Source: Paraburkholderia sp. Tr-20389
GTDB lineage: Bacteria; Pseudomonadota; Gammaproteobacteria; Burkholderiales; Burkholderiaceae
Direction of reading: 5' to 3'
DNA length: 64,000 nucleotides
Assembly (NCBI RefSeq): GCF_017104565.1
Contig: NZ_JAAGPD010000030.1
Coordinates: 1 to 64,000, forward strand
In this document: one piece after another, positions 1 to 64,000 of the stretch
Position numbering within the stretch: the stretch's first letter is position 1
How the letters are laid out: each line of letters begins with the position of its first letter
Position numbers and translations under genes: made by a program
The notes under the pieces: model-generated
Database searches by the model: none
Told to the model about the DNA's origin: nothing
What the model saw: the letters and a program-made list of their open reading frames with translations, nothing else

Positions 1-186
1 TATCTCGAGGAGACACTGGGTCACGTCCTGTATCGTCGCTGGACGCTCGCCGACCTGAAACGCGCCGCGCCATCGCTCGCCGACGCGAAGCGCGCGCACC
101 CGGCCGTGTTCGCGCTGCTGCTCGAGCCGCGCGGCGGCCGGCGCTGCCGCACCGCGCCCACGGCCCCGCTCACCCCGTGCGCGTAA
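1..186 (+). pseudogene. Truncated 5' copy of the tyrosine recombinase gene
   Basis: The reading frame is open from the first base of the window to a TAA at 184-186. Its first 42 codons are identical to codons 27-68 of the intact recombinase gene that follows, because bases 1-127 are repeated exactly at 277-403. After that the sequence diverges into about 19 unrelated codons and stops 12 bases before the ATG of the intact gene, in the same frame. I read it as a remnant of a second recombinase gene that lost everything after its N-terminal DUF3701-like region. The true 5' end lies outside the window. Confidence 0.75.
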
Positions 187-198
187 AAGCCCGTCATC

Positions 199-1902
199 AT
201 GAAGTCCACCGACTGGATCGACGCGGGTGTGCTGCCACCGCAGCGGCTGCCTCCCGGCGTCGACGCCGCGCTCGCGTATCTCGAGGAGACACTGGGTCAC
301 GTCCTGTATCGTCGCTGGACGCTCGCCGACCTGAAACGCGCCGCGCCATCGCTCGCCGACGCGAAGCGCGCGCACCCGGCCGTGTTCGCGCTGCTGCTCG
401 AGCACGATGTCGCGATCGAGTACTGGGCGCAGGGGCGCCTGCACCTTGCAACCGCGAATCATGCGCCCTCGCCCGATACCGTGCTCGCCCGCGTGCTGCA
501 GGCGCACCGCCGCCGGTTCCGGCATCTGCCCGACACCGACACAGCAGACGCTGCCGGCCAGCGCGGCGAACCCATTGTCAGCGCAGGCAATGAAGGCGAC
601 GGCGCCGTCACACCCGCCGAGGCGACGCGCGATGCCGCCGGTATGGCGGTCGCCGACATGGCGACACTCGTCGCGCTGTCCGTCTCGCGTAGCAGCGATC
701 CCGCGGCGTTGCGTATGTGGCTCACGCGCGCCGGCCGCTTCATGAACGCAACGACCACCAATTCCCTCGGCGTGACCGACGATGCCCGGGCCCTCGCGCT
801 ATTCCTGCGCGACCGGGCGCAGCGTTCGCCGCACACGCTGCGCGCATATAGGACCGAGTTGCGCCGCCTGATCGGCTGGTGTGAGGCGCACCGGCGCGGG
901 CCGTTATCCGACCTGACGCGCGATGACCTGCTCGCCTTCCGGCAAACACTCGGCCCCGCAGGCCGCACGGGGGGCAACCCCTCCATGGTGCTGTCCCAAC
1001 CCAGTGCCGCGCGTGCCGGCACGCCGTCCCGTAGCGACGCGGGCCGCCGCCGCGCGCTTGCGGTCATTTCGAGCCTGTTCCGTTACTGGCAGAAGACGGG
1101 CTACCTGGTGATCAACCCCGCCGCCGAGCTGTCAGGCGGTGGGGCCGCCCGCATGACGTGGACACCGTCGCGGATCCTGCCCGCCCGGGTGCTCGCGCAG
1201 TGCGACACGGTCACGGCCGGGGCGCGGCCGCCGGGGGTATCGGTCCTCGTCTGGGCGCGCCGCTGTGCGATCTGGACGCTCTACCGCTTCGCCGGTGTGC
1301 GCCTCGCCGAACTCGAGTGGTCAGCCGAACTGGGACTGCCGCGCCTGAGCGTCGAGCCGGACGCGACCACGGCCGCCGACCCGGCACACGGCTCATCCGG
1401 CGCGACGGGCGGTCAATGGACGCTGCATGTGCGCGGCAAGGGCGGCAAGCTTCGCGCGATCCCACTGCCGTCGCGCTGCGCGCCCGTGCTGCGTGACTAT
1501 CGCGTCCTGCGCGGTCTCGCCGCCGAACCCGCGCCGTTCGAGTCGGTACCCCTGATTCACAGCGAGAAGCGCGACGCACTCGGGCACAGCGGTCTCTACG
1601 ATGAAGTGAAGGCGGTGCTGCAGGCGGCGGAAGAAACGGTCCCGGCCGGTGACGCAGCGACCCGGGCGCTGATCCGCGCGGCGTCGACCCACTGGCTGCG
1701 GCACGGCTATGCGCGCACGCTGGTCGTCGATCACGCGGTGCCGCTGCCCGTCGCGCAGACGTTACTGGGGCACGCGTCGGTGCAGACGACGGCCGCGTAT
1801 GCACGCACCGACCTCACGCAGCTGCGGGATTTTGTGGAGGGGAGTTTTCCAGACGTCTGCCACCCTCATGGAACGCTCCCAGGAGGCTCGAGCGCCTCGT
1901 GA
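199..1902 (+). CDS. Tyrosine recombinase/integrase with DUF3701-type N-terminus
   Basis: This 567-residue site-specific recombinase would cut and rejoin DNA through a 3'-phosphotyrosine link. The catalytic set is complete: R368 (in AGVRLAEL), K414 in the beta-hairpin (VRGKGGK), H498 and R501 (HWLR), H525 (LGH) and the nucleophile Y534. The SAM-like core-binding domain is around residues 190-300. The roughly 190-residue N-terminus resembles the DUF3701 region of burkholderial integrases. The start is taken at 199 because an in-frame TAA lies at 184-186, although no good ribosome binding site precedes it. It sits 1.9 kb upstream of the Tn7-like genes in the same orientation. It could be an independent integrative element or the resolution enzyme of that transposon. 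Confidence 0.88.
   Translation: MKSTDWIDAGVLPPQRLPPGVDAALAYLEETLGHVLYRRWTLADLKRAAPSLADAKRAHPAVFALLLEHDVAIEYWAQGRLHLATANHAPSPDTVLARVLQAHRRRFRHLPDTDTADAAGQRGEPIVSAGNEGDGAVTPAEATRDAAGMAVADMATLVALSVSRSSDPAALRMWLTRAGRFMNATTTNSLGVTDDARALALFLRDRAQRSPHTLRAYRTELRRLIGWCEAHRRGPLSDLTRDDLLAFRQTLGPAGRTGGNPSMVLSQPSAARAGTPSRSDAGRRRALAVISSLFRYWQKTGYLVINPAAELSGGGAARMTWTPSRILPARVLAQCDTVTAGARPPGVSVLVWARRCAIWTLYRFAGVRLAELEWSAELGLPRLSVEPDATTAADPAHGSSGATGGQWTLHVRGKGGKLRAIPLPSRCAPVLRDYRVLRGLAAEPAPFESVPLIHSEKRDALGHSGLYDEVKAVLQAAEETVPAGDAATRALIRAASTHWLRHGYARTLVVDHAVPLPVAQTLLGHASVQTTAAYARTDLTQLRDFVEGSFPDVCHPHGTLPGGSSAS
277..403 (+). repeat. Second copy of a 127-bp direct repeat (partner at 1-127)
   Basis: Bases 277-403 match bases 1-127 without a mismatch, at an offset of 276 bp. 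The copy lies inside the N-terminal part of the intact recombinase gene, and its partner lies in the truncated copy. The left limit of the repeat may extend beyond the window. Perfect identity suggests a recent duplication or ongoing homogenisation. Confidence 0.9.
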
Positions 1903-1908
1903 GGGCAC

Positions 1909-3000
1909 CTAGCATGTCCGGTCAGACAGTTCCACGTTTAACGAAAAGGTCTGCGGATCAGATTCAACCTTGATTCCGCGATAACGGACCTCTTCTCTCG
2001 CGACCTTCCGGAGCGGCTTCGGCGCGAAGAGTCGGGCGCGCCAAGCAGGTATTCGCCATACTCTTTTCCCCAAACGACAGCAATGTGCCCGGACGCACTC
2101 CTCGCTATAGACCAGCCGCAAACCACCACGCGTTACTAGCTTGGGCCGGGCAGCAGCATGTTGAGGCGCACTCGAAATCACCTGCCAGTAGACCTCCACA
2201 CTATGCGCCCTGAGAAGCCTCGCAACACTCTTGCGGTCATATTCGGACAGCCCCGCCACCTTGACGCGCGAATGCCAAAGGCGCACGAAGCGAACAAACA
2301 TCATCCAAAAATCGCGCATCATGAGCGTTAAGACGTCGGCACCTTGAGCCATCCGGCTTTCACGGGCGTGGAAAATCATCGCGTCATAGGCGACGCCGTA
2401 CGCCACCAGATCACCCACCGCCTGTGCTCGCGCCATACAAAAGGCAGTAACGTTCGCCGCGGCCCAGATTGTTGGCGCACCGTGCACGCCAGGCTGGCAC
2501 AGCGAAAAATAGAAGCAGCACGCACTGAATTCGTCCGTTGGATCATCAGGTATATCGACACCCATTGACTCAACCATATCTCGCATTGCCTCCAGTTCCC
2601 GAAGCGACCAATGGCCCCTGCTTACTATCTCCCAGATCGGCGCGTAAAACAGCGTGGCGACAAGGCTGGTGTGTTTTGAAAGATGTTCAAGACAGGTCGA
2701 AACGATCCCGTTCTTACGTTTTTCAGAACCATCGAACGAAGATGCATAGTCCTGCAGACGTGTGTATCGCTTCCTGACGGTCTCCACGTCTTCCTTCCCG
2801 CAGAACTTTCGAGCGATGCCCCTCGGGCTTGGATCGCCCGCCAGACGGGCCGCGAGGCAATAGAGGAGTCGTGCTTTGATATGGTCGAGATGGAGAGCCC
2901 TGCTCATCTGAGTCAGCAGTGTAGGCCCGAGCCAATCGAACAACAGGTATTGACCGTCCTGCGCCGCATCCGGGGCGACTGGCTCGAAATGCAATGCCAT
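1909..3000 (-). CDS. Hypothetical protein, 363 aa, beside the transposon genes
   Basis: I do not recognise this protein. It is soluble in appearance, rich in Arg, Cys and aromatic residues, with no signal peptide and no clear membrane segment. The first 50 residues contain LLFDWLGPTLL and a repeated-helix look, and the C-terminal 60 residues are strongly basic, which would fit nucleic-acid binding. The ATG at 3000-2998 is preferred over the GTG at 3003-3001 because a GGAG motif lies about 8 bases upstream. It converges on the recombinase gene with only 6 bases between the stop codons, and diverges from the small HTH-like gene across a palindromic intergenic region. This placement suggests an accessory gene of the mobile element. 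Confidence 0.6.
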   Translation of the reverse strand: MALHFEPVAPDAAQDGQYLLFDWLGPTLLTQMSRALHLDHIKARLLYCLAARLAGDPSPRGIARKFCGKEDVETVRKRYTRLQDYASSFDGSEKRKNGIVSTCLEHLSKHTSLVATLFYAPIWEIVSRGHWSLRELEAMRDMVESMGVDIPDDPTDEFSACCFYFSLCQPGVHGAPTIWAAANVTAFCMARAQAVGDLVAYGVAYDAMIFHARESRMAQGADVLTLMMRDFWMMFVRFVRLWHSRVKVAGLSEYDRKSVARLLRAHSVEVYWQVISSAPQHAAARPKLVTRGGLRLVYSEECVRAHCCRLGKRVWRIPAWRARLFAPKPLRKVAREEVRYRGIKVESDPQTFSLNVELSDRTC

Positions 3001-3018
3001 CACCTAATCTCCGAGGGT

Positions 3019-3046
3019 GGGACAAATTTGCAATGAAATTTGTCCC
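3019..3046. promoter_or_regulatory. Palindrome in the divergent promoter region
   Basis: Arms GGGACAAATTT (3019-3029) and AAATTTGTCCC (3036-3046) form a perfect 11-bp inverted repeat around a 6-bp spacer. It sits 19 bp upstream of the leftward hypothetical gene and about 85 bp before the rightward HTH-like gene. An operator is the simplest reading. The GGGACAAATTT arm also resembles the GGACAAAAT-type TnsB sites of Tn7, so a transposon-end role is possible. Confidence 0.6.
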
Positions 3047-3131
3047 GTGCAGTTTTCAGTTGACCTGACTAGTCTGACTGAATGGTACTTCAGGCGACAA
3101 GCATCAACTTCAATCGCGGAGAGGTCAGATC

Positions 3132-3386
3132 ATGACACTATGCGAATGCCAGGACTTTCACGGTGAACCATTACTCCAGACGCATGGCCCGTTAATGGGT
3201 GGACGTCATTTATGGCGCGCGCTTGGTTATCCGACCGCGCAAGCCTTCAGCAAGGCGGTTGAGCGAAACACAGTACCCATCGCAACGTTCCGCATCCCTC
3301 ACCGCCGCGGCCGGTTCGCCCTGACAAACGACGTGGTGCAATGGCTACACCTTGCGTCAGGACGGTCAAACCATGCCCCGTCGTAA
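3132..3386 (+). CDS. Small HTH/AlpA-like DNA-binding protein
   Basis: This 84-residue protein has the look of a winged-helix, AlpA/excisionase-like DNA binder. A helix around GGRHLWRALGY is followed by a basic recognition segment, the IPHRRGRFAL wing and a closing DVVQWL helix. The ATG follows an AGAGG motif at good spacing. It is divergent from the hypothetical gene at 1909-3000 and shares its palindromic upstream region, which would suit autoregulation. Its 3' end faces the Tn7-like operon. It may regulate recombinase or transposase genes; the function is inferred from shape and location only. Confidence 0.55.
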   Translation: MTLCECQDFHGEPLLQTHGPLMGGRHLWRALGYPTAQAFSKAVERNTVPIATFRIPHRRGRFALTNDVVQWLHLASGRSNHAPS

Positions 3387-3433
3387 CAGCGGCAGCTAGC
3401 CGGAACCAGATCATCAATCGAGGAGGAACGACC

Positions 3434-3655
3434 ATGTCTTGATGCCCCTTGGCAGCGCATTCCAGACGAAAACGCCCAAGTGTTGGTGGACACCCGGGCG
3501 CGATCGCACAACTCAGTCAAGTTCTCGCGGAACGACTGCGTTTTAGTGTGGTCCTCCAGCTACCGGAAGTCAAGCCGGGAGTGATGCTCGCACGCTCGTT
3601 GCAGGCAGAGGCCACCCCGCGCATGCCATTTCTCCACCTGTTCGCTCGCCCGTAG
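3434..3655 (+). pseudogene. Possible small broken gene with stop at codon 3
   Basis: A very strong ribosome binding site (GAGGAGGA) stands 6 bases before an ATG at 3434, but the frame reads ATG TCT TGA. The same frame then stays open for about 70 codons to a TAG at 3653-3655. The +1 frame is open for 47 codons and also looks protein-like. This is either a small gene with a nonsense mutation or frameshift, or a recoded or minimal ORF. I do not recognise the product. Apart from this and the next ORF, nothing else is visible between 3387 and 3750, which may include the tnsA-side end of the transposon. Confidence 0.25.
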
Positions 3656-3750
3656 TGCCTCGCACGATCGCATCGCGTGCGAAGCGTTGCGCCGGCGCGC
3701 CCGTTCGCATCGGCGTCAGGCAACAGACTCGGTGCCAGAAGGAGGAAGAG

Positions 3751-3861
3751 ATGAACCAGCTGTCAGCCGGCGATCACCGGCATCGACCCGGCCATTTAAC
3801 CAGGTGTGCGGGCGCGGATGCATCGAACCGACGCCCTATTTCCCAGCAGAGGCGATCATGA
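3751..3861 (+). CDS. 36-codon leader ORF translationally coupled to tnsA
   Basis: An ATG at 3751 is preceded by AGAAGGAGGAAGAG, one of the strongest ribosome binding sites in the window. The 36-residue basic peptide ends in a TGA at 3859-3861 that overlaps the ATG of tnsA (3858-3860) as ATGA. The arrangement suggests translational coupling: ribosomes finishing the leader would restart on tnsA, whose own ribosome binding site is modest. The peptide is rich in His and Arg, with no recognised motif. It could be a regulatory leader or a shortened gene. Confidence 0.45.
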   Translation: MNQLSAGDHRHRPGHLTRCAGADASNRRPISQQRRS

Positions 3862-4754
3862 GCCACAACCCACTCATGGAATTGATAGACCGTGGCGTAG
3901 GTCAAGGACATCTTGATGAATACACGCCGTTCTGGCAGGTGGTTCGAGGAAACGCCACCCGTTTCGGCTTGCAGTCGACAGGACCCCTGCCGGGATACCG
4001 CCGCGCCAGCAGCTTCCAGCAGCGACCGCTTCGGCACGCCGCCATACTGGCGCTATGGATTGGCGCACGCGATGCGCGAGAGAGCTACCCACTCTGGCCG
4101 TTTGCCCATCCTCATCCACTCTCCGGCTGGCCGTTTGGCAAGCCCGTGACTTTCACCTGCCGTGGACTACTCGACATCATCGATGGCAAAAACGAGCGAC
4201 AACATATTCATAGGCGAGCGAACACGGGTTCGGTGCCGATCGTCAATCTGATGCTGACTTGCGGTCCGCGCGAAGCGCCCCACTGCATCATGATGAGTTG
4301 CCGGTCGCTCGGAGACAATCCTGACGCCCGCGCCCGTGCATCTGACACCGATGTCAGGTACTGCAGGCGCTACGCCGACGCGAACAGCATCCCATACACG
4401 GAATTCGACCCGCACTGCGTTGCACGTCCCCTTATGGACAACCTGCTGGTCTGCTCGTATGCCGTCAACGCTGTCAGACGCGATATTGCGCCTGACACCC
4501 TGTATCGCGTTGAAGCGGAATTACTTCTGCAACTGGAACGGGAAACGATTGTCGACGCGGTGCGCCGCACGGCCAGCAAGCTCGGCGTGCACGAACGGCA
4601 CGTCTGGACCGTGTTCACCTATATGCAGTGGACACAGTCGATCGACATTGACCTCCGCTATCGCATCTTTCATACCGAGCGCCCGATCCCTGGCGGTCGC
4701 GCGTTGAAAGCCGCCCTTGCACGTCTTCTTCTGGGGGACGCATCGTGGACATGA
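3858..4754 (+). CDS. tnsA: TnsA-like protein, catalytic residues apparently lost
   Basis: TnsA normally nicks the 5' ends of Tn7-type elements and binds TnsB and TnsC. The N-terminus carries the family signature GVGQGHLDEYTPFW (residues 13-26), matching GRGQGHxxxYxPW of Tn7 TnsA. RESYPLWP (74-81) aligns with REQFPLLP, and the segment near 168-197 aligns with the end of the nuclease domain. By eye, however, Tn7 E63 falls on R59, D114 on P127/I128, and the QxK pair (Q130, K132) on M145 and S147. The protein thus looks like a structural, non-cutting TnsA. The start is at 3858 (298 aa), with AGAGGCG upstream and ATGA overlap with the leader; the frame is open back to 3687. It overlaps tnsB. Confidence 0.78.
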   Translation: MSHNPLMELIDRGVGQGHLDEYTPFWQVVRGNATRFGLQSTGPLPGYRRASSFQQRPLRHAAILALWIGARDARESYPLWPFAHPHPLSGWPFGKPVTFTCRGLLDIIDGKNERQHIHRRANTGSVPIVNLMLTCGPREAPHCIMMSCRSLGDNPDARARASDTDVRYCRRYADANSIPYTEFDPHCVARPLMDNLLVCSYAVNAVRRDIAPDTLYRVEAELLLQLERETIVDAVRRTASKLGVHERHVWTVFTYMQWTQSIDIDLRYRIFHTERPIPGGRALKAALARLLLGDASWT

Positions 4755-7036
4755 TACGCATTGGATCGATCCTCATTCCCTCGTGCGATGAGGCCCCATA
4801 CAAGTTTCCCCGCCGCGTCCTGACCGCGGATGCGGGAGGCTACTGGCTGATCCCCGTGGATTTCGACGGTCGCCGCAAGTATGCACACGGCCCGCACTTC
4901 GTTGACGCCACATACCTCCACTCTGCCGTCAGCGACGGCAGATTACGCATCGGCGATTTCAAGTGCCCCGTGCTATGGCAGGCGCAGGATGAAGATCTCA
5001 ACCGCTGGTTTGGTGGATCAACGAAAGCGCCATGCAAAATCATTCAGGTCCGCGAGCGAGCCTATACGGCAATCCAGCCGTATATCAGCAATACGTCGAT
5101 TCACGAGGCATTGACGACGAAAAGCTACACCAACTGGATCCGCGAAACGAGCAAAGCCACAGGTCACTCCCAAGCCTACCTATATGATGCACTTCACCGC
5201 CTATGGGCAGGCGATGAGAAAAATGCGCTGCTGGGCCTGACCTGCTACAACGGTGGGCGCGGAAAGCCGAAGAAGCAGACACGCAAGCTGGGGCGCCCGA
5301 ACGCGCTTGACGCAGTCGCAGGTCGTGCAAGCAGTGGATTGGCGCTCTCTGACGAAGACAAGATCAAATTGCAATGCGGATGGCAATGTTTCGTCAGCGA
5401 CGGCAGGTCGGTCAGACAGGCACATCTGGAGACCGCCCGGACCTTCTACGCCGTCACGCCGGAAACCGGCAACGGCAACGAAGAGACCGTCCTGGCGGAT
5501 GCAGACAAACGTCCCACGCTGCGCCAGTTCCGCTACTGGGGGCCACGCGGCGATCCTGCCCAGTCGGCTACACGCCGGATGCTTGGGGAACATGAATACC
5601 GGCTTAACCACCTGGGTATGCACGGGTCGGCAACGGACGGGATCCGGGCAGTTGGCCAACGCGGATGGATTGATTCTAGTGGCGGCGATGTACGGCTGTC
5701 GTCCATCACACACCGGGCGACCGAAGTCGGCATCGCTACTTATCTCGATGTCATGGAGGCATTGACGCAAGTCATCTGCGGCGTCTATATCGGATTTGAA
5801 CCCCCGTCCGCCCGGGTCTTTCTGCTCGCTGCAGCCCATGCCGCTCTGTCCAAGGAGGCGTGGTGTGCACGCTTCGGCATCAGTGGCGTTACAGACGATA
5901 TGATTCCGAGTCTGCGTTTTGAGGAATTATTTCACGACAATGGCGAAGGTCGAAACGCACAGACGATGCGGGTGTACCTGAAAGCCTGGGAAGGCTGGAT
6001 TGAATTTGCTCCCGCTGGGGATGGCCGCGCGAAGGGGACGATAGAAGGTGATCATCATCTGCGTCATCTCGATGTCGATCACCGGCTACCTGGCACGACA
6101 CATCCACCGCCGGGCACCAAACCGACTCCTGCAATCGTCAACTACTACGAATATGTCGGACACCATATTCATCGCATCATCTATCACAACGCCATCGAGG
6201 TCGCCCCCGCGCATCTGATCACGGGCGAGATGCGAAACGAACTGGACGCCACTGCAACCCGGATGGACGTGTTTCGTTGGTATGTCCGCCACGGGTATGT
6301 CACGAGCCCCCCGCCCGATCCGGAAATGATACGGGCACACATGCTCCCGTCGTTTCCCGCGACCATTACCGAACGTGGCATCTTTTTGCACCGTCCGGAT
6401 CGTGGGAACAAAAAGGAGTATGTGCAGCGATGCCGGTATGTGAACGAATACCTGGTCGAATCGGGCCTGCTCGAGGCCGCGAGAAGGAAGGTAATCCCGG
6501 CAGAGATTTCCCTTGATCCCAATGACCTCAGTGTCGCCTGGTTTCGGACCCGGGACGAGGGTCTCCTTCAACTCCGGAACGTTTACCCCGACGAGTGGCT
6601 TATCCGGCACTGCACACTGGATGAATTGCTGATGCTTCAGGACAGGGACCATCTGACACTACTGGCGAACACATCAGGCGCCGAGCAAAAGGCGGTCGAC
6701 TTCATGGACAGACAGGCCGCCTCAGTGTCGTCGTCTATCAATGCTAGAACGAATGAAACCGAACTCACTAGGCCGACTCACCAGGGGGCGGGGACAGGCG
6801 GCGCCGATGTGAAACAGAAGGAGACCGACCTGCTCGAACAGCGCGGCCTGGCCGATCCGACAGGAAAACGGACTGGCACCCGGTGCTCCCCCTCCACAGC
6901 CGTTGAACCTGACCACGGCGGGTTCCCCGCCCAGCCATCCATCCCCAACGATCCCGTTCCGGCGCAGGACGACGAAACGTTCGACGATGTCCTTGACGCG
7001 ATCCGCCACTTCGAAGATGAGGAGAATCCGAAATGA
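4745..7036 (+). CDS. tnsB: TnsB-like DDE transposase
   Basis: This 763-residue transposase would recognise the transposon ends and join 3' ends to target DNA. The rve/Mu-type catalytic triad is intact: D310 (GWIDSS), D398 (FHDNGEG) and E434 (GTIEGD), with the 35-residue spacing expected for D2-E. IGFEPPSA between them is typical of TnsB and TniA. N-terminal residues 1-280 hold the end-binding helices, and a C-terminal tail from about 650 is polar and low-complexity, as in the TnsC-contacting tails of this family. The GTG at 4745 has GGGGGA at good spacing. The ATG at 4751 makes an ATGA overlap with the tnsA stop and is an alternative. It overlaps tnsC by ATGA. Confidence 0.9.
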   Translation: MDMIRIGSILIPSCDEAPYKFPRRVLTADAGGYWLIPVDFDGRRKYAHGPHFVDATYLHSAVSDGRLRIGDFKCPVLWQAQDEDLNRWFGGSTKAPCKIIQVRERAYTAIQPYISNTSIHEALTTKSYTNWIRETSKATGHSQAYLYDALHRLWAGDEKNALLGLTCYNGGRGKPKKQTRKLGRPNALDAVAGRASSGLALSDEDKIKLQCGWQCFVSDGRSVRQAHLETARTFYAVTPETGNGNEETVLADADKRPTLRQFRYWGPRGDPAQSATRRMLGEHEYRLNHLGMHGSATDGIRAVGQRGWIDSSGGDVRLSSITHRATEVGIATYLDVMEALTQVICGVYIGFEPPSARVFLLAAAHAALSKEAWCARFGISGVTDDMIPSLRFEELFHDNGEGRNAQTMRVYLKAWEGWIEFAPAGDGRAKGTIEGDHHLRHLDVDHRLPGTTHPPPGTKPTPAIVNYYEYVGHHIHRIIYHNAIEVAPAHLITGEMRNELDATATRMDVFRWYVRHGYVTSPPPDPEMIRAHMLPSFPATITERGIFLHRPDRGNKKEYVQRCRYVNEYLVESGLLEAARRKVIPAEISLDPNDLSVAWFRTRDEGLLQLRNVYPDEWLIRHCTLDELLMLQDRDHLTLLANTSGAEQKAVDFMDRQAASVSSSINARTNETELTRPTHQGAGTGGADVKQKETDLLEQRGLADPTGKRTGTRCSPSTAVEPDHGGFPAQPSIPNDPVPAQDDETFDDVLDAIRHFEDEENPK

Positions 7037-8589
7037 CCACGAGGAAACCCAAGCTCACGTCCCGGGAAGCGCTCGACGCAGCCTTTGGCCCCAACCCTCT
7101 GCTTGATCCGCTTGACCCCCTGATCGAAGTGGAACGTATGCCAGCGGCGCTTTCGCATCGGCCCCTGCAGAACGTGCCATGGAGAGATGTGGACCCCAAA
7201 CAGCGGATCGATTTTCTGAACCTGATGCAAAGCCAGTTCGTCCCGACACCGGATGCCGTCGAAATCGCCCTAGCCATCCAACAGATGATCCGTGCGAGCT
7301 ACATCGAGCGGCATCCGGCACTGCCTTGCAACCGCCGGCGTCGCATGGAAATTGCCACCCTCGACCCGGCGAAACTCCCAAGCGCTTCGTGGTTTCCGGG
7401 ATTCGCTCGGGCTGTCATCGTGGAGGGCATCACTGGTCTGGGTAAAACCTTTATGAAAGACCGCATTCTTTCCCTTTATCCGCAGGTGCACAGACACGGC
7501 AGATTCGAGGCAGGCGGATGGGAAAAACAGGCGCAGATCATCTACCTCGACGTAACAATGAGTGCGGACAGTTCGCGCCTGGGCTTCCTGGACAATATCC
7601 TTCTTGCCATTGATAACGCCTTACGAGACATTGACGACCCCTCAGGAGACACCCACTACTATGAAACATACGGTGGTCCGAAGTCACGGATGAGCACCGA
7701 GAAGGTTATGGTCATAATCGGACAGATACTTAGCCAGTATTATTGCGGACTACTGGTTATCGATGAAATTCAGGATCGAAACTTCTCGACGAATCGGGAA
7801 CTGATACTTCTATTCTTCCTGCGCCTTCTTAATTTCGGGATTCCCATCATGCTCCTTGGCAATCCCAAGGGTTTTTCCGGTTTTGAACAATCCGCACAGG
7901 ATACCCGACGCCTGTACAAGGGCGGTCACTTTGAACTGTGGCCGGCAACCGACGGGAGAGACAGGGCATGGAGAAGCTACGTATCCGGAAAACTGCAGGA
8001 TAACCTCCTACCGCTGTCGTTTCCGGTTGACGATACCGCACACGATGAGTTCTACCGATGCTCAGGAGGGGTACGCGACTATTTCGACACCCTCCTGGGC
8101 GCCATGCAGGAACGGGGGCTCAGGAAAAACCTTGGTGAAATCCCGTTTGAGTATATCGCTGAGACCTACTCAGGCAGGAGGATGAAAAAATATCACGGGA
8201 CGATCAACGCGCTTGTGAAGAAGGATATCAACGAACTAGCGAAAAACACCGATATGCCGCTTGAACTCTTCGCGAAACGCTGGAAGATGTCACTGCCAGC
8301 CAGCGAATCATCATCCGCCACAACTCTGTCTGACAATCCCGGAGTGGCAGGCAACGAAGCCTTCGGTAAAGGAGCAAAAAAGGCCAACCAGACAAGGTAC
8401 AAGTCACCCGAGCAGCGCAGGAAACAGGCCGATGCGATGTTCCGCAAGCGACAGGATCATGCGGCAAACGCACAACAGGCTGCCCAGGACGCAAAATCAC
8501 CAATGTCCGATCAGGACCAGACAGAGATCAACCGGGCCGAACTGGTGGCACGCGCAAAAGAACTGGCCCGTGTAACGTCGAAAAAGTAG
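7033..8589 (+). CDS. tnsC: TnsC-like AAA+ transposition regulator
   Basis: TnsC is the ATP-dependent switch that links target selection to the TnsAB transposase. Walker A is GITGLGKT (residues 132-139), and Walker B is LLVIDE with D244 and E245. A sensor-1-like LLGNP follows. At 518 residues it is close to Tn7 TnsC (about 555). The last 100 residues are charged and rich in Gln and Lys, likely a flexible tail. The ATG is in an ATGA overlap with the tnsB stop. A strong terminator follows 20 bases after the stop, which closes the tnsABC transcription unit. Confidence 0.9.
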   Translation: MTTRKPKLTSREALDAAFGPNPLLDPLDPLIEVERMPAALSHRPLQNVPWRDVDPKQRIDFLNLMQSQFVPTPDAVEIALAIQQMIRASYIERHPALPCNRRRRMEIATLDPAKLPSASWFPGFARAVIVEGITGLGKTFMKDRILSLYPQVHRHGRFEAGGWEKQAQIIYLDVTMSADSSRLGFLDNILLAIDNALRDIDDPSGDTHYYETYGGPKSRMSTEKVMVIIGQILSQYYCGLLVIDEIQDRNFSTNRELILLFFLRLLNFGIPIMLLGNPKGFSGFEQSAQDTRRLYKGGHFELWPATDGRDRAWRSYVSGKLQDNLLPLSFPVDDTAHDEFYRCSGGVRDYFDTLLGAMQERGLRKNLGEIPFEYIAETYSGRRMKKYHGTINALVKKDINELAKNTDMPLELFAKRWKMSLPASESSSATTLSDNPGVAGNEAFGKGAKKANQTRYKSPEQRRKQADAMFRKRQDHAANAQQAAQDAKSPMSDQDQTEINRAELVARAKELARVTSKK

Positions 8590-8608
8590 TTGATCCCCGC
8601 CCAGCGTG

Positions 8609-8637
8609 CCAGCGAGCAGCCAATGCTCGCTGGTTTT
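8609..8637 (+). terminator. Intrinsic terminator between tnsC and tnsD
   Basis: Arms CCAGCGAGCA (8609-8618) and TGCTCGCTGG (8624-8633) form a perfect 10-bp stem with a 5-base loop, directly followed by TTTT. This is the cleanest Rho-independent terminator in the window. It separates the core transposition genes from the target selector. Confidence 0.85.
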
Positions 8638-8681
8638 GCGGCCGCCCAGACTCGTCGTGATCATTGCAATCAGAAGGTAAC

Positions 8682-10301
8682 ATGGAAATTCCCATCGTCC
8701 CGCTTATGCCGACTGGAGCGACCCTTGGCTCGTTCGCCACAGCGATCAAATTACACAATACCTTTGAATCTGCCTCCAGCACCCGATCAATGTTATTTGG
8801 AACATTGGGTGGTTTAGGATTGGACATCTTTGGACAAGGCGTACTGAAGTGTAGCCAGATCATACGTAGCGGGGCTTTCGCCGACAGGAACCATACCCTT
8901 GAGCACCACACACTGTGGCCATTCTTTGCGTATGCTCTTCCCGCACCGTTCCGGGAACAATGGCGCGCCGCTCAGCTTTCATCATCCGTCTTTCCCTGGA
9001 GAGCATATCTTCACGGGCTTTCGCTCCAAGGTCTCATTAAAGCCAATTCGTGCGCTTGCCTAGCATGCGTGGAAGATGACTTCAACCGCTACGGTATCGC
9101 TTATTGGCGCACCTATCATCAATTGCCGGGAATTGAACATTGCATCAAACATTTGGCGCCGCTTATCTCGCAGTGCCATGCATGTGGAACGTTGATCCAA
9201 GCCGGTAGGTATTCACTGCCATCGATGATCTGCGCTTCATGCGGCTTACAGCTAGTTGCTCGACGAACTGCCGGCTGTCCCGCTCCATACTGGAAAGTAC
9301 TAGAGATTATAAGAATGTTGTTCGATGGTAGCTGGCAGGCAATCACACCTGATTTTAGTCGACCCTATTATCAAAGGGCACTTTGCAACATTGCGCTCTT
9401 TCCGCTCAACGACAACAATCTCCAAACGATTCTATCGGCGATATTGCGCAGGTGGAAAATGCGTTCAATTTCCGATCTATTTTCTTTCTTCAAGGTATCA
9501 ACCACGAAGACGACAGCGACGAAAAAAATGTGGTCTGCGTTATCCGGAATGAATTTCGATGTTAACCCATTTATATATATCCTGTTGATCGAGCACTTCC
9601 GTTCAACACAAAAACAGTTACCAGATTTGTTTTCTGTGCGCGAAATGCAACCCGAGATTGAAGAATACAGATTTCCGTTTGCTCCGGGACCTTTTTCGTT
9701 GCCACAGGACAAGCAGAATGAAGTTCTTGAAGCGTTAGATGCTTCCGGAATCCAACGAAATGTTCTCTACGAACTGGCTACCGGAGTTAGTTGGGGAATA
9801 ATTCGAAGAAGAGATAGCCTATCAAACTTTAAAGTTTCAAAGCTTTATTCGCAGATTCCCTGGTTTCGGCTGTATTTTTCTCTGATAGGTTCGGAGAAAT
9901 GGTCAAGAAACCTCTATGCGAGCAACATGCGATCCAGCCGCCTCAAGGACAGTACCTACCGAAAAACAGCCGAAAGATGTGCGGCCCTAGGCTCCGACGG
10001 CCTAGAAAATTTGTATAGGAACCATCGAAAGGCGTACAACTACCTGCGAAAGCATGATCGGGACTTTCTACGCAGAGTGGGACTTAGTACAAGAAGGGAA
10101 CGTCGAGAAGTGCTAACCCCTGAAACGTGCATGCCGAGGATTCTCAAGCTTATCAACGATCCGCGCAAGCTAAGTCGTACCGAAATTTGGCGGTCAGATA
10201 AGCCTGCGATGTTATATGCGTCCAAACATTGCTACGCATGGCTACAGGAAATTTTACCTCCGTCTCGACGCAACGGTTTGGCCAAAAAACTGGGAAACTA
10301 A
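8682..10301 (+). CDS. tnsD: TnsD/TniQ-like target-selection protein
   Basis: TnsD/TniQ proteins bind a target site and recruit TnsC. Family landmarks are clear: HTLWPFFAYALP (residues 76-87), the zinc cluster C126/C129/C154/H157, the block YWRTYHQLPG (141-150), and a second Cys set C165/C168/C184/C187. The protein has 539 residues, close to Tn7 TnsD (508), with a long basic C-terminus, which favours sequence-specific site targeting over a short TniQ. The ATG at 8682 has AGAAGG upstream; a TTG at 8664 would add six residues. The gene is visibly more AT-rich than tnsABC, with more A/T-ending codons, and lies beyond a terminator. It looks like a module of separate origin with its own promoter. 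No tnsE or cas gene follows. Confidence 0.88.
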   Translation: MEIPIVPLMPTGATLGSFATAIKLHNTFESASSTRSMLFGTLGGLGLDIFGQGVLKCSQIIRSGAFADRNHTLEHHTLWPFFAYALPAPFREQWRAAQLSSSVFPWRAYLHGLSLQGLIKANSCACLACVEDDFNRYGIAYWRTYHQLPGIEHCIKHLAPLISQCHACGTLIQAGRYSLPSMICASCGLQLVARRTAGCPAPYWKVLEIIRMLFDGSWQAITPDFSRPYYQRALCNIALFPLNDNNLQTILSAILRRWKMRSISDLFSFFKVSTTKTTATKKMWSALSGMNFDVNPFIYILLIEHFRSTQKQLPDLFSVREMQPEIEEYRFPFAPGPFSLPQDKQNEVLEALDASGIQRNVLYELATGVSWGIIRRRDSLSNFKVSKLYSQIPWFRLYFSLIGSEKWSRNLYASNMRSSRLKDSTYRKTAERCAALGSDGLENLYRNHRKAYNYLRKHDRDFLRRVGLSTRRERREVLTPETCMPRILKLINDPRKLSRTEIWRSDKPAMLYASKHCYAWLQEILPPSRRNGLAKKLGN

Positions 10302-10743
10302 GATTACAATACGCTAAAACAGGCAAATAATACCTAAGCACTCATGCATCGAAGAACGATTTGAGCCGTCTTCTGAAATATTCCGCCAGTTGGTCAGCAA
10401 AAACTATCACGAATCGCAATAACTATCAGTTTTTATGTTAATTGATCACGGACACCAGGCTGTTAAGCCGATTGACTCGATATCGGCCTCAGCGGACGCC
10501 CGGCGATACGAGCCGCGAGTCGACTTCAGGTCAGGTTGCTGCCATTCGCAAACTGGCATCGACGAATGACGCTTCCCACTGTCAATGAACGAGTCCCAAA
10601 ACGGTCCTTTGATTCCGTGTACCTTAGGTACAACGGCCGTTCGGGGCAGTGATGTCGCCCGGAGGTTCATTGGACCCTTGCGACATCACTGGTCAATGCC
10701 ATGCAACGCTATGGCGAAGAAAACCGGTTGTAATTCGTCGACC
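10302..10743. other. Intergenic region after tnsD with probable mobile-element remnants
   Basis: No convincing gene is seen. The first 130 bases are AT-rich, with two AACTATCA copies 19 bp apart (10402-10409 and 10421-10428), a spacing that could suit transposase binding sites. The 27-bp motif repeated at 33053 follows. From 10446 to 10670 a 74-codon leftward frame is open, but it has no recognisable product and is probably debris. This stretch is the best place for the far end of the Tn7-like element if it carries no cargo. Confidence 0.5.
10429..10455. repeat. 27-bp near-repeat (partner at 33053-33079), likely IS-end remnant
   Basis: The 19-mer GTTAATTGATCACGGACAC (10437-10455) is identical to 33061-33079. 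The eight bases before it match in six positions (GTTTTTAT against GTTTTCAA). Both copies have the same orientation. The ...GGACA edge would suit an insertion-sequence terminus ending in CA, but no transposase gene is attached to either copy. Confidence 0.6.
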
Positions 10744-11406
10744 TTATGAGAGCGTCCCTATGCGGTAGCCCACCCCTCGCACATTGTGGATTGCGTCTCC
10801 GCCCAATTTGCGGCGCAGATTGTGAACATGCACCTGGATGGCGTTACTCTCGATCTCCTCGTTCCACCCGTATAGGCGGTCCTCAAGTTGTGCACGCGTG
10901 ACGACGATTGCTGGATCGCGCATTAGCTCCTGCAACAATGCGAACTCTCGCGTCGTCACCGATACCTCCTTATCGCGTAGCCACACGCGGTGTTGCGCGG
11001 GATCGAGCCTCAGCGCCCCGACCTGCAGTAACGGTCGCATGTGCCCAGTCTGATGCCGGCTCACGACACGAATGCGGGCCAGAAGATCATCGAGTGTGAA
11101 GGGCTTGACGATGTAGTCGTCGGCGCCTTCGTCCAGGCCCACCACCGCTTCCGGAATGGCACCGCGATCTGCGATAAGAACCACGGGCGTCGCGTCATTT
11201 CGCTGCCGCAGCCGTTCGAGCAAAGTCAGGCCGTCATTTCCAGACAAACCGATATCGAGCAAGACCGCCCCGTACGAGGTCGTGCGAAGCGCAAGCATGG
11301 CTGATTCTGCATCCTTCACCGAATCAATGGCGAAGCCCGCCTTGTGCAAGCCGTGCTTCAACCCATCGTCTATCAATGCGTCAGGCCCCACGACCAATAT
11401 GCGCAT
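10744..11406 (-). CDS. Orphan OmpR-type response regulator
   Basis: This 220-residue two-component regulator has an N-terminal receiver domain and a C-terminal winged helix (HVHNLRRKL, RGVGYRIG). The phospho-acceptor Asp (AVLLD) and the KPF lysine are present. The acidic pocket is altered: most relatives have EDD or DDD after the first strand, and here it reads GPD, so phosphorylation may be weakened. The ATG at 11406 follows ACGGGGAACAC; a GTG 18 bases upstream is an alternative. No histidine kinase lies on either side. It is similar along its full length to the regulator at 16526, including the LRTT-YG and ELMRDP segments. A CTTAAG-type box lies about 217 bp upstream. Confidence 0.88.
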   Translation of the reverse strand: MRILVVGPDALIDDGLKHGLHKAGFAIDSVKDAESAMLALRTTSYGAVLLDIGLSGNDGLTLLERLRQRNDATPVVLIADRGAIPEAVVGLDEGADDYIVKPFTLDDLLARIRVVSRHQTGHMRPLLQVGALRLDPAQHRVWLRDKEVSVTTREFALLQELMRDPAIVVTRAQLEDRLYGWNEEIESNAIQVHVHNLRRKLGGDAIHNVRGVGYRIGTLS

Positions 11407-11622
11407 GTGTTCCCCGTATTTCACCCGACAGCCGGCACGGCTCGATTTGCTTTTCGCGCCTTCTCGCCGCCCTCATTTATAAAAAGTTCGCACGGAACGG
11501 TCACAACAGAAGAGATCGAGCTTTGCCACTTTCGGCAGCAAATGCTCTCTCGAGACAACTACTTCAGACACCCGGTGCGCAGCCGCGTTGCACGCAAAGG
11601 CGAAGAGGCTAGCGTCGAAAAC

Positions 11623-11639
11623 CTTAAGAGACCGTTAAC
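11623..11639. promoter_or_regulatory. CTTAAG-N5-GTTAAC box upstream of the response regulator
   Basis: The bipartite motif CTTAAG-agacc-GTTAAC matches the spacing of PmrA/QseB-class binding sites (half-sites 11 bp apart). A further CTTAAG lies at 11671-11676, and a palindrome (AAGATCTC 11674-11681 and GAGATCTT 11692-11699) overlaps it. The same box occurs at 16301. The rest of 11407-12114 is AT-rich and shows no gene. Confidence 0.5.
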
Positions 11640-12114
11640 GCGCCAATCACTCGAATATTAATTGCAACACCTTAAGATCTCTCTCGCCTCTGAGATCTTG
11701 AAACCGCCTAGTGAATTCCCTGACTGCCAGTGCGTCAACGGCAGATCGCTCGTCCAGCACCTCTTTCTTCTCTTTACGACTTCCTTTATTCGCAGCACGC
11801 GGAAACTGGTTCCGATGGCCTGGCGACAACGCACAATACGAATTGATCTCAGCCTGTCTGGGCGCGGATTTGCGGTGCACAAGATGACATGCCCGTCACA
11901 CACGAAACAACTCTGAGAAATTATCGCAAATAGCCTTTTATCATTTAAACAGCTTTCACTCATAACGTACGTTTAATGATCGACATAAAATTATTCGATT
12001 GTCTTAAAGCCTGTCGCGCCCTCAAAGTGCGTTCCGGAACAGACGACATCCGTCACGCATCCTCGCTAAACAACGTCCATCGGATGACCACTTCGATATA
12101 GGGAGATGGCAACC

Positions 12115-12183
12115 ATGGTGGATCTGAAGCGTTACTTTCCGTTCCAACGTATCCGTCCTCAGTGCCGAATCACCCATCTTTAG
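12115..12183 (+). CDS. Possible 22-codon leader ORF before the porin
   Basis: An ATG at 12115 follows GGGAGATGGCAACC and reads 22 codons to a TAG at 12181-12183, ending 41 bases before the porin start. It is basic and has no known motif. It may be a leader peptide or a chance ORF. Confidence 0.2.
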   Translation: MVDLKRYFPFQRIRPQCRITHL

Positions 12184-12224
12184 ATTCGGCCTACAAATTA
12201 TTAACAATTCAAGGAGGAGAGCTT

Positions 12225-13373
12225 GTGAAATATTTCATGTTGAGACCCATTCTCATAGGAGTACTTTCCGTTTCAGTGCTCCCAATAGCACATGCACAAA
12301 GCAGCGTCACGCTATACGGCTCTCTCGACGAATCTGCGGCCTACTACAACAACACCGGCGGCCATTCTCTGGTAGCAATGCAAAGCGGCAACAACGCAGC
12401 GACGTACTGGGGACTCAAAGGCAAAGAAGAACTGGGCGGTGGCCTGAGCACGATCTTCACGTTGGAAAGTTCATTCGACATCACGCATGGATCGCTTTCC
12501 AGTAATCGCATTTTTTCCCACCAGGCCTCGGTCGGCCTCGCCGACGATGCTTACGGAACCGTTACCCTGGGACGGCAATTCGATCCGACCGTCGATCTGG
12601 TGCAGCCCATCACCGGCGACGGCTTCGCGGGGGCGGCTTTCACCACACCCGGAGATGCCGACAACAACGACAACTCGGTTTGGATCAATAGCTCGATCAA
12701 GTATGCGAGCCCGACGTACGCCGGCTTCCAGTACGAGTTGATGTACGGCGTCGGCGGAATCGCCGGCAATACGACGGGCGGCCACTCGTATGGGGCGGCC
12801 GCGTCGTACAACAACGGCGGGTTGACGCTTGCCACCGGCTATCTGTTCTCGAAGAACGACGCAAACGGCAACGGCGCGGCAGACCTCACCCAGACCAATT
12901 CGGTGGTGCCGCTTTTTGGCGCGACAGCGCTGTTCGGTTCGCGTCAGAGCTTTCAGGTCGCAGCACAGTATGTGATCGGCAGCGTCACGGCGAACATCCG
13001 TTACAGCAATGCTCAGTACAAGCCATACATGAACTACGGCGCGTTTAACCGCACCGAGACATACAACATCGGCGGCGCGGCGCTTCAGTACCAGTTCACC
13101 CCCGCGCTAACGGGCACGCTCAACTATGTGTACACGCGTTCGAGTGGAGCGTCGTCAGCGACCTACAACAACTTCGGCGTCAACGGCGCCTACTCGCTGA
13201 GCAAGCGCACGAGCTTCTATGCAGAGGTCGGGTATTCCCACGCGAGCGGCACGACCTTCAGCGAAGACGGGTCCGCAATCGTCGCGGCAGGTGGCACGGT
13301 GGGCGATCTTGCGACGAGTTCGACCACTCGTTCGCAGGTGGTGACGATCATCGGTATCACCCACAAATTCTGA
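12225..13373 (+). CDS. Gram-negative porin (burkholderial trimeric type)
   Basis: This outer-membrane general porin is 382 residues long in its likely form. The GTG at 12225 follows AAGGAGGAGAGCTT, much better than the upstream in-frame start at 12162. A signal peptide ends in PIAHA before QSSVTLYG, the usual mature N-terminus of this family. The GLKGKEELGGG motif and the terminal Phe (THKF), which is needed for Bam-dependent assembly, are present. It is followed after 49 bases by the beta-propeller gene and then an OFA-type transporter, suggesting an uptake unit for a small anion. Confidence 0.9.
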   Translation: MKYFMLRPILIGVLSVSVLPIAHAQSSVTLYGSLDESAAYYNNTGGHSLVAMQSGNNAATYWGLKGKEELGGGLSTIFTLESSFDITHGSLSSNRIFSHQASVGLADDAYGTVTLGRQFDPTVDLVQPITGDGFAGAAFTTPGDADNNDNSVWINSSIKYASPTYAGFQYELMYGVGGIAGNTTGGHSYGAAASYNNGGLTLATGYLFSKNDANGNGAADLTQTNSVVPLFGATALFGSRQSFQVAAQYVIGSVTANIRYSNAQYKPYMNYGAFNRTETYNIGGAALQYQFTPALTGTLNYVYTRSSGASSATYNNFGVNGAYSLSKRTSFYAEVGYSHASGTTFSEDGSAIVAAGGTVGDLATSSTTRSQVVTIIGITHKF

Positions 13374-13422
13374 TGTCGGATTCAAGGTAGTCGATAAAAC
13401 CCACCAAAACTATGGAGGCAAC

Positions 13423-14415
13423 ATGGCTTTTCTCAAACATAAAGCGTTGACGATCTGTTTGGCGGCATTGGGATTATGCTCGGTCACGGTCCACGCGCAG
13501 ACGTCGCAATATCAGCTCGTGAAGACGATCAATTTGCCCGGCGCCAAGGGCGGTCACGGCGATTGGGTCACCTACGACAACGACACCCACGCAGTCTGGC
13601 TTGCCCAGTCGCCCAATCACAATGTCATCGTGATCGACGCGAAGACCATGACGGTGAAAAAGACACTGCCAGGCGTCGACTCCGGCAACGGCATCGATTT
13701 CGATGCACACCACGCCTACGTCACGGACGCGACGACAGGCAAGCTGATCGTCTATGACAAACACTCGTTCGCCCGGATCGCCGCCGTCGACAGCGGCGGC
13801 AAAACGCCAGACGGTGTGAATGTCGACACGAAGTCGGGCAAGATTCTGCTCGCGAACGACGACAGCAACAACGAAGCCGTCTTTGAGCCGAAGTCGCCGT
13901 ACAAGATGTCCGCGACATTCAAGCTGAAACCCGAAGACGACAAGGACGGTCCGGACGTCGCGCTATACCTTGCCTCCACCGACCGACTGTATCAACCAGT
14001 TGGCAGCAAGATCGACGTGATCAATCCGGATACCCATGAGATCGAGGCGGTGTGGGACTTCGGTTTGAAGGGGGCGGCGAAGGGCGGCGCCTACGACAAG
14101 AAAACGAATCACCTGATTTTCGGCACCAGTGACAAGAAGATGCTTGTCGTGGACCCGACAACAGGCAAGCTGATCACGACCATCGCCGTCGCCGGCGCTG
14201 TCGATCAGACGGCGATCGACACCGACAAGCGCCGCGCTTTCGTCGGCGACAAGACGGGCGAACTGGAGGTGATCGATCTGGATGCGAATCAGGTCGTCGA
14301 TCACATCCACACCGAGCCCAAGGTCCACACGTTGACGGTCGACACGGCAACCCATCGGGTCTACGTCTACCTCAACGAAAGCAACAAGGTTGGGGTGTAC
14401 GAGCAGAAGTCCTGA
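13423..14415 (+). CDS. Periplasmic YVTN-type beta-propeller protein
   Basis: This 330-residue secreted protein has a signal peptide ending in VHAQ. It is followed by repeated 40-residue blades of the YVTN/NHL type (for example DPTTGKLITTI and DATTGKLIVYD), giving roughly seven blades. Such proteins act as periplasmic binding or scaffold proteins; the ligand is unknown. GGAGGCAAC precedes the ATG at 13423. It lies between the porin and an oxalate/formate-family transporter. A strong hairpin follows, so it may end the porin transcript. Confidence 0.8.
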   Translation: MAFLKHKALTICLAALGLCSVTVHAQTSQYQLVKTINLPGAKGGHGDWVTYDNDTHAVWLAQSPNHNVIVIDAKTMTVKKTLPGVDSGNGIDFDAHHAYVTDATTGKLIVYDKHSFARIAAVDSGGKTPDGVNVDTKSGKILLANDDSNNEAVFEPKSPYKMSATFKLKPEDDKDGPDVALYLASTDRLYQPVGSKIDVINPDTHEIEAVWDFGLKGAAKGGAYDKKTNHLIFGTSDKKMLVVDPTTGKLITTIAVAGAVDQTAIDTDKRRAFVGDKTGELEVIDLDANQVVDHIHTEPKVHTLTVDTATHRVYVYLNESNKVGVYEQKS

Positions 14416-14430
14416 TATCGCGCGCCGGTT

Positions 14431-14465
14431 CGGGTATTGCAGCAGCACACCTCCTGCAATACCCG
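14431..14465 (+). terminator. Hairpin after the beta-propeller gene
   Basis: Arms CGGGTATTGCAG (14431-14442) and CTGCAATACCCG (14454-14465) give a perfect 12-bp stem with an 11-base loop, 16 bases after the stop. No T tract follows. It may stabilise the mRNA end or act as a partial terminator before the MFS gene. Confidence 0.6.
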
Positions 14466-14555
14466 TACCGCGACTACGCTGCATGAAACGAGGTGCGGCG
14501 CGCAGGATCGCGCTTTCGCGCGCCGTCACCCTACCTTTAATCTGCAGGAGAACTC

Positions 14556-15854
14556 GTGATCTCATCCACTGCCTCGCCGGCTCGCAAACCCTTCCTGGGA
14601 AGCCGGTGGACTCAACTGTTTATCGGCATTGCCTGCATGGCGCTCGTCGCCAACCTGCAATATGCGTGGACGCTTTTCGTGGTCCCGATGAAAACGGAGA
14701 ACGCCTGGACCGCTGCTGAAGTTCAGACGGCGTTCTCCGTCTTCATTCTGGTCGAAACGTGGCTCGTGCCGATAGAGGGTTGGCTTGTCGACCGTTTCGG
14801 CCCGCGCCCTGTCGTCATGGCCGGCGCGTTCTTCGTCGCGCTGAGCTGGGGAATCGATTCGTTCGCCACGACGCTGCCCGTGCTCTACGCGGCTTCTATC
14901 ATCGCGGGCCTCGGAGCCGGCTGCGTATACGGCACCTGCGTCGGCAATGCGCTGAAGTGGTTTCCGGACCGGCGCGGGCTCGCGGCTGGACTGACGGCGG
15001 CAGGCTTTGGCGCTGGCGCTGCGCTGACGGTCATCCCCATCGCAAACATGATTCACAATTCGGGGTATCGGCAGACGTTCCTCGTATTCGCCATTATCCA
15101 GGGCATCGCAATCTTCATTCTGAGCATTGCATTGATTCGCCCGAATCCAGGCCCCGGCATCAAGCCCGTCGCGCGCGTCGTGACAAGCAGGATCGACTAC
15201 ACGCCGGGACAGATGATCAAGACACCGCTCTTCTGGATGATCTATCTGTTGTTCGTGCTCGTAGCAGCCGGCGGCCTGATCGCTACGGCGCAACTGGGTC
15301 CGATTGCGAAGGCATTTGGGTTTGCGAAGCTCCCGGTGCAGTTCTTTGGTGCAACGTTGCCCTTGTTGACGCTCGCGCTATCGATCGACAACCTGCTCAA
15401 CGGATTGACCCGCCCGATCTGTGGCCTCCTGTCCGACAAGATCGGGCGCGAAAACACCATGCTGATCGTGTTCGTTGGCGAGGGACTTGCATTGCTCGGG
15501 ATGAATGCCTACGGACACGATCCCTATGCATTTCTGATCTTTGCGCCGTTGATCTTCTTGTGCTGGGGAGAGATTTTCTCGATTTTTCCCGCGATCTGCG
15601 CGGATACGTTCGGCAGCAAATACGCGTCGTCGAACGCCGGCACGCTCTACACGGCCAAGGGCACCGCGTCGTTGATCGTCCCCATCGCGTCACTGCTGGC
15701 GGCAGGCGGATCATGGGAGCATGTGTTCATCGGCTCCGCGGTCGTGTCGATCGTCGCGGGCGTGTCGGCCAAGTTCATTCTCGCGCCCATGCGCAAGCGC
15801 TGGTTCGCAGGAATGGACGATGAAGTGTCGCCTCCCGTCCTTCAGACTCAATGA
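14556..15854 (+). CDS. MFS transporter, oxalate/formate antiporter (OFA) family
   Basis: This 432-residue, 12-helix inner-membrane carrier has the OxlT-like N-terminus (QYAWTLFVVPMK) and the loop motif GWLVDRFGPR. The aromatic and Gly-rich pattern of helices 4-5 (GLGAGCVYGTCVGNALKWFPDRRG) is typical of the OFA family. It probably exchanges or imports a small carboxylate such as oxalate or a related acid. The GTG start at 14556 has GCAGGAGAACTC upstream. It is the last gene of the porin/propeller cluster, followed by a stem-loop. Confidence 0.85.
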   Translation: MISSTASPARKPFLGSRWTQLFIGIACMALVANLQYAWTLFVVPMKTENAWTAAEVQTAFSVFILVETWLVPIEGWLVDRFGPRPVVMAGAFFVALSWGIDSFATTLPVLYAASIIAGLGAGCVYGTCVGNALKWFPDRRGLAAGLTAAGFGAGAALTVIPIANMIHNSGYRQTFLVFAIIQGIAIFILSIALIRPNPGPGIKPVARVVTSRIDYTPGQMIKTPLFWMIYLLFVLVAAGGLIATAQLGPIAKAFGFAKLPVQFFGATLPLLTLALSIDNLLNGLTRPICGLLSDKIGRENTMLIVFVGEGLALLGMNAYGHDPYAFLIFAPLIFLCWGEIFSIFPAICADTFGSKYASSNAGTLYTAKGTASLIVPIASLLAAGGSWEHVFIGSAVVSIVAGVSAKFILAPMRKRWFAGMDDEVSPPVLQTQ

Positions 15855-15858
15855 GCGA

Positions 15859-15881
15859 GCCGCCAGCTTGACGCTGGCGGC
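15859..15881 (+). terminator. Stem-loop terminator after the OFA transporter
   Basis: Arms GCCGCCAGC (15859-15867) and GCTGGCGGC (15873-15881) with loop TTGAC begin 5 bases after the stop codon. The following bases are only weakly T-rich. Confidence 0.65.
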
Positions 15882-15940
15882 CTGGCGTTTGCCGCAACGA
15901 ACCGCTGCCGTTCCCTCTTCCGACCATCACGTGAGCGGAA

Positions 15941-16216
15941 TCAGTCATGTTGCGCATTCGGGGCCGTCGTCGGTGCGGATTGACCCGGCACAGCCGAGTG
16001 CCCGGGCGCGCCGGCAGCAACGCGCGCCTGAGCCGCTTGCAGGTCCCCTGGATATTTGTTGTCGCGTCCGGTAGGTCTGTAGCCGGCTTTTACGAGCTGG
16101 GCCAACTCCTCGCGTACCGCCGCACGCGTTGGTGGTCCATTGGACGATTGCGCAAAAGAAAGGGTCGGTGCAAACAATACGACCATTGGAGCGACCAGTT
16201 TGAAGATTCTGTTCAT
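15941..16216 (-). CDS. DUF4148 small secreted protein
   Basis: This 91-residue protein of the DUF4148 family is abundant in Burkholderiaceae. A signal peptide ends near LSFAQ, followed by the family motif around REELAQLVKAGYRP and PGDLQAAQARV. The ATG at 16216 follows GGAGGCGCAGACT. The function is unknown; members are small periplasmic proteins often found beside two-component systems. Here it is divergent from the second response regulator, with a CTTAAG-type box 85 bp upstream, so it is probably a target of that regulator. Confidence 0.85.
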   Translation of the reverse strand: MNRIFKLVAPMVVLFAPTLSFAQSSNGPPTRAAVREELAQLVKAGYRPTGRDNKYPGDLQAAQARVAAGAPGHSAVPGQSAPTTAPNAQHD

Positions 16217-16300
16217 AGTCTGCGCCTCCAGCAATTCAGGTGTCAGGGCTGCGGACCCGGGGCGGGTCTGTAGATGGCATGGCTAGCTTGCCAGTGCAGA

Positions 16301-16317
16301 CTTAAGAAAAAGTTAAC
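16301..16317. promoter_or_regulatory. CTTAAG-N5-GTTAAC box between DUF4148 gene and response regulator
   Basis: CTTAAG-aaaaa-GTTAAC repeats the bipartite site found at 11623. It lies 85 bp from the DUF4148 start and 209 bp from the regulator start. The rest of 16217-16525 is AT-rich, with TTATTCTTATCAAC near 16468-16482, and holds no gene. Confidence 0.6.
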
Positions 16318-16525
16318 GCCGGATAGCGTCCGTCGACTGCGGCGGAAGACGCCATGAGCAAGATCAGGCTGGAAAGGCGCACAGCGCTCTTCTTGCAAAT
16401 GCCTGACGGTCCGGCTTTATCGGGTCAGCCGTGAAATCGAACGCAGAAAGCAGATTGTCGGCTGCGGACCAATCTTATTCTTATCAACGTGAATAAAGCG
16501 TGCTGAGCCGGGGGCGGAACAATCG

Positions 16526-17173
16526 ATGCGCATATTGCTGGTGGAAGATAACCTCTTGATTGGCGGCCCGTTGCAGCATCGGTTACGTAGAAAGGGCTTT
16601 GTCGTCGATTGGGCAATAGACGGGGCATCGGCCTTGCTGGTACTTCGAACGACGCCGTACGGGTTGGTGCTGCTCGATCTTGCGCTGGCTGGAGGCGATG
16701 CACTGACGCTGCTTGCAGGACTGCGGCATCGTAACGATCCGACACCTGTCCTCGTCATTACGCCGCGGAACACAGGCGCGGATCAAGCCGCGAGCCAGGA
16801 CAGCGTTGCGGACGATTGTCTGGTGAAGCCGTTCGCACTAAACGAGTTGCTTGCCTCGATCCGTGTCGAGGGTCTGCAGCAGATGCGACGCCTGGAGACA
16901 ACGCTGCACGTGGGTGCGTTGTGGCTCGATTCTGCGCAGTGCCGCGTCTGGCTGCGCGACCACGAGGTACCGGTGACGAAACAGGAGTCCGCGTTGCTCC
17001 GTGAGTTGATGCGTGATCCAACGAGTGTCGTCACTCACGAGCAACTCGGGCAGCGTCTCGAGATGATGACTAACGCCGTTCAGGTGCATGTCCACAACCT
17101 GCGGCGTAAGCTCGGTGTCGATACGATCCGCAATGTGCGTGGTGTTGGCTATCGCATCGGAGATATCGCATGA
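16526..17173 (+). CDS. OmpR-type response regulator (QseB/PmrA-like), kinase lost
   Basis: This 215-residue regulator has a receiver domain (VEDN pocket, LVLLD phospho-site, LVKPF lysine) and a C-terminal winged helix (HVHNLRRKL, RGVGYRIG). It is paralogous to the regulator at 10744. Residues around TGADQAASQD replace the usual E-GADDY region, which suggests drift. The ATG has GGGGGCGG upstream. The stop overlaps an ATG (ATGA), the normal junction with a sensor kinase, but that frame ends after 17 codons, so the cognate kinase has been lost. Confidence 0.87.
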   Translation: MRILLVEDNLLIGGPLQHRLRRKGFVVDWAIDGASALLVLRTTPYGLVLLDLALAGGDALTLLAGLRHRNDPTPVLVITPRNTGADQAASQDSVADDCLVKPFALNELLASIRVEGLQQMRRLETTLHVGALWLDSAQCRVWLRDHEVPVTKQESALLRELMRDPTSVVTHEQLGQRLEMMTNAVQVHVHNLRRKLGVDTIRNVRGVGYRIGDIA

Positions 17174-17223
17174 GATCGTTGCCTTGCCGCCTGCTGCTGT
17201 TGCCGTCGACTGTGCGCTACTGA
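17170..17223 (+). pseudogene. Remnant of a sensor kinase start
   Basis: The ATGA overlap with the response regulator stop is the typical regulator-kinase junction. The frame reads 17 residues beginning MRSLPCRLLLL, a kinase-like N-terminal start of a membrane helix, and stops at 17221-17223. No kinase sequence follows in 17224-17406. Confidence 0.4.
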
Positions 17224-17406
17224 TAAAGGTATCGAAAGCACACCGTGCCCGGCACCCAATCGCAGCTTTAGATCAAACGGCCGTCCGGATAGCCGGGCGA
17301 GAGGGCACACGAAAGTCCTTTCCTGGCCGCGTGTCGCCCCTCGAGCCCGTCGATTGCGCGACAACACAGGCGTCGGTGCACCGCGCTACTAAGCGTTACT
17401 AAGCGA

Positions 17407-18750
17407 TCACGATTTACCCGGTATCCCACGCCCCCGCAACGAGCAACCCGAGGTCTCCGTGACGAAGATCAGCGCCAACGCACCGATCGCGCACGCGCCC
17501 ATCATGTAGTATGCCGGCACGAGCACATTGCCCGTGCGCGCAATGAGCCAGTCGCTGACCAAAGGCGCGGTGCCGCCGAAAATCGACGTCGACACGTTGT
17601 ACGCGATCGCCATCCCCGCATAGCGCACGTGCGTGGGGAACATCGCCGGGAACATCGCCGAGATGCTGGCAAGTTGAGGAACATACAGCAGCCCTAGTAC
17701 CGAGAAGCCGATCAATGCGCCGGCAAGTCCATGCTTCATCAGCAGGAACATCGGAATCGCGGCGACAAACAGCCCGACAAGCGAAAACCACCAGACGTTC
17801 TTGCGGCCGACGCGGTCGGAAAGCGTCCCGGCGAACGGCAGAAACACCATCATCGTCAGCATGCCGATAAGCGGCACCAGCAACGACATGTTGTCGCTCA
17901 TACCCAACTGCTTCTGCATGAAGGTCGGCATGTAGGCCAGCAACACATAGTTCACCACGTTCAGCGCCACCACCAGTCCGCCGAGCAGGACCAGCGGCCG
18001 CCAGTAGCCGCTGATTAGCGCCTTCAGCGTGACGGAGCTTTGCGTATCCTTTTGGCACGTGCGTTCCAGTTCGACGAAGACAGGCGTGTCCTCCAGCTTC
18101 GAGCGCAGATAAAAGCCGATCAGCCCGAGCGGCGCCGCGATCAGGAAAGGCAGCCGCCATCCCCAATCGTGCATCGCGGTATTGCCGAGCACGACCGAGC
18201 AGCCGAGCATCAGAAGCGCGCCGAGCGAAAAGCCCGCGAGCGTCGCGAACTCGAGGAAGCTGCCGCAAAAGCCGCGCTTTTTGTCAGGCGCGTATTCGGC
18301 CATGAAAGTCGCCGCCCCGCCGTATTCGCCGCCCGTCGAGAAGCCCTGGATCATTCGCAGGATGACCAGCAGCGTCGGCGCCCACCAGCCGATTTGCGCG
18401 TAAGTCGGCACGAGTCCCACCAGCAGCGTAGCCAGCGACATCAGGATGATCGTCATTGCGAGCACCTGTTTGCGGCCGAGGCGATCGCCGAGTGGGCCCC
18501 AGAACAAGCCGCCCAGCGGACGGATCAGAAACGAAATCGCAAACGTGGCGAGCGCGAACAGCGTGGCCTGAGCCGTGCTGCCAGGAAACAGCGCCGCCGA
18601 TATGTACGTCAGACCGTATGCGTAGATGCCATAGTCGAACCACTCCGTGGCATTGCCGAGCGCCGATGCCGCAATCGCGCGGCGTAGCAGACCCGTCGAC
18701 TGGCGCCGCCCCGCCTCGCCGTCCCATGCATGTGAATGTGCGTAATCCAT
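17407..18750 (-). CDS. MFS transporter, metabolite:H+ symporter (ProP-like) family
   Basis: This inner-membrane symporter of 447 residues has the MHS signature at its start (ALGNATEWFDYGIYAYG) and the loops GDRLGRKQVL and STGGEYGGAATF. These are typical of ProP-, KgtP- and citrate-type carriers. The ATG at 18750 follows AGGAGGGAGGAACG, better than the upstream in-frame start at 18801. It is the last gene of the leftward ehuABCD-eutA run and probably offers a second, proton-driven uptake route for ectoine or a breakdown product. Confidence 0.85.
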   Translation of the reverse strand: MDYAHSHAWDGEAGRRQSTGLLRRAIAASALGNATEWFDYGIYAYGLTYISAALFPGSTAQATLFALATFAISFLIRPLGGLFWGPLGDRLGRKQVLAMTIILMSLATLLVGLVPTYAQIGWWAPTLLVILRMIQGFSTGGEYGGAATFMAEYAPDKKRGFCGSFLEFATLAGFSLGALLMLGCSVVLGNTAMHDWGWRLPFLIAAPLGLIGFYLRSKLEDTPVFVELERTCQKDTQSSVTLKALISGYWRPLVLLGGLVVALNVVNYVLLAYMPTFMQKQLGMSDNMSLLVPLIGMLTMMVFLPFAGTLSDRVGRKNVWWFSLVGLFVAAIPMFLLMKHGLAGALIGFSVLGLLYVPQLASISAMFPAMFPTHVRYAGMAIAYNVSTSIFGGTAPLVSDWLIARTGNVLVPAYYMMGACAIGALALIFVTETSGCSLRGRGIPGKS

Positions 18751-18843
18751 CGTTCCTCCCTCCTGAATCTCCAGCGATGCGACATTGCCCCCGAACCGCA
18801 TCGATATGACAGATAGTCGTTAGCGCTTGCCGTTACACGCCGC

Positions 18844-19623
18844 TCAAACTTCGAGCGACGGCAACGCCAGCGTCATCAGTCGTCCGTGCCCGGACTTCGC
18901 GTTGTTATCGCCGCAAAGCCGCAAACACATCCATGCCGTCGCCAGATTGCTGCTCACCGCCGGCTTGCCGATCGACACCTCGATCCATGCGATGACGGCA
19001 GCCGCCCGCACGGCTGTGCATGAAATGAAAAGCGCGTCGGACTCGTCGGCTGTCGCGGCACGTGCGAACTCGACGATATCGTCGTGCGAGATGCGCGCCA
19101 TCTCGCGATCGTCGCTCAAGCCGAGGCACGTGAAGCGGTCGATCAAGAAGCCTTGCGCGGCGAAGTAATCGGCCATCGGCCCGCTCGTTTCGACCGTATA
19201 AGGCGTGAGCACGCTGATACGCCGTGCGCCGAGCGCACGCAGCGCGGTCACGGCCGCGGCGGTCGGCGTGACCACCTGCGCCTGCGGTTTCGCCGCACGA
19301 ATGGCCGCGTCGATCTGCGCGTCGCCGATCATCACGGACGCCGACGTGCACGAATACATCACGACGTCGAGCGCTTCGTCGGGCAGAATCAGCGCGGCGC
19401 CCGCCGTCAGCGAAGGCTGCATCGCGCGCAGATTGTCCGGTGTAACAGGATTCACGTAGGGCACGCGATTCACGTAAATGCCGATATGCTCGCTCGCGAC
19501 GAGCGCCGCGAAATCCGGTTCGGTCGTGTGATCGGTCGCGAGAATCACGAGCCCGATACGCTTGTCGAGCGCGCGATCATCGAGACGCGGCGCGCGAACG
19601 GCAGATTGAATGGCAGGTCGCAT
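18844..19623 (-). CDS. eutA: EutA-like Asp/Glu racemase-family protein
   Basis: This 259-residue protein belongs to the maleate isomerase/arylmalonate decarboxylase fold. Both catalytic-type cysteines are visible: MYSCTSAS in the N-terminal half and FISCTAVR in the C-terminal half. EutA is found in ectoine/hydroxyectoine utilisation operons, where a stereochemical (isomerase) role has been proposed. It follows the second permease gene with only a 3-base gap and precedes the MFS gene. The name rests on family plus the ehuABCD and doeA context; maleate isomerase is the alternative. Confidence 0.72.
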   Translation of the reverse strand: MRPAIQSAVRAPRLDDRALDKRIGLVILATDHTTEPDFAALVASEHIGIYVNRVPYVNPVTPDNLRAMQPSLTAGAALILPDEALDVVMYSCTSASVMIGDAQIDAAIRAAKPQAQVVTPTAAAVTALRALGARRISVLTPYTVETSGPMADYFAAQGFLIDRFTCLGLSDDREMARISHDDIVEFARAATADESDALFISCTAVRAAAVIAWIEVSIGKPAVSSNLATAWMCLRLCGDNNAKSGHGRLMTLALPSLEV

Positions 19624-19626
19624 CGC

Positions 19627-20286
19627 TCAATGTCCAAGAGGAGGAAAGCGCTTTTCGAGCAGCCTCACAGCAGCCACTGCGATCAGGCTGATACACAGAA
19701 ACAGCACGCCCACCAGCGTCATCGGTTCGAGGTAACGGTAGTCCGTATTCGCGATGATCTTCGCTTCGTTCATCAACTCGAGAACGGTAATCGCGGACAG
19801 CAGCGGCGTTTCCTTGAACATCGAAATCAGATAGTTTGCGAGCGCGGGCAGCATCGGCGGAACGGCCTCGGGCAGGATGACGTGCTGCCACGTTTGCGCC
19901 GGATTCAGATTGCATGCTTTCGCCGCTTCCCACTGCCCGCGCGGCACGTTCTCGATACCGCTTCGATACACTTCCGCCGCGTACGTGCCATAGTGCAGGC
20001 CGAGCGCCAGCACGCCGGCCGCCAGTGCAGGCATGCGTATGCCGATGTCCGGCAGCACGTAGAACACGAAATACAGTTGCACGAGCAACGGCGTGCCGCG
20101 AATGAAGCTCACCACGGCCGTCGTGATGGTTGCGACCGCGCGATTCGGCGAAAGGCGCAGAATCGCGAACACCATGCCGACGACGGCCGCTACGATCGCA
20201 CCGAGCACGGTGGCGAGCACCGTGATCTCCAGGCCTTGCAGCAAGATCGGCAAGATCTGGCGCGCGAAACTCCAGTCCCATTCCAT
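19627..20286 (-). CDS. ehuD: Ectoine-type ABC transporter permease EhuD
   Basis: This 219-residue HisM/GlnP-type permease has about five membrane segments. The cytoplasmic EAA loop (EVYRSGIENVPRGQWEAAKA) contacts the ATPase. It starts 4 bases after the upstream permease stop and is a paralogue of it. Together with EhuC it forms the membrane channel of an amino-acid-type ABC importer, here most likely for ectoine/hydroxyectoine given EhuB and DoeA. Assignment of C versus D follows gene order. Confidence 0.8.
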   Translation of the reverse strand: MEWDWSFARQILPILLQGLEITVLATVLGAIVAAVVGMVFAILRLSPNRAVATITTAVVSFIRGTPLLVQLYFVFYVLPDIGIRMPALAAGVLALGLHYGTYAAEVYRSGIENVPRGQWEAAKACNLNPAQTWQHVILPEAVPPMLPALANYLISMFKETPLLSAITVLELMNEAKIIANTDYRYLEPMTLVGVLFLCISLIAVAAVRLLEKRFPPLGH

Positions 20287-20290
20287 GCGC

Positions 20291-20950
20291 TTATCTCCTC
20301 ATTCCATCAAGACCGACGCTCATCCGGCGTTCGAGCTTGCGCATGCCGAACGCGATCAGACACGCCATCGCAAAGTAAAGCGCGAGAATCGTCGCGAACG
20401 GAATCAACGTATTGCCTGTCTGCGAGCGCACCACCTGAGCCTGGAATGTCATGTCTCCCAGCGAAATCAGCGAGACGACGGCCGTGCCTTTGAGCAATTC
20501 GATCGCGTTGTTGCCGAAGGTCGGCAGCATCAGCGGCAATGCCTGCGGCAGGATCACGTGACGCATGCGCTGATAGCGCGTCAGATTCAATGCGATGCAC
20601 GCGTTCCGTTGCTCCTGGCCGATGGCGAGGATCGCGCCGCGCACCACCTCCGCGCCGTATGCGCCGACGTTCAGGCCGAGCGCGAGGATGCCGGCCTGCA
20701 ACGGCGTCAACGTCAATCCCGCCATCGGCAAGACGAAGTACGCCCAGAACAGCTGCACGAATACAGATGTGCCGCGGAAGAACTCGATGTACACCGTGGC
20801 CAGCGAGCGCACCGCGAAGAAACGCGACAATCGCCCGAGCCCTGCGACGAAGGCCATGACAAGGGCGAGTACCGCGCCCATGACCGTCAGTTCGACGGTG
20901 GCCTGCGCACCCTTCAGAATGAGCAGAAGATAGCCGGACCAGTCATGCAT
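20291..20950 (-). CDS. ehuC: Ectoine-type ABC transporter permease EhuC
   Basis: This 219-residue polar-amino-acid-type permease has the EAA loop EVVRGAILAIGQEQRNACIA and five hydrophobic segments. It begins 82 bases after the binding-protein stop and is followed by its partner permease after 4 bases. Its role is the translocation pore of the ehu importer in the inner membrane. The order ATPase, binding protein, permease, permease matches the ehuABCD operon of rhizobia. Confidence 0.8.
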   Translation of the reverse strand: MHDWSGYLLLILKGAQATVELTVMGAVLALVMAFVAGLGRLSRFFAVRSLATVYIEFFRGTSVFVQLFWAYFVLPMAGLTLTPLQAGILALGLNVGAYGAEVVRGAILAIGQEQRNACIALNLTRYQRMRHVILPQALPLMLPTFGNNAIELLKGTAVVSLISLGDMTFQAQVVRSQTGNTLIPFATILALYFAMACLIAFGMRKLERRMSVGLDGMRR

Positions 20951-21032
20951 AAACGCACCTCATCGTGCTGCAGGCTCGCCGCCGGACTGCGAACAGTCGC
21001 ATGTCCGGCGGCCCGAATGGCCCCAGTTGGCT

Positions 21033-21872
21033 TCAGTTAGACGCACCACACAACTTCTCGCGGCTCGTCGACATCGCGGCTTTCGCGGAGAACCCATAAG
21101 GCTCGACGATCTTCGCGAATTCGCCCGATTCCTTCATCTTCTTCAACTCGACATCGAATGCATCGCGCAGCGCGGTGTCCTGTTTGCGGAACGCGACGCC
21201 GTCGCATTGCACGGGCGTGCCCTGCACCGGCGCGATGGATTCCAGACTGGCGTCTTTCGCTTTCGCGAGCAGATCGCTGATCGACAGCAGCGGCAACGCG
21301 AAGGCGTCGATGCGGCCGTCCTGCAGCATCTTCAATCCGCTCTGCCCGTCCGGCACGATGATCACGCGCTCGGTGGGAATATGCGCGGCTGTCGCGAGCT
21401 TCTGCTCGGTGGTGCCGCCTTCCACGCCGATCACCGCTTTCGGGTCTTTGGCGATTTCCTCGTACGTCTTGATGCTCTTGGTGTTGCCCTTCTTCACCGC
21501 GAATGCCTCGACCGCACACAGCACCGGCTGGGAGTACGCGACGGCCGCGCAGCGTTGCGGCGTCATGAACAGACCGGCCGCGATCGCGTCGTGCCGGCCC
21601 ACCGCGAGGCCCGGAATCATCGCGCCGTACTCGGAGACCGATGCGACGATGTCATTGACGCCGAGCTTCTTGAACACCGCACGCGCCACATCGGGCGCCG
21701 CCCCCGTCACCTTGCCGTCCGCGCCGACCGCGGTGAACGGCGGCTCGTTCGCGATGGCAATGCGTGCGAAGCCCTGCTCCTTCAATTGCGTCAGCTTGTC
21801 CTCCGCGGCAGCAACGCCGCTCAGCGTCAGCAGCGACAAGGTTCCCATGATCAGAATGCCCTTCAGTTTCAT
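21033..21872 (-). CDS. ehuB: Ectoine/hydroxyectoine-binding protein EhuB
   Basis: This periplasmic binding protein of 279 residues has its ATG at 21872 preceded by GAGGAGTCAAAAAG; the longer frame upstream is not coding. A signal peptide ends in GVAAAE. The mature N-terminus (RIAIANEPPFTAVGADGKV) and GAAPDVARAVFKKLGV closely follow EhuB, with the aromatic NEPPF ligand-pocket segment and TPQRCAAVAYSQP. It captures the substrate for EhuCD/EhuA. Confidence 0.82.
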   Translation of the reverse strand: MKLKGILIMGTLSLLTLSGVAAAEDKLTQLKEQGFARIAIANEPPFTAVGADGKVTGAAPDVARAVFKKLGVNDIVASVSEYGAMIPGLAVGRHDAIAAGLFMTPQRCAAVAYSQPVLCAVEAFAVKKGNTKSIKTYEEIAKDPKAVIGVEGGTTEQKLATAAHIPTERVIIVPDGQSGLKMLQDGRIDAFALPLLSISDLLAKAKDASLESIAPVQGTPVQCDGVAFRKQDTALRDAFDVELKKMKESGEFAKIVEPYGFSAKAAMSTSREKLCGASN

Positions 21873-21936
21873 CTTTTTGACTCCTCGAGCGTGGTGGTAT
21901 GCAATGACGTGTGGGATTGAGTAACGGAAAAGCTGA

Positions 21937-22839
21937 TCAGAGCCTGTGACCCGCGGCGATGATCTTGCGCAAAAATGCCTGCGTGCGTTCATGCTCCGGA
22001 TGACTGAATATGTCTTCTGGCTTGCCTTCTTCGATGATCCGGCCACGGTCGAAGAACAACACGCGGTCGGCGAAGTCGTGTGCGAATCCCATTTCGTGCG
22101 TAACGAGCAGCATCGTCATGTCGGTTTCTTTTGCAAGACGCTGCATCACGTTCAGCACTTCTTCGACGAGTTCCGGGTCCAGCGCCGACGTCACCTCGTC
22201 GAACAGCATGATTCGCGGCGCAAGCGCCAGCGCGCGTGCAATCGCAACACGCTGCTTCTGGCCGCCCGAGAGTTGCGCCGGCCGGCTTTTCGCCTTGTCG
22301 GCCATGCCGACCATGTCGAGCAATTCCATTGCGCGCCGTTCCGCCGATTCGCGGCTCTCGCCTTTGGTCAGGATCGGCGCAAGTGTGATGTTCTCGAGCA
22401 CGGTCTTGTGCGGAAACAGATTGAAGTGCTGAAACACCATGCCGACTTTCGAGCGCATCTTCTGCAGATGCCGCTCGTTCGCGGGCACCGTGCGGCCGCC
22501 CTGCTGCATATGAAAGAGTTGCTCGCCGTCGATTTCGACGTGGCCGCCGTTGATCGATTCGAGCGTCATCAGAATGCGCAGGATCGTGGTCTTGCCCGAA
22601 CCCGACGGCCCGATCAGCGCGAGCTTCTCGCCGGGCATCACATCGAGCGACAACTCGTCGAGCACGGTCAGCGCGCCATAGCGCTTCGTTACACGATCGA
22701 TCCTGATCAAGGGCTGGTTCGTCGCGGTCCCGGCACGCGGTTCGACGGCGTGATCATGGGCTACGCGTGAGTCGGGCGGCAACGCCGCCGGGGCAATGTC
22801 TGAAAGGCTGGGCATGTCAGTGACTCGCGCGCTGGTCAT
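21937..22839 (-). CDS. ehuA: Ectoine-type ABC transporter ATPase EhuA
   Basis: This 300-residue ATP-binding subunit has Walker A GPSGSGKT (77-84), signature LSGGQKQR, and Walker B IMLFDE followed by VTSALDP. The roughly 45-residue N-terminal extension before the first strand is variable. The start at 22839 is chosen within an open frame reaching 22893, with no strong ribosome binding site at either. It is the promoter-proximal gene of the leftward ehuABCD-eutA-MFS operon and is divergent from doeA. Confidence 0.82.
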
Positions 22840-23263
22840 CTCGATTCGATCCCGTTGGTGATACAGCCTTGATGGAATGCGGTGCATCGGCATCGGCGCG
22901 CAGTACGACTGCCGGGTGTGCCGGATCCGCTATGCAAATCAGAATACAAAGCCATATTCACGATCCGATTGCTCTAGAACAATTCTTTTCACGGGCCCAC
23001 GAAGCGGGCCGCGCAATGCCGCGCCACACGGTTCTCATTGCGTTAAAGCGGAGTACCAGGCCAGGGCCAACACCTGGACAATCGCAATAGATGGCGCACG
23101 GTTTGGTATGGGTAACGAACATTGCACTAGCACATTCATAGTGGCTTTTTCGCAGCATTAGACTGCGCGCAGAAATACCCACGGGCGCCTTGTCTTTGCG
23201 TACGAGCACACGCTTGAGGCGCCGCTTCCAGAACCGACCTCACGCTCATGGAGAGAGGGGAAA
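22840..23263. other. Divergent promoter region between ehuA and doeA
   Basis: This 424-bp region separates the leftward uptake operon from the rightward degradation genes, so both promoters should lie here. It contains an AT-rich stretch near 22935-22990 and a GGCCC/GGGCC hairpin near 22997-23013. I see no coding sequence and no MocR/EnuR regulator gene nearby, so the regulator must be encoded elsewhere. Confidence 0.5.
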
Positions 23264-24484
23264 ATGTCAGATACAACGCAAATGGAAACGCGTAGCGCGG
23301 CGCCTCGCGTCCGTCTGCCGTTCGAGCGCGCGGAGTACGCCGCGCGTCTCGCCAAAACGCGCAAAGCGATGCAGGCCGCGGGGATCGAACTGCTGATCGT
23401 GTCCGATCCGACCAACATGGCCTGGCTCACGGGGTACGACGGCTGGTCGTTCTATGTGCATCAGTGCGTGCTGCTCGCGCTCGACGGCGAACCTGTCTGG
23501 TTCGGTCGCGGCCAGGACGCCAACGGCGCAAAGCGCACGGTGTTCATGCAGCATGATCAGATCGTCAGCTACCCGGATCATTACGTGCAGTCACCCGTTC
23601 GCCATCCGATGGATTACCTCGCGAAGGAAGTGATCGATGCGCGCGGCCGGGGCGCATTGCGCATCGGCGTCGAAATGGATAACTACTATTTCAGCGCCGC
23701 CGCTTACCGGTCGCTCGTCGCGAATCTGCCGAACGCAAAATGGCAGGACGCCACCGGGCTCGTCAACTGGCAGCGAGCGGTCAAGTCGCCGCGCGAGATC
23801 GAATACATGCGCGTGGCCGCACGGATCGTCGAACGGATGCATGCGCATATCGTCGAGCGGATCGAACCCGGCATGCGCAAGAATGACCTTGTCGCGGAGA
23901 TCTACGCGACAGGAATTACCGGTGTGGAGGGTCACGGCGGCGATTACCCGGCAATCGTGCCGCTGCTGCCGACGGGCGCCGATGCCGCCGCCCCGCATCT
24001 GACCTGGGACGACACGCCCTTCGCTAAAGATGCCGGCACCTTCTTCGAAATCGCCGGCTGCTTCAAGCGCTATCACTGCCCGCAGTCGCGCACCGTGTAT
24101 CTCGGCAAGCCGCCGAAGCATTTCCTCGACGGCGAACGCGCGGTGGTGGAAGGCATCGAAGCGGGGCTGGCTGCCGCCAGGCCGGGCAATACGTGCGAAG
24201 ACATCGCCAATGCGTTCTTCGCGATGCTGCACAAGTACGGTATCGAGAAGAACAGCCGCTGCGGCTACCCCATCGGCGCGAGCTATCCGCCCGACTGGGG
24301 CGAGCGCACGATGAGCCTGCGTCCCGGCGACAAGACGGTGCTCGAACCCGGCATGACCTTCCATTTCATGCCGGGCCTGTGGCTCGACGACTGGGGTCTC
24401 GAAATCACCGAGAGCATCCTGATCACCGAGACCGGCGTCGAAACGCTTTGCAACACGCCGCGCAAGCTGTTCGTCAAGCCGTAA
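23264..24484 (+). CDS. doeA: Ectoine hydrolase DoeA (M24 family)
   Basis: DoeA (also named EutD) opens the ectoine ring to N-acetyl-diaminobutyrate. The 406-residue protein has the creatinase/prolidase two-domain fold. The N-terminal domain has NMAWLTGYDGWSFYVHQ, and the C-terminal pita-bread domain has GVEGHGGDYPAIVPLLPTG, RYHCPQSRTV and GYPIGASYPPDWGERTMSLR, which are hallmarks of DoeA. The classic five M24 metal ligands are not all present, as in creatinase-type members. The ATG at 23264 follows GAGAGGGGAAA. It is divergent from ehuA and heads a two-gene unit. Confidence 0.83.
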   Translation: MSDTTQMETRSAAPRVRLPFERAEYAARLAKTRKAMQAAGIELLIVSDPTNMAWLTGYDGWSFYVHQCVLLALDGEPVWFGRGQDANGAKRTVFMQHDQIVSYPDHYVQSPVRHPMDYLAKEVIDARGRGALRIGVEMDNYYFSAAAYRSLVANLPNAKWQDATGLVNWQRAVKSPREIEYMRVAARIVERMHAHIVERIEPGMRKNDLVAEIYATGITGVEGHGGDYPAIVPLLPTGADAAAPHLTWDDTPFAKDAGTFFEIAGCFKRYHCPQSRTVYLGKPPKHFLDGERAVVEGIEAGLAAARPGNTCEDIANAFFAMLHKYGIEKNSRCGYPIGASYPPDWGERTMSLRPGDKTVLEPGMTFHFMPGLWLDDWGLEITESILITETGVETLCNTPRKLFVKP

Positions 24485-24557
24485 GGCTTCCACCACTGCC
24501 TGAGCCCCGTCTGCGTGCGCTGCTCGCGTCGCGCGGCGGGATACCAAAAGGAAACCC

Positions 24558-25652
24558 ATGCTGCCAAAAACCATGAAGGCCGTCGTGCTGACCGCGCATG
24601 GCGGCCTCGACAAGCTCGTCTACCGCGACGATGTGCCCGTTCCCGTCTGTCAGCCGGGCGAGGTGTTGCTCGACGTCACTGCGTGCGGCCTGAACAATAC
24701 CGACGTCTGGGTGCGCGAGGGCGCATACGGCACCGACGACGATCCGCAAGCCGTCTCGACCTGGCGGCGCGGACGCTCGACGCTGTCCTTTCCGCGCATT
24801 CAGGGTGCCGACATCGTAGGACGCGTGATCGCAGTGGGCAGCGGCGTCAGCGACACGCGCATCGGCGAACGGGTGATCGTCGATGCGTCGATCTACAACC
24901 GCGACGACGACAGCCTCGCCGATATCGACTATGTCGGCCACGGCCGCGATGGCGGCTATGCCGAATATGCAGCGGTGCCTTCCGTCAGCGCGCATCGTGT
25001 CGACTCCTCGTATTCCGATGCCGAACTCGCGACGTTCTGGTGCGCGTATCACACGGGCGAGCAGATGATCGAACGCGCCGCCGTCAAGCGCGGCGAGACG
25101 GTGCTGATCACGGGCGCCTCGGGTGGCGTCGGCTCGGCCATCATTCAATTGTGCCGCGCACGCGGCGCCATGCCGTACGCGGTCGTCAGCAAGGGCAAGG
25201 AAGAAGCCGTGCTGAAGCTCGGCGCAGAAGGCGCGATGCTGCGCGACAGCGCGGATTTCGCTGCCGCTGTCGAACGCATGACGGGTGGCAAGCCCGTCGA
25301 CGTGGTGGCCGATCTGGTCGGCGGCGCGTTGTTCGGCAAGCTGCTGAACGTACTTCGGCCGGAAGGCCGCTACACGACGGCGGGTGCGATCGCCGGACCG
25401 GTGGTTCAGCTCGATCTGCGAACCATGTATCTGAAACAGTTACAGCTGAACGGGTCATCGCAAGGCACACGCGGCGCGTTCAAGCGCGTGCTCGACTATA
25501 TCGAGGCGGGCACGATCAAGCCGGTGCTCGCCGCGACCTACCCGCTGTCGAAGTTTCATGAAGCGCAAACACAGTTCATGGCGAAGCGCTTTGTCGGCAA
25601 TATCGTCGTGGTGCCGGACAGGCATTACAGTGAAGTGGCCTCCGTGGTTTGA
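24558..25652 (+). CDS. Medium-chain alcohol dehydrogenase/quinone reductase-like protein
   Basis: This 364-residue MDR-superfamily oxidoreductase has a GroES-like domain (KAVVLTAHGGLDKLVYRD, CGLNNTDVW, GADIVGRV) and a Rossmann domain with the NADP-binding motif ITGASGGVGSA. It has only part of the usual catalytic zinc set, so it may be zinc-independent like the quinone oxidoreductases. It lies 73 bp after doeA and is probably co-transcribed. Its step in ectoine breakdown is unknown. AAAAGG precedes the ATG. Confidence 0.8.
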   Translation: MLPKTMKAVVLTAHGGLDKLVYRDDVPVPVCQPGEVLLDVTACGLNNTDVWVREGAYGTDDDPQAVSTWRRGRSTLSFPRIQGADIVGRVIAVGSGVSDTRIGERVIVDASIYNRDDDSLADIDYVGHGRDGGYAEYAAVPSVSAHRVDSSYSDAELATFWCAYHTGEQMIERAAVKRGETVLITGASGGVGSAIIQLCRARGAMPYAVVSKGKEEAVLKLGAEGAMLRDSADFAAAVERMTGGKPVDVVADLVGGALFGKLLNVLRPEGRYTTAGAIAGPVVQLDLRTMYLKQLQLNGSSQGTRGAFKRVLDYIEAGTIKPVLAATYPLSKFHEAQTQFMAKRFVGNIVVVPDRHYSEVASVV

Positions 25653-25668
25653 GTGGCACGCGATAGAA

Positions 25669-25692
25669 GGACCCGCATCGGTTCGCGGGTCC
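25669..25692 (+). terminator. Hairpin after the doeA operon
   Basis: Arms GGACCCGC (25669-25676) and GCGGGTCC (25685-25692) with an 8-base loop begin 17 bases after the dehydrogenase stop. No T run follows. The remaining bases to 25952 show no gene. Confidence 0.55.
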
Positions 25693-25952
25693 GGCTATTT
25701 GCCATGGATAAGCCCACGAGCACGGGCGCTTGTGCGGGAATGCGTCGATGCACGCGCGCCCTTCCATGAATGGGGCGCGCGGCAACACGGCATCGCGTGG
25801 CTGATCCCGTATGAGCCACGAAGGAGCATCGTTAGTTTGGCCAGGTTTGCGACGCCGAACCCGTGATCGCCGGGCCACCCCCAGAACGCGTGCCCGGACT
25901 ATGTCGGCCAGGAAAGACCCGGCGATGAGTCAGATCTCTCACCCAGCCGGTC

Positions 25953-26495
25953 TCAGCCTGCAGTCTCACGCAACGCTGCGGGAGGAACGACAGTCTTGAC
26001 GATGCCCGTTTTGACGTCGTAAACCAATCCCGACACGATCAGGTTATCGGGAAGGTCCTTGTTAGCGCGGAGTGCAGCGACGTCGAGCGCCACCGCCTCG
26101 TACGGTTCGGTGATAGCAAGTTCATCGAGCGCGCCTGTCTCGACACCAAGATGCTTCGCGAGCAACGCGGGCGCATGCTTATGGCAGCCGATGATCCCGC
26201 AATCCGTGTGCTGGAGCAGAACGAGATTGCGCGCACCATCGGGACGTCCCGCCGCTTTCGCGACCACGCTCAGCACTGCCAGCGTTTCCAGCAACGGTTT
26301 GTTGATGCGGCCACCGACATTGCGAATGACGGCCGCCTCACCCTGCTTCAAGCCCAGCACATTTGCCGGATCGACGCGAGGATCGACACATCCGACGACG
26401 ACCGTTCCCGTCGACGGCATCATTTTCAGTGCAGGTTCAAACCCAGTGCTGGCGAAGTCGACGTTGCGCTCCAGCATTACATCGTTAAAGTCCAT
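25953..26495 (-). CDS. Beta-class carbonic anhydrase
   Basis: This 180-residue enzyme interconverts CO2 and bicarbonate. The zinc ligands and active dyad are visible: C36 (in CVDPR), D38, R40, H96 and C99 (HTDCG). The ATG at 26495 follows AAGGAG; the longer upstream frame is not coding. It lies immediately downstream of the nitrilase gene (115-bp gap, same strand), so the two may be co-expressed. Carbonic anhydrases accompany enzymes of cyanate metabolism in other bacteria, but no cyanase is present here. Confidence 0.87.
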   Translation of the reverse strand: MDFNDVMLERNVDFASTGFEPALKMMPSTGTVVVGCVDPRVDPANVLGLKQGEAAVIRNVGGRINKPLLETLAVLSVVAKAAGRPDGARNLVLLQHTDCGIIGCHKHAPALLAKHLGVETGALDELAITEPYEAVALDVAALRANKDLPDNLIVSGLVYDVKTGIVKTVVPPAALRETAG

Positions 26496-26610
26496 TTTGC
26501 CTACTCCTTCGTAGTTAGATCGAAGTTGCCTCGTTGAAATTCGTGCATCCGTCGCATCGCACTCACGCGATGCGGACTTGACGACGATATCGCTCGATTC
26601 CACATACGGC

Positions 26611-27597
26611 TCAAGCGAGCTCTTCCAGTTCATTGACCTGCTGTTCGCCCGGAGCCCGCATGGATCGCTCGATGACATGCAGCTTCGGGGTGCGGTCGAT
26701 CACGAGCCCGAGCACATCGGGACGGCTGTAATGACCGCGCGAATCCATCATGCGTTTGCGCTTGTCGATCTGCCAGAAATCCAGATCGGCGATAATTTCG
26801 CCTTCTCCTTCACGCAGCGGCGCACCACCCATGTACTCGCCCTCCGGCGAAACGATGGCGGTAAAACAGCCGCTGGAGATCGGGCCAATCTGGGTGGTAT
26901 TGGTATCCTGCAGAATCTGCTGTTGCTGCTCGGGAGTCAGCCAGGCGGTCGCGTTGACCACGAAGGCGCCCGCCTCCAGCGCGTGCTGGCGGATGTTCAC
27001 GGAGATCTGCTCCGAGAAAAGATCACCCGCGAACGAACCCGGATACATGGCCGAATGGATTTCCTCGCCATCGGCCATCAGTGCGTAGCGTGCAAGCGGG
27101 TTGTAGTGCTCCCAGCAGGCCAACTGGCCGACGCGGCCCACGGCGGTATCGATCGCACGCAGGCCTGAGCCATCGCCCATTCCCCAGACCATTCGCTCGT
27201 GATAAGTCGGCGAGAGCTTCCGGCGGCGCTGCACGAGCGTGCCATCGGCGTCGAACAGCAGTTGTGTGTTGTAGATCGTGCCGCCGTCGCGTTCATTGAC
27301 GCCGATCGACACCACCATTCCGGCCTGACGGGCCGCTTCGCCGATTGCGCGAGTCGTGTCCGACGGGACAGTCACCGCCTGCTCGAGCAGCTTGTAATGC
27401 TCGGCACCCATTGCAAATGGCGATTCGATAAACGAGAAGTATGGATAATAGGGAACGACGGTCTCAGGGAAGGTCGCGAACTGGACGCCCTGCTTGCCGA
27501 GCGCCAGAATTTTTCTGACGACTTTATCGACAGTGCCTTCCCGGCTATAGAGAACAGGCGCGATCTGAACGGCTGCGGCCCGGATGATTTTCGACAT
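26611..27597 (-). CDS. Nitrilase
   Basis: This branch-1 nitrilase of 328 residues would hydrolyse an organic nitrile to acid plus ammonia. The Glu-Lys-Cys triad is intact: E45 ([11 protein letters not shown]), K127 ([11 protein letters not shown]) and C161 ([11 protein letters not shown]), with the second glutamate E134. The start is at 27597 ([15 protein letters not shown]), with AAAGGACCAAC upstream. It is divergent from a GlxA-type regulator and followed by the carbonic anhydrase. The substrate cannot be told from sequence; the family includes aliphatic, arylacetonitrile and cyanide-acting enzymes. Confidence 0.88.
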
Positions 27598-27814
27598 GAT
27601 GTTGGTCCTTTCGGTGCTGCGAATCGGTAAGAGAAGTGCTTGTACCTTAACGTCGCGGGCCATTACGATCCATGTCGTTGTTGCCACCATTCATGACATC
27701 CGTCGCCATGCCGCAGTAAGCTCACTACTCGGACTCATCGGTCTGCTAGCTGGGAATTCGACCCAGAGAGCGCTCATTCACACCACGTTCATAGTGCGGA
27801 CGGCAGGATCAGAT

Positions 27815-28771
27815 ATGCACCGGATTGGCTTTATAGTGCCGAGAAGATTTCAGTTGATGAGCCTCGCGGCTCTGACGGTGTTCGAGATCGCGAACATGCC
27901 GCCGAGGGGCCCGTGCTACGCGGTCCATCTCCTGTCTGAACACGGGGGTCCGGTTGTATCGTCGGGTGGCATGACATTAGAAACCGAGGCGTTCGGCGAT
28001 CCGGCATTCGACACCGTCATCGTGGGCTCGATAACCGAAATGAAAATGCCGTCTTCCGATGCTCCCGTGGTTGCATTCGTGAAAGAGGCAGCCAGGGCAT
28101 CCAGACGGATAGCCTCCATCTGCAGTGGTGCGTTTGTGCTCGCTGAGGCAGGACTGCTGGATGGCAGACGCGCGACCATGCATTGGGCACACGCGTCCGA
28201 ATTCAGAGCACGATTCCCGAAAGTACGCACAGAAGAGGACCGGATATTTGTCAACGACGGTCCGGTCTGGACTTCGGCGGGAATGACTGCCGGCATCGAC
28301 CTCGCCCTCGCGTTGCTCGACAATGACCTCGGCCCCGACGCAGCAAAACTGGTTGCCAGACTTCTAGTCATGAATCAGCGTCGGCTGGGCGGTCAACTGC
28401 AGCATTCCGCACTGCTAGACATGACGCCGAAAACCGATCGGATCGAATTGGTCCTCGCGCATATTCGCCGCAACCTGCGCAACCCGCTCACCATCGAAGA
28501 GCTTGCGGAAGTGGCGAACCTCAGCCCTCGTCAGTTCAGCCGCGCATTCGTGGCCGAGACGGGTCAGTCGCCTGCCAAAGCAGTCGAACAGCTTCGTCTG
28601 GAAGCAGCCAGATTTATGATCGAGCAAGGCCGCCATACGATCAACGTGGTGGCGCAGGAAACGGGTTTCGCGGACCGCGAACGGATGCGCCGCGCGTTCG
28701 TCCGAACGTATGGCGTACCCGCCGATGTTCTGCGTAGGAGCGCCCGGCGGGAATTGACCAATGGCAACTGA
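27815..28771 (+). CDS. GlxA-type AraC-family transcriptional regulator
   Basis: This 318-residue regulator has an N-terminal DJ-1/PfpI-like domain (IGFIVPRRFQLMSLAALTVFEIAN, with the nucleophile-elbow cysteine in ICSGAFVLAEAGLL) and a C-terminal double HTH (TIEELAEVANLSPRQFSRAF, ending in PADVLRRS). The ATG at 27815 is preferred over the longer open frame because homology starts there. It is divergent from the nitrilase gene, about 220 bp apart, and probably controls the nitrilase and carbonic anhydrase. Confidence 0.85.
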   Translation: MHRIGFIVPRRFQLMSLAALTVFEIANMPPRGPCYAVHLLSEHGGPVVSSGGMTLETEAFGDPAFDTVIVGSITEMKMPSSDAPVVAFVKEAARASRRIASICSGAFVLAEAGLLDGRRATMHWAHASEFRARFPKVRTEEDRIFVNDGPVWTSAGMTAGIDLALALLDNDLGPDAAKLVARLLVMNQRRLGGQLQHSALLDMTPKTDRIELVLAHIRRNLRNPLTIEELAEVANLSPRQFSRAFVAETGQSPAKAVEQLRLEAARFMIEQGRHTINVVAQETGFADRERMRRAFVRTYGVPADVLRRSARRELTNGN

Positions 28772-28797
28772 AGTCGCGCTGTATAGCGCATGCCCGG

Positions 28798-28980
28798 CTC
28801 TACGCCGGCAAGTCGATACGTGACACTAACGTTCCAAAACCCGGCATTGTGCAGTCAGGAGACGCACACCTGACGTTAGGTCTCTCTGACACTGATCCTA
28901 TCGGGAATTACGTGATATCTGCCACGATAACGGACCTCAACTCAGGCACATCGGGCGCTGTCTCCACACCCTTACGGTGA
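28798..28980 (+). pseudogene. C-terminal fragment of a secreted Ig-like protein
   Basis: The frame ending at TGA 28978-28980 reads a coherent beta-rich tail (HLTLGLSDTDPIGNYVISAT, ITDLNSGTSGAVSTP). This resembles the C-terminal Ig-like domain of burkholderial secreted proteins. There is no plausible start or N-terminal part, so it looks like a decayed gene end. The rest of 28981-29102 shows nothing. Confidence 0.35.
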
Positions 28981-29102
28981 CAGATTGATCTAACAGTCCC
29001 TTGTCGGCCGATCACCGTCTCATGCGGTCGGCAGCACGCAATCCTCAACAGCGGTTTGGAATGCAGGGGCGCTGCACCGCAGCGGATTTCAGTCGCAGAC
29101 GT

Positions 29103-29291
29103 CTAGTCGAGATACGCAAACGGCGCATGCGAATCCATCCAGTCGTACTGGCTGCCCGACGTCGTCCACGCCCAGTTTTGCTCGCGCTCGGAATTCATCT
29201 TGCCGAAGCCGTCCATGCGATGGTATTTCGCGTGATCGCATTCGTCATTGCCCTGCCGGACTACCTGTTTTTCCTCTGTTCCGTGTTTCAT
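29103..29291 (-). CDS. Possible small hypothetical protein, 62 aa
   Basis: An open frame from an ATG at 29291 encodes a polar, Asp- and Trp-containing 62-residue peptide ending APFAYLD. Codon choice looks coding-like, but the ribosome binding site is weak and I recognise no family. It lies alone in the 700-bp gap between the AraC regulator and etfA. The flanks (29292-29476) hold nothing else visible. Confidence 0.25.
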   Translation of the reverse strand: MKHGTEEKQVVRQGNDECDHAKYHRMDGFGKMNSEREQNWAWTTSGSQYDWMDSHAPFAYLD

Positions 29292-29476
29292 GCTTGACCT
29301 GTTTCAATGAATTCGCTGGTATGGTTGGGACCTTGCCCTAGACGTGGCTCAAGTTTTCGAAGATCGCTGCGATGCCGTCTCCGCCAAGTTGATTCATGAT
29401 GATTTCACTTGCTGCGGGTATTCGTCTGCTCCGTTATCCGAAACAGATATTGGAACCGCGGCGAATGCTGAATGAG

Positions 29477-30412
29477 CTAGTCAAAAGCGTGCTCTAATTC
29501 CGGCACGACCGCGAACAGATCGCCGACCAGGCCGTAGTCCGCGATGCTGAAAATCGGCGCTTCGTCGTCCTTGTTGATCGCGACGATGACCTTCGAGTCC
29601 TTCATGCCTGCCAGATGCTGGATCGCACCGGAGATGCCGACCGCGATGTACAACTGCGGCGCGACGATCTTGCCGGTCTGGCCGACCTGATAGTCGTTCG
29701 GCACGTAGCCGGCGTCGACGGCTGCGCGCGATGCGCCCATGGCTGCGCCGAGCTTGTCGGCCAAAGGCTCCAGCACCTTTGTGTAGTTCTCGCCGCTGCC
29801 CAGTCCGCGGCCACCCGATACGATGATGTTCGCCGACGTCAGTTCCGGACGGTCGAGTTTCGTCACTTCGCGGCTCACGAACTGCGAGAAGCCTGTATCT
29901 GCTGCAGCCTGGATCTTCTCGACCGATGCACTGCCACCCTCCGCCGCCACCGGATCGAAACCCGTCGTGCGAACCGTGATGACCTTGATGGGGTCTTGAG
30001 ATTGAACCGTAGCGATTGCATTGCCCGCGTAGATCGGACGCTCGAACGTATCGGCCGAATCCACAGCGGTGATGTCGCTGATCTGCGCGACGTCGAGCTT
30101 CGCGGCGATACGCGGCGCGATGTTCTTGCCGTACGCCGTAGCGGGCGCGAGGATGTGCGAGTAATCCTTCGCGATGTTCAGCACCGTCGCCTCGACATTC
30201 TCCGCGAGGCCTTCAGCCAGTTGCGGTGCATCGGCAAGCAGCACCTTCGCCACGCCTGCGACCTTCGCCGCCGCGTCGGCCGCACCTTGCGCGTTGTGGC
30301 CGGCGATCAGCACATGCACGTCGCCACCGATCTTCTGCGCGGCAGCAACCGTGTTCAGCGTCGCTGCCTTGAGCGCCGCGTTGTCGTGTTCAGCAATTAC
30401 CAGAATCGTCAT
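29477..30412 (-). CDS. etfA: Electron transfer flavoprotein subunit alpha
   Basis: EtfA binds FAD and passes electrons from acyl-CoA and related dehydrogenases to ETF:quinone oxidoreductase. The 311-residue protein has an N-terminal [11 protein letters not shown] domain and the C-terminal FAD domain, with [12 protein letters not shown], the family signature [31 protein letters not shown], and [10 protein letters not shown]. It lies 27 bp downstream of etfB and is surely co-transcribed with it. Length and motifs are normal. Confidence 0.95.
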
Positions 30413-30439
30413 TTCATTCGTCTCCGTGTGCCCGAAAAA

Positions 30440-31189
30440 TCAAAGCACCTTGGCTTCGGTCTTGAGCTTTTCGACCAGCGTCTTCACGTCGGCCACCTTC
30501 ACGCCGGCCGAGCGCTTCGGCGGCTCGCTGACCTTCAGCGTCTTCAGACGCGGCGTGACATCGACGCCCAGGTCTTCCGGCTTCACGGTTTCGAGCGGCT
30601 TCTTCTTCGCCTTCATGATGTTCGGCAGCGTCACATAACGCGGCTCGTTCAGGCGCAGATCGGTCGTGACCACGGCGGGCAGCTTGAGCGACAGCGTTTC
30701 CGCGCCGCCATCAATTTCGCGCGACACCGTCGCCTTACCATCTGCCACGACGACCTTCGATGCAAACGTCGCCTGCGGCAGGCCAGCCAAAGCAGCCAGC
30801 ATCTGACCGGTCTGGTTGGAATCGTCGTCGATCGCCTGCTTGCCCAGGAGAATCAGCGAAGGCTGTTCCTTGTCGACCAGCGCCTTGAGCAGCTTCGCCA
30901 CAGCCAGCGGCTGCAAGTCCTCGTTGGACTCGATCAACACAGCGCGGTCCGCGCCGATCGCCAGCGCCGTGCGCAGCGTTTCCTGACATTGCGTGACGCC
31001 GCAAGAAACCGCCACGACCTCACTAACCACGCCTGCTTCCTTCAGACGCACCGCTTCTTCAACAGCGATTTCGTCGAACGGATTCATCGACATCTTCACA
31101 TTCGCAATGTCGACGCCCGTGTTGTCCGACTTCACGCGGACCTTCACGTTGTAGTCAATTACGCGCTTTACCGCGACAAGAACTCTCAC
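30440..31189 (-). CDS. etfB: Electron transfer flavoprotein subunit beta
   Basis: EtfB is the AMP-binding partner of EtfA in the soluble electron carrier. The 249-residue protein begins [19 protein letters not shown] and carries [17 protein letters not shown]. The recognition-loop and signature region is [23 protein letters not shown]. The ATG at 31189 is followed directly by conserved sequence. It heads the etfBA operon, with a roughly 420-bp upstream region containing inverted repeats. Confidence 0.95.
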
Positions 31190-31612
31190 AAAACTCTCCT
31201 ACGCGAAAACAGTCACACCAACGTTGTCCCCGAACACAGCGTGATCCGGCTTCCAAGGCACGCGGATCATGTCGACGATTGTGAACAGCGGCGGGAAAAG
31301 CCACTGCAAACATCGTATCGCTGAAGGCGGAGAATCGGCTGTCCAAACCGGCCCGTCCACTGACGAATCTGGCCAGGCGCTAACGGTAGGCGCTCCATAC
31401 CTACCGTCAGGCAGGAATCCATTATCGGCGGAGCCTGTCAGAAGTCCCCACTCTTGATGGGGGGCCTATGCGTAGTGAACCAGCCTGGAAGGACCATCCA
31501 TGTCCCGCTTTTGCAGAGTGGGGTCGAAACATGACAAGGGCGGTCACTTGCCATGACACCGCGAGCAAACCGCCCTAGTATGTGAGGGCGCAATGCGCGT
31601 GGAGGGTTCGCG
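31190..31612. other. Intergenic region between etfB and the aldo/keto reductase with inverted repeats
   Basis: No gene is seen. ACGGTAGG (31383-31390) and CCTACCGT (31400-31407) form a perfect 8-bp stem with a 9-base loop. CCCCACTCT (31446-31454) is repeated inverted as AGAGTGGGG (31515-31523) around 60 bases. The first could be an operator or terminator. The second looks like a decayed mobile-element end or a longer RNA fold. Confidence 0.4.
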
Positions 31613-32551
31613 ATGATCGGGTCGAATGATTTCCGCAGCGGGACGGTGGCGCTGCGTGACGGCGGACACATGCCCGTCATCGGTTTTGGTACGCTGATCG
31701 CCGATCCGGCGACGACGCTCAGTGCCACGCGCGACGCGATCGAAACCGGCTACCGGCACGTCGATTGCGCCGAGCGCTATCGCAACGAACGCGAGGTAGG
31801 CACCGCGCTGAAGTCGGGACTATCGGCGCGTGGTATCGCGCGGGATGCGATCTTCGTGACGACCAAATTGTGGAACTCGAACCACCGGCCCGAGCGCGTC
31901 GGCCCTGCTCTCGACGGGAGTCTTGAAAGGCTTGGGCTCGACTATCTGAATCTCTATCTGGTTCACACGCCGTTTGCGTTTCAGGCCGGCGACGATCAGG
32001 ACCCGCGTGACGCAAACGGCAATGTGCTTTACGACGAAGGCGTGACGCTGCTTGACACGTGGCGCGCGATGGAGGAACTCGTCGACCGTGGGCGATGCCG
32101 TGCAATCGGGCTGTCCGATATCACGTTGGGTGAGCTTCAGCCGTTGTATGAGGCCGCGAGAATCAAGCCTGCGGCGATTCAGGTCGAAGCGCATCCGTAT
32201 CTGCCCGAAACGGAGTTGCTGGCGTACTGCAACCAGCAGGGCATCGTCTTTACTGCGTTCGCGCCGCTCGGGCATGGAATCAGGCCGGGACCGCTCGAAG
32301 ACCCCGTCATTGCGCGTATTGCCGCCCGCGTGGAAAGAACGCCGGCGCAAGTGCTGCTCGCGTGGGCCGTGCAGCGCGGCACGGCGGTGCTCACGACGCC
32401 AAAAACGGCGGCGCGAGCACGGGAGAATTTCGACATTTACGCGCTTCCTTCCGATGCCATCGATGAGATCAACGCGATCGAAACGCGACAGCGGTTCAAC
32501 GAAGTCGTGAAGACAGGCAATCCGGGTTTCATTCCACCCCCAACCGCGTGA
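31613..32551 (+). CDS. Aldo/keto reductase
   Basis: This 312-residue NADPH-dependent oxidoreductase has a TIM-barrel fold. The catalytic tetrad is visible: D51 and Y56 (HVDCAERYRNE), K85 (TTKLWNSN) and H118 (LVHTP). The GxGT segment near the N-terminus and PKTAARARENFDI near the C-terminus are typical of the cofactor site. GTGGAGGG precedes the ATG. It overlaps the next frame closely and is probably co-translated with the SnoaL-like gene. The substrate is unknown. Confidence 0.9.
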   Translation: MIGSNDFRSGTVALRDGGHMPVIGFGTLIADPATTLSATRDAIETGYRHVDCAERYRNEREVGTALKSGLSARGIARDAIFVTTKLWNSNHRPERVGPALDGSLERLGLDYLNLYLVHTPFAFQAGDDQDPRDANGNVLYDEGVTLLDTWRAMEELVDRGRCRAIGLSDITLGELQPLYEAARIKPAAIQVEAHPYLPETELLAYCNQQGIVFTAFAPLGHGIRPGPLEDPVIARIAARVERTPAQVLLAWAVQRGTAVLTTPKTAARARENFDIYALPSDAIDEINAIETRQRFNEVVKTGNPGFIPPPTA

Positions 32552-32559
32552 GGCGACAC

Positions 32560-32943
32560 ATGGACGACGGACAAATCCGTGAAGTGCTCGATGCGCATTG
32601 GCGTGCGTCGTCGGCAGGTGATCTGGATGCGGAGCATGCTATCTACGTTGATGACGTGGTCTGCGAGTATCCGCAATCGGGCGAGCGAATCGTTGGGCGA
32701 GGCAATCTGCAGGCGTTGCGCGGATACCATCCTGACAAGCCTGCGGGATTTGCCGTGCGGCGAATTCAGGGAAGCGGCAATCTCTGGTTGACGGAATATT
32801 CGATCGACTACAAGACGCAGCGTGCGCTCGTCGTCAGCATCATGGAGTTTGCCGACGGAAAGGTCGTGCGCGAAACGCAGTATTTTGCGGAACCGTTCGA
32901 TGCGCCGCAGTGGCGCATGCAGTGGGTTGAGGCAAGCGGATGA
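32560..32943 (+). CDS. SnoaL/NTF2-like protein
   Basis: This 127-residue protein has a cone-shaped NTF2 fold: an N-terminal helix (REVLDAHWRASSAGDL), the YVDDVVCEYPQSGERIVG strand-helix region and a beta-sheet tail. Family members act as small isomerases, hydrolases or detoxifying proteins. The ATG at 32560 with GAGGCGAC is chosen; a GTG at 32548 overlaps the reductase stop. It follows the aldo/keto reductase after 8 bases. The function cannot be specified. Confidence 0.75.
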   Translation: MDDGQIREVLDAHWRASSAGDLDAEHAIYVDDVVCEYPQSGERIVGRGNLQALRGYHPDKPAGFAVRRIQGSGNLWLTEYSIDYKTQRALVVSIMEFADGKVVRETQYFAEPFDAPQWRMQWVEASG

Positions 32944-33052
32944 ATCGGTTGCAGCGATGAAAGGGAACACCGAAGTGATCCAGACGCGCTATCGCAACAT
33001 TCGGAAATGCTCCGTCGTTGTACATCAAATACCGTTACGTGCTGAAGGGTCC

Positions 33053-33079
33053 GTTTTCAAGTTAATTGATCACGGACAC
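33053..33079. repeat. 27-bp near-repeat (partner at 10429-10455)
   Basis: This is the second copy of the GTTAATTGATCACGGACAC motif. Its last base is the first base of the stop codon (on the complement) of the amidohydrolase gene, so the remnant abuts coding DNA exactly. Bases 32944-33052 hold no gene. It may be a trace of an insertion or of a deletion junction. Confidence 0.6.
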
Positions 33080-34011
33080 TAGACAAACCGGTACAGCTTC
33101 GCCGGATTGGCGACGAATATCATCTGCTGCCAGTCCCGACGCCCGATCCAGCCCGCGATGACGTCCAGCATGCTCGCATCGTCAGGCTTGTCAGTCTTCT
33201 GCGTCGGATGCGGCCAGTCGGTTCCCCAGAGCATCCGCTCCGGCGCGAACTCGATCAGCGCTTTCGCGACGGGTGCAACATCCTCATAACCGGGCGCGCC
33301 CTTCTTGCTGTCGACATAAGGTCCGGACAAGGTGATCCACGTATTGCCCTTTTCAACAAGGCGCCGCGCAGTACGAAACGCATCCGATGACAAACCGCCG
33401 GGTTGCGGCACGTGCGCGATATGGTCGATCACGAGCGGACACGGCAGCACCGCAAGATGATGCTCCAGTTCCGGCAGCCGCGCGCCCTGCACCACCAGCT
33501 CGATATGCCACCCGAAGTTCGCGATGCGCGCGGCGAGCGGCGCGAGCATGTCGAGCGTCGTCGCGCCCGGATAACTCAGGTTGAAGCGGACCGCACGGAT
33601 GCCACCGCGATCGAGCGTCCGAAGTTCGTCGTCGCTCACCGAACTGTCGACGACGGCGACGCCGCGCGCGTTGTCCCCGAACTGACTGAGGGCTTCCAGC
33701 GTGCAGCGGTTATCCGTTCCATACGTCGATGGCGTCACGACCACATTACGCCCGACGCCGAGGCGCGTTTGCAGCAGCCGGTATTGCGCGACTGTCGCGT
33801 TCGGCGGCCGCAGCGTCGTACCCGGCGCGACCGGGAACCGGTCGTCGTAGATGTGCATATGACAATCGATGGCGCCCTCCGGCAGGCTGAACGCCGGCCG
33901 TTCCGTCCCGCTCGACCACGTTCCCTCGGCACAGGCCGGCTTCGGCAGCGCAGCAGTCGCCAGCGCGGCGCCCGTGACCCGAAGGAACTCACGTCTCCCG
34001 ATACGCCGCAT
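33079..34011 (-). CDS. Tat-exported amidohydrolase (LigI-like)
   Basis: This 310-residue member of the amidohydrolase family resembles 2-pyrone-4,6-dicarboxylate lactonase. A twin-arginine signal (GRREFLRVTG) precedes an AXA-type site near PACAEG, so it should act in the periplasm. The metal motif is H51-x-H53 (IDCHMHIYD), with DHIAH and LWGTDWPHP downstream. Such enzymes hydrolyse lactones or esters of aromatic breakdown. It is the last gene of the long leftward operon, 2 bp after an MFS gene. The C-terminus (NPAKLYRFV) is normal despite the adjacent repeat. Confidence 0.82.
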   Translation of the reverse strand: MRRIGRREFLRVTGAALATAALPKPACAEGTWSSGTERPAFSLPEGAIDCHMHIYDDRFPVAPGTTLRPPNATVAQYRLLQTRLGVGRNVVVTPSTYGTDNRCTLEALSQFGDNARGVAVVDSSVSDDELRTLDRGGIRAVRFNLSYPGATTLDMLAPLAARIANFGWHIELVVQGARLPELEHHLAVLPCPLVIDHIAHVPQPGGLSSDAFRTARRLVEKGNTWITLSGPYVDSKKGAPGYEDVAPVAKALIEFAPERMLWGTDWPHPTQKTDKPDDASMLDVIAGWIGRRDWQQMIFVANPAKLYRFV

Positions 34012-34013
34012 GT

Positions 34014-35336
34014 TCAGATGGTCTCCGTCTTGCCGGTGACCTTGCTCGCCTGCCCGTTACGCGTGAGCAGCAGCAGTGTCGCGACGCTCACGAGTGTGAG
34101 AATGGCGAGCGGCATCAATGCCAGCGCATAGCTGCCCGTCGCCTCCTTCACCCATCCGTAGACATTGACCATCAGGCCGCCGCCCAGCAGGTTCGCGATT
34201 GCGTTCACTGTCGCAAGACCCGCTGCCACGGTGCTGTTGGACAGCATGTCGGTCGCGAGCGCCCAGAACGGGCCCTTGAACGAATACGCGCCGACCAGCA
34301 CCGCGCAGAGCATGCAGATCGTCGGCAGCAGCGACCCGCTCAGTGACGTCGCGAACAGGCCGACGCCAATCAGCAGCATCGGCACGACGGTATGCCAGCG
34401 GCGTTCGCCAATGCGGTCCGAACGCCGGCCCCAGTACACCATCAGGACGGAAGCGACCGCGTACGGAACGGAGTTCAGCAGCCCCGTCTGCATGACGGTC
34501 AGACCAAACGACTTGAGCAGTTGCGGCTGCCACACGGACAGCGTGCTGCCCGCCGCGGATGCACACGTATCGACGAGTGCGAGACACAACACATAGCGAT
34601 TGCGGAACAGTTGCGCAAGGGGCAGCGACGGTACTTTCTTCGGCGTCTTGTGCGCGGTGGCAAGCGCGTCGACGAGCCAGGTACGCTCATCGTCGGCGAG
34701 CCACTTCGCGTTTTCAGGCTTGTTCGTCAGCATGAACAGACACGCAATGCCGAGCAGCACCGTCGGCACGCCTTCGAGAATGAACAGCCAGTGCCATCCT
34801 CGCAAACCCCAGACACCGTCCATCTGCAGAAGCAGTGCCGAGATCGGCGAGCCGATGAAGCTCGCGGCCGGAATCGCCACCATGAACGTCGCGACGATGC
34901 GCGCGCGATACGACGCGGGAATCCAGTACGACAGATACAGCAGCACGCCTGGAAAGAAGCCCGCTTCGGCAGCGCCGAGCAGGAAGCGGAGCACGTAGAA
35001 CGTCGTCGCGTTATGCACCAGCGCCGTCGCCGCCGACACGATGCCCCACGTAATCATGATGCGTGCAATCCAGATCCGTGCACCGTACTTTTGAAGCGCG
35101 AGGTTGCTCGGCACTTCGCAGAAGAAGTACGAAATGAAGAACAGACTGCTGCCGAAGCCGAAGACCTTTGCCGACATGCCGAGGTCGTGATTCATCTGCA
35201 GCGACGCCATCCCCACGTTGCCCCGGTCGATAAAGGCAAGCAGGTAGCAGATCATCAGGAACGGAATGAGTCGCCAGACGACCTTTCGTAGGGTCCGGCG
35301 CTCGATCTCGGACTTTTCCATGAATCCAGTTTGCAT
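34014..35336 (-). CDS. MFS transporter, anion:cation symporter (ACS) family
   Basis: This 440-residue, 12-helix carrier resembles phthalate, tartrate and glucarate permeases. It has RRTLRKVVWRLIPFLMICYLL, FIDRGNVG and ARIWIARIMITWG, which are ACS hallmarks. The start is at 35336 (MQTGFMEKSE), with MEKSE at 35321 as an alternative; the long open frame above overlaps another MFS gene and is not coding. It sits 11 bp after the preceding MFS gene and 2 bp before the amidohydrolase. It probably imports an organic anion for this operon. Confidence 0.87.
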   Translation of the reverse strand: MQTGFMEKSEIERRTLRKVVWRLIPFLMICYLLAFIDRGNVGMASLQMNHDLGMSAKVFGFGSSLFFISYFFCEVPSNLALQKYGARIWIARIMITWGIVSAATALVHNATTFYVLRFLLGAAEAGFFPGVLLYLSYWIPASYRARIVATFMVAIPAASFIGSPISALLLQMDGVWGLRGWHWLFILEGVPTVLLGIACLFMLTNKPENAKWLADDERTWLVDALATAHKTPKKVPSLPLAQLFRNRYVLCLALVDTCASAAGSTLSVWQPQLLKSFGLTVMQTGLLNSVPYAVASVLMVYWGRRSDRIGERRWHTVVPMLLIGVGLFATSLSGSLLPTICMLCAVLVGAYSFKGPFWALATDMLSNSTVAAGLATVNAIANLLGGGLMVNVYGWVKEATGSYALALMPLAILTLVSVATLLLLTRNGQASKVTGKTETI

Positions 35337-35347
35337 TGTGTCTCCGT

Positions 35348-36586
35348 TTATTGTGCGCCTGAGCGCGAATCCGTGAACCGTTGCCATGCGATGACGGCGA
35401 TGACGCCGCTGGCGAGCACGACCGCCATGGCCGCGAAGGTGTGCCGCACGCCGAGCGCTTCCGATGCGGTTCCGACCAGCAGGTAGCCGAACGGCATCGT
35501 GCCGTTGTAGGCCATGCCGTACATGCCGACGAGCCCGCCGCGCACGTGTTCCGGGCACTGACGCTGGATGGTCGCGTTCGTCGACGTGGCCGCGAACGTG
35601 AGGCTGAAGCCGAGCGCGCAGAACGCCGGGATCGATCCCGCCGCATCCGTCGTTGCCGCCAGCACCGCGAGCGCGGCGACGGCCGTCCATGGCGCCCACG
35701 CGATGAACCGGCGCGACGCCCGCGGTCCGAACGCGGACGACAACAACACCGCCGCGCTCAACGAGCCCGCGCCGGCACACGCGAAGAACACGCCGGTGAA
35801 GCGCGCTGCGTCGTGGAAGCCCTTGTCCGCAAGCAGCGGCACCAGCGTCTGATAGCTGCCGGCGAATAGACCGATACACGCGAGAATCGGCAGATAGCGT
35901 GCTGAGAACGCATCCGACATCACATAGCCGACCGCGTCGCGCAAGCTGCTGTCCGCGCGCGAAGGCCGCGCCGCCGATGCCGTTTTGATCGAGCGCACGC
36001 ACGTCGCCATGAAGCAGAGCGCCAGCGCGTAAATCGCAAACGATGTCCGGGGTCCGAGCGTCGGATAGACGAAGCCTGCGATCGTCGGACCGACCATGCG
36101 GCCGACGTTGTAGACCATCGTGTTCATCGCGACGGCGTTGGACGTATGCGTCGGATCCTCCAGACTCGTGAGCAGCAGCACCTGACGTGCGGGTGTCTCG
36201 ACCGCGCTCGACACGCCGATGGCAAGCGCGTGTGCGAGGATCAGCTTGACGCCGAGTACGCCGAGCATCGACAGGGTGAAGAGACTGCCCGTCAGCAGGA
36301 GCGACGTCATCAGCACACAGAGCGTCGCTCGCCTGGCGTTGGCTGAACTGATCCGCGAACCGGCCAGGGGCGCGACGATCAGCTGCGGCCCATACAGCAG
36401 GAAATTGAGCAGCGCGAGAATCGCCGCCGATCCCGACAGGTGATACACGAGCAGATTCAGCGTGACGTTCTGCGTCCAGCTGCCGAGCACCGACGCGACC
36501 TGCCCGCTCAGATAGCGCCGCAACGAAGCCTCCGAGAGCGCCGGAAACAGTCTGCTGACGAAGCCCGGTTGTGCGGCCACCGTCAT
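35348..36586 (-). CDS. MFS transporter, EntS/MFS_3-like
   Basis: This 412-residue carrier is unlike the ACS type. The N-terminus (SLRRYLSGQVASVLGSWTQNVTLNLLVYHLSGSA) and later ETPARQVLL, MVYNVGRMVGPTIAG and CPEHVRGGLVGMYGMAYNGTMP match the EntS-type exporters with an MFS_3 domain. It is more likely an exporter than an importer. Its ATG overlaps the stop of the preceding MFS gene as ATGA, showing tight coupling in the operon. Confidence 0.85.
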   Translation of the reverse strand: MTVAAQPGFVSRLFPALSEASLRRYLSGQVASVLGSWTQNVTLNLLVYHLSGSAAILALLNFLLYGPQLIVAPLAGSRISSANARRATLCVLMTSLLLTGSLFTLSMLGVLGVKLILAHALAIGVSSAVETPARQVLLLTSLEDPTHTSNAVAMNTMVYNVGRMVGPTIAGFVYPTLGPRTSFAIYALALCFMATCVRSIKTASAARPSRADSSLRDAVGYVMSDAFSARYLPILACIGLFAGSYQTLVPLLADKGFHDAARFTGVFFACAGAGSLSAAVLLSSAFGPRASRRFIAWAPWTAVAALAVLAATTDAAGSIPAFCALGFSLTFAATSTNATIQRQCPEHVRGGLVGMYGMAYNGTMPFGYLLVGTASEALGVRHTFAAMAVVLASGVIAVIAWQRFTDSRSGAQ

Positions 36587-37863
36587 GACAGTGCCTTGCC
36601 GCGCGTCTCGGGCGCGAAGAACACGACTACGGCGGCGGCGACGAATGCGACGATGGTCGTCGCGAGTCCCAGCACGAAACCACCCGAGGTTGACGCCAGC
36701 GCGCCGATGATCAACGGCGCAATGAAACCGCCGAGACGTCCACCGTTGTAGGCAAGACCCATATAGAACCCGCGCGATGCCGTATCGCCGATGATCTCCG
36801 CGAGGAACGGCCCCGCGCCCGCGAAGATGCCGTTCACGCTGAAGCCCGTCAGAAAGATCGCGACCATCAACAGCAGCGGATTCGCGGAAAGGATGTACAC
36901 ACCTACCGCCGCCGCGCCGACCAGCAGGTAAGCCAGGAACATCGGACGCCGGCCGAGCCGGTCGACAAAAGCCGAGAACAGCAGGAACCCTGTGATCGCA
37001 CCGAACTGCAACGACAGCACGAACTTCAGGCTATGTACGAAGTCCAGGTGCTTCACGGTGACGAGGAACGTCGGTGTCCACGTGAATACGCCCCAGTAGA
37101 GGTACTGCAGAAAGAAGATGAAACCGAACGCCGTCAGCAAACCGCGCACATCGAGTTTGTCGCCGCTTGCCGCGTCGAGCTTCTGAGGCGTCGATTTTGC
37201 ACGCTTGCGTTCCAGCCAGATCGGCGATTCAGGCGTCTTTCGCGCGACCCAGAACAGAATGAAGAAAGGCGACGCGCCGATCAGAAACAGCAGACGCCAG
37301 CCGTGCCCGGCGAGCCCGTCATGCGCGCCGCTGACGATGCCCGAAACCGTGATCGCGAGAATCGCGCCGATCGGCAAGCCCATCTGCATCAGCGCGCCGC
37401 CCTTCCCGCGCCGGCTCGCGTGCCATGTCTCGGCGATGAGCGCGGCGCCCGCCGTCCACGTGCCGCCCATGCCCAACGCGCCGAAGAAGCGCAAGGCCGC
37501 GAACCATTGCTCGTCGGGTGCGAACGCGATCAGGCCGGAAAACAGCGAATAAATGCCAACACAGAGCATCGCCGTGCGCACGCGCCCGAGCCGGTCCGAC
37601 ACATAACCGAACAGGATGCCGCCCACGATCTGCCCAGCCGCGGTGATGCTCGTGAACAGTCCGAGTTGTGCCTTGCTCAATCCGAACTGAAGGGCGAGCG
37701 TCGGCAGAAGAAGCGAAAGCAGAAACGAGTCGTAGCTTTCGAAGGTCCAGCCGAGCCCCGCGAGCGAGAGCGAGCGCCACTCGACGCCCGTGATGCTCCT
37801 CAATCCTTTGGCTTCGGTGGCATGCTTGAATTCGGTGGTCGGAACAGTTGCGCTCGTCTTCAT
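36583..37863 (-). CDS. MFS transporter, aromatic acid/sugar-porter-like
   Basis: This 426-residue carrier has SYDSFLLSLLLPTLALQFGLSKAQLG, GYVSDRLGRVRTAML and RTPESPIWLE-like KTPESPIWLE. These place it near AAHS and sialic-acid-type MFS importers. The start is at 37863 (MKTSATVPTTEF), preceded by AGGAGACAAC. It overlaps the upstream amidohydrolase stop and the downstream MFS start by 4 bases each. It is one of four MFS carriers in this operon. Confidence 0.87.
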   Translation of the reverse strand: MKTSATVPTTEFKHATEAKGLRSITGVEWRSLSLAGLGWTFESYDSFLLSLLLPTLALQFGLSKAQLGLFTSITAAGQIVGGILFGYVSDRLGRVRTAMLCVGIYSLFSGLIAFAPDEQWFAALRFFGALGMGGTWTAGAALIAETWHASRRGKGGALMQMGLPIGAILAITVSGIVSGAHDGLAGHGWRLLFLIGASPFFILFWVARKTPESPIWLERKRAKSTPQKLDAASGDKLDVRGLLTAFGFIFFLQYLYWGVFTWTPTFLVTVKHLDFVHSLKFVLSLQFGAITGFLLFSAFVDRLGRRPMFLAYLLVGAAAVGVYILSANPLLLMVAIFLTGFSVNGIFAGAGPFLAEIIGDTASRGFYMGLAYNGGRLGGFIAPLIIGALASTSGGFVLGLATTIVAFVAAAVVVFFAPETRGKALS

Positions 37864-38906
37864 GTGTTGTCTCCTGGAATCGCGAGTCGATAGGTCGACG
37901 CCGCAGTCCTGCTGAACAGCGCGGCTTTCTCGTCGGCGGACATCGCGGACGCGAGTCGTTTGAAGGCGTTCCACAGCACGCGGTAGCTGAACATCCCTTT
38001 GTCGACGGGAAAGTTGCTTTCGAACATGCAGCGATCCGCGCCGAAGAGTTCGACGCAGGTTTCGAAATAAGGCCGCCACGCAGCGGCGAGTTCTTCGGAC
38101 GACGGCGGCAGCTCGCGCGTGGCGAAATCGAAGCCGAACACGTTCATGCCAGCGCCGCCGAGCTTCATGCGCGTATTCGGTAGTCCAGCGAGGCGCACGA
38201 GTTTCCGCTGCCACTCAGCGTGAACTTCCGCACGCTGACGAGCATGCGGTCCCACGCCCAACGGACCACCGAAATGGTCGATGACGATGGTCACGTCCTC
38301 CGTCGCGCGCGCAAGCTCATACAGTTCGTCGAGTTGCGTGTGATACACCCACGCATCGAGCGACAGCCCATAACGACCAAGCGTCCTGACGCCCTGCCGG
38401 AACGTTGGATTCGCCATCAGGTCGCGCGGCGGTGTCACCGGGCTCGAACTCACGTCGGGACTCGCATGCCACGCGAGCGGATTGCGAATGCCGCGCAGGC
38501 GCCCGCCGGACACCTGCCGCATCGCGTCGAGCACGGCATCCAGTTCCGCGCCCAGCGTCAGATCCGCGCCGCCGACGATCGCGTCGCAGCACCGCGCCGG
38601 TCCATACGCGCCGCTTGCGAACATCGCGGCGATGCCGTTGGCGAACTCCACTTCGCCAACGGGTTTCATCGCGTCTGGACCCTGCTCACGCAACATCGAA
38701 CGGCACTGCACGTAGACCGTCGACACGACCCGATGCCCGCTGCCCACATCCTTGCCGAACTCATCCGCGAGATAGCGCCCGCTCTGGCGGTCCCACAGAT
38801 GATGATGCGCATCGACGATGGCGAGCGACGGTTCGAGCACCGGCTCGTCGCGTAGCGCGAGCCACTCGGGCCGGACGGGCAAATGAGGCGCGTGAACGAT
38901 CTGCAT
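37860..38906 (-). CDS. Amidohydrolase family lactonase-like enzyme
   Basis: This 348-residue TIM-barrel metal hydrolase belongs to the amidohydrolase_2 family. The H34-x-H36 motif stands in IVDAHHHLWD, followed by the IVGGADLTLG, LRGIRNPLAWH and MFESNFPVDKG blocks seen in L-fuconolactonase and 4-sulfomuconolactone hydrolase relatives. It has no signal peptide and so is cytoplasmic, unlike the second amidohydrolase in the operon. The start is at 38906 (MQIVHAPHLP), 11 bp after the porin stop. It probably opens a lactone intermediate. Confidence 0.85.
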   Translation of the reverse strand: MQIVHAPHLPVRPEWLALRDEPVLEPSLAIVDAHHHLWDRQSGRYLADEFGKDVGSGHRVVSTVYVQCRSMLREQGPDAMKPVGEVEFANGIAAMFASGAYGPARCCDAIVGGADLTLGAELDAVLDAMRQVSGGRLRGIRNPLAWHASPDVSSSPVTPPRDLMANPTFRQGVRTLGRYGLSLDAWVYHTQLDELYELARATEDVTIVIDHFGGPLGVGPHARQRAEVHAEWQRKLVRLAGLPNTRMKLGGAGMNVFGFDFATRELPPSSEELAAAWRPYFETCVELFGADRCMFESNFPVDKGMFSYRVLWNAFKRLASAMSADEKAALFSRTAASTYRLAIPGDNT

Positions 38907-38917
38907 GACATTCGCCC

Positions 38918-40069
38918 TTAGAACTTCTGGCGCATGCCGATGACCACGCCCGCCTGGTTGTAGCCCGGCGCGACCGTGCCGTAACCGTTCACGCCGAGCG
39001 CCGAGCCGTCCTTGTTGCGCGCATAACCTGCCGTCGCGTAGATGTCGGTGCGCTTCGACAGCAGGTAGTCCGCGCAGAGCACCGCGAGCCACGGATCCGC
39101 GCCCGTCGAATGGACGTCCTGGTAATAGGCCGTTGCCGTGAGCACGAAGGCCGGCGTGACCGTGTATTGCGCGCCCGCCCAGTAGAGATTGGCGGCGCTG
39201 GCATCGGAGCCGTTCGCGACGCGGATCGGGTTCGCGGGCAGGAACGCGTTCGACGCACGCAGATAGCGATAGCCCGCGAAGGCCTTCACAGGTCCGATCA
39301 CATACGATGCTGCGGCCGTCGCGCGACGCTCGGTGCTGGTGTTCGTCGCGACGGTGTTGCTGTTGCGCTGCTCGTACGAGACGCTCGCTGCAAGCGGACC
39401 TTGCGCGAAGGTCAACGCACCGCTGAAGAACTGCCCGGTGATTTGCGCGCCCGGCACTTCTGCGCCGTACCCCGTGTCGTAGCGCGTGCTGTACATCGCC
39501 TGCGCCGTCACGGGGCCGAACACGCCCGTGTATTTCGCCGAGTTGTCGATGCGCGCGGCCGCAGCATAGTCGAGCGACAAGACCGAATAGCGCGACGAAG
39601 CACCCATCGGGTCGAAGGCGACAGCCTGCTCGTAGAAGAGCGAGTTCTGGCGGCCGAATGTCAGCTGCTGACCTTTGTACGAAAGACCGACCCACGCCTG
39701 GCGGCCAAAAAGTCGCGAGGTCGTGGTCGCGTTCGTGCCAAGACCTTTGGTCGATTGCGCGGTCGTGCCGTCATTGATATTGAAGCCGTTTTCCAACTGG
39801 AAAATGGCCTTCATTCCGCCGCCAAGATCTTCGACGCCCTTCAGCCCCCAGCGCGAACCCGACAGGTTGCCCGACACTTCGCGCGTTTGTGCGCCGCCAG
39901 CACTCGTATTGTTGATGTGCTCGATGCCGACGTCGGCAATCCCGTACAGCGTGACGCTGCTTTGCGCATGCGCGGCGCCGCAGGCCAGACTCACGCCCGC
40001 GGCTGCAAAAGCTCCGAGCATGAAGCGGGATGTCGTGTTGGCGTTCTGGCTGGCTTTATTGAACAACAT
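38918..40069 (-). CDS. Gram-negative porin
   Basis: This 383-residue burkholderial porin has its ATG at 40069 preceded by TTTGGAGACTCC. A signal peptide ends in GAAHA before QSSVTLYG. The family blocks GSRWGLKGVEDLGGG, SRLFGRQAWVGL and the C-terminal Phe (MRQKF) are present. It lies within the catabolic operon between two MFS genes, so it should widen outer-membrane passage of the operon's substrate. Confidence 0.92.
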   Translation of the reverse strand: MLFNKASQNANTTSRFMLGAFAAAGVSLACGAAHAQSSVTLYGIADVGIEHINNTSAGGAQTREVSGNLSGSRWGLKGVEDLGGGMKAIFQLENGFNINDGTTAQSTKGLGTNATTTSRLFGRQAWVGLSYKGQQLTFGRQNSLFYEQAVAFDPMGASSRYSVLSLDYAAAARIDNSAKYTGVFGPVTAQAMYSTRYDTGYGAEVPGAQITGQFFSGALTFAQGPLAASVSYEQRNSNTVATNTSTERRATAAASYVIGPVKAFAGYRYLRASNAFLPANPIRVANGSDASAANLYWAGAQYTVTPAFVLTATAYYQDVHSTGADPWLAVLCADYLLSKRTDIYATAGYARNKDGSALGVNGYGTVAPGYNQAGVVIGMRQKF

Positions 40070-40115
40070 GGAGTCTCCAAACAGTTGTTTATGGATTGGT
40101 TCGAGGAAGGAGAGA

Positions 40116-41504
40116 TCACGCCTCGTGAGCGGACGGTGCTTCACCTGCGTCCGCGCCCGGATCGCCGAGCCACGCAATGGTCAGCGCGCCGAGCAGCAGC
40201 ACACCCGACACGGCGAGCAGCGGCACAGTGAAGCCGCCGGAAAGTTGCTTGAGTGCGCCGATCATCGACGGACCGACGAAGCCGCCGAGGTTGCCCACCG
40301 AGACGATCAGTGCAAGACCGCCGGCCGCCGCGCGACCGGTGAGGAAGCCGGACGGGATGGCCCAGTAAGTCGCCTGGAAAGCGAGGATGCCGCTCACCGT
40401 GAAGCACAGTGCGAGCAGCTTGAGCACGGGCGTATCGACGAATGTGCTCGCGCACAGCGCCACCGCTGCGACGACCAGCGCGCCCGCAACATACGGAATG
40501 CGGTTCTGCGCGCGATTGGCGATACGCGCCCACCAGAGCATCACCACGGCGCCGATCGCGTACGGAATCGCCGTCAGCCATCCGACCACCGAATGTTCGA
40601 CGCCGAATTGCTTGATGATCTGCGGCATCCACAAGCCGACGCCGAGCGAGCCGACGATCCCGCAGAAGTTGATGAACGCGAGCACGAACACGCGCCAGTT
40701 GGTCATCGCATCGCGCAGCTTGCTGCCGTGCTTCGCGCCGATATCACTCTGTTCGAGCGCGAGGCGCCGCGCGAGCGACGACTTTTCTTCGTCGCTGAGC
40801 CACTTCGCTTTCTCGGGACGGTCGGCGAGCAGGAACAGACATGCGACGCCGAGAATCACGGCCGGCACGCCTTCGATGAGCAGAAGCCACTGCCAGCTGC
40901 GCAGGCCATGCAGACCGCCGAGTTCGAGCAACGCGCCGGAGATCGGTGATCCGACCATGTTCGCGACGGGAATGCCGACGAGGAACGCGGCCGTCACCTT
41001 CGCGCGCCACTTGCCCGGAAACCAGTGCGTGAAATACAGGTAAATGCCGGGCGTAAATCCCGCCTCGGCGAGTCCGAGCAGAAAGCGGGCAGCGGCAAAG
41101 CTCTTCGGGCCGACGACGAACGCCGTCGCCATTGAGAAAAGACCCCACGTGATCATGATCCGCGCAATCCACACGCGCGCGCCGACCTTCTGCATGATCA
41201 GATTGCTCGGGATCTCGAACAGGAAATAGCCGACGAAGAACAGACCCGCGCCGAAGCCGAACTGCTCGGACGTGAGGCCGATATCCTTGTTCATCGTCAG
41301 CGCGGCGAAGCCGACGTTGGTCCGGTCGAGATAGCTGATCACATAGCAGAGGAAGATGAACGGCAGAATGCGCCGGAATGCCTTCGCGAGCGTGCGCTCG
41401 CTGGCGGCGTAGTCTTCGTTTGCGATGCTCTGGACAGGCTGTGCGTCGGCGTGCCGTACGGCACCTTCGGCGCTCTCAGCACGCAAGGTGTGTGAAATGG
41501 TCAT
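40116..41504 (-). CDS. MFS transporter, ACS family
   Basis: This 462-residue anion:cation symporter has FRRILPFIFLCYVISYLDRTNVGFAAL, ARVWIARIMITWG and FTPGIYLYFTHWFPGKWR, close to phthalate and glucarate permeases. The start is at 41504, where ATGGAGGAGGCAAGC precedes the ATG. It lies between the SMP-30 gene and the porin, and is a distant paralogue of the carrier at 34014. It is probably the principal importer of the operon. Confidence 0.88.
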   Translation of the reverse strand: MTISHTLRAESAEGAVRHADAQPVQSIANEDYAASERTLAKAFRRILPFIFLCYVISYLDRTNVGFAALTMNKDIGLTSEQFGFGAGLFFVGYFLFEIPSNLIMQKVGARVWIARIMITWGLFSMATAFVVGPKSFAAARFLLGLAEAGFTPGIYLYFTHWFPGKWRAKVTAAFLVGIPVANMVGSPISGALLELGGLHGLRSWQWLLLIEGVPAVILGVACLFLLADRPEKAKWLSDEEKSSLARRLALEQSDIGAKHGSKLRDAMTNWRVFVLAFINFCGIVGSLGVGLWMPQIIKQFGVEHSVVGWLTAIPYAIGAVVMLWWARIANRAQNRIPYVAGALVVAAVALCASTFVDTPVLKLLALCFTVSGILAFQATYWAIPSGFLTGRAAAGGLALIVSVGNLGGFVGPSMIGALKQLSGGFTVPLLAVSGVLLLGALTIAWLGDPGADAGEAPSAHEA

Positions 41505-41575
41505 GCTTGCCTCCTCCATCGCGCTTCTGTCGGCGCGATGCATTGATGGTTGGCGGGCGCGACGCCCGCCTCGCG

Positions 41576-42505
41576 TCAGACGGTCTGCTTCGCCCGCTTC
41601 GGAAGCGGTCCGGCAATCGTCATCGCGGCTTTCAGGACCGTTCCCGACACGGATTCGGTCATGAACAACGTCTTCATGTCAGGGCCGCCGAAGCAGAGAT
41701 TCGTGAGTGACGCGCCTTCGGGGCTGGTCAGGATTTCGACGGGCTCGGCGCGATGATTCAGCACCCATGCGCGACCGAGCCCTGGGTTCGCGACGAAGAG
41801 GCGGCCTTCGGAATCGATGGTCAATCCGTCCGGGCCGCTGGGACCATAGGACGTGAAGAACTGCCCGACCTTGCTGACCGAGCCGTCCGCCTGCAGCGGC
41901 ACGCGCCATACGCAGTTGCCGCGCGTCATGCCGACGAACAGCACTTTCTCGTCGAGCGACAGCACGAGGCCGTTGGGGCTCGGGCAATTGCCGAGCAGCA
42001 TGTCGAGCTTGCCGTCGGGTGACAGGCGATACACGCGGCCCGTCGGATCATGCAGTCCTGACTGCCCCTGATCCGTGAAGTACAGGTTGCCGTGCGAATC
42101 GAACGTGAGGTCGTTCACGCCTCTGAAGCGCTCGCTGTTGCGGCGCTCGAGGAACGGACGCACTTCGCCTCGCACGAGGTCGAGCAGCATCAGGCCGTTG
42201 CGATAGTCGGTGATGAGCAGGTGCGTATCGTCGAAGCGCTTCATCCCGTTCGGCTCGCCGTCGTACTGCACGACGAGTTCCCACTCGCCCGAAGCCGAGA
42301 TCCGGAACACGCGGCCATGCGGGATGTCGGTGACGAACAGATAGCCGCTGGGGTCCCAGACGGGACCTTCGAGGAACGAATCCGTGGCGAGGCCGCCGCG
42401 ATTGGCACGCGCCCAATCCGTCTGCACGTCGGGCCTGCGGAATGTGTCCGGCATGCGCGTGAAGGCTTCGGCGGTGCGCACGTCGGGCGAGGTGAGATAG
42501 AACAT
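41576..42505 (-). CDS. SMP-30/gluconolactonase-like lactonase
   Basis: This 309-residue six-bladed beta-propeller hydrolase has metal-binding positions matching the family: E46 (LEGPVWDP), N131 (GVNDLTFD), N178 (SPNGL) and D226 (GPDGLTID). It should hydrolyse a sugar-acid or aromatic-derived lactone in the cytoplasm, as no signal peptide is present. The ATG at 42505 follows AGAAGGTCCACC. It is located 22 bp after the dehydrogenase gene. Confidence 0.87.
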   Translation of the reverse strand: MFYLTSPDVRTAEAFTRMPDTFRRPDVQTDWARANRGGLATDSFLEGPVWDPSGYLFVTDIPHGRVFRISASGEWELVVQYDGEPNGMKRFDDTHLLITDYRNGLMLLDLVRGEVRPFLERRNSERFRGVNDLTFDSHGNLYFTDQGQSGLHDPTGRVYRLSPDGKLDMLLGNCPSPNGLVLSLDEKVLFVGMTRGNCVWRVPLQADGSVSKVGQFFTSYGPSGPDGLTIDSEGRLFVANPGLGRAWVLNHRAEPVEILTSPEGASLTNLCFGGPDMKTLFMTESVSGTVLKAAMTIAGPLPKRAKQTV

Positions 42506-42527
42506 GGTGGACCTTCTCTTGCGAACG

Positions 42528-43478
42528 TCAGGCTGCGTTGCGGGCGTGTTCCTCGACGACCGCGAGAACATTGGCGGCAGCGCCCTTGCCCATGTTCACG
42601 TAGGCGGCATCGCTCACGCCGCCGATATGCGGCGACAGGATCGCGTTCGGAATCTGCTGGAACGGATGCGGCGTCGGCATCGGCTCGACATCGAAGCTGT
42701 CGAGACCGGCCGCGCGCAACTGGCCGCTTGCAAGCGCCTCGGCGAGCGCGGCTTCGTCGATCAAGCCGCCACGCGCCGTGTTGACGAGAATCGCGCCGCG
42801 CCTGAAACGCGCGAGCGTGTCGCGGTTCAGCATCTGGCGGTTCTCGGCCGTCAACGGGCAATGCAGCGACACGATGTCGGAGGCGGCATACAGTTCGTCG
42901 AGCGTCACCAGCTTCACGCCCGCAGGCGCTTCTTTCGCATACGGATCGAACGCGACCACGTGCATGCCGAAGGCGGCACCGATTGCAGCGACGCGGCGGC
43001 CGATCGCGCCCAGTCCGACCAGGCCAAGCGTGCGCCCGTCCAGCTCGACGGACTTGTGCGTGGATTTGTCCCAGTGACTGGCGCGCATGCGCACGTCGAG
43101 TTGCGGAACGGATTTGGCGCACGCGAGGATCAGCGCCCATGCGTGCTCCGCCACCGCGGCGGCGTTGGCGCCGACGGCGGCGCGAACGGCTACACCGCGC
43201 GCAGCCGCGGCCGCCTGATCGATGACGTCGATCCCGCTGCCGTGCTTCGAAATCACCTGCAGGTTTCCGGCGGCATCCATGATGCGGGCGTTGACCTTGC
43301 CGTATCGAACGATGATGGCAACAGGGTTGTGCCGTGCGCACAACGCGACGATGTCGTCTTCCGTAGGCTGCTTGCCCGCGAACACGACGTCGAACTGCGC
43401 GAGCATGTCGAGCGCTTGCGGCGCGAGATCGGCGGCCGTCACGAGGACGACGGGTTTATGCGAAGCGTCCTGCATCAC
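42528..43478 (-). CDS. D-isomer-specific 2-hydroxyacid dehydrogenase
   Basis: This 316-residue NAD-dependent enzyme of the phosphoglycerate dehydrogenase family has the nucleotide motif LGLVGLGAIGRRV (GxGxxG at 155-160). The catalytic residues are R236 (NTARGG), E265 and H284 (LSPHIGG). It interconverts a 2-hydroxy acid and its 2-keto acid. Its start overlaps the stop of the RraA-type aldolase gene by 4 bases, implying a coupled pair acting on successive keto-acid intermediates. Confidence 0.9.
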   Translation of the reverse strand: MMQDASHKPVVLVTAADLAPQALDMLAQFDVVFAGKQPTEDDIVALCARHNPVAIIVRYGKVNARIMDAAGNLQVISKHGSGIDVIDQAAAAARGVAVRAAVGANAAAVAEHAWALILACAKSVPQLDVRMRASHWDKSTHKSVELDGRTLGLVGLGAIGRRVAAIGAAFGMHVVAFDPYAKEAPAGVKLVTLDELYAASDIVSLHCPLTAENRQMLNRDTLARFRRGAILVNTARGGLIDEAALAEALASGQLRAAGLDSFDVEPMPTPHPFQQIPNAILSPHIGGVSDAAYVNMGKGAAANVLAVVEEHARNAA

Positions 43479-44173
43479 AGCGCCTCGCCTTCGGCCAGCA
43501 TGCCTGCCGCGCGCAGCTCCTTCTCGACCCAGCCAGGACGCACATCGCCTTTGTGAATCGCGGCGATACGCGCGGTTTCCATGTCGAGCTTTTTCTGTGC
43601 GAGATCGATGATGCGTGCGACGTCCTTACGCGGAATCACGACGACGCCATCCGCATCGCCGACCACGAGATCGCCGGGATTGACGGCCGTGCCGCCGATC
43701 GAGATCGGCGCATTCACGAGTCCCGCGACGCTCTTGGTCGGACCGCAAGGATTAAGACCCGCCGAGAAGATCGGGTAGTCGCCGTTGGCGAGTTCGTGTG
43801 CGTCGCGCACTGCCCCGTCGATGACGATGCCGGCAATGCCGCTCGCTTTCGCCTGCGTCGCCATGATCTCGCCGAGCAATGCGCACGAGATGTCGCCCTT
43901 GCCGTCGACGACGATCACGTCACCCGGCTTCGCGATCGCGAGCGCCGCGTGGATGGCCAGGTTGTCGCCCGGGCGCACTTCGACCGTGACGGCGGGACCC
44001 GCGACTTTCATCGTCGGCGACAGCGGCTGGACGCGGCCATGTACCGTACCGCGCCGGCCCGCGACGTCGGCGAGGATCGCCGCCTGGTAACGGGCGGCCG
44101 CCTCGACCAGTTCCGGCGACACGCGTTCGATGTCGCGATTGATGGGGGAAGTACCTGCGGATGTCGTGCTCAT
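43475..44173 (-). CDS. RraA-like/HMG aldolase family protein
   Basis: This 232-residue protein belongs to the RraA-like family, which includes 4-hydroxy-4-methyl-2-oxoglutarate aldolase. The key site G-x-x-R-D is seen as DGAVRDAHEL (R123, D124), with GDNLAIHAAL and DADGVVVIP. An aldolase or decarboxylase role on a branched keto acid fits the neighbouring 2-hydroxyacid dehydrogenase. The ATG at 44173 is chosen over the longer frame. It is the first gene of the leftward operon, directly downstream of the IclR operator region. Confidence 0.85.
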   Translation of the reverse strand: MSTTSAGTSPINRDIERVSPELVEAAARYQAAILADVAGRRGTVHGRVQPLSPTMKVAGPAVTVEVRPGDNLAIHAALAIAKPGDVIVVDGKGDISCALLGEIMATQAKASGIAGIVIDGAVRDAHELANGDYPIFSAGLNPCGPTKSVAGLVNAPISIGGTAVNPGDLVVGDADGVVVIPRKDVARIIDLAQKKLDMETARIAAIHKGDVRPGWVEKELRAAGMLAEGEAL

Positions 44174-44197
44174 GAATTTCACCTCAAGTTTCGATCG

Positions 44198-44314
44198 TTT
44201 TACTCTGTACAACCATGGTGTACTCTGTGAAATCACTATAGCCAGGCACGAGATGCGATGGCACTAGCGTTTACCCTTTTACGGTGTAAACCATCGTTTT
44301 ACTGTGTACAATCC
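44198..44314. promoter_or_regulatory. Repeated TTTTAC-N3-TGTA elements, probable IclR operators
   Basis: Three direct copies share TTTTAC followed by TGTA: 44198-44218 (TTTTACTCTGTACAACC), 44277-44296 (TTTTACGGTGTAAACC) and 44297-44314 (TTTTACTGTGTACAATCC). The last two are exactly 20 bp apart. A partial TACTCTGTGAAATC lies at 44221-44234. The cluster fills the divergent region between the RraA-type gene and the IclR regulator, so it probably binds that regulator. Confidence 0.6.
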
Positions 44315-44339
44315 TGAACACTGAAGATGGGAGGCAAAG

Positions 44340-45050
44340 ATGGGAAACGACGGGGTGGTGGCGGTCGAGAAAGCGTTGTCGCTGTTGGACTGCTTCAAGC
44401 CGGGCGCTGAATCGCAGTCGCTCGCGATGCTCGCGCAAGCGTCCGGCATGCACAAGACGACGGTCTATCGCCTCATGAACTCATTGGAGCGGATGGGCTA
44501 TGTCGTGCGCTCGCAAGGCGGTGCGTATTCGCTCGGACATCGCGTGCTGTATCTGGGCAAGCTGTATGAGCAGTCATTCCATCTGTCGTCGGTGGTCGAA
44601 CCTGCGCTGCATGCACTGGCCGCGCTGACGAAGGAAAGCGCATCGTACTACGTTCACGACAACGGTCAGCGGCTTTGCCTTTTCCGTGCCGAGCCGTCGG
44701 AAGGCCTACGGGAGACGCGGCTTGCCGGAACGACCTTCCCGCTCGACGACACCGCTATCGGCCAGGTGATCCGTTTCTGGGGACTCGGTGAACCGATCTA
44801 CGACGAACCGCCCGCGCTGCCGCTCTTCACCGCAGGTGCGCGCGATGTTCATACTGCGGCGTTCGCGATACCGATTTTCGGCGCCGGCGAAAAATTCATG
44901 GCGGCCCTCACGCTTTCGGGCCCTGCGTCGCGCCTCTGTCCGGCCCACGCAACGGGTGAACTCGATCGTGTGCAACTGGATGCGGCTGCCGATCTCTCCC
45001 GAAGGCTCGGTGCGAGTGCGGCGTTCTGTGAGAAGTTTTACGGGGCGTAA
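44340..45050 (+). CDS. IclR-family transcriptional regulator
   Basis: This 236-residue regulator has an N-terminal winged helix (AVEKALSLLDCF, SLAMLAQASGMHKTTVYRLMNSLERMGYV) and a C-terminal GAF-like effector domain (RLAGTTFPLDDTAIGQV, AAFAIPIFG). GATGGGAGGCAAAG precedes the ATG. It is divergent from the RraA/dehydrogenase/lactonase/transport operon, and the repeated TTTTAC elements lie between them. The effector is probably an acid formed or imported by that operon. Confidence 0.9.
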   Translation: MGNDGVVAVEKALSLLDCFKPGAESQSLAMLAQASGMHKTTVYRLMNSLERMGYVVRSQGGAYSLGHRVLYLGKLYEQSFHLSSVVEPALHALAALTKESASYYVHDNGQRLCLFRAEPSEGLRETRLAGTTFPLDDTAIGQVIRFWGLGEPIYDEPPALPLFTAGARDVHTAAFAIPIFGAGEKFMAALTLSGPASRLCPAHATGELDRVQLDAAADLSRRLGASAAFCEKFYGA

Positions 45051-45550
45051 GCGCGGTTTCTGCAGAGCCGCGTATTGTCCGGCCACGCACAGTACGAACA
45101 ACGCCCCGAATCCGTTACTGCGGTGCAAGCGATCCGAACCAGCAGGATGCTTTCACGCCTCCGTCGTTTTCCGGGTTTCATCTCTACCATCCCAGCCGCT
45201 GCCAGCCGACTCCAACCGTTCGTTGTCGCCGCCAATGCATCGCGTCGAGCGCTGCAGGTTTTCCGCCTGATTCAGTTTGCCCTCGCGACTGCTGACCGCG
45301 CCATCAGCGCGCGGCCGAGCACGACGATCTGTGCGCTGATCACCAGACCGACGTCCGGCCAGCACCTGATGCCTCTCCCTCATCGGCGCCGCGCAACATG
45401 CTCCGTCGATATGTTTATCTGAATTTACTATTTAGTCTTTGCATAACGCGGTGTTAGCCTCGATTGCATCATCGACGGATGCTTCGTACCTCGTAGCGTC
45501 TGTTTCGACATGCATTCCTCCATCTAAACGGATTTCCGCAAGGAGCTAAC
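45051..45550. other. Intergenic region upstream of the organosulfur operon
   Basis: No gene is seen. The last 150 bases are AT-rich (45405-45465) and contain CGATATGTTTAT at 45407-45418, the 12-mer repeated at 63438-63449. This is the expected place for the promoter and activator site of the operon starting at 45551. Confidence 0.5.
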
Positions 45551-46627
45551 ATGGGCGTCGAATTCATCGGCATGATCCAGCAGCGCAAGGTATCGGAAAC
45601 GCACCTTCCACAAGGGCCCGCTGTCGATACCGAGTACGTGCGCGCGTTCGCGCAGGCGCATGAGAATGCCGGCTTCGATCGCATTCTCGTTCCGCACAGT
45701 TCGACGAGCCCCGACGCGACGATCACGATTGCCTATGCGGCGAGCGTGACATCGAAGGTTCATTTCATGCTCGCGCATCGGCCGGGCTTCGTCGCACCCA
45801 CGCTCGCTGCACGGCAGATCGCCACGCTCGATCACTTCTCGGGCGGACGGCTCGCCGTGCACTTCATCTCGGGTGGCAGCGATGAAGACCAACGGCGCGA
45901 CGGCGACTTTCTAAGTCACGACGAGCGTTACGCTCGCACCGACGAATACTTGCAGATTCTGCGTCGCGTATGGACGGAAGATCAGCCGTTCGATCACGAA
46001 GGCCGCTTCTATCGCTTTGAAAAGGCTTTCTCCGAAGTCAAACCGAAGCAGTCGCCGCACGTGCCGATCTATTTCGGCGGCGCATCGGAGCCGGCACTCG
46101 CCGTGGCCGGCAAGCACGCCGATGTCTATGCACTATGGGGCGAATCGAAACAGCAGGTGCATGAGCAGGTGACGCGCGTTCGCGCCGAAGCCGCAAAGCA
46201 TGGCCGCAACGTGCGGTTCTCCGTGTCGTTCCGTCCGATCCTCGCCGCAACGGAAAAAGCCGCATGGGAGCGTGCGGAACACATCCTCGATGAGACGCGC
46301 CGCTTGCGCGTCGAACAGGGCTTCTCTCGCGGCGGTCCGCAACAGAGCGAAGGCGCACGCCGCCTGCTCGCGGCGTCCGGCGACGGCGTCCGCGCGGACG
46401 AGCGTCTCTGGACAGCCGTCGCAAAGGAAATCGGCGGACGCTCGAATTCGACGGCACTTGTCGGCACCCCCGCACAGGTTGCACAGACGCTCGCCGAATA
46501 TCATGAACTCGGCGTTACGACCTTCCTGATTCGCGGCTTCGATCCGCTCGAAGATGCGATCGATTACGGCCGCGAACTGATCCCCGCGACACGCGAACTC
46601 ACGTCCCGCGCGCGCCGCGCGGCCTGA
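45551..46627 (+). CDS. SsuD-like FMN-dependent monooxygenase (first copy)
   Basis: This 358-residue luciferase-like (LLM) monooxygenase of the alkanesulfonate monooxygenase family uses FMNH2 and O2 to cleave a C-S bond and release sulfite. Conserved blocks include LAHRPGFVAPTLAARQIATLDHFSGGR, GDFLSHDERYARTDEYL, YFGGASEPA and RSNSTALVGTPAQVAQ. CGCAAGGAGCTAAC precedes the ATG. It heads a cluster with an aldolase, a cupin dioxygenase and a rhodanese. A paralogue lies at 52951. No flavin reductase gene is nearby. Confidence 0.88.
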   Translation: MGVEFIGMIQQRKVSETHLPQGPAVDTEYVRAFAQAHENAGFDRILVPHSSTSPDATITIAYAASVTSKVHFMLAHRPGFVAPTLAARQIATLDHFSGGRLAVHFISGGSDEDQRRDGDFLSHDERYARTDEYLQILRRVWTEDQPFDHEGRFYRFEKAFSEVKPKQSPHVPIYFGGASEPALAVAGKHADVYALWGESKQQVHEQVTRVRAEAAKHGRNVRFSVSFRPILAATEKAAWERAEHILDETRRLRVEQGFSRGGPQQSEGARRLLAASGDGVRADERLWTAVAKEIGGRSNSTALVGTPAQVAQTLAEYHELGVTTFLIRGFDPLEDAIDYGRELIPATRELTSRARRAA

Positions 46628-46638
46628 CCGGAGCGATC

Positions 46639-47454
46639 ATGGCCACCCTGCTCGAAGATCAACCGCCGCTCGTGCTGCGCGACACACCCGTGCGCAAGTT
46701 CTGGTTCGACGATGAACTGGAACCGCAGCGCTCGTTTGCCGAAGAACGTCTGCATCGTCAGCAGCGCCTCGCGGGCGCATTTCGTCTGTTTGCGCACTAC
46801 GGTTTTGCGCAAGGGCTCGCGGGCCACATCACCGCACGCGATCCCGAATGGACCGATCACTTCTGGGTCAATCCGCTGGGCCGGCATTTCGGCCGCATGC
46901 GTGTGTCGGACCTGCTGCTGGTCAATCGCGACGGCGAGATCGTCGTCGGCGAGGGTCCCGTGAATCAGGCTGCGTTTGCGATTCATGCGGCGATTCACGA
47001 AGCGCGGCCCGATGTCGTCGCCGCTGCGCATACGCATTCGCTGTACGGCAAGGCATGGTCGACGCTCGGCCGCAAGCTCGATCCGTTGACACAGGACTCG
47101 TGCGCGTTCTACGAAGACCACGCGCTGTTCGATGACTTTCGCGGCGTCGTGCTCGACACCACGGAGGGCGCGCGTATCGCCGAAGCGCTAGGTCCGCGCA
47201 AGGCCGTGATACTGAAGAATCACGGCATTCTGACGGCAGGCCCGACGGTCGAGGCGGCAGCATGGTGGTACATCGCGCTCGACAACGCATGCCACGCGCA
47301 ACTGCTCGCGGAAGCGGCGGGCACACCGCAGCCGATTCCCCATGAGATGGCGGACCTCACGCATCAGCAGGTCGGTCGTGCAAACGGTGCGCGTCATGCA
47401 TTCAACAGCCTGTATGAAGGGCTGATCGAAACCGAACGGGAGTTGCTCGACTGA
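46639..47454 (+). CDS. Class II aldolase/adducin-family protein
   Basis: This 271-residue zinc-dependent aldolase-type protein has metal ligands H131 and H133 (AAHTHSLYG) and H195 (KNHGILTAGP), with GLAGHITARDP and FWVNPLGRHFGRM near the N-terminus. Members cleave or rearrange phosphorylated sugars or act as dehydratases; the substrate here is unknown. It starts 11 bases after the monooxygenase and its stop overlaps the next ATG, so it belongs to the sulfur operon. Confidence 0.85.
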   Translation: MATLLEDQPPLVLRDTPVRKFWFDDELEPQRSFAEERLHRQQRLAGAFRLFAHYGFAQGLAGHITARDPEWTDHFWVNPLGRHFGRMRVSDLLLVNRDGEIVVGEGPVNQAAFAIHAAIHEARPDVVAAAHTHSLYGKAWSTLGRKLDPLTQDSCAFYEDHALFDDFRGVVLDTTEGARIAEALGPRKAVILKNHGILTAGPTVEAAAWWYIALDNACHAQLLAEAAGTPQPIPHEMADLTHQQVGRANGARHAFNSLYEGLIETERELLD

Positions 47455-48050
47455 TGGCGATCCATAAACTACGGAGCTTTGTCGGCGAGATTGCAGAACT
47501 CGTCGATTCCGGCGTCGATGAAGCCACGCTGCTCGATCAGGGCGCACGAGCGCTGCGCGAACTGATCCGCGTCGACGACTGGCTGCCCGATGCTTACGCC
47601 CGACCGTCCACCGAGCGCTATCAGCAGTTTCTGCTTTACGCCGACGCGCGCCAACGCTTCAGCGTCGTCAGCTTCGTGTGGGGCCCCGGCCAGCAGACGC
47701 CGATTCACGATCACACCGTGTGGGGACTCATCGGCGTGCTGCGCGGCGCGGAACTTGCTGCGCCCTATGCCCGCAACGACGACGGCACGCTGCATGCGGC
47801 GAGCGCCGAAGTGCGACTCGAAGCGGGCGACGTCGAAGCGGTCTCGCCTGCCATCGGCGATATTCATCGCGTGCGCAATGCGCATGACGACCGTACGTCG
47901 GTCAGCATCCACGTGTATGGGGCGAACATCGGCGCGGTGCGCCGCTTCACTTATCCGCCAGGCGAACGGGCCAAACCGTTTATCTCGGGCTACTCGAACG
48001 ACACGCTCCCCAACCTGTGGGATCTCAGCAAGGAACCGCATCTTCCATGA
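47454..48050 (+). CDS. Cysteine dioxygenase/3-mercaptopropionate dioxygenase-type cupin
   Basis: This 198-residue cupin thiol dioxygenase has iron ligands H85 and H87 (TPIHDHTVWG) and H138 (GDIHRV), the three-histidine site of the CDO family. It oxidises a thiol such as cysteine or 3-mercaptopropionate to a sulfinate. The ATG overlaps the aldolase stop, and its own stop overlaps the rhodanese ATG. This coupling suggests that the aldolase, the dioxygenase and the rhodanese work on consecutive sulfur intermediates. Confidence 0.87.
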   Translation: MAIHKLRSFVGEIAELVDSGVDEATLLDQGARALRELIRVDDWLPDAYARPSTERYQQFLLYADARQRFSVVSFVWGPGQQTPIHDHTVWGLIGVLRGAELAAPYARNDDGTLHAASAEVRLEAGDVEAVSPAIGDIHRVRNAHDDRTSVSIHVYGANIGAVRRFTYPPGERAKPFISGYSNDTLPNLWDLSKEPHLP

Positions 48051-49654
48051 AGCCTTATCCCGTTCGCACGTATGAAGACGTACGCGAAGCGCTGCTCGCG
48101 CGCCGCGAAATCGCGTTGCTCGACGTACGCGAAGAAGACCCGCATGCGCAGGCGCACCCGCTCTTCGCCGCGAATTTCCCGCTATCGAAGATCGAACTCG
48201 ATGCCTACACCCGTTTGCCGCGGCGCGACGTGCCCATCGTGCTGTTCGACGCAGGGGAAGGACTCGCAACCCGCGCCGCCGACAAGCTCGCGTCGCTCGG
48301 CTATACGCGGATCGCATTGCTGGCGGGTGGGCTCGATGGATGGATTCGCGCAGGCGGCGAAGTGTTCCGCGACGTCAACGTGCCGAGCAAGGCATTCGGC
48401 GAATTCGTCGAAGCGCAAAGGCATACGCCTTCGCTTTCCGCCGAAGCCGTCCAAACACTGCTCCAGAACGGTGACGACGTCGTCGTGCTCGACGCGCGCC
48501 GCCTGGACGAATACCGCACGATGAACATACCGGGCAGCATCAGCGTCCCCGGCGCGGAACTCGTGCTGCGCGCGCGTGCGCTCGCGCCGGACCCGAAAAC
48601 GCGCGTGATCGTCAATTGCGCAGGCCGCACGCGCAGCATCATCGGCACACAATCGCTCGTCAACGCAGGGTTGCCGAACCCCGTCGCGGCTCTGCGCAAC
48701 GGCACCATCGGCTGGACGCTCGCGGGGCAGACGCTCGAACACGGCAGCGACCGCCAATTCGATGCGCAGGCCGGTCTCGATCAGGCGAGTCTCGATGCGT
48801 CACGCAGCGCATCGCGTGCACTGGCGGACCGCGCAGGCGTGAGACGCACCACACTCGATGAAGCCGCACGCTGGTCAGCCGAATCCTCCCGCACGACGTA
48901 TCGTTTCGACGTGCGCACGCCAACCGAATACGAGCGTGCCCATGCGCCCGGATTTCAGGGCGCGCCGGGCGGCCAGCTCGTGCAGGAGACGGAAATGTTC
49001 GCGCCCGTGCGCGGCGCGCGCGTGGTGCTGTTCGACGACGACGGCGTGCGCGCCAATATGACGGCCTCGTGGCTCGCGCAGATGAATATCGACGTCTATG
49101 TGGTCGATGACGCTACCGGACAGGAACTGACGGCCAGTGGAAGCTGGCGCGGTGCGAGACCTGAGCCGGCTCACACGCCCGCCCTTACCGCCGACGAACT
49201 CGCTGCGCTGCTCGCCAATCCGTCGAGCGGCACCGTCGTGATCGACGTGACGTCGAGCGCGAATCACGTGAAGGCGCACATTCCGGGGGCGCACTGGATC
49301 CTGCGGTCGCATCTGTCCAACGATGTCGACGATCTGCGCACGCTGCCCGATGCCAGACGCTACGTCGTCACCTGCGCGACCAACGCGCTCGCGCCCTTCG
49401 CCGCGCCCGAAATCGCCGCGCTGACGGGCAAGCTCGTCCATGTGCTGGAGGGCGGCACGTCGGCATGGATACGCGCGGGCTTCCTGACCGAATCGGGAGA
49501 TGCCCGGCTCGCTTCGCCGCGTATCGATCGTTATCGACGTCCCTATGAAGGCAACGACAATGCGCGTGAAGCGATGAACGCGTATCTGGAATGGGAATAC
49601 GGTCTCGTCGCACAACTCGATCGCGACGGCACGCATGGATTCTTCGTGATCTGA
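48047..49654 (+). CDS. Four-domain rhodanese-like sulfurtransferase
   Basis: This 535-residue protein has four rhodanese folds in a row, roughly residues 5-110, 125-230, 270-365 and 380-490. Repeated DVRE/DARR/DVRT/DVTS motifs mark the domains. Only domain 2 has a classic active loop (C191 in NCAGRTRS). Domain 4 has a cysteine (C443) in an atypical loop, and domains 1 and 3 have Asp in place of Cys and are presumably structural. It may move sulfane sulfur or handle sulfite/thiosulfate released by the operon. The ATG at 48047 overlaps the upstream stop as ATGA. Confidence 0.87.
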   Translation: MKPYPVRTYEDVREALLARREIALLDVREEDPHAQAHPLFAANFPLSKIELDAYTRLPRRDVPIVLFDAGEGLATRAADKLASLGYTRIALLAGGLDGWIRAGGEVFRDVNVPSKAFGEFVEAQRHTPSLSAEAVQTLLQNGDDVVVLDARRLDEYRTMNIPGSISVPGAELVLRARALAPDPKTRVIVNCAGRTRSIIGTQSLVNAGLPNPVAALRNGTIGWTLAGQTLEHGSDRQFDAQAGLDQASLDASRSASRALADRAGVRRTTLDEAARWSAESSRTTYRFDVRTPTEYERAHAPGFQGAPGGQLVQETEMFAPVRGARVVLFDDDGVRANMTASWLAQMNIDVYVVDDATGQELTASGSWRGARPEPAHTPALTADELAALLANPSSGTVVIDVTSSANHVKAHIPGAHWILRSHLSNDVDDLRTLPDARRYVVTCATNALAPFAAPEIAALTGKLVHVLEGGTSAWIRAGFLTESGDARLASPRIDRYRRPYEGNDNAREAMNAYLEWEYGLVAQLDRDGTHGFFVI

Positions 49655-49662
49655 GTGCGCCA

Positions 49663-50574
49663 TCAGGCGGCGCGTGACAGACGTGCCGCCTTGAAGCTCT
49701 GCTCGACGCTTTCCGCCAGCACGGAGAGGGCCGATTGCATCTTGCCCAGCGCGCGCGAACGCACGATCCATACGGCGATTTCGGGTTTGAAGTCGCTGAT
49801 CTGAACCACGTCGAGATGCGCGGCGTGCGCGCTATTGCGAAGCAAGGGCAGCGGAACCAGCCCCAGACCGACACCATCGGCGACGAGCCCGAGTTGCAGT
49901 TCGGTGCCGAGCGTTTCGAGGTTGAGCTTCAGCGTATAGCCTTGCGCCGCGAGCGCCTGCTGCAAGCCCGCACGAAAACCGCAGCCATCGGGATTCAACA
50001 CCCAGCCATACGGCTGACATTCGGCGAGCGTATAAGGGCGTTTCTTCACACTGCCCTTTTGCGCGACGACGGCCAGCTTCAGTTCGCCCAACGCTTCACC
50101 CGCCAGGGTGTCGGACAAGGTGCGGTTCGCAGGCAACAGCACGATCGCGGCATCCAGTTCTCCCTCATCGACTTTCTGCAGCAGCGGATTGCCCCATCCC
50201 GTCGACACGCGCGCCTGCAACTCGGGATGCGCGCCGCGCAGCGCATGCAGCGCCGCGAGCATGGCCACGTCGGCGACCGTCTGCGCGACGCCGAGTCTCA
50301 ACACGCCGGCCAGTGGCGCGTCGTCCGCGACGAGATGCCTGAGCGCATCCACCTCGCGCACGATCGCGCGGCATTGTTCGTAGACGGCGCGCCCCATCGG
50401 CGTCGCCTTCAAAGGCTTCGTATTGCGGTCGAGCAGCTCGACGCCGAGCGCTTCTTCGAAGTTCTGGATGCGGCGCGTAACGGCCGGTTGCGTCAGCGCG
50501 AGAGAGTCGGCCGCCTGACTCAGCGACTGGCTGCGCACGACGGCAACGAAGGCCTCGATTTCATCGAGTTTCAT
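49663..50574 (-). CDS. LysR-family transcriptional regulator
   Basis: This 303-residue LTTR has the N-terminal HTH MKLDEIEAFVAVVRSQSLSQAADSLALTQPAVTRRIQNFEEALG and a C-terminal periplasmic-binding-like effector domain. The start at 50574 fits the family; upstream frame is not coding. It converges on the rhodanese gene and is divergent from the sulfonate-type binding protein. Organosulfur operons are commonly controlled by CysB/Cbl-like LysR proteins, so it probably activates the flanking genes. Confidence 0.88.
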   Translation of the reverse strand: MKLDEIEAFVAVVRSQSLSQAADSLALTQPAVTRRIQNFEEALGVELLDRNTKPLKATPMGRAVYEQCRAIVREVDALRHLVADDAPLAGVLRLGVAQTVADVAMLAALHALRGAHPELQARVSTGWGNPLLQKVDEGELDAAIVLLPANRTLSDTLAGEALGELKLAVVAQKGSVKKRPYTLAECQPYGWVLNPDGCGFRAGLQQALAAQGYTLKLNLETLGTELQLGLVADGVGLGLVPLPLLRNSAHAAHLDVVQISDFKPEIAVWIVRSRALGKMQSALSVLAESVEQSFKAARLSRAA

Positions 50575-50694
50575 GGATGGTTCGGTCGTTTGACGAAGTG
50601 TCGATAGCGCGACCTTAGCGTGCAACCGCCCTCGCATTCAAGCGATACCTGTACTTTTCTGCTTTCCCCTCCCGCATATTAACTAAGAAGAACA

Positions 50695-51720
50695 ATGCGT
50701 TTGCCTTATAAAACTCGCAACCGTATCGTGTGTTTTCAGTCACCACTCTTCGCCGCGCATCTCATGCCCTTCCATCCCCATCGATTCCTGCAAAGATTCT
50801 CCCGTCTTCTACTCGGCGTGATCGTCACGAGCGCATCGCCTGTCGCGCTTGCCGACACCACGTTGAAAGTGGGCGACCAGCAATTGCAGACGCGTGGCAT
50901 TCTCGAAGCGTCGGGCCAGCTCAAAGACGTGCCGTACAAGATCGAATGGTTCAACTTCCCTGCTGCGCAGCCGCTGGGAGAAGCACTGAACGCCGGCGCA
51001 ATCGACGTAGGCGGCCTCGGCGATGCGCCGCTGATCTTCGCCTACGCTGCGGGCGCAAGAGTGCGCGCGGTAGCCGCCACGCGCTCGACGCCCACCGATC
51101 TCGCGATCATCGTGCCCGATGCATCGCCCATCAAGACGGCCGCCGATCTCAAGGGCAAGCGCATCGCGACCACGCGCGGCTCGATCGGCCATTACCTCGC
51201 GATCGCGACGCTCGAACGCGCGGGCATCAAGCTCTCCGATGTTTCGCTGCGCTTCATGCAGCCCGCCGACGCCAAGGCTGCGCTCGCATCGGGTAACGTC
51301 GACGCGTGGTCCACGTGGGATCCGTATGTCGCACTCGCCGAGCAGCGCGATCATGATCGCAGCATCGCCAACGGCGTCAATCTGTCTTCCGGCCTCAGTT
51401 TTCAGGCTGCGACGGAAACCTCGATCAACGACAAGCACGCCGAGATCGCCGACTTCCTCAAGCGCGTCGCGGCGGGTCAACGCTGGGCGCTATCGCACCC
51501 GGACGAAGTGGCCGCCATGCAATCGAAGGTCACGGGCTTGCCGCCTGACGTGCTGAAGACCGTCTATCAGCGCGCACAGCTGCATCCCGTTGTCATCGAC
51601 GATGGGCTGGTCGCCGAGCAGCAAAAGACGGCCGATCTCTATCACCGTGCCGATGTGATCAAGACGCGCCTCGATGTCACGAAGAGTTTCGACCGGCAAT
51701 TCCCGCTCACGGCACAGTGA
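50695..51720 (+). CDS. Sulfonate-type ABC transporter substrate-binding protein
   Basis: This 341-residue SsuA/TauA-like periplasmic binding protein has a signal peptide of about 53 residues ending near VALAD, followed by TLKVGDQQLQTRGILEASG and the family blocks GGLGDAPLIFAYAAG, KGKRIATTRGSIGHYL and AWSTWDPY. An internal ATG at 50764 would give a shorter leader. It is divergent from the LysR gene and heads a unit with the acyl-CoA-dehydrogenase-like protein and the second monooxygenase. No permease or ATPase is adjacent; the nearest is at 60.5-62.3 kb. Confidence 0.85.
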   Translation: MRLPYKTRNRIVCFQSPLFAAHLMPFHPHRFLQRFSRLLLGVIVTSASPVALADTTLKVGDQQLQTRGILEASGQLKDVPYKIEWFNFPAAQPLGEALNAGAIDVGGLGDAPLIFAYAAGARVRAVAATRSTPTDLAIIVPDASPIKTAADLKGKRIATTRGSIGHYLAIATLERAGIKLSDVSLRFMQPADAKAALASGNVDAWSTWDPYVALAEQRDHDRSIANGVNLSSGLSFQAATETSINDKHAEIADFLKRVAAGQRWALSHPDEVAAMQSKVTGLPPDVLKTVYQRAQLHPVVIDDGLVAEQQKTADLYHRADVIKTRLDVTKSFDRQFPLTAQ

Positions 51721-51727
51721 ATCGATC

Positions 51728-52954
51728 ATGACCAGCCGACAACCCGATAGCGCGCTTGCCGAAGTCGAGCGCGATGCCGATGCGCTCGCAGCGCTCGCCG
51801 ACCTCGACAGTCCGCAAGCCGATGCGTGGCTCGCCGCCCTCACCGCCGAATTCAGCGCAGGTGCCGCCGCGCTCGATGCGGGGCCGCTCTTTCCGCACGA
51901 TAATCTCGCTCGCCTGCGACGTGCCGGCCTGCTGTCGCTGACCGTGCCGCGCGCGCTCGGCGGACGCGAGGCCACGCTTGCACAAGCGCTGAAGGTGGTT
52001 CGTGCGATCGCACGCGGCGAGCCTTCCACGGCGCTGATTGTCGTCATGCAATGCCTTTACCATCTGCGCTTGCAGGCCAATCCGAACTGGCCCATCGCAC
52101 TGAAAGAACGCATCGCGCGCGATGCCGTCGAACGCGGTGCGCTGATCAACTCGCTGCGCGTCGAACCCGAACTCGGCTCGCCGTCGCGCGGCGGATTGCC
52201 CGCAACCGTCGGCCGCAGCGAAGGCGATCACTGGATGTTGAACGGCCGCAAGCTCTATTCGACGGGAAGCCCCGGTCTGACGTGGTTTGCCGTGTGGGGA
52301 CGCACGGACGAAGCCGTGCCGCGCGTCGGCACATGGCTCGTCCATCGCGACACACCCGGCGTGCGTTTCGGCGAGCCATGGAATCATCTCGGCATGCGCG
52401 CGACGGGCAGCCACGAAGTGATCTTCGATGACGTGCGCGTTCCGTTCGGCCAGGCCGTCGATCTTCAAGCGCCCGGCCCCGCCAACGGCATGGACCCGGT
52501 GACGAGCCTCTGGATGAACGTGCTGCTGCCGTCGATCTACGACGGCGTCGCACGCGCGGCACGCGACTGGTTCGTGCAATGGGCGGCGCAGCGCGTGCCT
52601 TCGGGACTGAACGCACCGCTTTCCACACTCGACAGTTTTCAGCAGACGGTGGGACGCATCGACGCCCTGCTCTTCAACAACCGCACCTTGCTCGATGCGG
52701 GCGCAGCCGGTCAGATCAATACGGCGGAGGCGCCGACCATCAAATATCTCGTCAGCAAGCACGCGATCGATGCCGTCGAACTCGCACTGGAAGCGAGCAG
52801 CAATCCCGGCTTGAGCCGTAACAACGCACTGGAGCGTCACTACCGCGACGTGCTGTGCGCGCGCATTCATACGCCGCAGAACGACACCGTACTCGGCAAT
52901 CTGGGCCGCGCGGCATTCGCCGCCAATCAACCGACAAGGAGCGAACACAGATGA
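51728..52954 (+). CDS. Acyl-CoA dehydrogenase-like (SfnB/DszC-type) flavoprotein
   Basis: This 408-residue protein has the acyl-CoA dehydrogenase fold: PRALGGREATL, LNGRKLYSTGSPGLTWFAVWGRT, WNHLGMRATGSHEVIFDDVRVP and a helical C-terminal domain. In sulfur clusters such proteins are FMNH2-dependent monooxygenases or desulfurisation enzymes (DszC/SfnB class) rather than true beta-oxidation enzymes. The ATG at 51728 lies 7 bases after the binding-protein stop, and the stop overlaps the next ATG as ATGA. Confidence 0.85.
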   Translation: MTSRQPDSALAEVERDADALAALADLDSPQADAWLAALTAEFSAGAAALDAGPLFPHDNLARLRRAGLLSLTVPRALGGREATLAQALKVVRAIARGEPSTALIVVMQCLYHLRLQANPNWPIALKERIARDAVERGALINSLRVEPELGSPSRGGLPATVGRSEGDHWMLNGRKLYSTGSPGLTWFAVWGRTDEAVPRVGTWLVHRDTPGVRFGEPWNHLGMRATGSHEVIFDDVRVPFGQAVDLQAPGPANGMDPVTSLWMNVLLPSIYDGVARAARDWFVQWAAQRVPSGLNAPLSTLDSFQQTVGRIDALLFNNRTLLDAGAAGQINTAEAPTIKYLVSKHAIDAVELALEASSNPGLSRNNALERHYRDVLCARIHTPQNDTVLGNLGRAAFAANQPTRSEHR

Positions 52955-54054
52955 GCGTCGAATTCATCGGCTACGTGAGCCATCAGGAAGCAAGCGAGAT
53001 CCACTTGCCGACAGGACCCGCAGTGAATCCGCCGTATATCGCCGCCGTCGCGCAAGCGCATGAATACGGTGGCTTCGACCGCGTGCTGATTGCACATTCG
53101 AGCGCGTCGCCCGACGGCTTTCAGATCGCTTCGTTCGTCGCGCAACAGACGAAGCGTCTCGGCATCCTGCTCGCGCATCGTCCCGGCTTCGTCGCGCCGA
53201 CACTGGCCGCGCGGCAACTCGCGACGCTCGATCACTTCAGCGCGGGGCGCACGGCCGTCCACATCATCTCGGGCGGCGACGATGCGGAGCAGCAGCGCGA
53301 TGGCGATTTTCTGTCGCACGACGAGCGCTATCGGCGCACCGACGAATATCTCGATGTCGTCAAGCGCTCATGGACGAGCGAGACACCGTTCGATCACGAA
53401 GGCGCTTATTACCGTGTCACCGGTCACAAGTCGCAAATCCGTCCGCTGCAGCAGCCGCATTTGCCCGTGTATGTCGGCGGCTCGTCGGACGCGGCGATCG
53501 AGGTCGCAGGCAAACATGCCGATGTCTATGCGTTGTGGGGCGAATCGCTCGCGGCCGTCGAGGAGACGATTGCGAAGGTGCGCCGATCCGCTGCCCGCCA
53601 TGGACGCGAGAAGCACATTCGCTTCAGCCTGTCGCTGCGCCCCATCATTGCCGCGACGGAAGAAGCCGCATGGGCGCGCGCCGAATCGATTCTGCAGCGC
53701 GCGAAGGACGTCGTCGCCGCCTCGCCGAATTTCACGCGGCGGCCGAAGGAACCGAAGAATGTGGGCGCCTTGCGGCTGCTCGCCGAAGCCGATAAGGGAA
53801 GCGTGGTCGACAAGCGTCTGTGGACGGGCATCACCGCACTCACGCGTGCGGCGGGCAATTCGACGTCGCTTGTCGGCACGCCGCTACAGGTGACGGATGC
53901 GCTGCTCGAATATCACAAGCTCGGGGTCACGACTTTTCTGATTCGCGGCTTCGATCCGCTTGAAGATGCGCTTGCGTATGGGCGCGATCTGCTGCCGCTC
54001 GTGCGCGCCGCTATCGCGCGGCAACACACCACGCGCGAGGCCGTTCCGGCGTGA
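52951..54054 (+). CDS. SsuD-like FMN-dependent monooxygenase (second copy)
   Basis: This 367-residue LLM monooxygenase is a close paralogue of the one at 45551. Both share LAHRPGFVAPTLAARQ, LATLDHFS-GR, GDFLSHDERY-RTDEYL and FLIRGFDPLEDA. The ATG overlaps the stop of the acyl-CoA-dehydrogenase-like gene as ATGA, after AAGGAGCGAACAC. Two copies in one region suggest different substrates, for example a sulfonate and a sulfone. Confidence 0.88.
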   Translation: MSVEFIGYVSHQEASEIHLPTGPAVNPPYIAAVAQAHEYGGFDRVLIAHSSASPDGFQIASFVAQQTKRLGILLAHRPGFVAPTLAARQLATLDHFSAGRTAVHIISGGDDAEQQRDGDFLSHDERYRRTDEYLDVVKRSWTSETPFDHEGAYYRVTGHKSQIRPLQQPHLPVYVGGSSDAAIEVAGKHADVYALWGESLAAVEETIAKVRRSAARHGREKHIRFSLSLRPIIAATEEAAWARAESILQRAKDVVAASPNFTRRPKEPKNVGALRLLAEADKGSVVDKRLWTGITALTRAAGNSTSLVGTPLQVTDALLEYHKLGVTTFLIRGFDPLEDALAYGRDLLPLVRAAIARQHTTREAVPA

Positions 54055-54264
54055 AGCACTCGCTGCAGGGCGCAGCGAATCGAAGCGCATAGCGGACCCA
54101 TTCGGCACGACATGAACGCCTGACGACGAAATCCTAAGGATATCCAACGTACCCACATTGACGTCAGGCAAGCTTTCGCAGAATGGACAACCTATAAGCA
54201 CTGAAATGTGTCATCAATCCAGTGACAGGAGAATTCATTCCGATTTCGTGTAAAGGGAGAAAGC

Positions 54265-54720
54265 ATGTACGCCAAAATTATGGTAGCGATAGACGGCAGC
54301 GAGACATCGAAGCTTGCACTGGGCGAAGCGATCCGTGTCGCGAAAGCCGGGCCATCGAAAGTGCTTGTTGTGTCGGTCTTCGATAGCGAGGCCGAAGTCG
54401 TGGCGTATGGCGGCCTCGTCGTGCCGAACAGTCAGCGCGACGGCCTGCGTGCCAAAGCGTTACACATTCTTGACGAAGCGCGGGAAACGCTGGATCAGAA
54501 CGGCATCGCGGGCAGTGGTGAACTGATTGAAAAGCCAGGCGAAAAAATGGATATCGCGGCCGTATTGCAGCAGCATGCGGAAGGCTGGGAAGCGGATCTC
54601 GTCGTGCTCGGAACGCACGGCCGGCGGGGACTTCAGCGCATGGTGATCGGTAGTGTCGCGGAGAGTTTCGTGCGCCAGTCACATTGCCCGGTTCTGCTCG
54701 TGCGCGGCAAGGAGTCTTAA
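54265..54720 (+). CDS. Universal stress protein UspA family
   Basis: This 151-residue Usp domain protein has the ATP-binding type motif GTHGRRGLQRMVIGSVAESFVR (G-2X-G-9X-G-S/T) followed by CPVLLVR. AGGGAGAAAGC precedes the ATG. It stands alone between the sulfur cluster and a convergent MarR gene. Its role in stress resistance is general and not specific to the neighbours. Confidence 0.92.
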   Translation: MYAKIMVAIDGSETSKLALGEAIRVAKAGPSKVLVVSVFDSEAEVVAYGGLVVPNSQRDGLRAKALHILDEARETLDQNGIAGSGELIEKPGEKMDIAAVLQQHAEGWEADLVVLGTHGRRGLQRMVIGSVAESFVRQSHCPVLLVRGKES

Positions 54721-54764
54721 AGGTCCCTAAACCGCGCAAATCTCCCGGACGTCGACGCCTTTCG

Positions 54765-55376
54765 CTACTCCGCCCCGGTCCGACGGAACGCCTCGACCAG
54801 CTTGTCGACGATCCGGTTCAACTCACCACGCTCTTGCGCCGACAGCATCGACAGCATTTCCGTTTCCAGCGACTGGCCGTGCTCGTCGGCGGTCACACGC
54901 AGCCGCTTGCCGGCCGCAGTCGGCGACAGCTGAAACTGGCGCGCATCGTCGGGATGGATCGAGCGCCGCACCAGCTTGCGTTCGATCAGATCGGCAATGA
55001 GCTTCGACAGCAGCGTCTTCTCAATCAGCGTCTGTTCGCTCAACGCCGTCGCGGTGATGCCCTCGGTATCGCAAATCACCCGCAGCACGCGCAGCGAACG
55101 CACGTCGAGTCCCACCGCGCTCCGGTATGACGCGTTGGCACGGCTGATCATCTCGCTCTTGACGAGGTCGAGCTTGAAGGTCAGGAAATAGCTTCCCTCG
55201 GTACCCTGGCGGCCCTCGCCATCAGGGGTTTCGTTCGGACCGGCATCGCGGACGGCGTTCTGTGCATTGCCGGCCGCAAGTTCCTGTCTGGAACCGCGCG
55301 CGGCGCCTTTTGCTTTGCTTTTCACGTGATCCTTCGGGTTTTCCCTCTTCGCCGTCACTGACGTCCCTGCTCGCAT
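54765..55376 (-). CDS. MarR-family transcriptional regulator
   Basis: This 203-residue regulator has the MarR winged helix (VRSLRVLRVICDTEGITATALSEQTLIEKTLLSKLIADLIERKLVRR, followed by DDARQFQLSPTAAG) and an N-terminal extension of about 70 basic residues that is unusual for the family. The ATG at 55376 follows GGGGAAGAG. It is divergent from the M20-MFS-porin operon, and a TTCAA-cta-TTGAA palindrome lies between them. Confidence 0.83.
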   Translation of the reverse strand: MRAGTSVTAKRENPKDHVKSKAKGAARGSRQELAAGNAQNAVRDAGPNETPDGEGRQGTEGSYFLTFKLDLVKSEMISRANASYRSAVGLDVRSLRVLRVICDTEGITATALSEQTLIEKTLLSKLIADLIERKLVRRSIHPDDARQFQLSPTAAGKRLRVTADEHGQSLETEMLSMLSAQERGELNRIVDKLVEAFRRTGAE

Positions 55377-55544
55377 CTCTTCCCCGTCCTGTCTGAAAGA
55401 CCCGCCTGATCGAGGCTCTACGAGCCGGCGGGCTTTGCTGCCGCCCGCTCGCTCTATGCCTTTTGCGCCGGGAGGCCCCCGAAGATCATACCCCAGGGCA
55501 CCCGCCGCCACCGATTGGGCGCGAAAAATGATTTTTGAAACTTT

Positions 55545-55557
55545 CAACTATTGAATT
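55545..55557. promoter_or_regulatory. Palindrome upstream of the M20 operon, possible MarR operator
   Basis: TTCAA (55545-55549) and TTGAA (55553-55557) flank a 3-bp centre in the only AT-rich part of the MarR-M20 divergent region, 76 bp before the M20 start. Size and position suit a MarR operator. Confidence 0.4.
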
Positions 55558-55632
55558 AATCTTGGATATCGGCGTGACTACCGGGCGTCGCGCGGGGTCA
55601 ACGCACTCATCCATCACAGAGGAGACGGCGGT

Positions 55633-56787
55633 ATGCAGACGGACAACGAACTGAAGGCGCTCGGCGAGCAGATGCGCGGCTGGCGCAGGGACATCCACCA
55701 GCACCCGGAGCTGGGCTTTCATGAGCACCGCACGGCCGGCCTCGTCGCGAAGCTGCTCGCCGGCTGGGCGATCGACGTGCAGACGGGCATCGGCGGCACG
55801 GGCGTGGTCGGCACGATTCGCGGCACGCGCGGCGACGGCCCGTCGATCGGTCTGCGCGCCGACATGGACGCCCTGCCGATGAGCGAAAAAGGCACGCCCG
55901 CGTACCGCTCCACACACGACAACGTATTCCACGGCTGCGGTCACGACGGCCATACCGCGATCCTGCTCGGCGTCGCCAGCCACCTCGCTGCGCATCGCGA
56001 CTTTCGCGGCACCGTCCATCTGATCTTTCAGCCAGCCGAGGAAACGCTGCGTGGCGGTTCGGCGATGATCAGCGACGGCCTGTTCGAGCGCTTCCATTGC
56101 GACGAAATCTACGCGCTGCACAACAACAACCAGTTGCCGGCCGGCAAGATCGGTGTGCGCACCGGCGCCATTCTGTCGGCCTGCGATCTCTTCCGGATCA
56201 CCGTCAAGGGCATCGGGAGCCACGCGGCGATGCCGCACAAGTCGATCGATCCGCTGATCGTCGGCACGACGCTCGTGCAGTCGATCCAGAGCATCGTGAG
56301 CCGCAACATCGATCCGCTCGACACCGCTGTGGTGAGCGTCTGCAAGTTCCTGTCCGGCACTGCGATCAACGTGATTCCCGACACGGCGGTCCTGGAAGGC
56401 ACGGTGCGCACGCTGTCGGTTGCCGCGCAGGAGACAACCCTCGCGCGGCTGCGCGCGATCTGCGAAGGCGCGGCCACGATGTATGGCTGCGAAGTGCGCT
56501 TCGAGCATCTGCAGACTTCGCCGCCGACGCTCAACACACCCGCTGAAACCGACACCGCACAGCGCGCGGCCGAACGCGTGCTCGGAGCGGAGAACGTGAT
56601 CGTCGACGTCGCGCCGCTGATGGCCTCCGAAGACTTCGCATTCATGTTGCAGCAGCGCCCGGGGTCCTACTTCTTCCTCGGCCACGACGGACTCACGTGC
56701 CACCACCCGGAATTCGATTTCGACGACGACACCGCGCCTGCCGGTGCGGCCGTCTTCATCGAAATCGTCCGGCAACGGCTTGGTTGA
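55633..56787 (+). CDS. M20-family amidohydrolase (hippurate/N-acyl-amino-acid hydrolase type)
   Basis: This 384-residue zinc aminoacylase would hydrolyse an N-acylated amino acid. Metal and catalytic residues are visible: C102 and H104 (HGCGHDGH), E136-E137 (QPAEE), the RADMDALPM motif and the dimerisation-domain segment GIGSHAAMPH. GAGGAGACGGCGGT precedes the ATG. It is followed by an MHS-type MFS transporter (40-bp gap) and a porin, forming an uptake-and-hydrolysis unit. Confidence 0.9.
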   Translation: MQTDNELKALGEQMRGWRRDIHQHPELGFHEHRTAGLVAKLLAGWAIDVQTGIGGTGVVGTIRGTRGDGPSIGLRADMDALPMSEKGTPAYRSTHDNVFHGCGHDGHTAILLGVASHLAAHRDFRGTVHLIFQPAEETLRGGSAMISDGLFERFHCDEIYALHNNNQLPAGKIGVRTGAILSACDLFRITVKGIGSHAAMPHKSIDPLIVGTTLVQSIQSIVSRNIDPLDTAVVSVCKFLSGTAINVIPDTAVLEGTVRTLSVAAQETTLARLRAICEGAATMYGCEVRFEHLQTSPPTLNTPAETDTAQRAAERVLGAENVIVDVAPLMASEDFAFMLQQRPGSYFFLGHDGLTCHHPEFDFDDDTAPAGAAVFIEIVRQRLG

Positions 56788-56826
56788 AGCGTTTTTTTTC
56801 ACGGAAACGATCAAAGGGGAACAGCA

Positions 56827-58143
56827 ATGAACGGAAAACCGACGCCCTCGCCGGCGATGGTGCGAAAAGTCGTGATTGCCTCCGTACTGGGCAATGCATT
56901 CGAATGGTTCGACTTTGCGATCTATGGTCTTTTTGCCGTGCTGATCGCGAAGCTGTTTTTCCCGGGCGGCAACGACTTCGCGTCGATGCTCCTCACGCTG
57001 GCGACGTTCGGCGTCGGCTTCGCGGTGCGCCCGCTCGGCGGCGTGTTGCTCGGCCTGTACGGCGACCGCGTCGGCCGCAAGAAAGCGCTTTCCATGACGA
57101 TCATCCTGATGTCCGTGGGTACGGGCATGATCGGTCTGTTGCCGACGTATGCGGCGATCGGCATCGCGGCGCCGATCCTGATGGTGCTTGCGCGGCTGAT
57201 TCAGGGGTTCTCGGTCGGCGGCGAGTTCAGCGGTGCGACCACGATGCTCATCGAGTTCGCGCCCGCGCATCGGCGCGGCTTTTACGGCAGTTTCCAGATG
57301 TGCTCGCAGGCGCTCGCGTTTTCGCTCGGTGCGCTCGTCGCCTATACGCTGACCGTCAACCTCGCGCCGCACGATCTCGAGTCGTGGGGCTGGCGTCTGC
57401 CGTTCCTGCTCGGCATCCTGATCGGCCCGGTTGGCTGGCTCATCCGCTCGACCGTCGATGAATCGCCGGAATTCCTCGCCTACGCGAACGAGGTGCGGCA
57501 CGGCAAGATCAAGCCTGTGAATACGCCGATACGCACGGTGTTTCGCGACTATCCGCGCGCGATGCTCGGCAGCATCGGCATGGCGGTGGTCGGTACCGTG
57601 TCGGCCTATGTGTTCGTGTTCTTCCTGCCGATCTTCGCGAAGAAGCAACTCGGCATGTCGGCGGCCGACGTGAACCTCAGTACCTTCATCGGCACCGCGA
57701 TCATCCTCGTGTTCTGCCCGCTCGCCGGCTACCTGTCGGACCGTTATGGCCGCAAGGCGGTGCTGCTGCCCGCGATCGCCGCATACGGCATTGCCTCGTA
57801 CGTGTTGTTCAGACAACTCGTCAACGTGCCGACCTTGAGTTCGCTGCTCGCGTTGCAGATCGGCGTGTCGTGTTTCATGAGCTTCTTCTGGGGGCCGACG
57901 CCCATCGTGCTCACCGAAGTCTTCCCGGTCAGCGTCCGTTCGACGGGCGCCTCCGTCACGTACAACCTCGCGGTGCTGGTTTTCGGCGGTCTCGCACCCT
58001 TCGTGAACACGTGGCTCGTCAAGGTGACGGGCAGCAATCTCGCACCGATCTACTACGTGCAGGTCAGCGTGGCGATCGGCATGGTCGGCGTGCTGCTGTT
58101 GCCGTCGACGGCACGCCGCACGTCGGCTGAATTCGCTACGTGA
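56827..58143 (+). CDS. MFS transporter, metabolite:H+ symporter (MHS) family
   Basis: This 438-residue, 12-helix symporter has MHS markers: ASVLGNAFEWFDFAIYGLFAVLIAKLFFP, YGDRVGRKKALSMTII, GFSVGGEFSGATTMLIEFAP and YLSDRYGRKAVLLP. Relatives carry proline/betaine, alpha-ketoglutarate, shikimate and citrate. AAAGGGGAACAGC precedes the ATG. The context suggests import of the M20 substrate, such as an acyl-amino acid. Confidence 0.9.
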   Translation: MNGKPTPSPAMVRKVVIASVLGNAFEWFDFAIYGLFAVLIAKLFFPGGNDFASMLLTLATFGVGFAVRPLGGVLLGLYGDRVGRKKALSMTIILMSVGTGMIGLLPTYAAIGIAAPILMVLARLIQGFSVGGEFSGATTMLIEFAPAHRRGFYGSFQMCSQALAFSLGALVAYTLTVNLAPHDLESWGWRLPFLLGILIGPVGWLIRSTVDESPEFLAYANEVRHGKIKPVNTPIRTVFRDYPRAMLGSIGMAVVGTVSAYVFVFFLPIFAKKQLGMSAADVNLSTFIGTAIILVFCPLAGYLSDRYGRKAVLLPAIAAYGIASYVLFRQLVNVPTLSSLLALQIGVSCFMSFFWGPTPIVLTEVFPVSVRSTGASVTYNLAVLVFGGLAPFVNTWLVKVTGSNLAPIYYVQVSVAIGMVGVLLLPSTARRTSAEFAT

Positions 58144-58229
58144 GCATCGCCGGCAGTAGATAAAAAGGCCGGCACCACGGCCAGGGCTTTTCCTCGCAAT
58201 AACAACCACAACGCTATGGAGGTCGTTCG

Positions 58230-59408
58230 ATGAAGAAGTCGCATCTTGCAGTTGCAGCAGTGAGTGTGTTCGCCGGTGTTGCTCACGCACAAAGCAGCGT
58301 CACGCTGTATGGGGTTATCGACGAAGGTATCAACTACAACTCGAACGCCGGCGGCGGACGACTCTACAGCCTGACGAGCGGCGGTCTGCAGGCCAGCCGC
58401 TGGGGGCTGCGCGGCACGGAAGATCTCGGCGGCGGCATGAAGGCGCTCGTCGTGCTGGAGAACGGCTTCGACGCCAGTACCGGCAAGCTCGGGCAAGGCG
58501 GCCTGATGTTCGGGCGTCAGGCCTATCTGGGGCTGTCGAGCAAGGCCGGCACGGTGACGTTGGGCCGTCAGTACGATTCAGTCGTGGATTATGTCGGCTG
58601 GCTCGCGACGGGCGACCAATGGGCGACCAGCATGGGCGCACATCCGGGCGATATCGACAACTTCAACAACACGTACCGCACCAACAACACGATCAAATAC
58701 ACGAGCGCAAACTACGCGGGGCTGAGTTTCGGCGGCACGTATAGTCTGGGCGGCGTCGCGGGTGACGTGACGTCGAACCAGATCTGGTCGTTGGGTGCAG
58801 GCTATATCAATGGTCCGTTGACACTCGGCGTCGGCTACCTGAACGCGCGCACACCGGGTGCGAACAGCGGCAGCATGTTCGGCAACAATACGTCGTCGAG
58901 CACGGCGTCGTCGGTCACGAGCCCGGTGTTCAGCGGATTCGCTTCCGCCAACACGTATCAGGTGATCGGTGCGGGCGGCGCCTACACGTTTGGCGCAGCC
59001 ACGTTCGGCGCCACCTACTCCAACATCCGGTTCATGAACCTCGGCGCGGTTGCCGCTTTGAACACGAAGGGCTATACGGGGACCGCAAGCTTCAACAATG
59101 CCGAAATCAACTTCAAGTATCAGTTGACTCCGGCACTGCTTGCGGGGGCGGCGTTCAACTATACGAAGGGCAGCGACGTCAGCGAAAGGAGCGGCGCCAC
59201 GAATCCGGGTGCGAAGTATTACCAGACGGCGTTGGGTATCGACTACTTTCTGTCGAAGCGCTCCGATGTGTATCTGGCGGCCGTGTATCAGAAGGCTTCC
59301 GGAACGGATTCGACGGGTAAGTCGGCCGTCGCTGCGATCAATACCCAGACGGCGTCAACCAGCGACAAGCAGGTTTTCGTGCGGATCGGCATTCGCCATA
59401 AGTTCTGA
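58230..59408 (+). CDS. Gram-negative porin
   Basis: This 392-residue burkholderial porin has a signal peptide ending in GVAHA before QSSVTLYGVIDEG. It has SRWGLRGTEDLGGGMKALV, GRQAYLGLSSKAGTVTLGRQYD and the terminal Phe (RHKF). TATGGAGGTCGTTCG precedes the ATG. It is the third gene of the M20-MFS-porin unit and should allow outer-membrane passage of the substrate. Confidence 0.93.
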   Translation: MKKSHLAVAAVSVFAGVAHAQSSVTLYGVIDEGINYNSNAGGGRLYSLTSGGLQASRWGLRGTEDLGGGMKALVVLENGFDASTGKLGQGGLMFGRQAYLGLSSKAGTVTLGRQYDSVVDYVGWLATGDQWATSMGAHPGDIDNFNNTYRTNNTIKYTSANYAGLSFGGTYSLGGVAGDVTSNQIWSLGAGYINGPLTLGVGYLNARTPGANSGSMFGNNTSSSTASSVTSPVFSGFASANTYQVIGAGGAYTFGAATFGATYSNIRFMNLGAVAALNTKGYTGTASFNNAEINFKYQLTPALLAGAAFNYTKGSDVSERSGATNPGAKYYQTALGIDYFLSKRSDVYLAAVYQKASGTDSTGKSAVAAINTQTASTSDKQVFVRIGIRHKF

Positions 59409-59456
59409 GTATCTTTCCGGGCGACGCGCGGAGTTCAAGCCGGCTGAATCTCGACA

Positions 59457-60491
59457 TCACGCCAGCACGTCGGCAAACACCCGCGTCGCAAAGCGGTCCG
59501 AACTCGTGCCCGCATTCAACACCCCAACCGATTTCAGATCGTCGGCATACAGCGCGATCTCTTTCCTGAACGCATCACCGACGGGATGGTGATGATCCGT
59601 ATGGCTCTTCAACATCTCCGTCAATTGGGCGACATTGGCGCCGGGTGCATTCGGCGCGAAGATCGCCGCCGCTTCGGCGGGATGGTTCGCGGTCCACTCG
59701 GTGGCCTCCAGCAGCGCCTGCGTCAACGCCTGCGCCGTCGCGCGGTCCTTGCGGACCAGCGAGCCGCGCACACCCAGCACGCAGCACACACGGTTCGCGT
59801 ATTCGCCGCACAGATTGTTCGACACCTCCTGCAAATGGTCGGTCTCGCGCAAGGTCCAGATGGTCGGGTCGCCGTCGGCGATCGCGTGCACTTCGCCCTT
59901 CTTCAGCGCCTCGCCGAGCAGCGGCGCCGGATACTGGCGCCAGTGCACGTCGTTGTCAGGATCGACGCCGATCTTCTTCAGCGAGATCGCAAAGAAGTTC
60001 TTCGCCGGGCTCGCCATATCGCTCACACCGACCGTGCGTCCCTTCAACCCTTGCAGATCGACGATGCCCGATGCGCGTGTCGCGAGCAGCCGCATGCAGC
60101 CGCCGTGAATGCCCGACGTCAGCTTGACGTCGAAGCCCTGCTCCAGCGGCTTGATCCAGCGCAGCGCCATGCCGACGCCCGCATCCGATTTGCCCGTGGC
60201 AATCGCTTCGAGCAGCTGGTCGGTCGAACCCGCGAAGTTGATCAGTTCGACCTGCAGGCCATGCTTGCGGAAAAAGCCCTGCTGCACGGCGACGGGCACG
60301 GGCGCCGTGCAGATCGCGCCCGCATTCCACGAGAGTTTGAGCGGCTTCAAGGCTTCGTCGGCGGATGCGCGCACGCCGGGCAGCCCGAACGCCGCGCCGC
60401 CGAGCGCCGCCGCGCCCATCGTCCATGCCGTGTTGCGCAGCCAGGTGCGGCGCGCGGCGTTCGAAGGTGTGTTGTCGTCTGAATGCTTCAT
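59457..60491 (-). CDS. ABC transporter substrate-binding protein, NMT1/SsuA-like (Tat-type)
   Basis: This 344-residue binding protein has a twin-arginine-like leader (AARRTWLRNTAW) and a cleavage site near VRASAD. Family blocks are PVAVQQGFFRKHGLQVELINFAGSTDQLLEAIATGKSDAG and GLKGRTVGVSDMASPAK. It is the last gene of the leftward SsuABC-like operon, 45 bp after the ATPase. A second binding protein heads the same operon, so this one may widen substrate range. Confidence 0.85.
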   Translation of the reverse strand: MKHSDDNTPSNAARRTWLRNTAWTMGAAALGGAAFGLPGVRASADEALKPLKLSWNAGAICTAPVPVAVQQGFFRKHGLQVELINFAGSTDQLLEAIATGKSDAGVGMALRWIKPLEQGFDVKLTSGIHGGCMRLLATRASGIVDLQGLKGRTVGVSDMASPAKNFFAISLKKIGVDPDNDVHWRQYPAPLLGEALKKGEVHAIADGDPTIWTLRETDHLQEVSNNLCGEYANRVCCVLGVRGSLVRKDRATAQALTQALLEATEWTANHPAEAAAIFAPNAPGANVAQLTEMLKSHTDHHHPVGDAFRKEIALYADDLKSVGVLNAGTSSDRFATRVFADVLA

Positions 60492-60536
60492 CGCGTGAGT
60501 TCTCCAAGTTTATGGTGTTCTTTCGTTGCGCGCCGC

Positions 60537-61325
60537 TCAGGTATCGAGGCCGAGCAGCGCCAGCACGTCGCGGCGCAACCTGACGAGATCCGGATCGTCG
60601 CGATGCCGCGGATACGGCGCGTCGTTGCGCACTTGCGAGAGAATGCGTGCCGGTCGTTCGCTCAGCACGATCACGCGGTTCGCGACATACAGCGCTTCTT
60701 CGACGTCGTGCGTAACCAGCAGCACTGAAAACCCTTCGGTCTGCCACAGACGCACCAGCTCTGATTGCATGCGGATGCGCGTCAGCGAGTCGAGCTTGCC
60801 GAACGGTTCATCGAGCACGAGCAGTTGCGGATCGTTGACGAGCGCGCGCGCCAGCGCCGCTCGCTGCGCCATCCCGCCCGACAGTTGATGCGGATAGGCG
60901 TTCGCGAAAGCCGACAGGCCGACCAGTTCGAGCGCAGCGTCGATACGGTTGCCCGCGTCGCGCTGCGTACGCTGGGCCTGCGGACCGAGCGCCACGTTGT
61001 CGCGCACGGTGCGCCACGGGAACAGCGTCGGATCCTGGAACACCACCACACGCGACGGATCGGGTCCGGTGACGGGCACTCCGTCCGCATGAATGGCACC
61101 CTGCGCCGGCGCATCGAGACCCGCGACGAGCCGCAGCAAGGTCGACTTGCCACAGCCGCTCGGACCGAGCAGCGCGACGCATTCGCCTGGCTCGATCGTG
61201 AGACTGATATCGTCGAGCACGGGCAGCGCTTCGCCGTGCAGCGCGAAGCGATGGGTGACGTTGCGCACATCGATCCGTGCGCCCTGTCGCACATCAGATG
61301 CGTGAGAAAAAGAGGCGGCTACCAT
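60537..61325 (-). CDS. SsuB-like ABC transporter ATPase
   Basis: This 262-residue ATP-binding subunit of the nitrate/sulfonate/taurine class has Walker A GPSGCGKS (54-61), Q-loop FQDPTLFPWRTV, signature LSGGMAQR and Walker B LLVLDEPFGKLDSLTR. The start at 61325 overlaps the permease stop; the long open frame above is antisense-like shadow. With the permease it powers uptake of a sulfonate-like compound. Confidence 0.9.
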   Translation of the reverse strand: MVAASFSHASDVRQGARIDVRNVTHRFALHGEALPVLDDISLTIEPGECVALLGPSGCGKSTLLRLVAGLDAPAQGAIHADGVPVTGPDPSRVVVFQDPTLFPWRTVRDNVALGPQAQRTQRDAGNRIDAALELVGLSAFANAYPHQLSGGMAQRAALARALVNDPQLLVLDEPFGKLDSLTRIRMQSELVRLWQTEGFSVLLVTHDVEEALYVANRVIVLSERPARILSQVRNDAPYPRHRDDPDLVRLRRDVLALLGLDT

Positions 61326-62344
61326 TTCAGCATTCCTTTTTGCCAGGCGAGCAGTCGGTCGCGAACGCGGAACAGCAGGCTGATGAGCCCGGAACACATC
61401 AGCGCCATTACCAGCAACGCGGCGTACATGTTCGGATAGGCGGCCCACCCCTGCGCCCATTGCAGGTACCAGCCGAGGCCCGCTTTCACGCCCATCATCT
61501 CCGCGACGAACAGCACGGCGAACGACGAGCCAAGGCCCATGAACAGGCCGACGAAAACCGACGGCAGCGCAGCGGGAATGGCGACGCGCAGAATCAGGAA
61601 CGACGGCTTTGCGCCGAGCGTGCGCGCCACGTCGTAGAAAGCGGAATTGACGCTCGCGACGCCCGACCACGTGAGCACCGCGACGGGAAACGCCGTCGCC
61701 AGCGCGATCAGAAACACGCTCGCGCTGAAACTCGACGGAAAGAAGAAGAACGCGAGCGGCAGCCAGGCGGTGGCAGGCAGCGGCCCGATCAGGCGCAGCA
61801 CTGGGTGCAGCCAGTAGCCAACCGCTTTCGACCAGCCGATGCTCACGCCGATCACGAAGCCCGTCAGCGCGCCCAGCGAGTAACCGTACGCGAGCAACAC
61901 GAACGAATGCGCCACGCTCGCGGCGAGACGCGGCAGATCGTCGGCATAGACGGCGATCAACGCTTGCGGCGGCGCGAAGAATGGTCTGGGCAGCCATTCG
62001 AGTTGCGCGGTGACGAGTTCCCATACGGTGAGACCGATCGATAGCGCGAGCAGCCACGGCGCGGTATTGCGCCATGCTTCGACGCGTGCGCTTCTGGCGG
62101 TGCTGGCGCGCCACCCTGCAATACCGATCGCAAGCGACAACGCCGCCAACAGCAGCTTGAGAATGGACAGTTCGCGCGTATAAGGCCAATCGTCGAGCGC
62201 GGGCCACCATTGCGTAATGGCCGCGCTGCCGAGCCAGCCGAACGCAGCCAGCAGCGCGATCAGGCGTTTGCCTTGCTCGCGTGCATCGCGTTTGCCTTCA
62301 CCCGCTATACCCGCGAGTTCGAGTGTGGGTGCTTGTGTGGACAT
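61319..62344 (-). CDS. SsuC-like ABC transporter permease with N-terminal extension
   Basis: This 341-residue permease has the normal SsuC/TauC core from about residue 95 (FAPPQALIAVYADDLPRLAASVAHSFVLLAYGYSLGALTGFVIG, then the EAA-type ARTLGAKPSFLILRVAIPAALPSVFVGL). Typical members have about 260 residues. The extra 80 at the N-terminus contain two more hydrophobic segments. The start is at 62344 (MSTQAPTLEL). It overlaps the ATPase gene and follows the first binding protein by 25 bp. Confidence 0.88.
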   Translation of the reverse strand: MSTQAPTLELAGIAGEGKRDAREQGKRLIALLAAFGWLGSAAITQWWPALDDWPYTRELSILKLLLAALSLAIGIAGWRASTARSARVEAWRNTAPWLLALSIGLTVWELVTAQLEWLPRPFFAPPQALIAVYADDLPRLAASVAHSFVLLAYGYSLGALTGFVIGVSIGWSKAVGYWLHPVLRLIGPLPATAWLPLAFFFFPSSFSASVFLIALATAFPVAVLTWSGVASVNSAFYDVARTLGAKPSFLILRVAIPAALPSVFVGLFMGLGSSFAVLFVAEMMGVKAGLGWYLQWAQGWAAYPNMYAALLVMALMCSGLISLLFRVRDRLLAWQKGMLKW

Positions 62345-62369
62345 GTCATCGTGCTCCGTCAATGCGAGT

Positions 62370-63371
62370 TCATGTGCTGGCAAGATGCGTCTCCGAGATC
62401 GCGCGAACGTCGATGCGGCGCGGCAGGATGGCATCCTGATGCGCGCGGTCCGCGACTTTTTGCAGCGTTGCGATATCCGCGTCGGTGACGAAATGCTGCT
62501 TCAGCGCCGCGCGTTTCGTGATCTGCTTCGCGGCTTCGAGCGGCGAGCGTGTGAGCGTCGCGTAGATTTGCGCGTACGCGTCGGGATTGGCCAGCGCCCA
62601 GTCACCCGCGCGCTGGTAGCGAACGAGCACATCGGCGATGGCTGCACGCTTGCGCGGATCGCTCAACGAAGCGCCCGAAGCGGTGATGAAGCCCAGGCCG
62701 CTATTGATGCCGGAGCCGTCGCGCAGGATGCGGCCGCCGCGTTGCGCCGCGATGCCGTAGTAAGGGTCGAACGTCGCCCACACTTCGATCGCGCCGGAGG
62801 CGAAGGCCGCAAATGCATCGACGGGCAGGATGAAGCGCACCGTCACGTCGTCTTTCGTGAGGCCCGCTTCGGCGAGTGCGCCGTATAACTGGAACTGCGA
62901 GATGCTGCCCCGCGCCGACGAAACGAATACCGTGCGGCCCTTCAGGTCCGCGATGGTGCGGATGGTCGAATTCGATCCAACCAGAATGCCGAGTTGCGCG
63001 CCCGAGCCGATGCGCGTCGCCACGATCTTCAACGTCGGGTCGCCGACGGCCGCTGCCAGCACGGGGAGATCGCCGGCCGGCGCGAGATCGACGGCGCCGG
63101 CACGCTGTGCTTCGAACAACGGCGCCGCGCCCTGGAAGTTGGCCCAGCGGTAAGCGTACGGGGCGCCGTCCAGCACCTTCGCCGCTTCGACGAGCGCCCG
63201 TGTGCCGCCCGCCTGATCGCCGAGCACGATGGTCACGTCATCCGCTGCGCGAGCGTTGCGTGCGCCTGTCAAAGCGGTCGCCATCGCGAGCGGCGCCGCC
63301 GCGAGCGAACGCAGCACACGCCGGCGCGCCCGCATGGACATTGAAAAAGACGTTGGAACGGAAGCGGCCAT
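62370..63371 (-). CDS. Sulfonate-type ABC transporter substrate-binding protein
   Basis: This 333-residue SsuA/TauA-like protein has an Arg-rich, possibly Tat-dependent signal (MRARRRVLRSLAAAPLA) ending near ARAAD. Family blocks are LGDQAGGTRALVEAAKVLDG, DLKGRTVFVSSARGS and EVWATFDPYYGIAAQRG, resembling the binding protein at 50695. It is the first gene of the leftward ABC operon. The AT-rich CGATATGTTTAT element lies 67 bp upstream. Confidence 0.87.
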   Translation of the reverse strand: MAASVPTSFSMSMRARRRVLRSLAAAPLAMATALTGARNARAADDVTIVLGDQAGGTRALVEAAKVLDGAPYAYRWANFQGAAPLFEAQRAGAVDLAPAGDLPVLAAAVGDPTLKIVATRIGSGAQLGILVGSNSTIRTIADLKGRTVFVSSARGSISQFQLYGALAEAGLTKDDVTVRFILPVDAFAAFASGAIEVWATFDPYYGIAAQRGGRILRDGSGINSGLGFITASGASLSDPRKRAAIADVLVRYQRAGDWALANPDAYAQIYATLTRSPLEAAKQITKRAALKQHFVTDADIATLQKVADRAHQDAILPRRIDVRAISETHLAST

Positions 63372-63436
63372 AAGTCCTCACTGTGCGTATCGGGCACAGC
63401 GTAGCGACGACCGGCGGCCGTGAGAATTATTCAATT

Positions 63437-63454
63437 CCGATATGTTTATATCGG
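63437..63454. promoter_or_regulatory. CCGATAT palindrome upstream of the ABC operon
   Basis: CCGATAT (63437-63443) and ATATCGG (63448-63454) form a perfect 7-bp inverted repeat with spacer GTTT. It contains the 12-mer CGATATGTTTAT that also precedes the sulfur operon at 45407. The surrounding 63422-63480 is the most AT-rich part of the gap. It may be a LysR/CysB-type site. Confidence 0.5.
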
Positions 63455-63517
63455 TTCAATATTTATCGTTTGCATTTTTATCGGGCGTGAGCGGATGCGC
63501 ACTCGAGAATCCCTCGC

Positions 63518-63545
63518 TTGTATCGCGCACTTAAGGGTTTATACT
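63518..63545 (+). promoter_or_regulatory. Predicted sigma70-type promoter for the sotB-like gene
   Basis: TTGTAT (63518-63523) and TATACT (63540-63545) are spaced by 16 bp, close to consensus. Transcription would begin near 63552 and run through a hairpin before the gene at 63696. Confidence 0.45.
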
Positions 63546-63583
63546 TAACCCCGTCTCCTCCGTATCTTCCCGATATGGATTCT

Positions 63584-63607
63584 TGCCCGCCGCCGTGCGG
63601 GCATTTT
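63584..63607 (+). terminator. Terminator-like hairpin in the sotB leader
   Basis: TGCCCGC (63584-63590) and GCGGGCA (63597-63603) pair around a 6-base loop and are followed by TTTT (63604-63607). It lies between the predicted promoter and the start codon, so it may attenuate transcription of the exporter. Confidence 0.55.
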
Positions 63608-63695
63608 CTTGGGCGGCCAACCGCGGATCATCGTCCGGTGCCATGCGGTTGCAGCCGCTCTTTAAGCGCCACTCTGTCTTTTTGCCCAACCGGCA

Positions 63696-64000
63696 ATGTC
63701 AACTCCCGATTCCTTCGCAGCAAAACATTCGTGGTGGGGCGTGCTGGCGCTCGCACTTGCGGCCTTCGTCTTCAACACCACGGAATTCGTTCCCGTCGCC
63801 TTGCTGAGTTCGATCGGCGAAAGCCTCTCGATGCAGCCGACCGACGTCGGCGTGATGCTGACCATCTATGCATGGGCCGTCGCGCTCGTATCGTTGCCGT
63901 TGACGATACTCACGCGCCACGTCGAACGCCGCAAGCTGCTCACAGGGGTGCTGCTGCTGTTCGTCGCCTGCCATATCGTGACAGGCGTCGCGTGGAATTT
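63696..64000 (+). CDS. sotB: SotB-like sugar/drug efflux MFS transporter (partial)
   Basis: The first 101 residues are present before the window ends. [36 protein letters not shown] and VERRKLL are characteristic of SotB/YdeA arabinose and sugar efflux proteins. The ATG at 63696 has a weak upstream site. The protein is an inner-membrane exporter; its role beside the sulfur transporter operon is unclear. Confidence 0.83.

Follow-up and report, generated by a model that had tools for sequence, protein, structure and literature searches.

A divergent Tn7-like transposition core in the soil bacterium Paraburkholderia sp. Tr-20389 encodes a full-length TnsA from which the catalytic acids are missing, a conclusion that is well supported by alignment. 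We consider the balance roughly even that this core has given up the nuclease activity of TnsA, kept the protein and transposes by a copy-in route. The window, that is, the whole stretch of DNA analysed, covers 64,000 nucleotides (positions 1–64,000 of contig NZ_JAAGPD010000030.1, assembly GCF_017104565.1). A four-gene module of the tnsA-tnsB-tnsC-tnsD type had been proposed at 3858..10301, and this was borne out by four consecutive open reading frames (ORFs) on the + strand together with homology matches. The relevant features were as follows.

199–1902: tyrosine recombinase, 2 kb upstream of the module
3858..4754, + strand: tnsA, 298 aa, catalytic acids gone, nested in a longer ORF from 3687
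4029..4031, + strand: codon of L58 (Leu, CTT), at the Tn7 E63 position
4245..4247, + strand: codon of N130, at the Tn7 D114 position
4296..4304, + strand: codons of S147-C148-R149, with S147 at Tn7 Q130 and R149 (CGG) at Tn7 K132
4745..7036, + strand: tnsB, DDE transposase, 763 aa, triad D310/D398/E434, start in the ORF list GTG 4745
4751..4754, + strand: ATGA overlap of the tnsA stop and a possible tnsB start
7033..8589, + strand: tnsC, AAA+ ATPase, 518 aa, ATGA overlap with tnsB
8664..10301, + strand: target-selection gene of the tniQ/tnsD family, 545 aa from TTG, first ATG at 8682

A profile built from the window TnsA and five relatives matched Tn7 TnsA (1F1Z) at 4.7e-26, which places the protein in the TnsA family; a Pfam/NCBIfam search with it at E ≤ 1 returned zero matches, as did a Pfam search with the window TnsB. 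The D310/D398/E434 triad predicted for TnsB was invariant in a 10-sequence alignment and corresponded to the D, D and E of Tn7 TnsB (7PIK). The identity of TnsC was likewise confirmed, by an AAA_22 match and a match to Tn7 TnsC at 6.8e-22. The fourth protein scored 27.4 bits against the TniQ model (cut-off 27) and did not match PF15978; its original label, TnsD, therefore holds at the level of the TniQ/TnsD family, the name by which this putative selector is better called, and not for TnsD proper. A passage of PMC11406308 applies the term Tn7-like transposon to elements with TnsB and TnsC plus TnsA and/or TniQ, and the window module has all of these together.

The window shared its TnsA lineage and its tnsA-tnsB-tnsC order with loci L053, L054, L055 (Ralstonia pickettii SSH4), L056 and L016 (an Azonexus plasmid), at a TnsB identity of 29–36%. 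Three of the four nearest relatives (L053, L054 and L056) carry an additional, inverted tniQ/tnsD gene, which matched PF15978 (TnsD) in L053 and L056; in the fourth, L055, the contig stops inside tnsC. The window is without such a gene, so that of the predicted complete TnsABCD set the four genes stand and the completeness does not. Both TnsA and TnsB of L055 were poorly detected by Pfam, as those of the window are, and the TnsA proteins of L055 and L058 fell under the PF08722 cut-off. Surveys that start from Pfam may thus under-count this lineage. Closer relatives were absent from 145 genomes of the genus (best ≤7 candidates per genome scored), where the best other TnsB reached 36% identity, from 398 family, 399 order and 369 class genomes (best ≤2 candidates per genome scored), and from the viral contigs and phages searched. 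A plasmid search gave three distant relatives, and the nearest TnsA to that of the window was ~31% identical.

Alignment placed L58, N130, S147 and R149 of the window protein at Tn7 E63, D114, Q130 and K132. The letters first read at these positions (R, P/I, M and S) were wrong, and the claimed loss of the active site itself was upheld. Among 53 other TnsA proteins, E was kept in 53/53, D in 53/53 and K in 51/53; the two proteins with R at the K132 position (2/53) both keep E and D, and Q occupies the variable Q130 position in 3/53. Because Q130 varies in the family and K132 is replaced by R twice elsewhere, what is truly anomalous is that E and D are missing; the window protein has none of E63, D114 and K132, in contrast to all five relatives named above (5/5 with E, D and K intact). 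The count of 53 was drawn from fetched loci, with several proteins cut off at the locus end, and omits the window protein, the Tn7 fragment, L018, whose tnsA lies in two frames, and duplicates that agree throughout the last 230 residues; since the profiles behind it contained the window protein, a very divergent dead TnsA could have been missed. A profile search for TnsA in L014, L025 and L026 came back empty. At otherwise invariant TnsA columns, the window protein kept 14/20, the lowest share (next lowest L017, 14/16), and the six lost columns include E63 and D114, although this test taken alone is weak (p about 0.08).

Catalytic residues are known to shift in PD-(D/E)XK families, and R stands at K132 in two of the 53 proteins, both of which retain E and D. 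The window TnsA might still cut DNA from an active site that has moved or changed, a reading that we consider very improbable: the translation contains no acidic residue at 50–71 and only E139 at 114–152 that could stand in for E63 and D114, and every other TnsA has both acids in place. An AlphaFold2 model of the window TnsA, built from 2 sequences, had a mean pLDDT of 40.1 and a pTM of 0.33 and was too poor for a fold search.

Position 1 of the window is the start of the contig, an exact repeat of 127 nt occurs at 1–127 and 277–403, and the draft assembly consists of 129 contigs with a stated contamination of 4.66%; these features would fit a sequencing or assembly error. We regard such an error as scarcely credible for tnsA, given that separate codons are hit, that Leu CTT and Arg CGG differ from Glu or Lys codons at ≥2 bases, and that the frame is open, a hidden frameshift being unfavoured at penalties of 5, 7, 10 and 1000 (window and four control genes). 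The site is intact in homologues, a condition that the original prediction had named as pointing to a local mutation or sequencing error; with identities of ~31% or less, their intact sites alone prove neither a recent local mutation nor a sequencing error. From one sequence, with the nearest TnsA ~31% identical, it cannot be shown that the dead state is conserved.

Divergence of the window TnsA was regional. Relative to four siblings (L053–L056, chosen following the TnsA tree, whereas the TnsB and TnsC trees group the window with L017, support 0.95 and 0.22), excess divergence was +0.23 [0.14, 0.33] at residues 91–175, the nuclease core, and +0.12 [0.06, 0.18] at residues 1–48, compared to 0.00 at residues 49–90 and −0.01 in the C-terminal domain (176–298). 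The same shift was seen in 0/4 siblings when each was tested alike. The terminal TnsA branch of the window measured 1.85 substitutions per site; that of L017 measured 1.50 with the active site intact, so a long branch is by itself no proof. TnsB of the window showed an excess of +0.048 [0.026, 0.073], with 7/36 otherwise invariant columns changed (9/38 in L017), and for TnsC acceleration was not clear. The tnsA frame is open even though ~1 nonsense change is possible in it per 22 missense changes, and a search of the host genome for a second TnsA turned up none at E ≤ 1 (50/50 candidates scored). The frame kept open along a long branch, the regions of TnsA without excess and the intact TnsB triad lend indirect support to the proposal that TnsA is kept as a structural protein. 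The ATGA overlap offers another explanation, in that tnsA could be kept open for the translation of tnsB and not for its own protein.

The tyrosine recombinase upstream was compared with 20 fetched homologue loci, in 17 of which the ORF was present (absent in L122, L126 and L130). Counting the downstream side, 3/17 loci (L117, L136, and L120 with L137) had a Tn7-like or Tn5053-like gene no more than 9.5 kb away; the homologues adjoin varied genes. In 11/11 loci (the window and 10 chosen from the 17), the conserved part of the recombinase stops at one point with unrelated sequence beyond, and in the window conservation ends sharply at about 1850. A second integrative unit seems to have its edge here, against the left side of the module. 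The recombinase, taken up for its position as a candidate cointegrate resolvase, was set aside in that role, though it may still act in trans. Visual inspection had suggested a tRNA next to the recombinase of L120 and L123, and testing did not confirm it.

Element ends were scanned with a weight matrix made from six TnsB sites, three of L055 and three of Tn7. Arrays were clear in L055 and L056, and L059 had one moderate site, whereas a Tn7-type array was absent from the window and from L053, L054, L057, L058, L016, L017 and L018. Pairing TGT before tnsA with ACA beyond the module at equal 5-bp flanks gave 36 unconvincing pairs, 1 of them before 11000: CCAGG at 3805/10454, 53 bp from tnsA, which by hand estimate is roughly the chance expectation. 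No inverted 10-mer was common to 1903–3858 and 10302–10744. On the minus strand at 10397–10427, GATAGTTWTTGC occurs twice without mismatch at a distance of 19 bp, and no counterpart was found before tnsA at ≤2 mismatches.

The module could be an immobile remnant that has lost its end(s) and a target selector and stopped transposing, with TnsA decaying first and the frames unbroken so far. The missing ends and target duplication in the window scans, the one tniQ/tnsD gene fewer than in the relatives, some excess change in TnsB as well and the apparent unit edge on the left would all suit such a remnant. We nevertheless judge it unlikely: all four frames are open and at full length, TnsC is not clearly accelerated, residues 49–90 and the C-terminal domain of TnsA have not diverged beyond the level of the siblings, and the DDE triad is intact. 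As the window begins at a contig end, one element end may also simply lie outside it. Improbable, too, is domestication, in which a host or island would have retained TnsABC-TniQ for a DNA-binding or regulatory role without transposition. Consistent with it are the ends not found, the regional rather than general change in TnsA and the varied genes among which the recombinase homologues sit; a retained TnsB triad is unexpected in purely structural use, and conserved copies were absent from the 145 genus genomes among the best ≤7 candidates of each.

For the copy-in reading, we infer that TnsA has probably ceased to cut, that it may serve as a scaffold and that the element may still move. TnsB would bind the ends and carry out nicking and joining of the 3' strands, target choice would fall to TnsC and TniQ, and TnsA would be a non-cutting partner of both TnsB and TnsC that aids the active form of TnsB. 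With no 5' cuts the donor would stay joined, and a cointegrate would arise on replication through the element, for host recombination or a recombinase in trans to resolve. Parts of three reports agree with these steps: in VchCAST, TnsA D90A gave >95% cointegrate reads (PMC8188705); catalytic point mutations in TnsA abolished cut-and-paste but not replicative transposition (PMC8649781); and TnsA and TnsC bring TnsB into a competent conformation (PMC13345079, preprint). Cointegrates alone are no proof of a dead TnsA, since Tn6022, which encodes TnsA, gave 39.1% cointegrate insertions (PMC10293859). Because neither ends nor a target duplication was found in the window scans, copy-in transposition is something we infer for this element. 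It is conceivable, if somewhat doubtful, that it switched from cut-and-paste to copy-in and kept a dead TnsA as a needed activator of TnsB, which would place it between Tn7 and the TnsA-less elements.

The window shares with Tn7 (TnsABCD; TnsA 1F1Z/1T0F) the order tnsA-tnsB-tnsC followed by a TniQ/TnsD-family gene, and its TnsA, TnsB and TnsC match those of Tn7 by profile or sequence. It differs in that E63 and D114 are gone, a Tn7-type end array was not found in the window and PF15978 is unmatched. Like VchCAST with TnsA D90A, it combines TnsB and TnsC with an active-site-altered TnsA, the change being natural here and laboratory-made there. In Tn5053-like elements and type V-K CAST, TnsA cutting is likewise unexpected and replicative transposition would follow, according to portions of PMC11406308 and PMC8649781; these lack tnsA, whereas the window, unlike Tn5053/Tn402-like elements, retains it at full length. 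Portions of PMC8649781 describe tnsA-less Tn7-like branches as thought to be replicative, typically with a gained resolvase; none of the four module genes is a resolvase. The window fits, as one example, a natural Tn7-like element with a retained but probably nuclease-dead TnsA. If this is true, such an element would be a step between Tn7 and the tnsA-less branches, and would separate naturally the two jobs of TnsA, donor cutting and TnsB activation, which in the parts of the literature covered are separated by laboratory mutants only.

The window covers 64 kb from the start of a 140,186 bp contig in a genome of 9.0 Mb and 129 contigs. The features considered here are as follows:

199–1902, left of the module: tyrosine recombinase
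1909–3003, minus strand, left of the module: ORF of unknown family, 364 aa
within 3858–10301, plus strand: tnsA, 298 aa
within 3858–10301, plus strand: tnsB, 763 aa
within 3858–10301, plus strand: tnsC, 518 aa
within 3858–10301, plus strand: tniQ/tnsD-family gene, last of the four, 545 aa

The Tn7-like nature of this four-gene module, claimed in the original prediction, was confirmed by homology searches. A profile combining the window TnsA with five relatives matched Tn7 TnsA at 4.7e-26, while the window TnsB and TnsC matched their Tn7 counterparts at 8.1e-15 and 6.8e-22, respectively. When a profile was built for each of the four families with the window protein among its members, each matched once in the window. 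TnsA and TnsB had no match in Pfam or NCBIfam; scans of these databases matched TnsC to AAA_22 and the fourth protein marginally to TniQ. An ATGA overlap joins tnsB and tnsC, and likewise tnsA and tnsB provided that tnsB starts at the ATG at 4751. The intergenic distance between tnsC and the last ORF is 74 bp.

The original prediction also held that the TnsA catalytic residues were lost, reading R, P/I, M, and S at the positions of Tn7 E63, D114, Q130, and K132. These letters were wrong, as the TnsA alignment places L58, N130, S147, and R149 there, and the loss of the two acids stood. In a set of 53 further TnsA proteins, falling into 44 clusters at 70% identity, the E63 position was E and the D114 position was D in every case. 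The K132 position was K in 51 and R in two, and the Q130 position was A in 16, S in 13, D in 12, T in eight, Q in three, and N in one. Based on these counts, the window alone in this set lacks E and D, and its S and R occur elsewhere too. At the Tn7 E149 position, the window has C and 38/53 of the others have E. The protein sequence contained no acidic residues in 50–71, and E139 was the sole one in 114–152. An AlphaFold2 model of TnsA from two sequences (pTM 0.33) was too low in confidence to use; at a mean pLDDT of 40.1, it ordered helix 55–76, strands 129–135 and 142–148, and helix 155–175, which is the order that a TnsA core would need. A hidden frameshift in tnsA was rejected, as none was introduced when the gene was aligned to the relatives' profile with frameshifts allowed at penalties of 5, 7, 10, or 1000; none was introduced in four control genes either. 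Judged from sequence, the loss of the catalytic acids is real, and an old event is likelier than an error. Separately, the two TnsA with R at the K132 position, in compared loci L021/L060 and L137 (9352–10173), had E and D intact.

Using protein distances to four outgroups, we compared the window with its nearest relatives, the divergent Tn7-like elements L053–L056. These are its sister group in the TnsA tree; the TnsB and TnsC trees group the window instead with another compared locus, L017 (support 0.95 and 0.22), whose branches are also long (TnsA 1.50) and whose catalytic site is intact. Relative to these siblings, the window TnsA showed an excess distance of +0.081 [0.038, 0.122], TnsB a smaller one (+0.048 [0.026, 0.073]), and TnsC no clear excess (+0.020 [−0.008, 0.045]). 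Within TnsA, the excess was +0.23 [0.14, 0.33] in residues 91–175, which contain the D114, Q130, and K132 positions, and +0.12 [0.06, 0.18] in residues 1–48. No excess was seen in residues 49–90 (0.00), although the E63 position lies there, or in the C-terminal 176–298 (−0.01). None of the four siblings, treated alike, showed such a regional shift. Since the window TnsA branch measures 1.85 substitutions per site and its codons allow 0.046 nonsense changes per missense change, stops would be expected in an unconstrained tnsA; the window gene had none in frame. The ATGA overlap may itself keep tnsA open for tnsB translation. Of 20 columns that do not vary among 14 other TnsA, the window differed at six, E63 and D114 included, a test that is weak on its own (p about 0.08). 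TnsC lost 1/24 otherwise invariant columns. TnsB lost 7/36 (9/38 in L017), despite which its triad was kept, as had been predicted.

The nearest TnsA relatives were about 31% identical and TnsB relatives reached 36%. No closer relatives were found in 145 genus, 398 family, 399 order, and 369 class genomes, with few candidates scored per genome, or in viral contigs or phages. One scan of genome contigs yielded a single locus at 31% identity, and plasmids yielded three distant records. A Janthinobacterium lividum plasmid copy (L018, 8854–11564) had tnsA split over two frames and a short tnsB of 579 aa. L053, L054, and L056 carry an additional inverted tniQ/tnsD of 482–489 aa, placed after tnsC and before the last gene, and a Pfam scan of those in L053 and L056 matched both to TnsD (PF15978). 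The contig of L055 (Ralstonia pickettii SSH4) stops inside tnsC. A family profile search of the window found no second tniQ. In L055 (6920–6992) and L056 (644–715), Tn7-type TnsB-site arrays lie directly downstream of a SOD-like gene, which by eye we take to be an iron superoxide dismutase and whose downstream side is a possible attachment site of this lineage.

The ends of the window module were not found by TnsB-site array scan, flanking-duplication pairing, or shared inverted-repeat search. Just past the last tns gene (10397–10427, minus strand), GATAGTTWTTGC occurs in two exact copies at a spacing of 19 bp, with no counterpart before tnsA; the ATAGTT core seems to us reminiscent of TnsB sites. 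The ~115 bp at 10481–10596 has copies 74–87% identical in eight other genus genomes, with differing gene surroundings, and is probably a dispersed repeat. Conserved host DNA starts at 10733–10751, at the 3' end of a response regulator gene (five genomes compared).

Transposons without tnsA are described as typically acquiring a resolvase (PMC8649781). DNA matches of at least 700 bp to the tyrosine recombinase occurred in 26 of 142 other genomes searched. In all 11 loci compared (the window, L117, L118, L119, L120, L123, L124, L127, L128, L132, and L136), the conserved stretch of the recombinase gene stops at GAGGGGAGTTTTCC, give or take two bases, and the sequence beyond is unrelated. This point resembles the boundary, or the attachment site, of a separate integrative unit. 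Its neighbors varied and included helicase-, NERD-, and SMC-like genes; in L104, a KfrA-like gene precedes the recombinase. Because of this apparent unit edge, and because 14 of 17 recombinase loci showed no Tn7-like gene within 9.5 kb downstream, the recombinase was not treated as the module's resolvase. Three different Tn7-like/Tn5053-like modules lie near it in other genus genomes (L137 9352–15760 with L120; L117 5931–12559; L136 6493–13107). The ORF at 1909–3003 had no credible family match, and a 57-aa stretch of it resembles an ORF adjoining the homologous recombinase in L129. An exact 127-nt direct repeat (1–127 and 277–403, the second copy within the recombinase gene) may be an assembly edge at the contig start.

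A limited literature search found no recognizable report of a naturally inactive TnsA. PMC11406308 assigns cutting and joining of the 3' ends to TnsB and cutting of the 5' ends to TnsA, and states that when TnsA cutting is absent, replication yields a cointegrate. TnsA D90A in VchCAST is reported to give >95% cointegrate reads (PMC8188705), and catalytic point mutations in TnsA to abolish cut-and-paste and not replicative transposition (PMC8649781). Cointegrates made up 39.1% for Tn6022, an element that encodes TnsA (PMC10293859), so cointegrates alone are not diagnostic. If the module still moves, its products would be copy-in. A scaffold role for TnsA and copy-in transposition are plausible predictions, drawn from a single genome. 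Retention of a dead TnsA as a TnsB partner is a coherent reading given the TnsA mutants and a cryo-EM preprint that describes TnsA and TnsC jointly locking TnsB in a competent state and the TnsB N-terminus docking on TnsA (PMC13345079).
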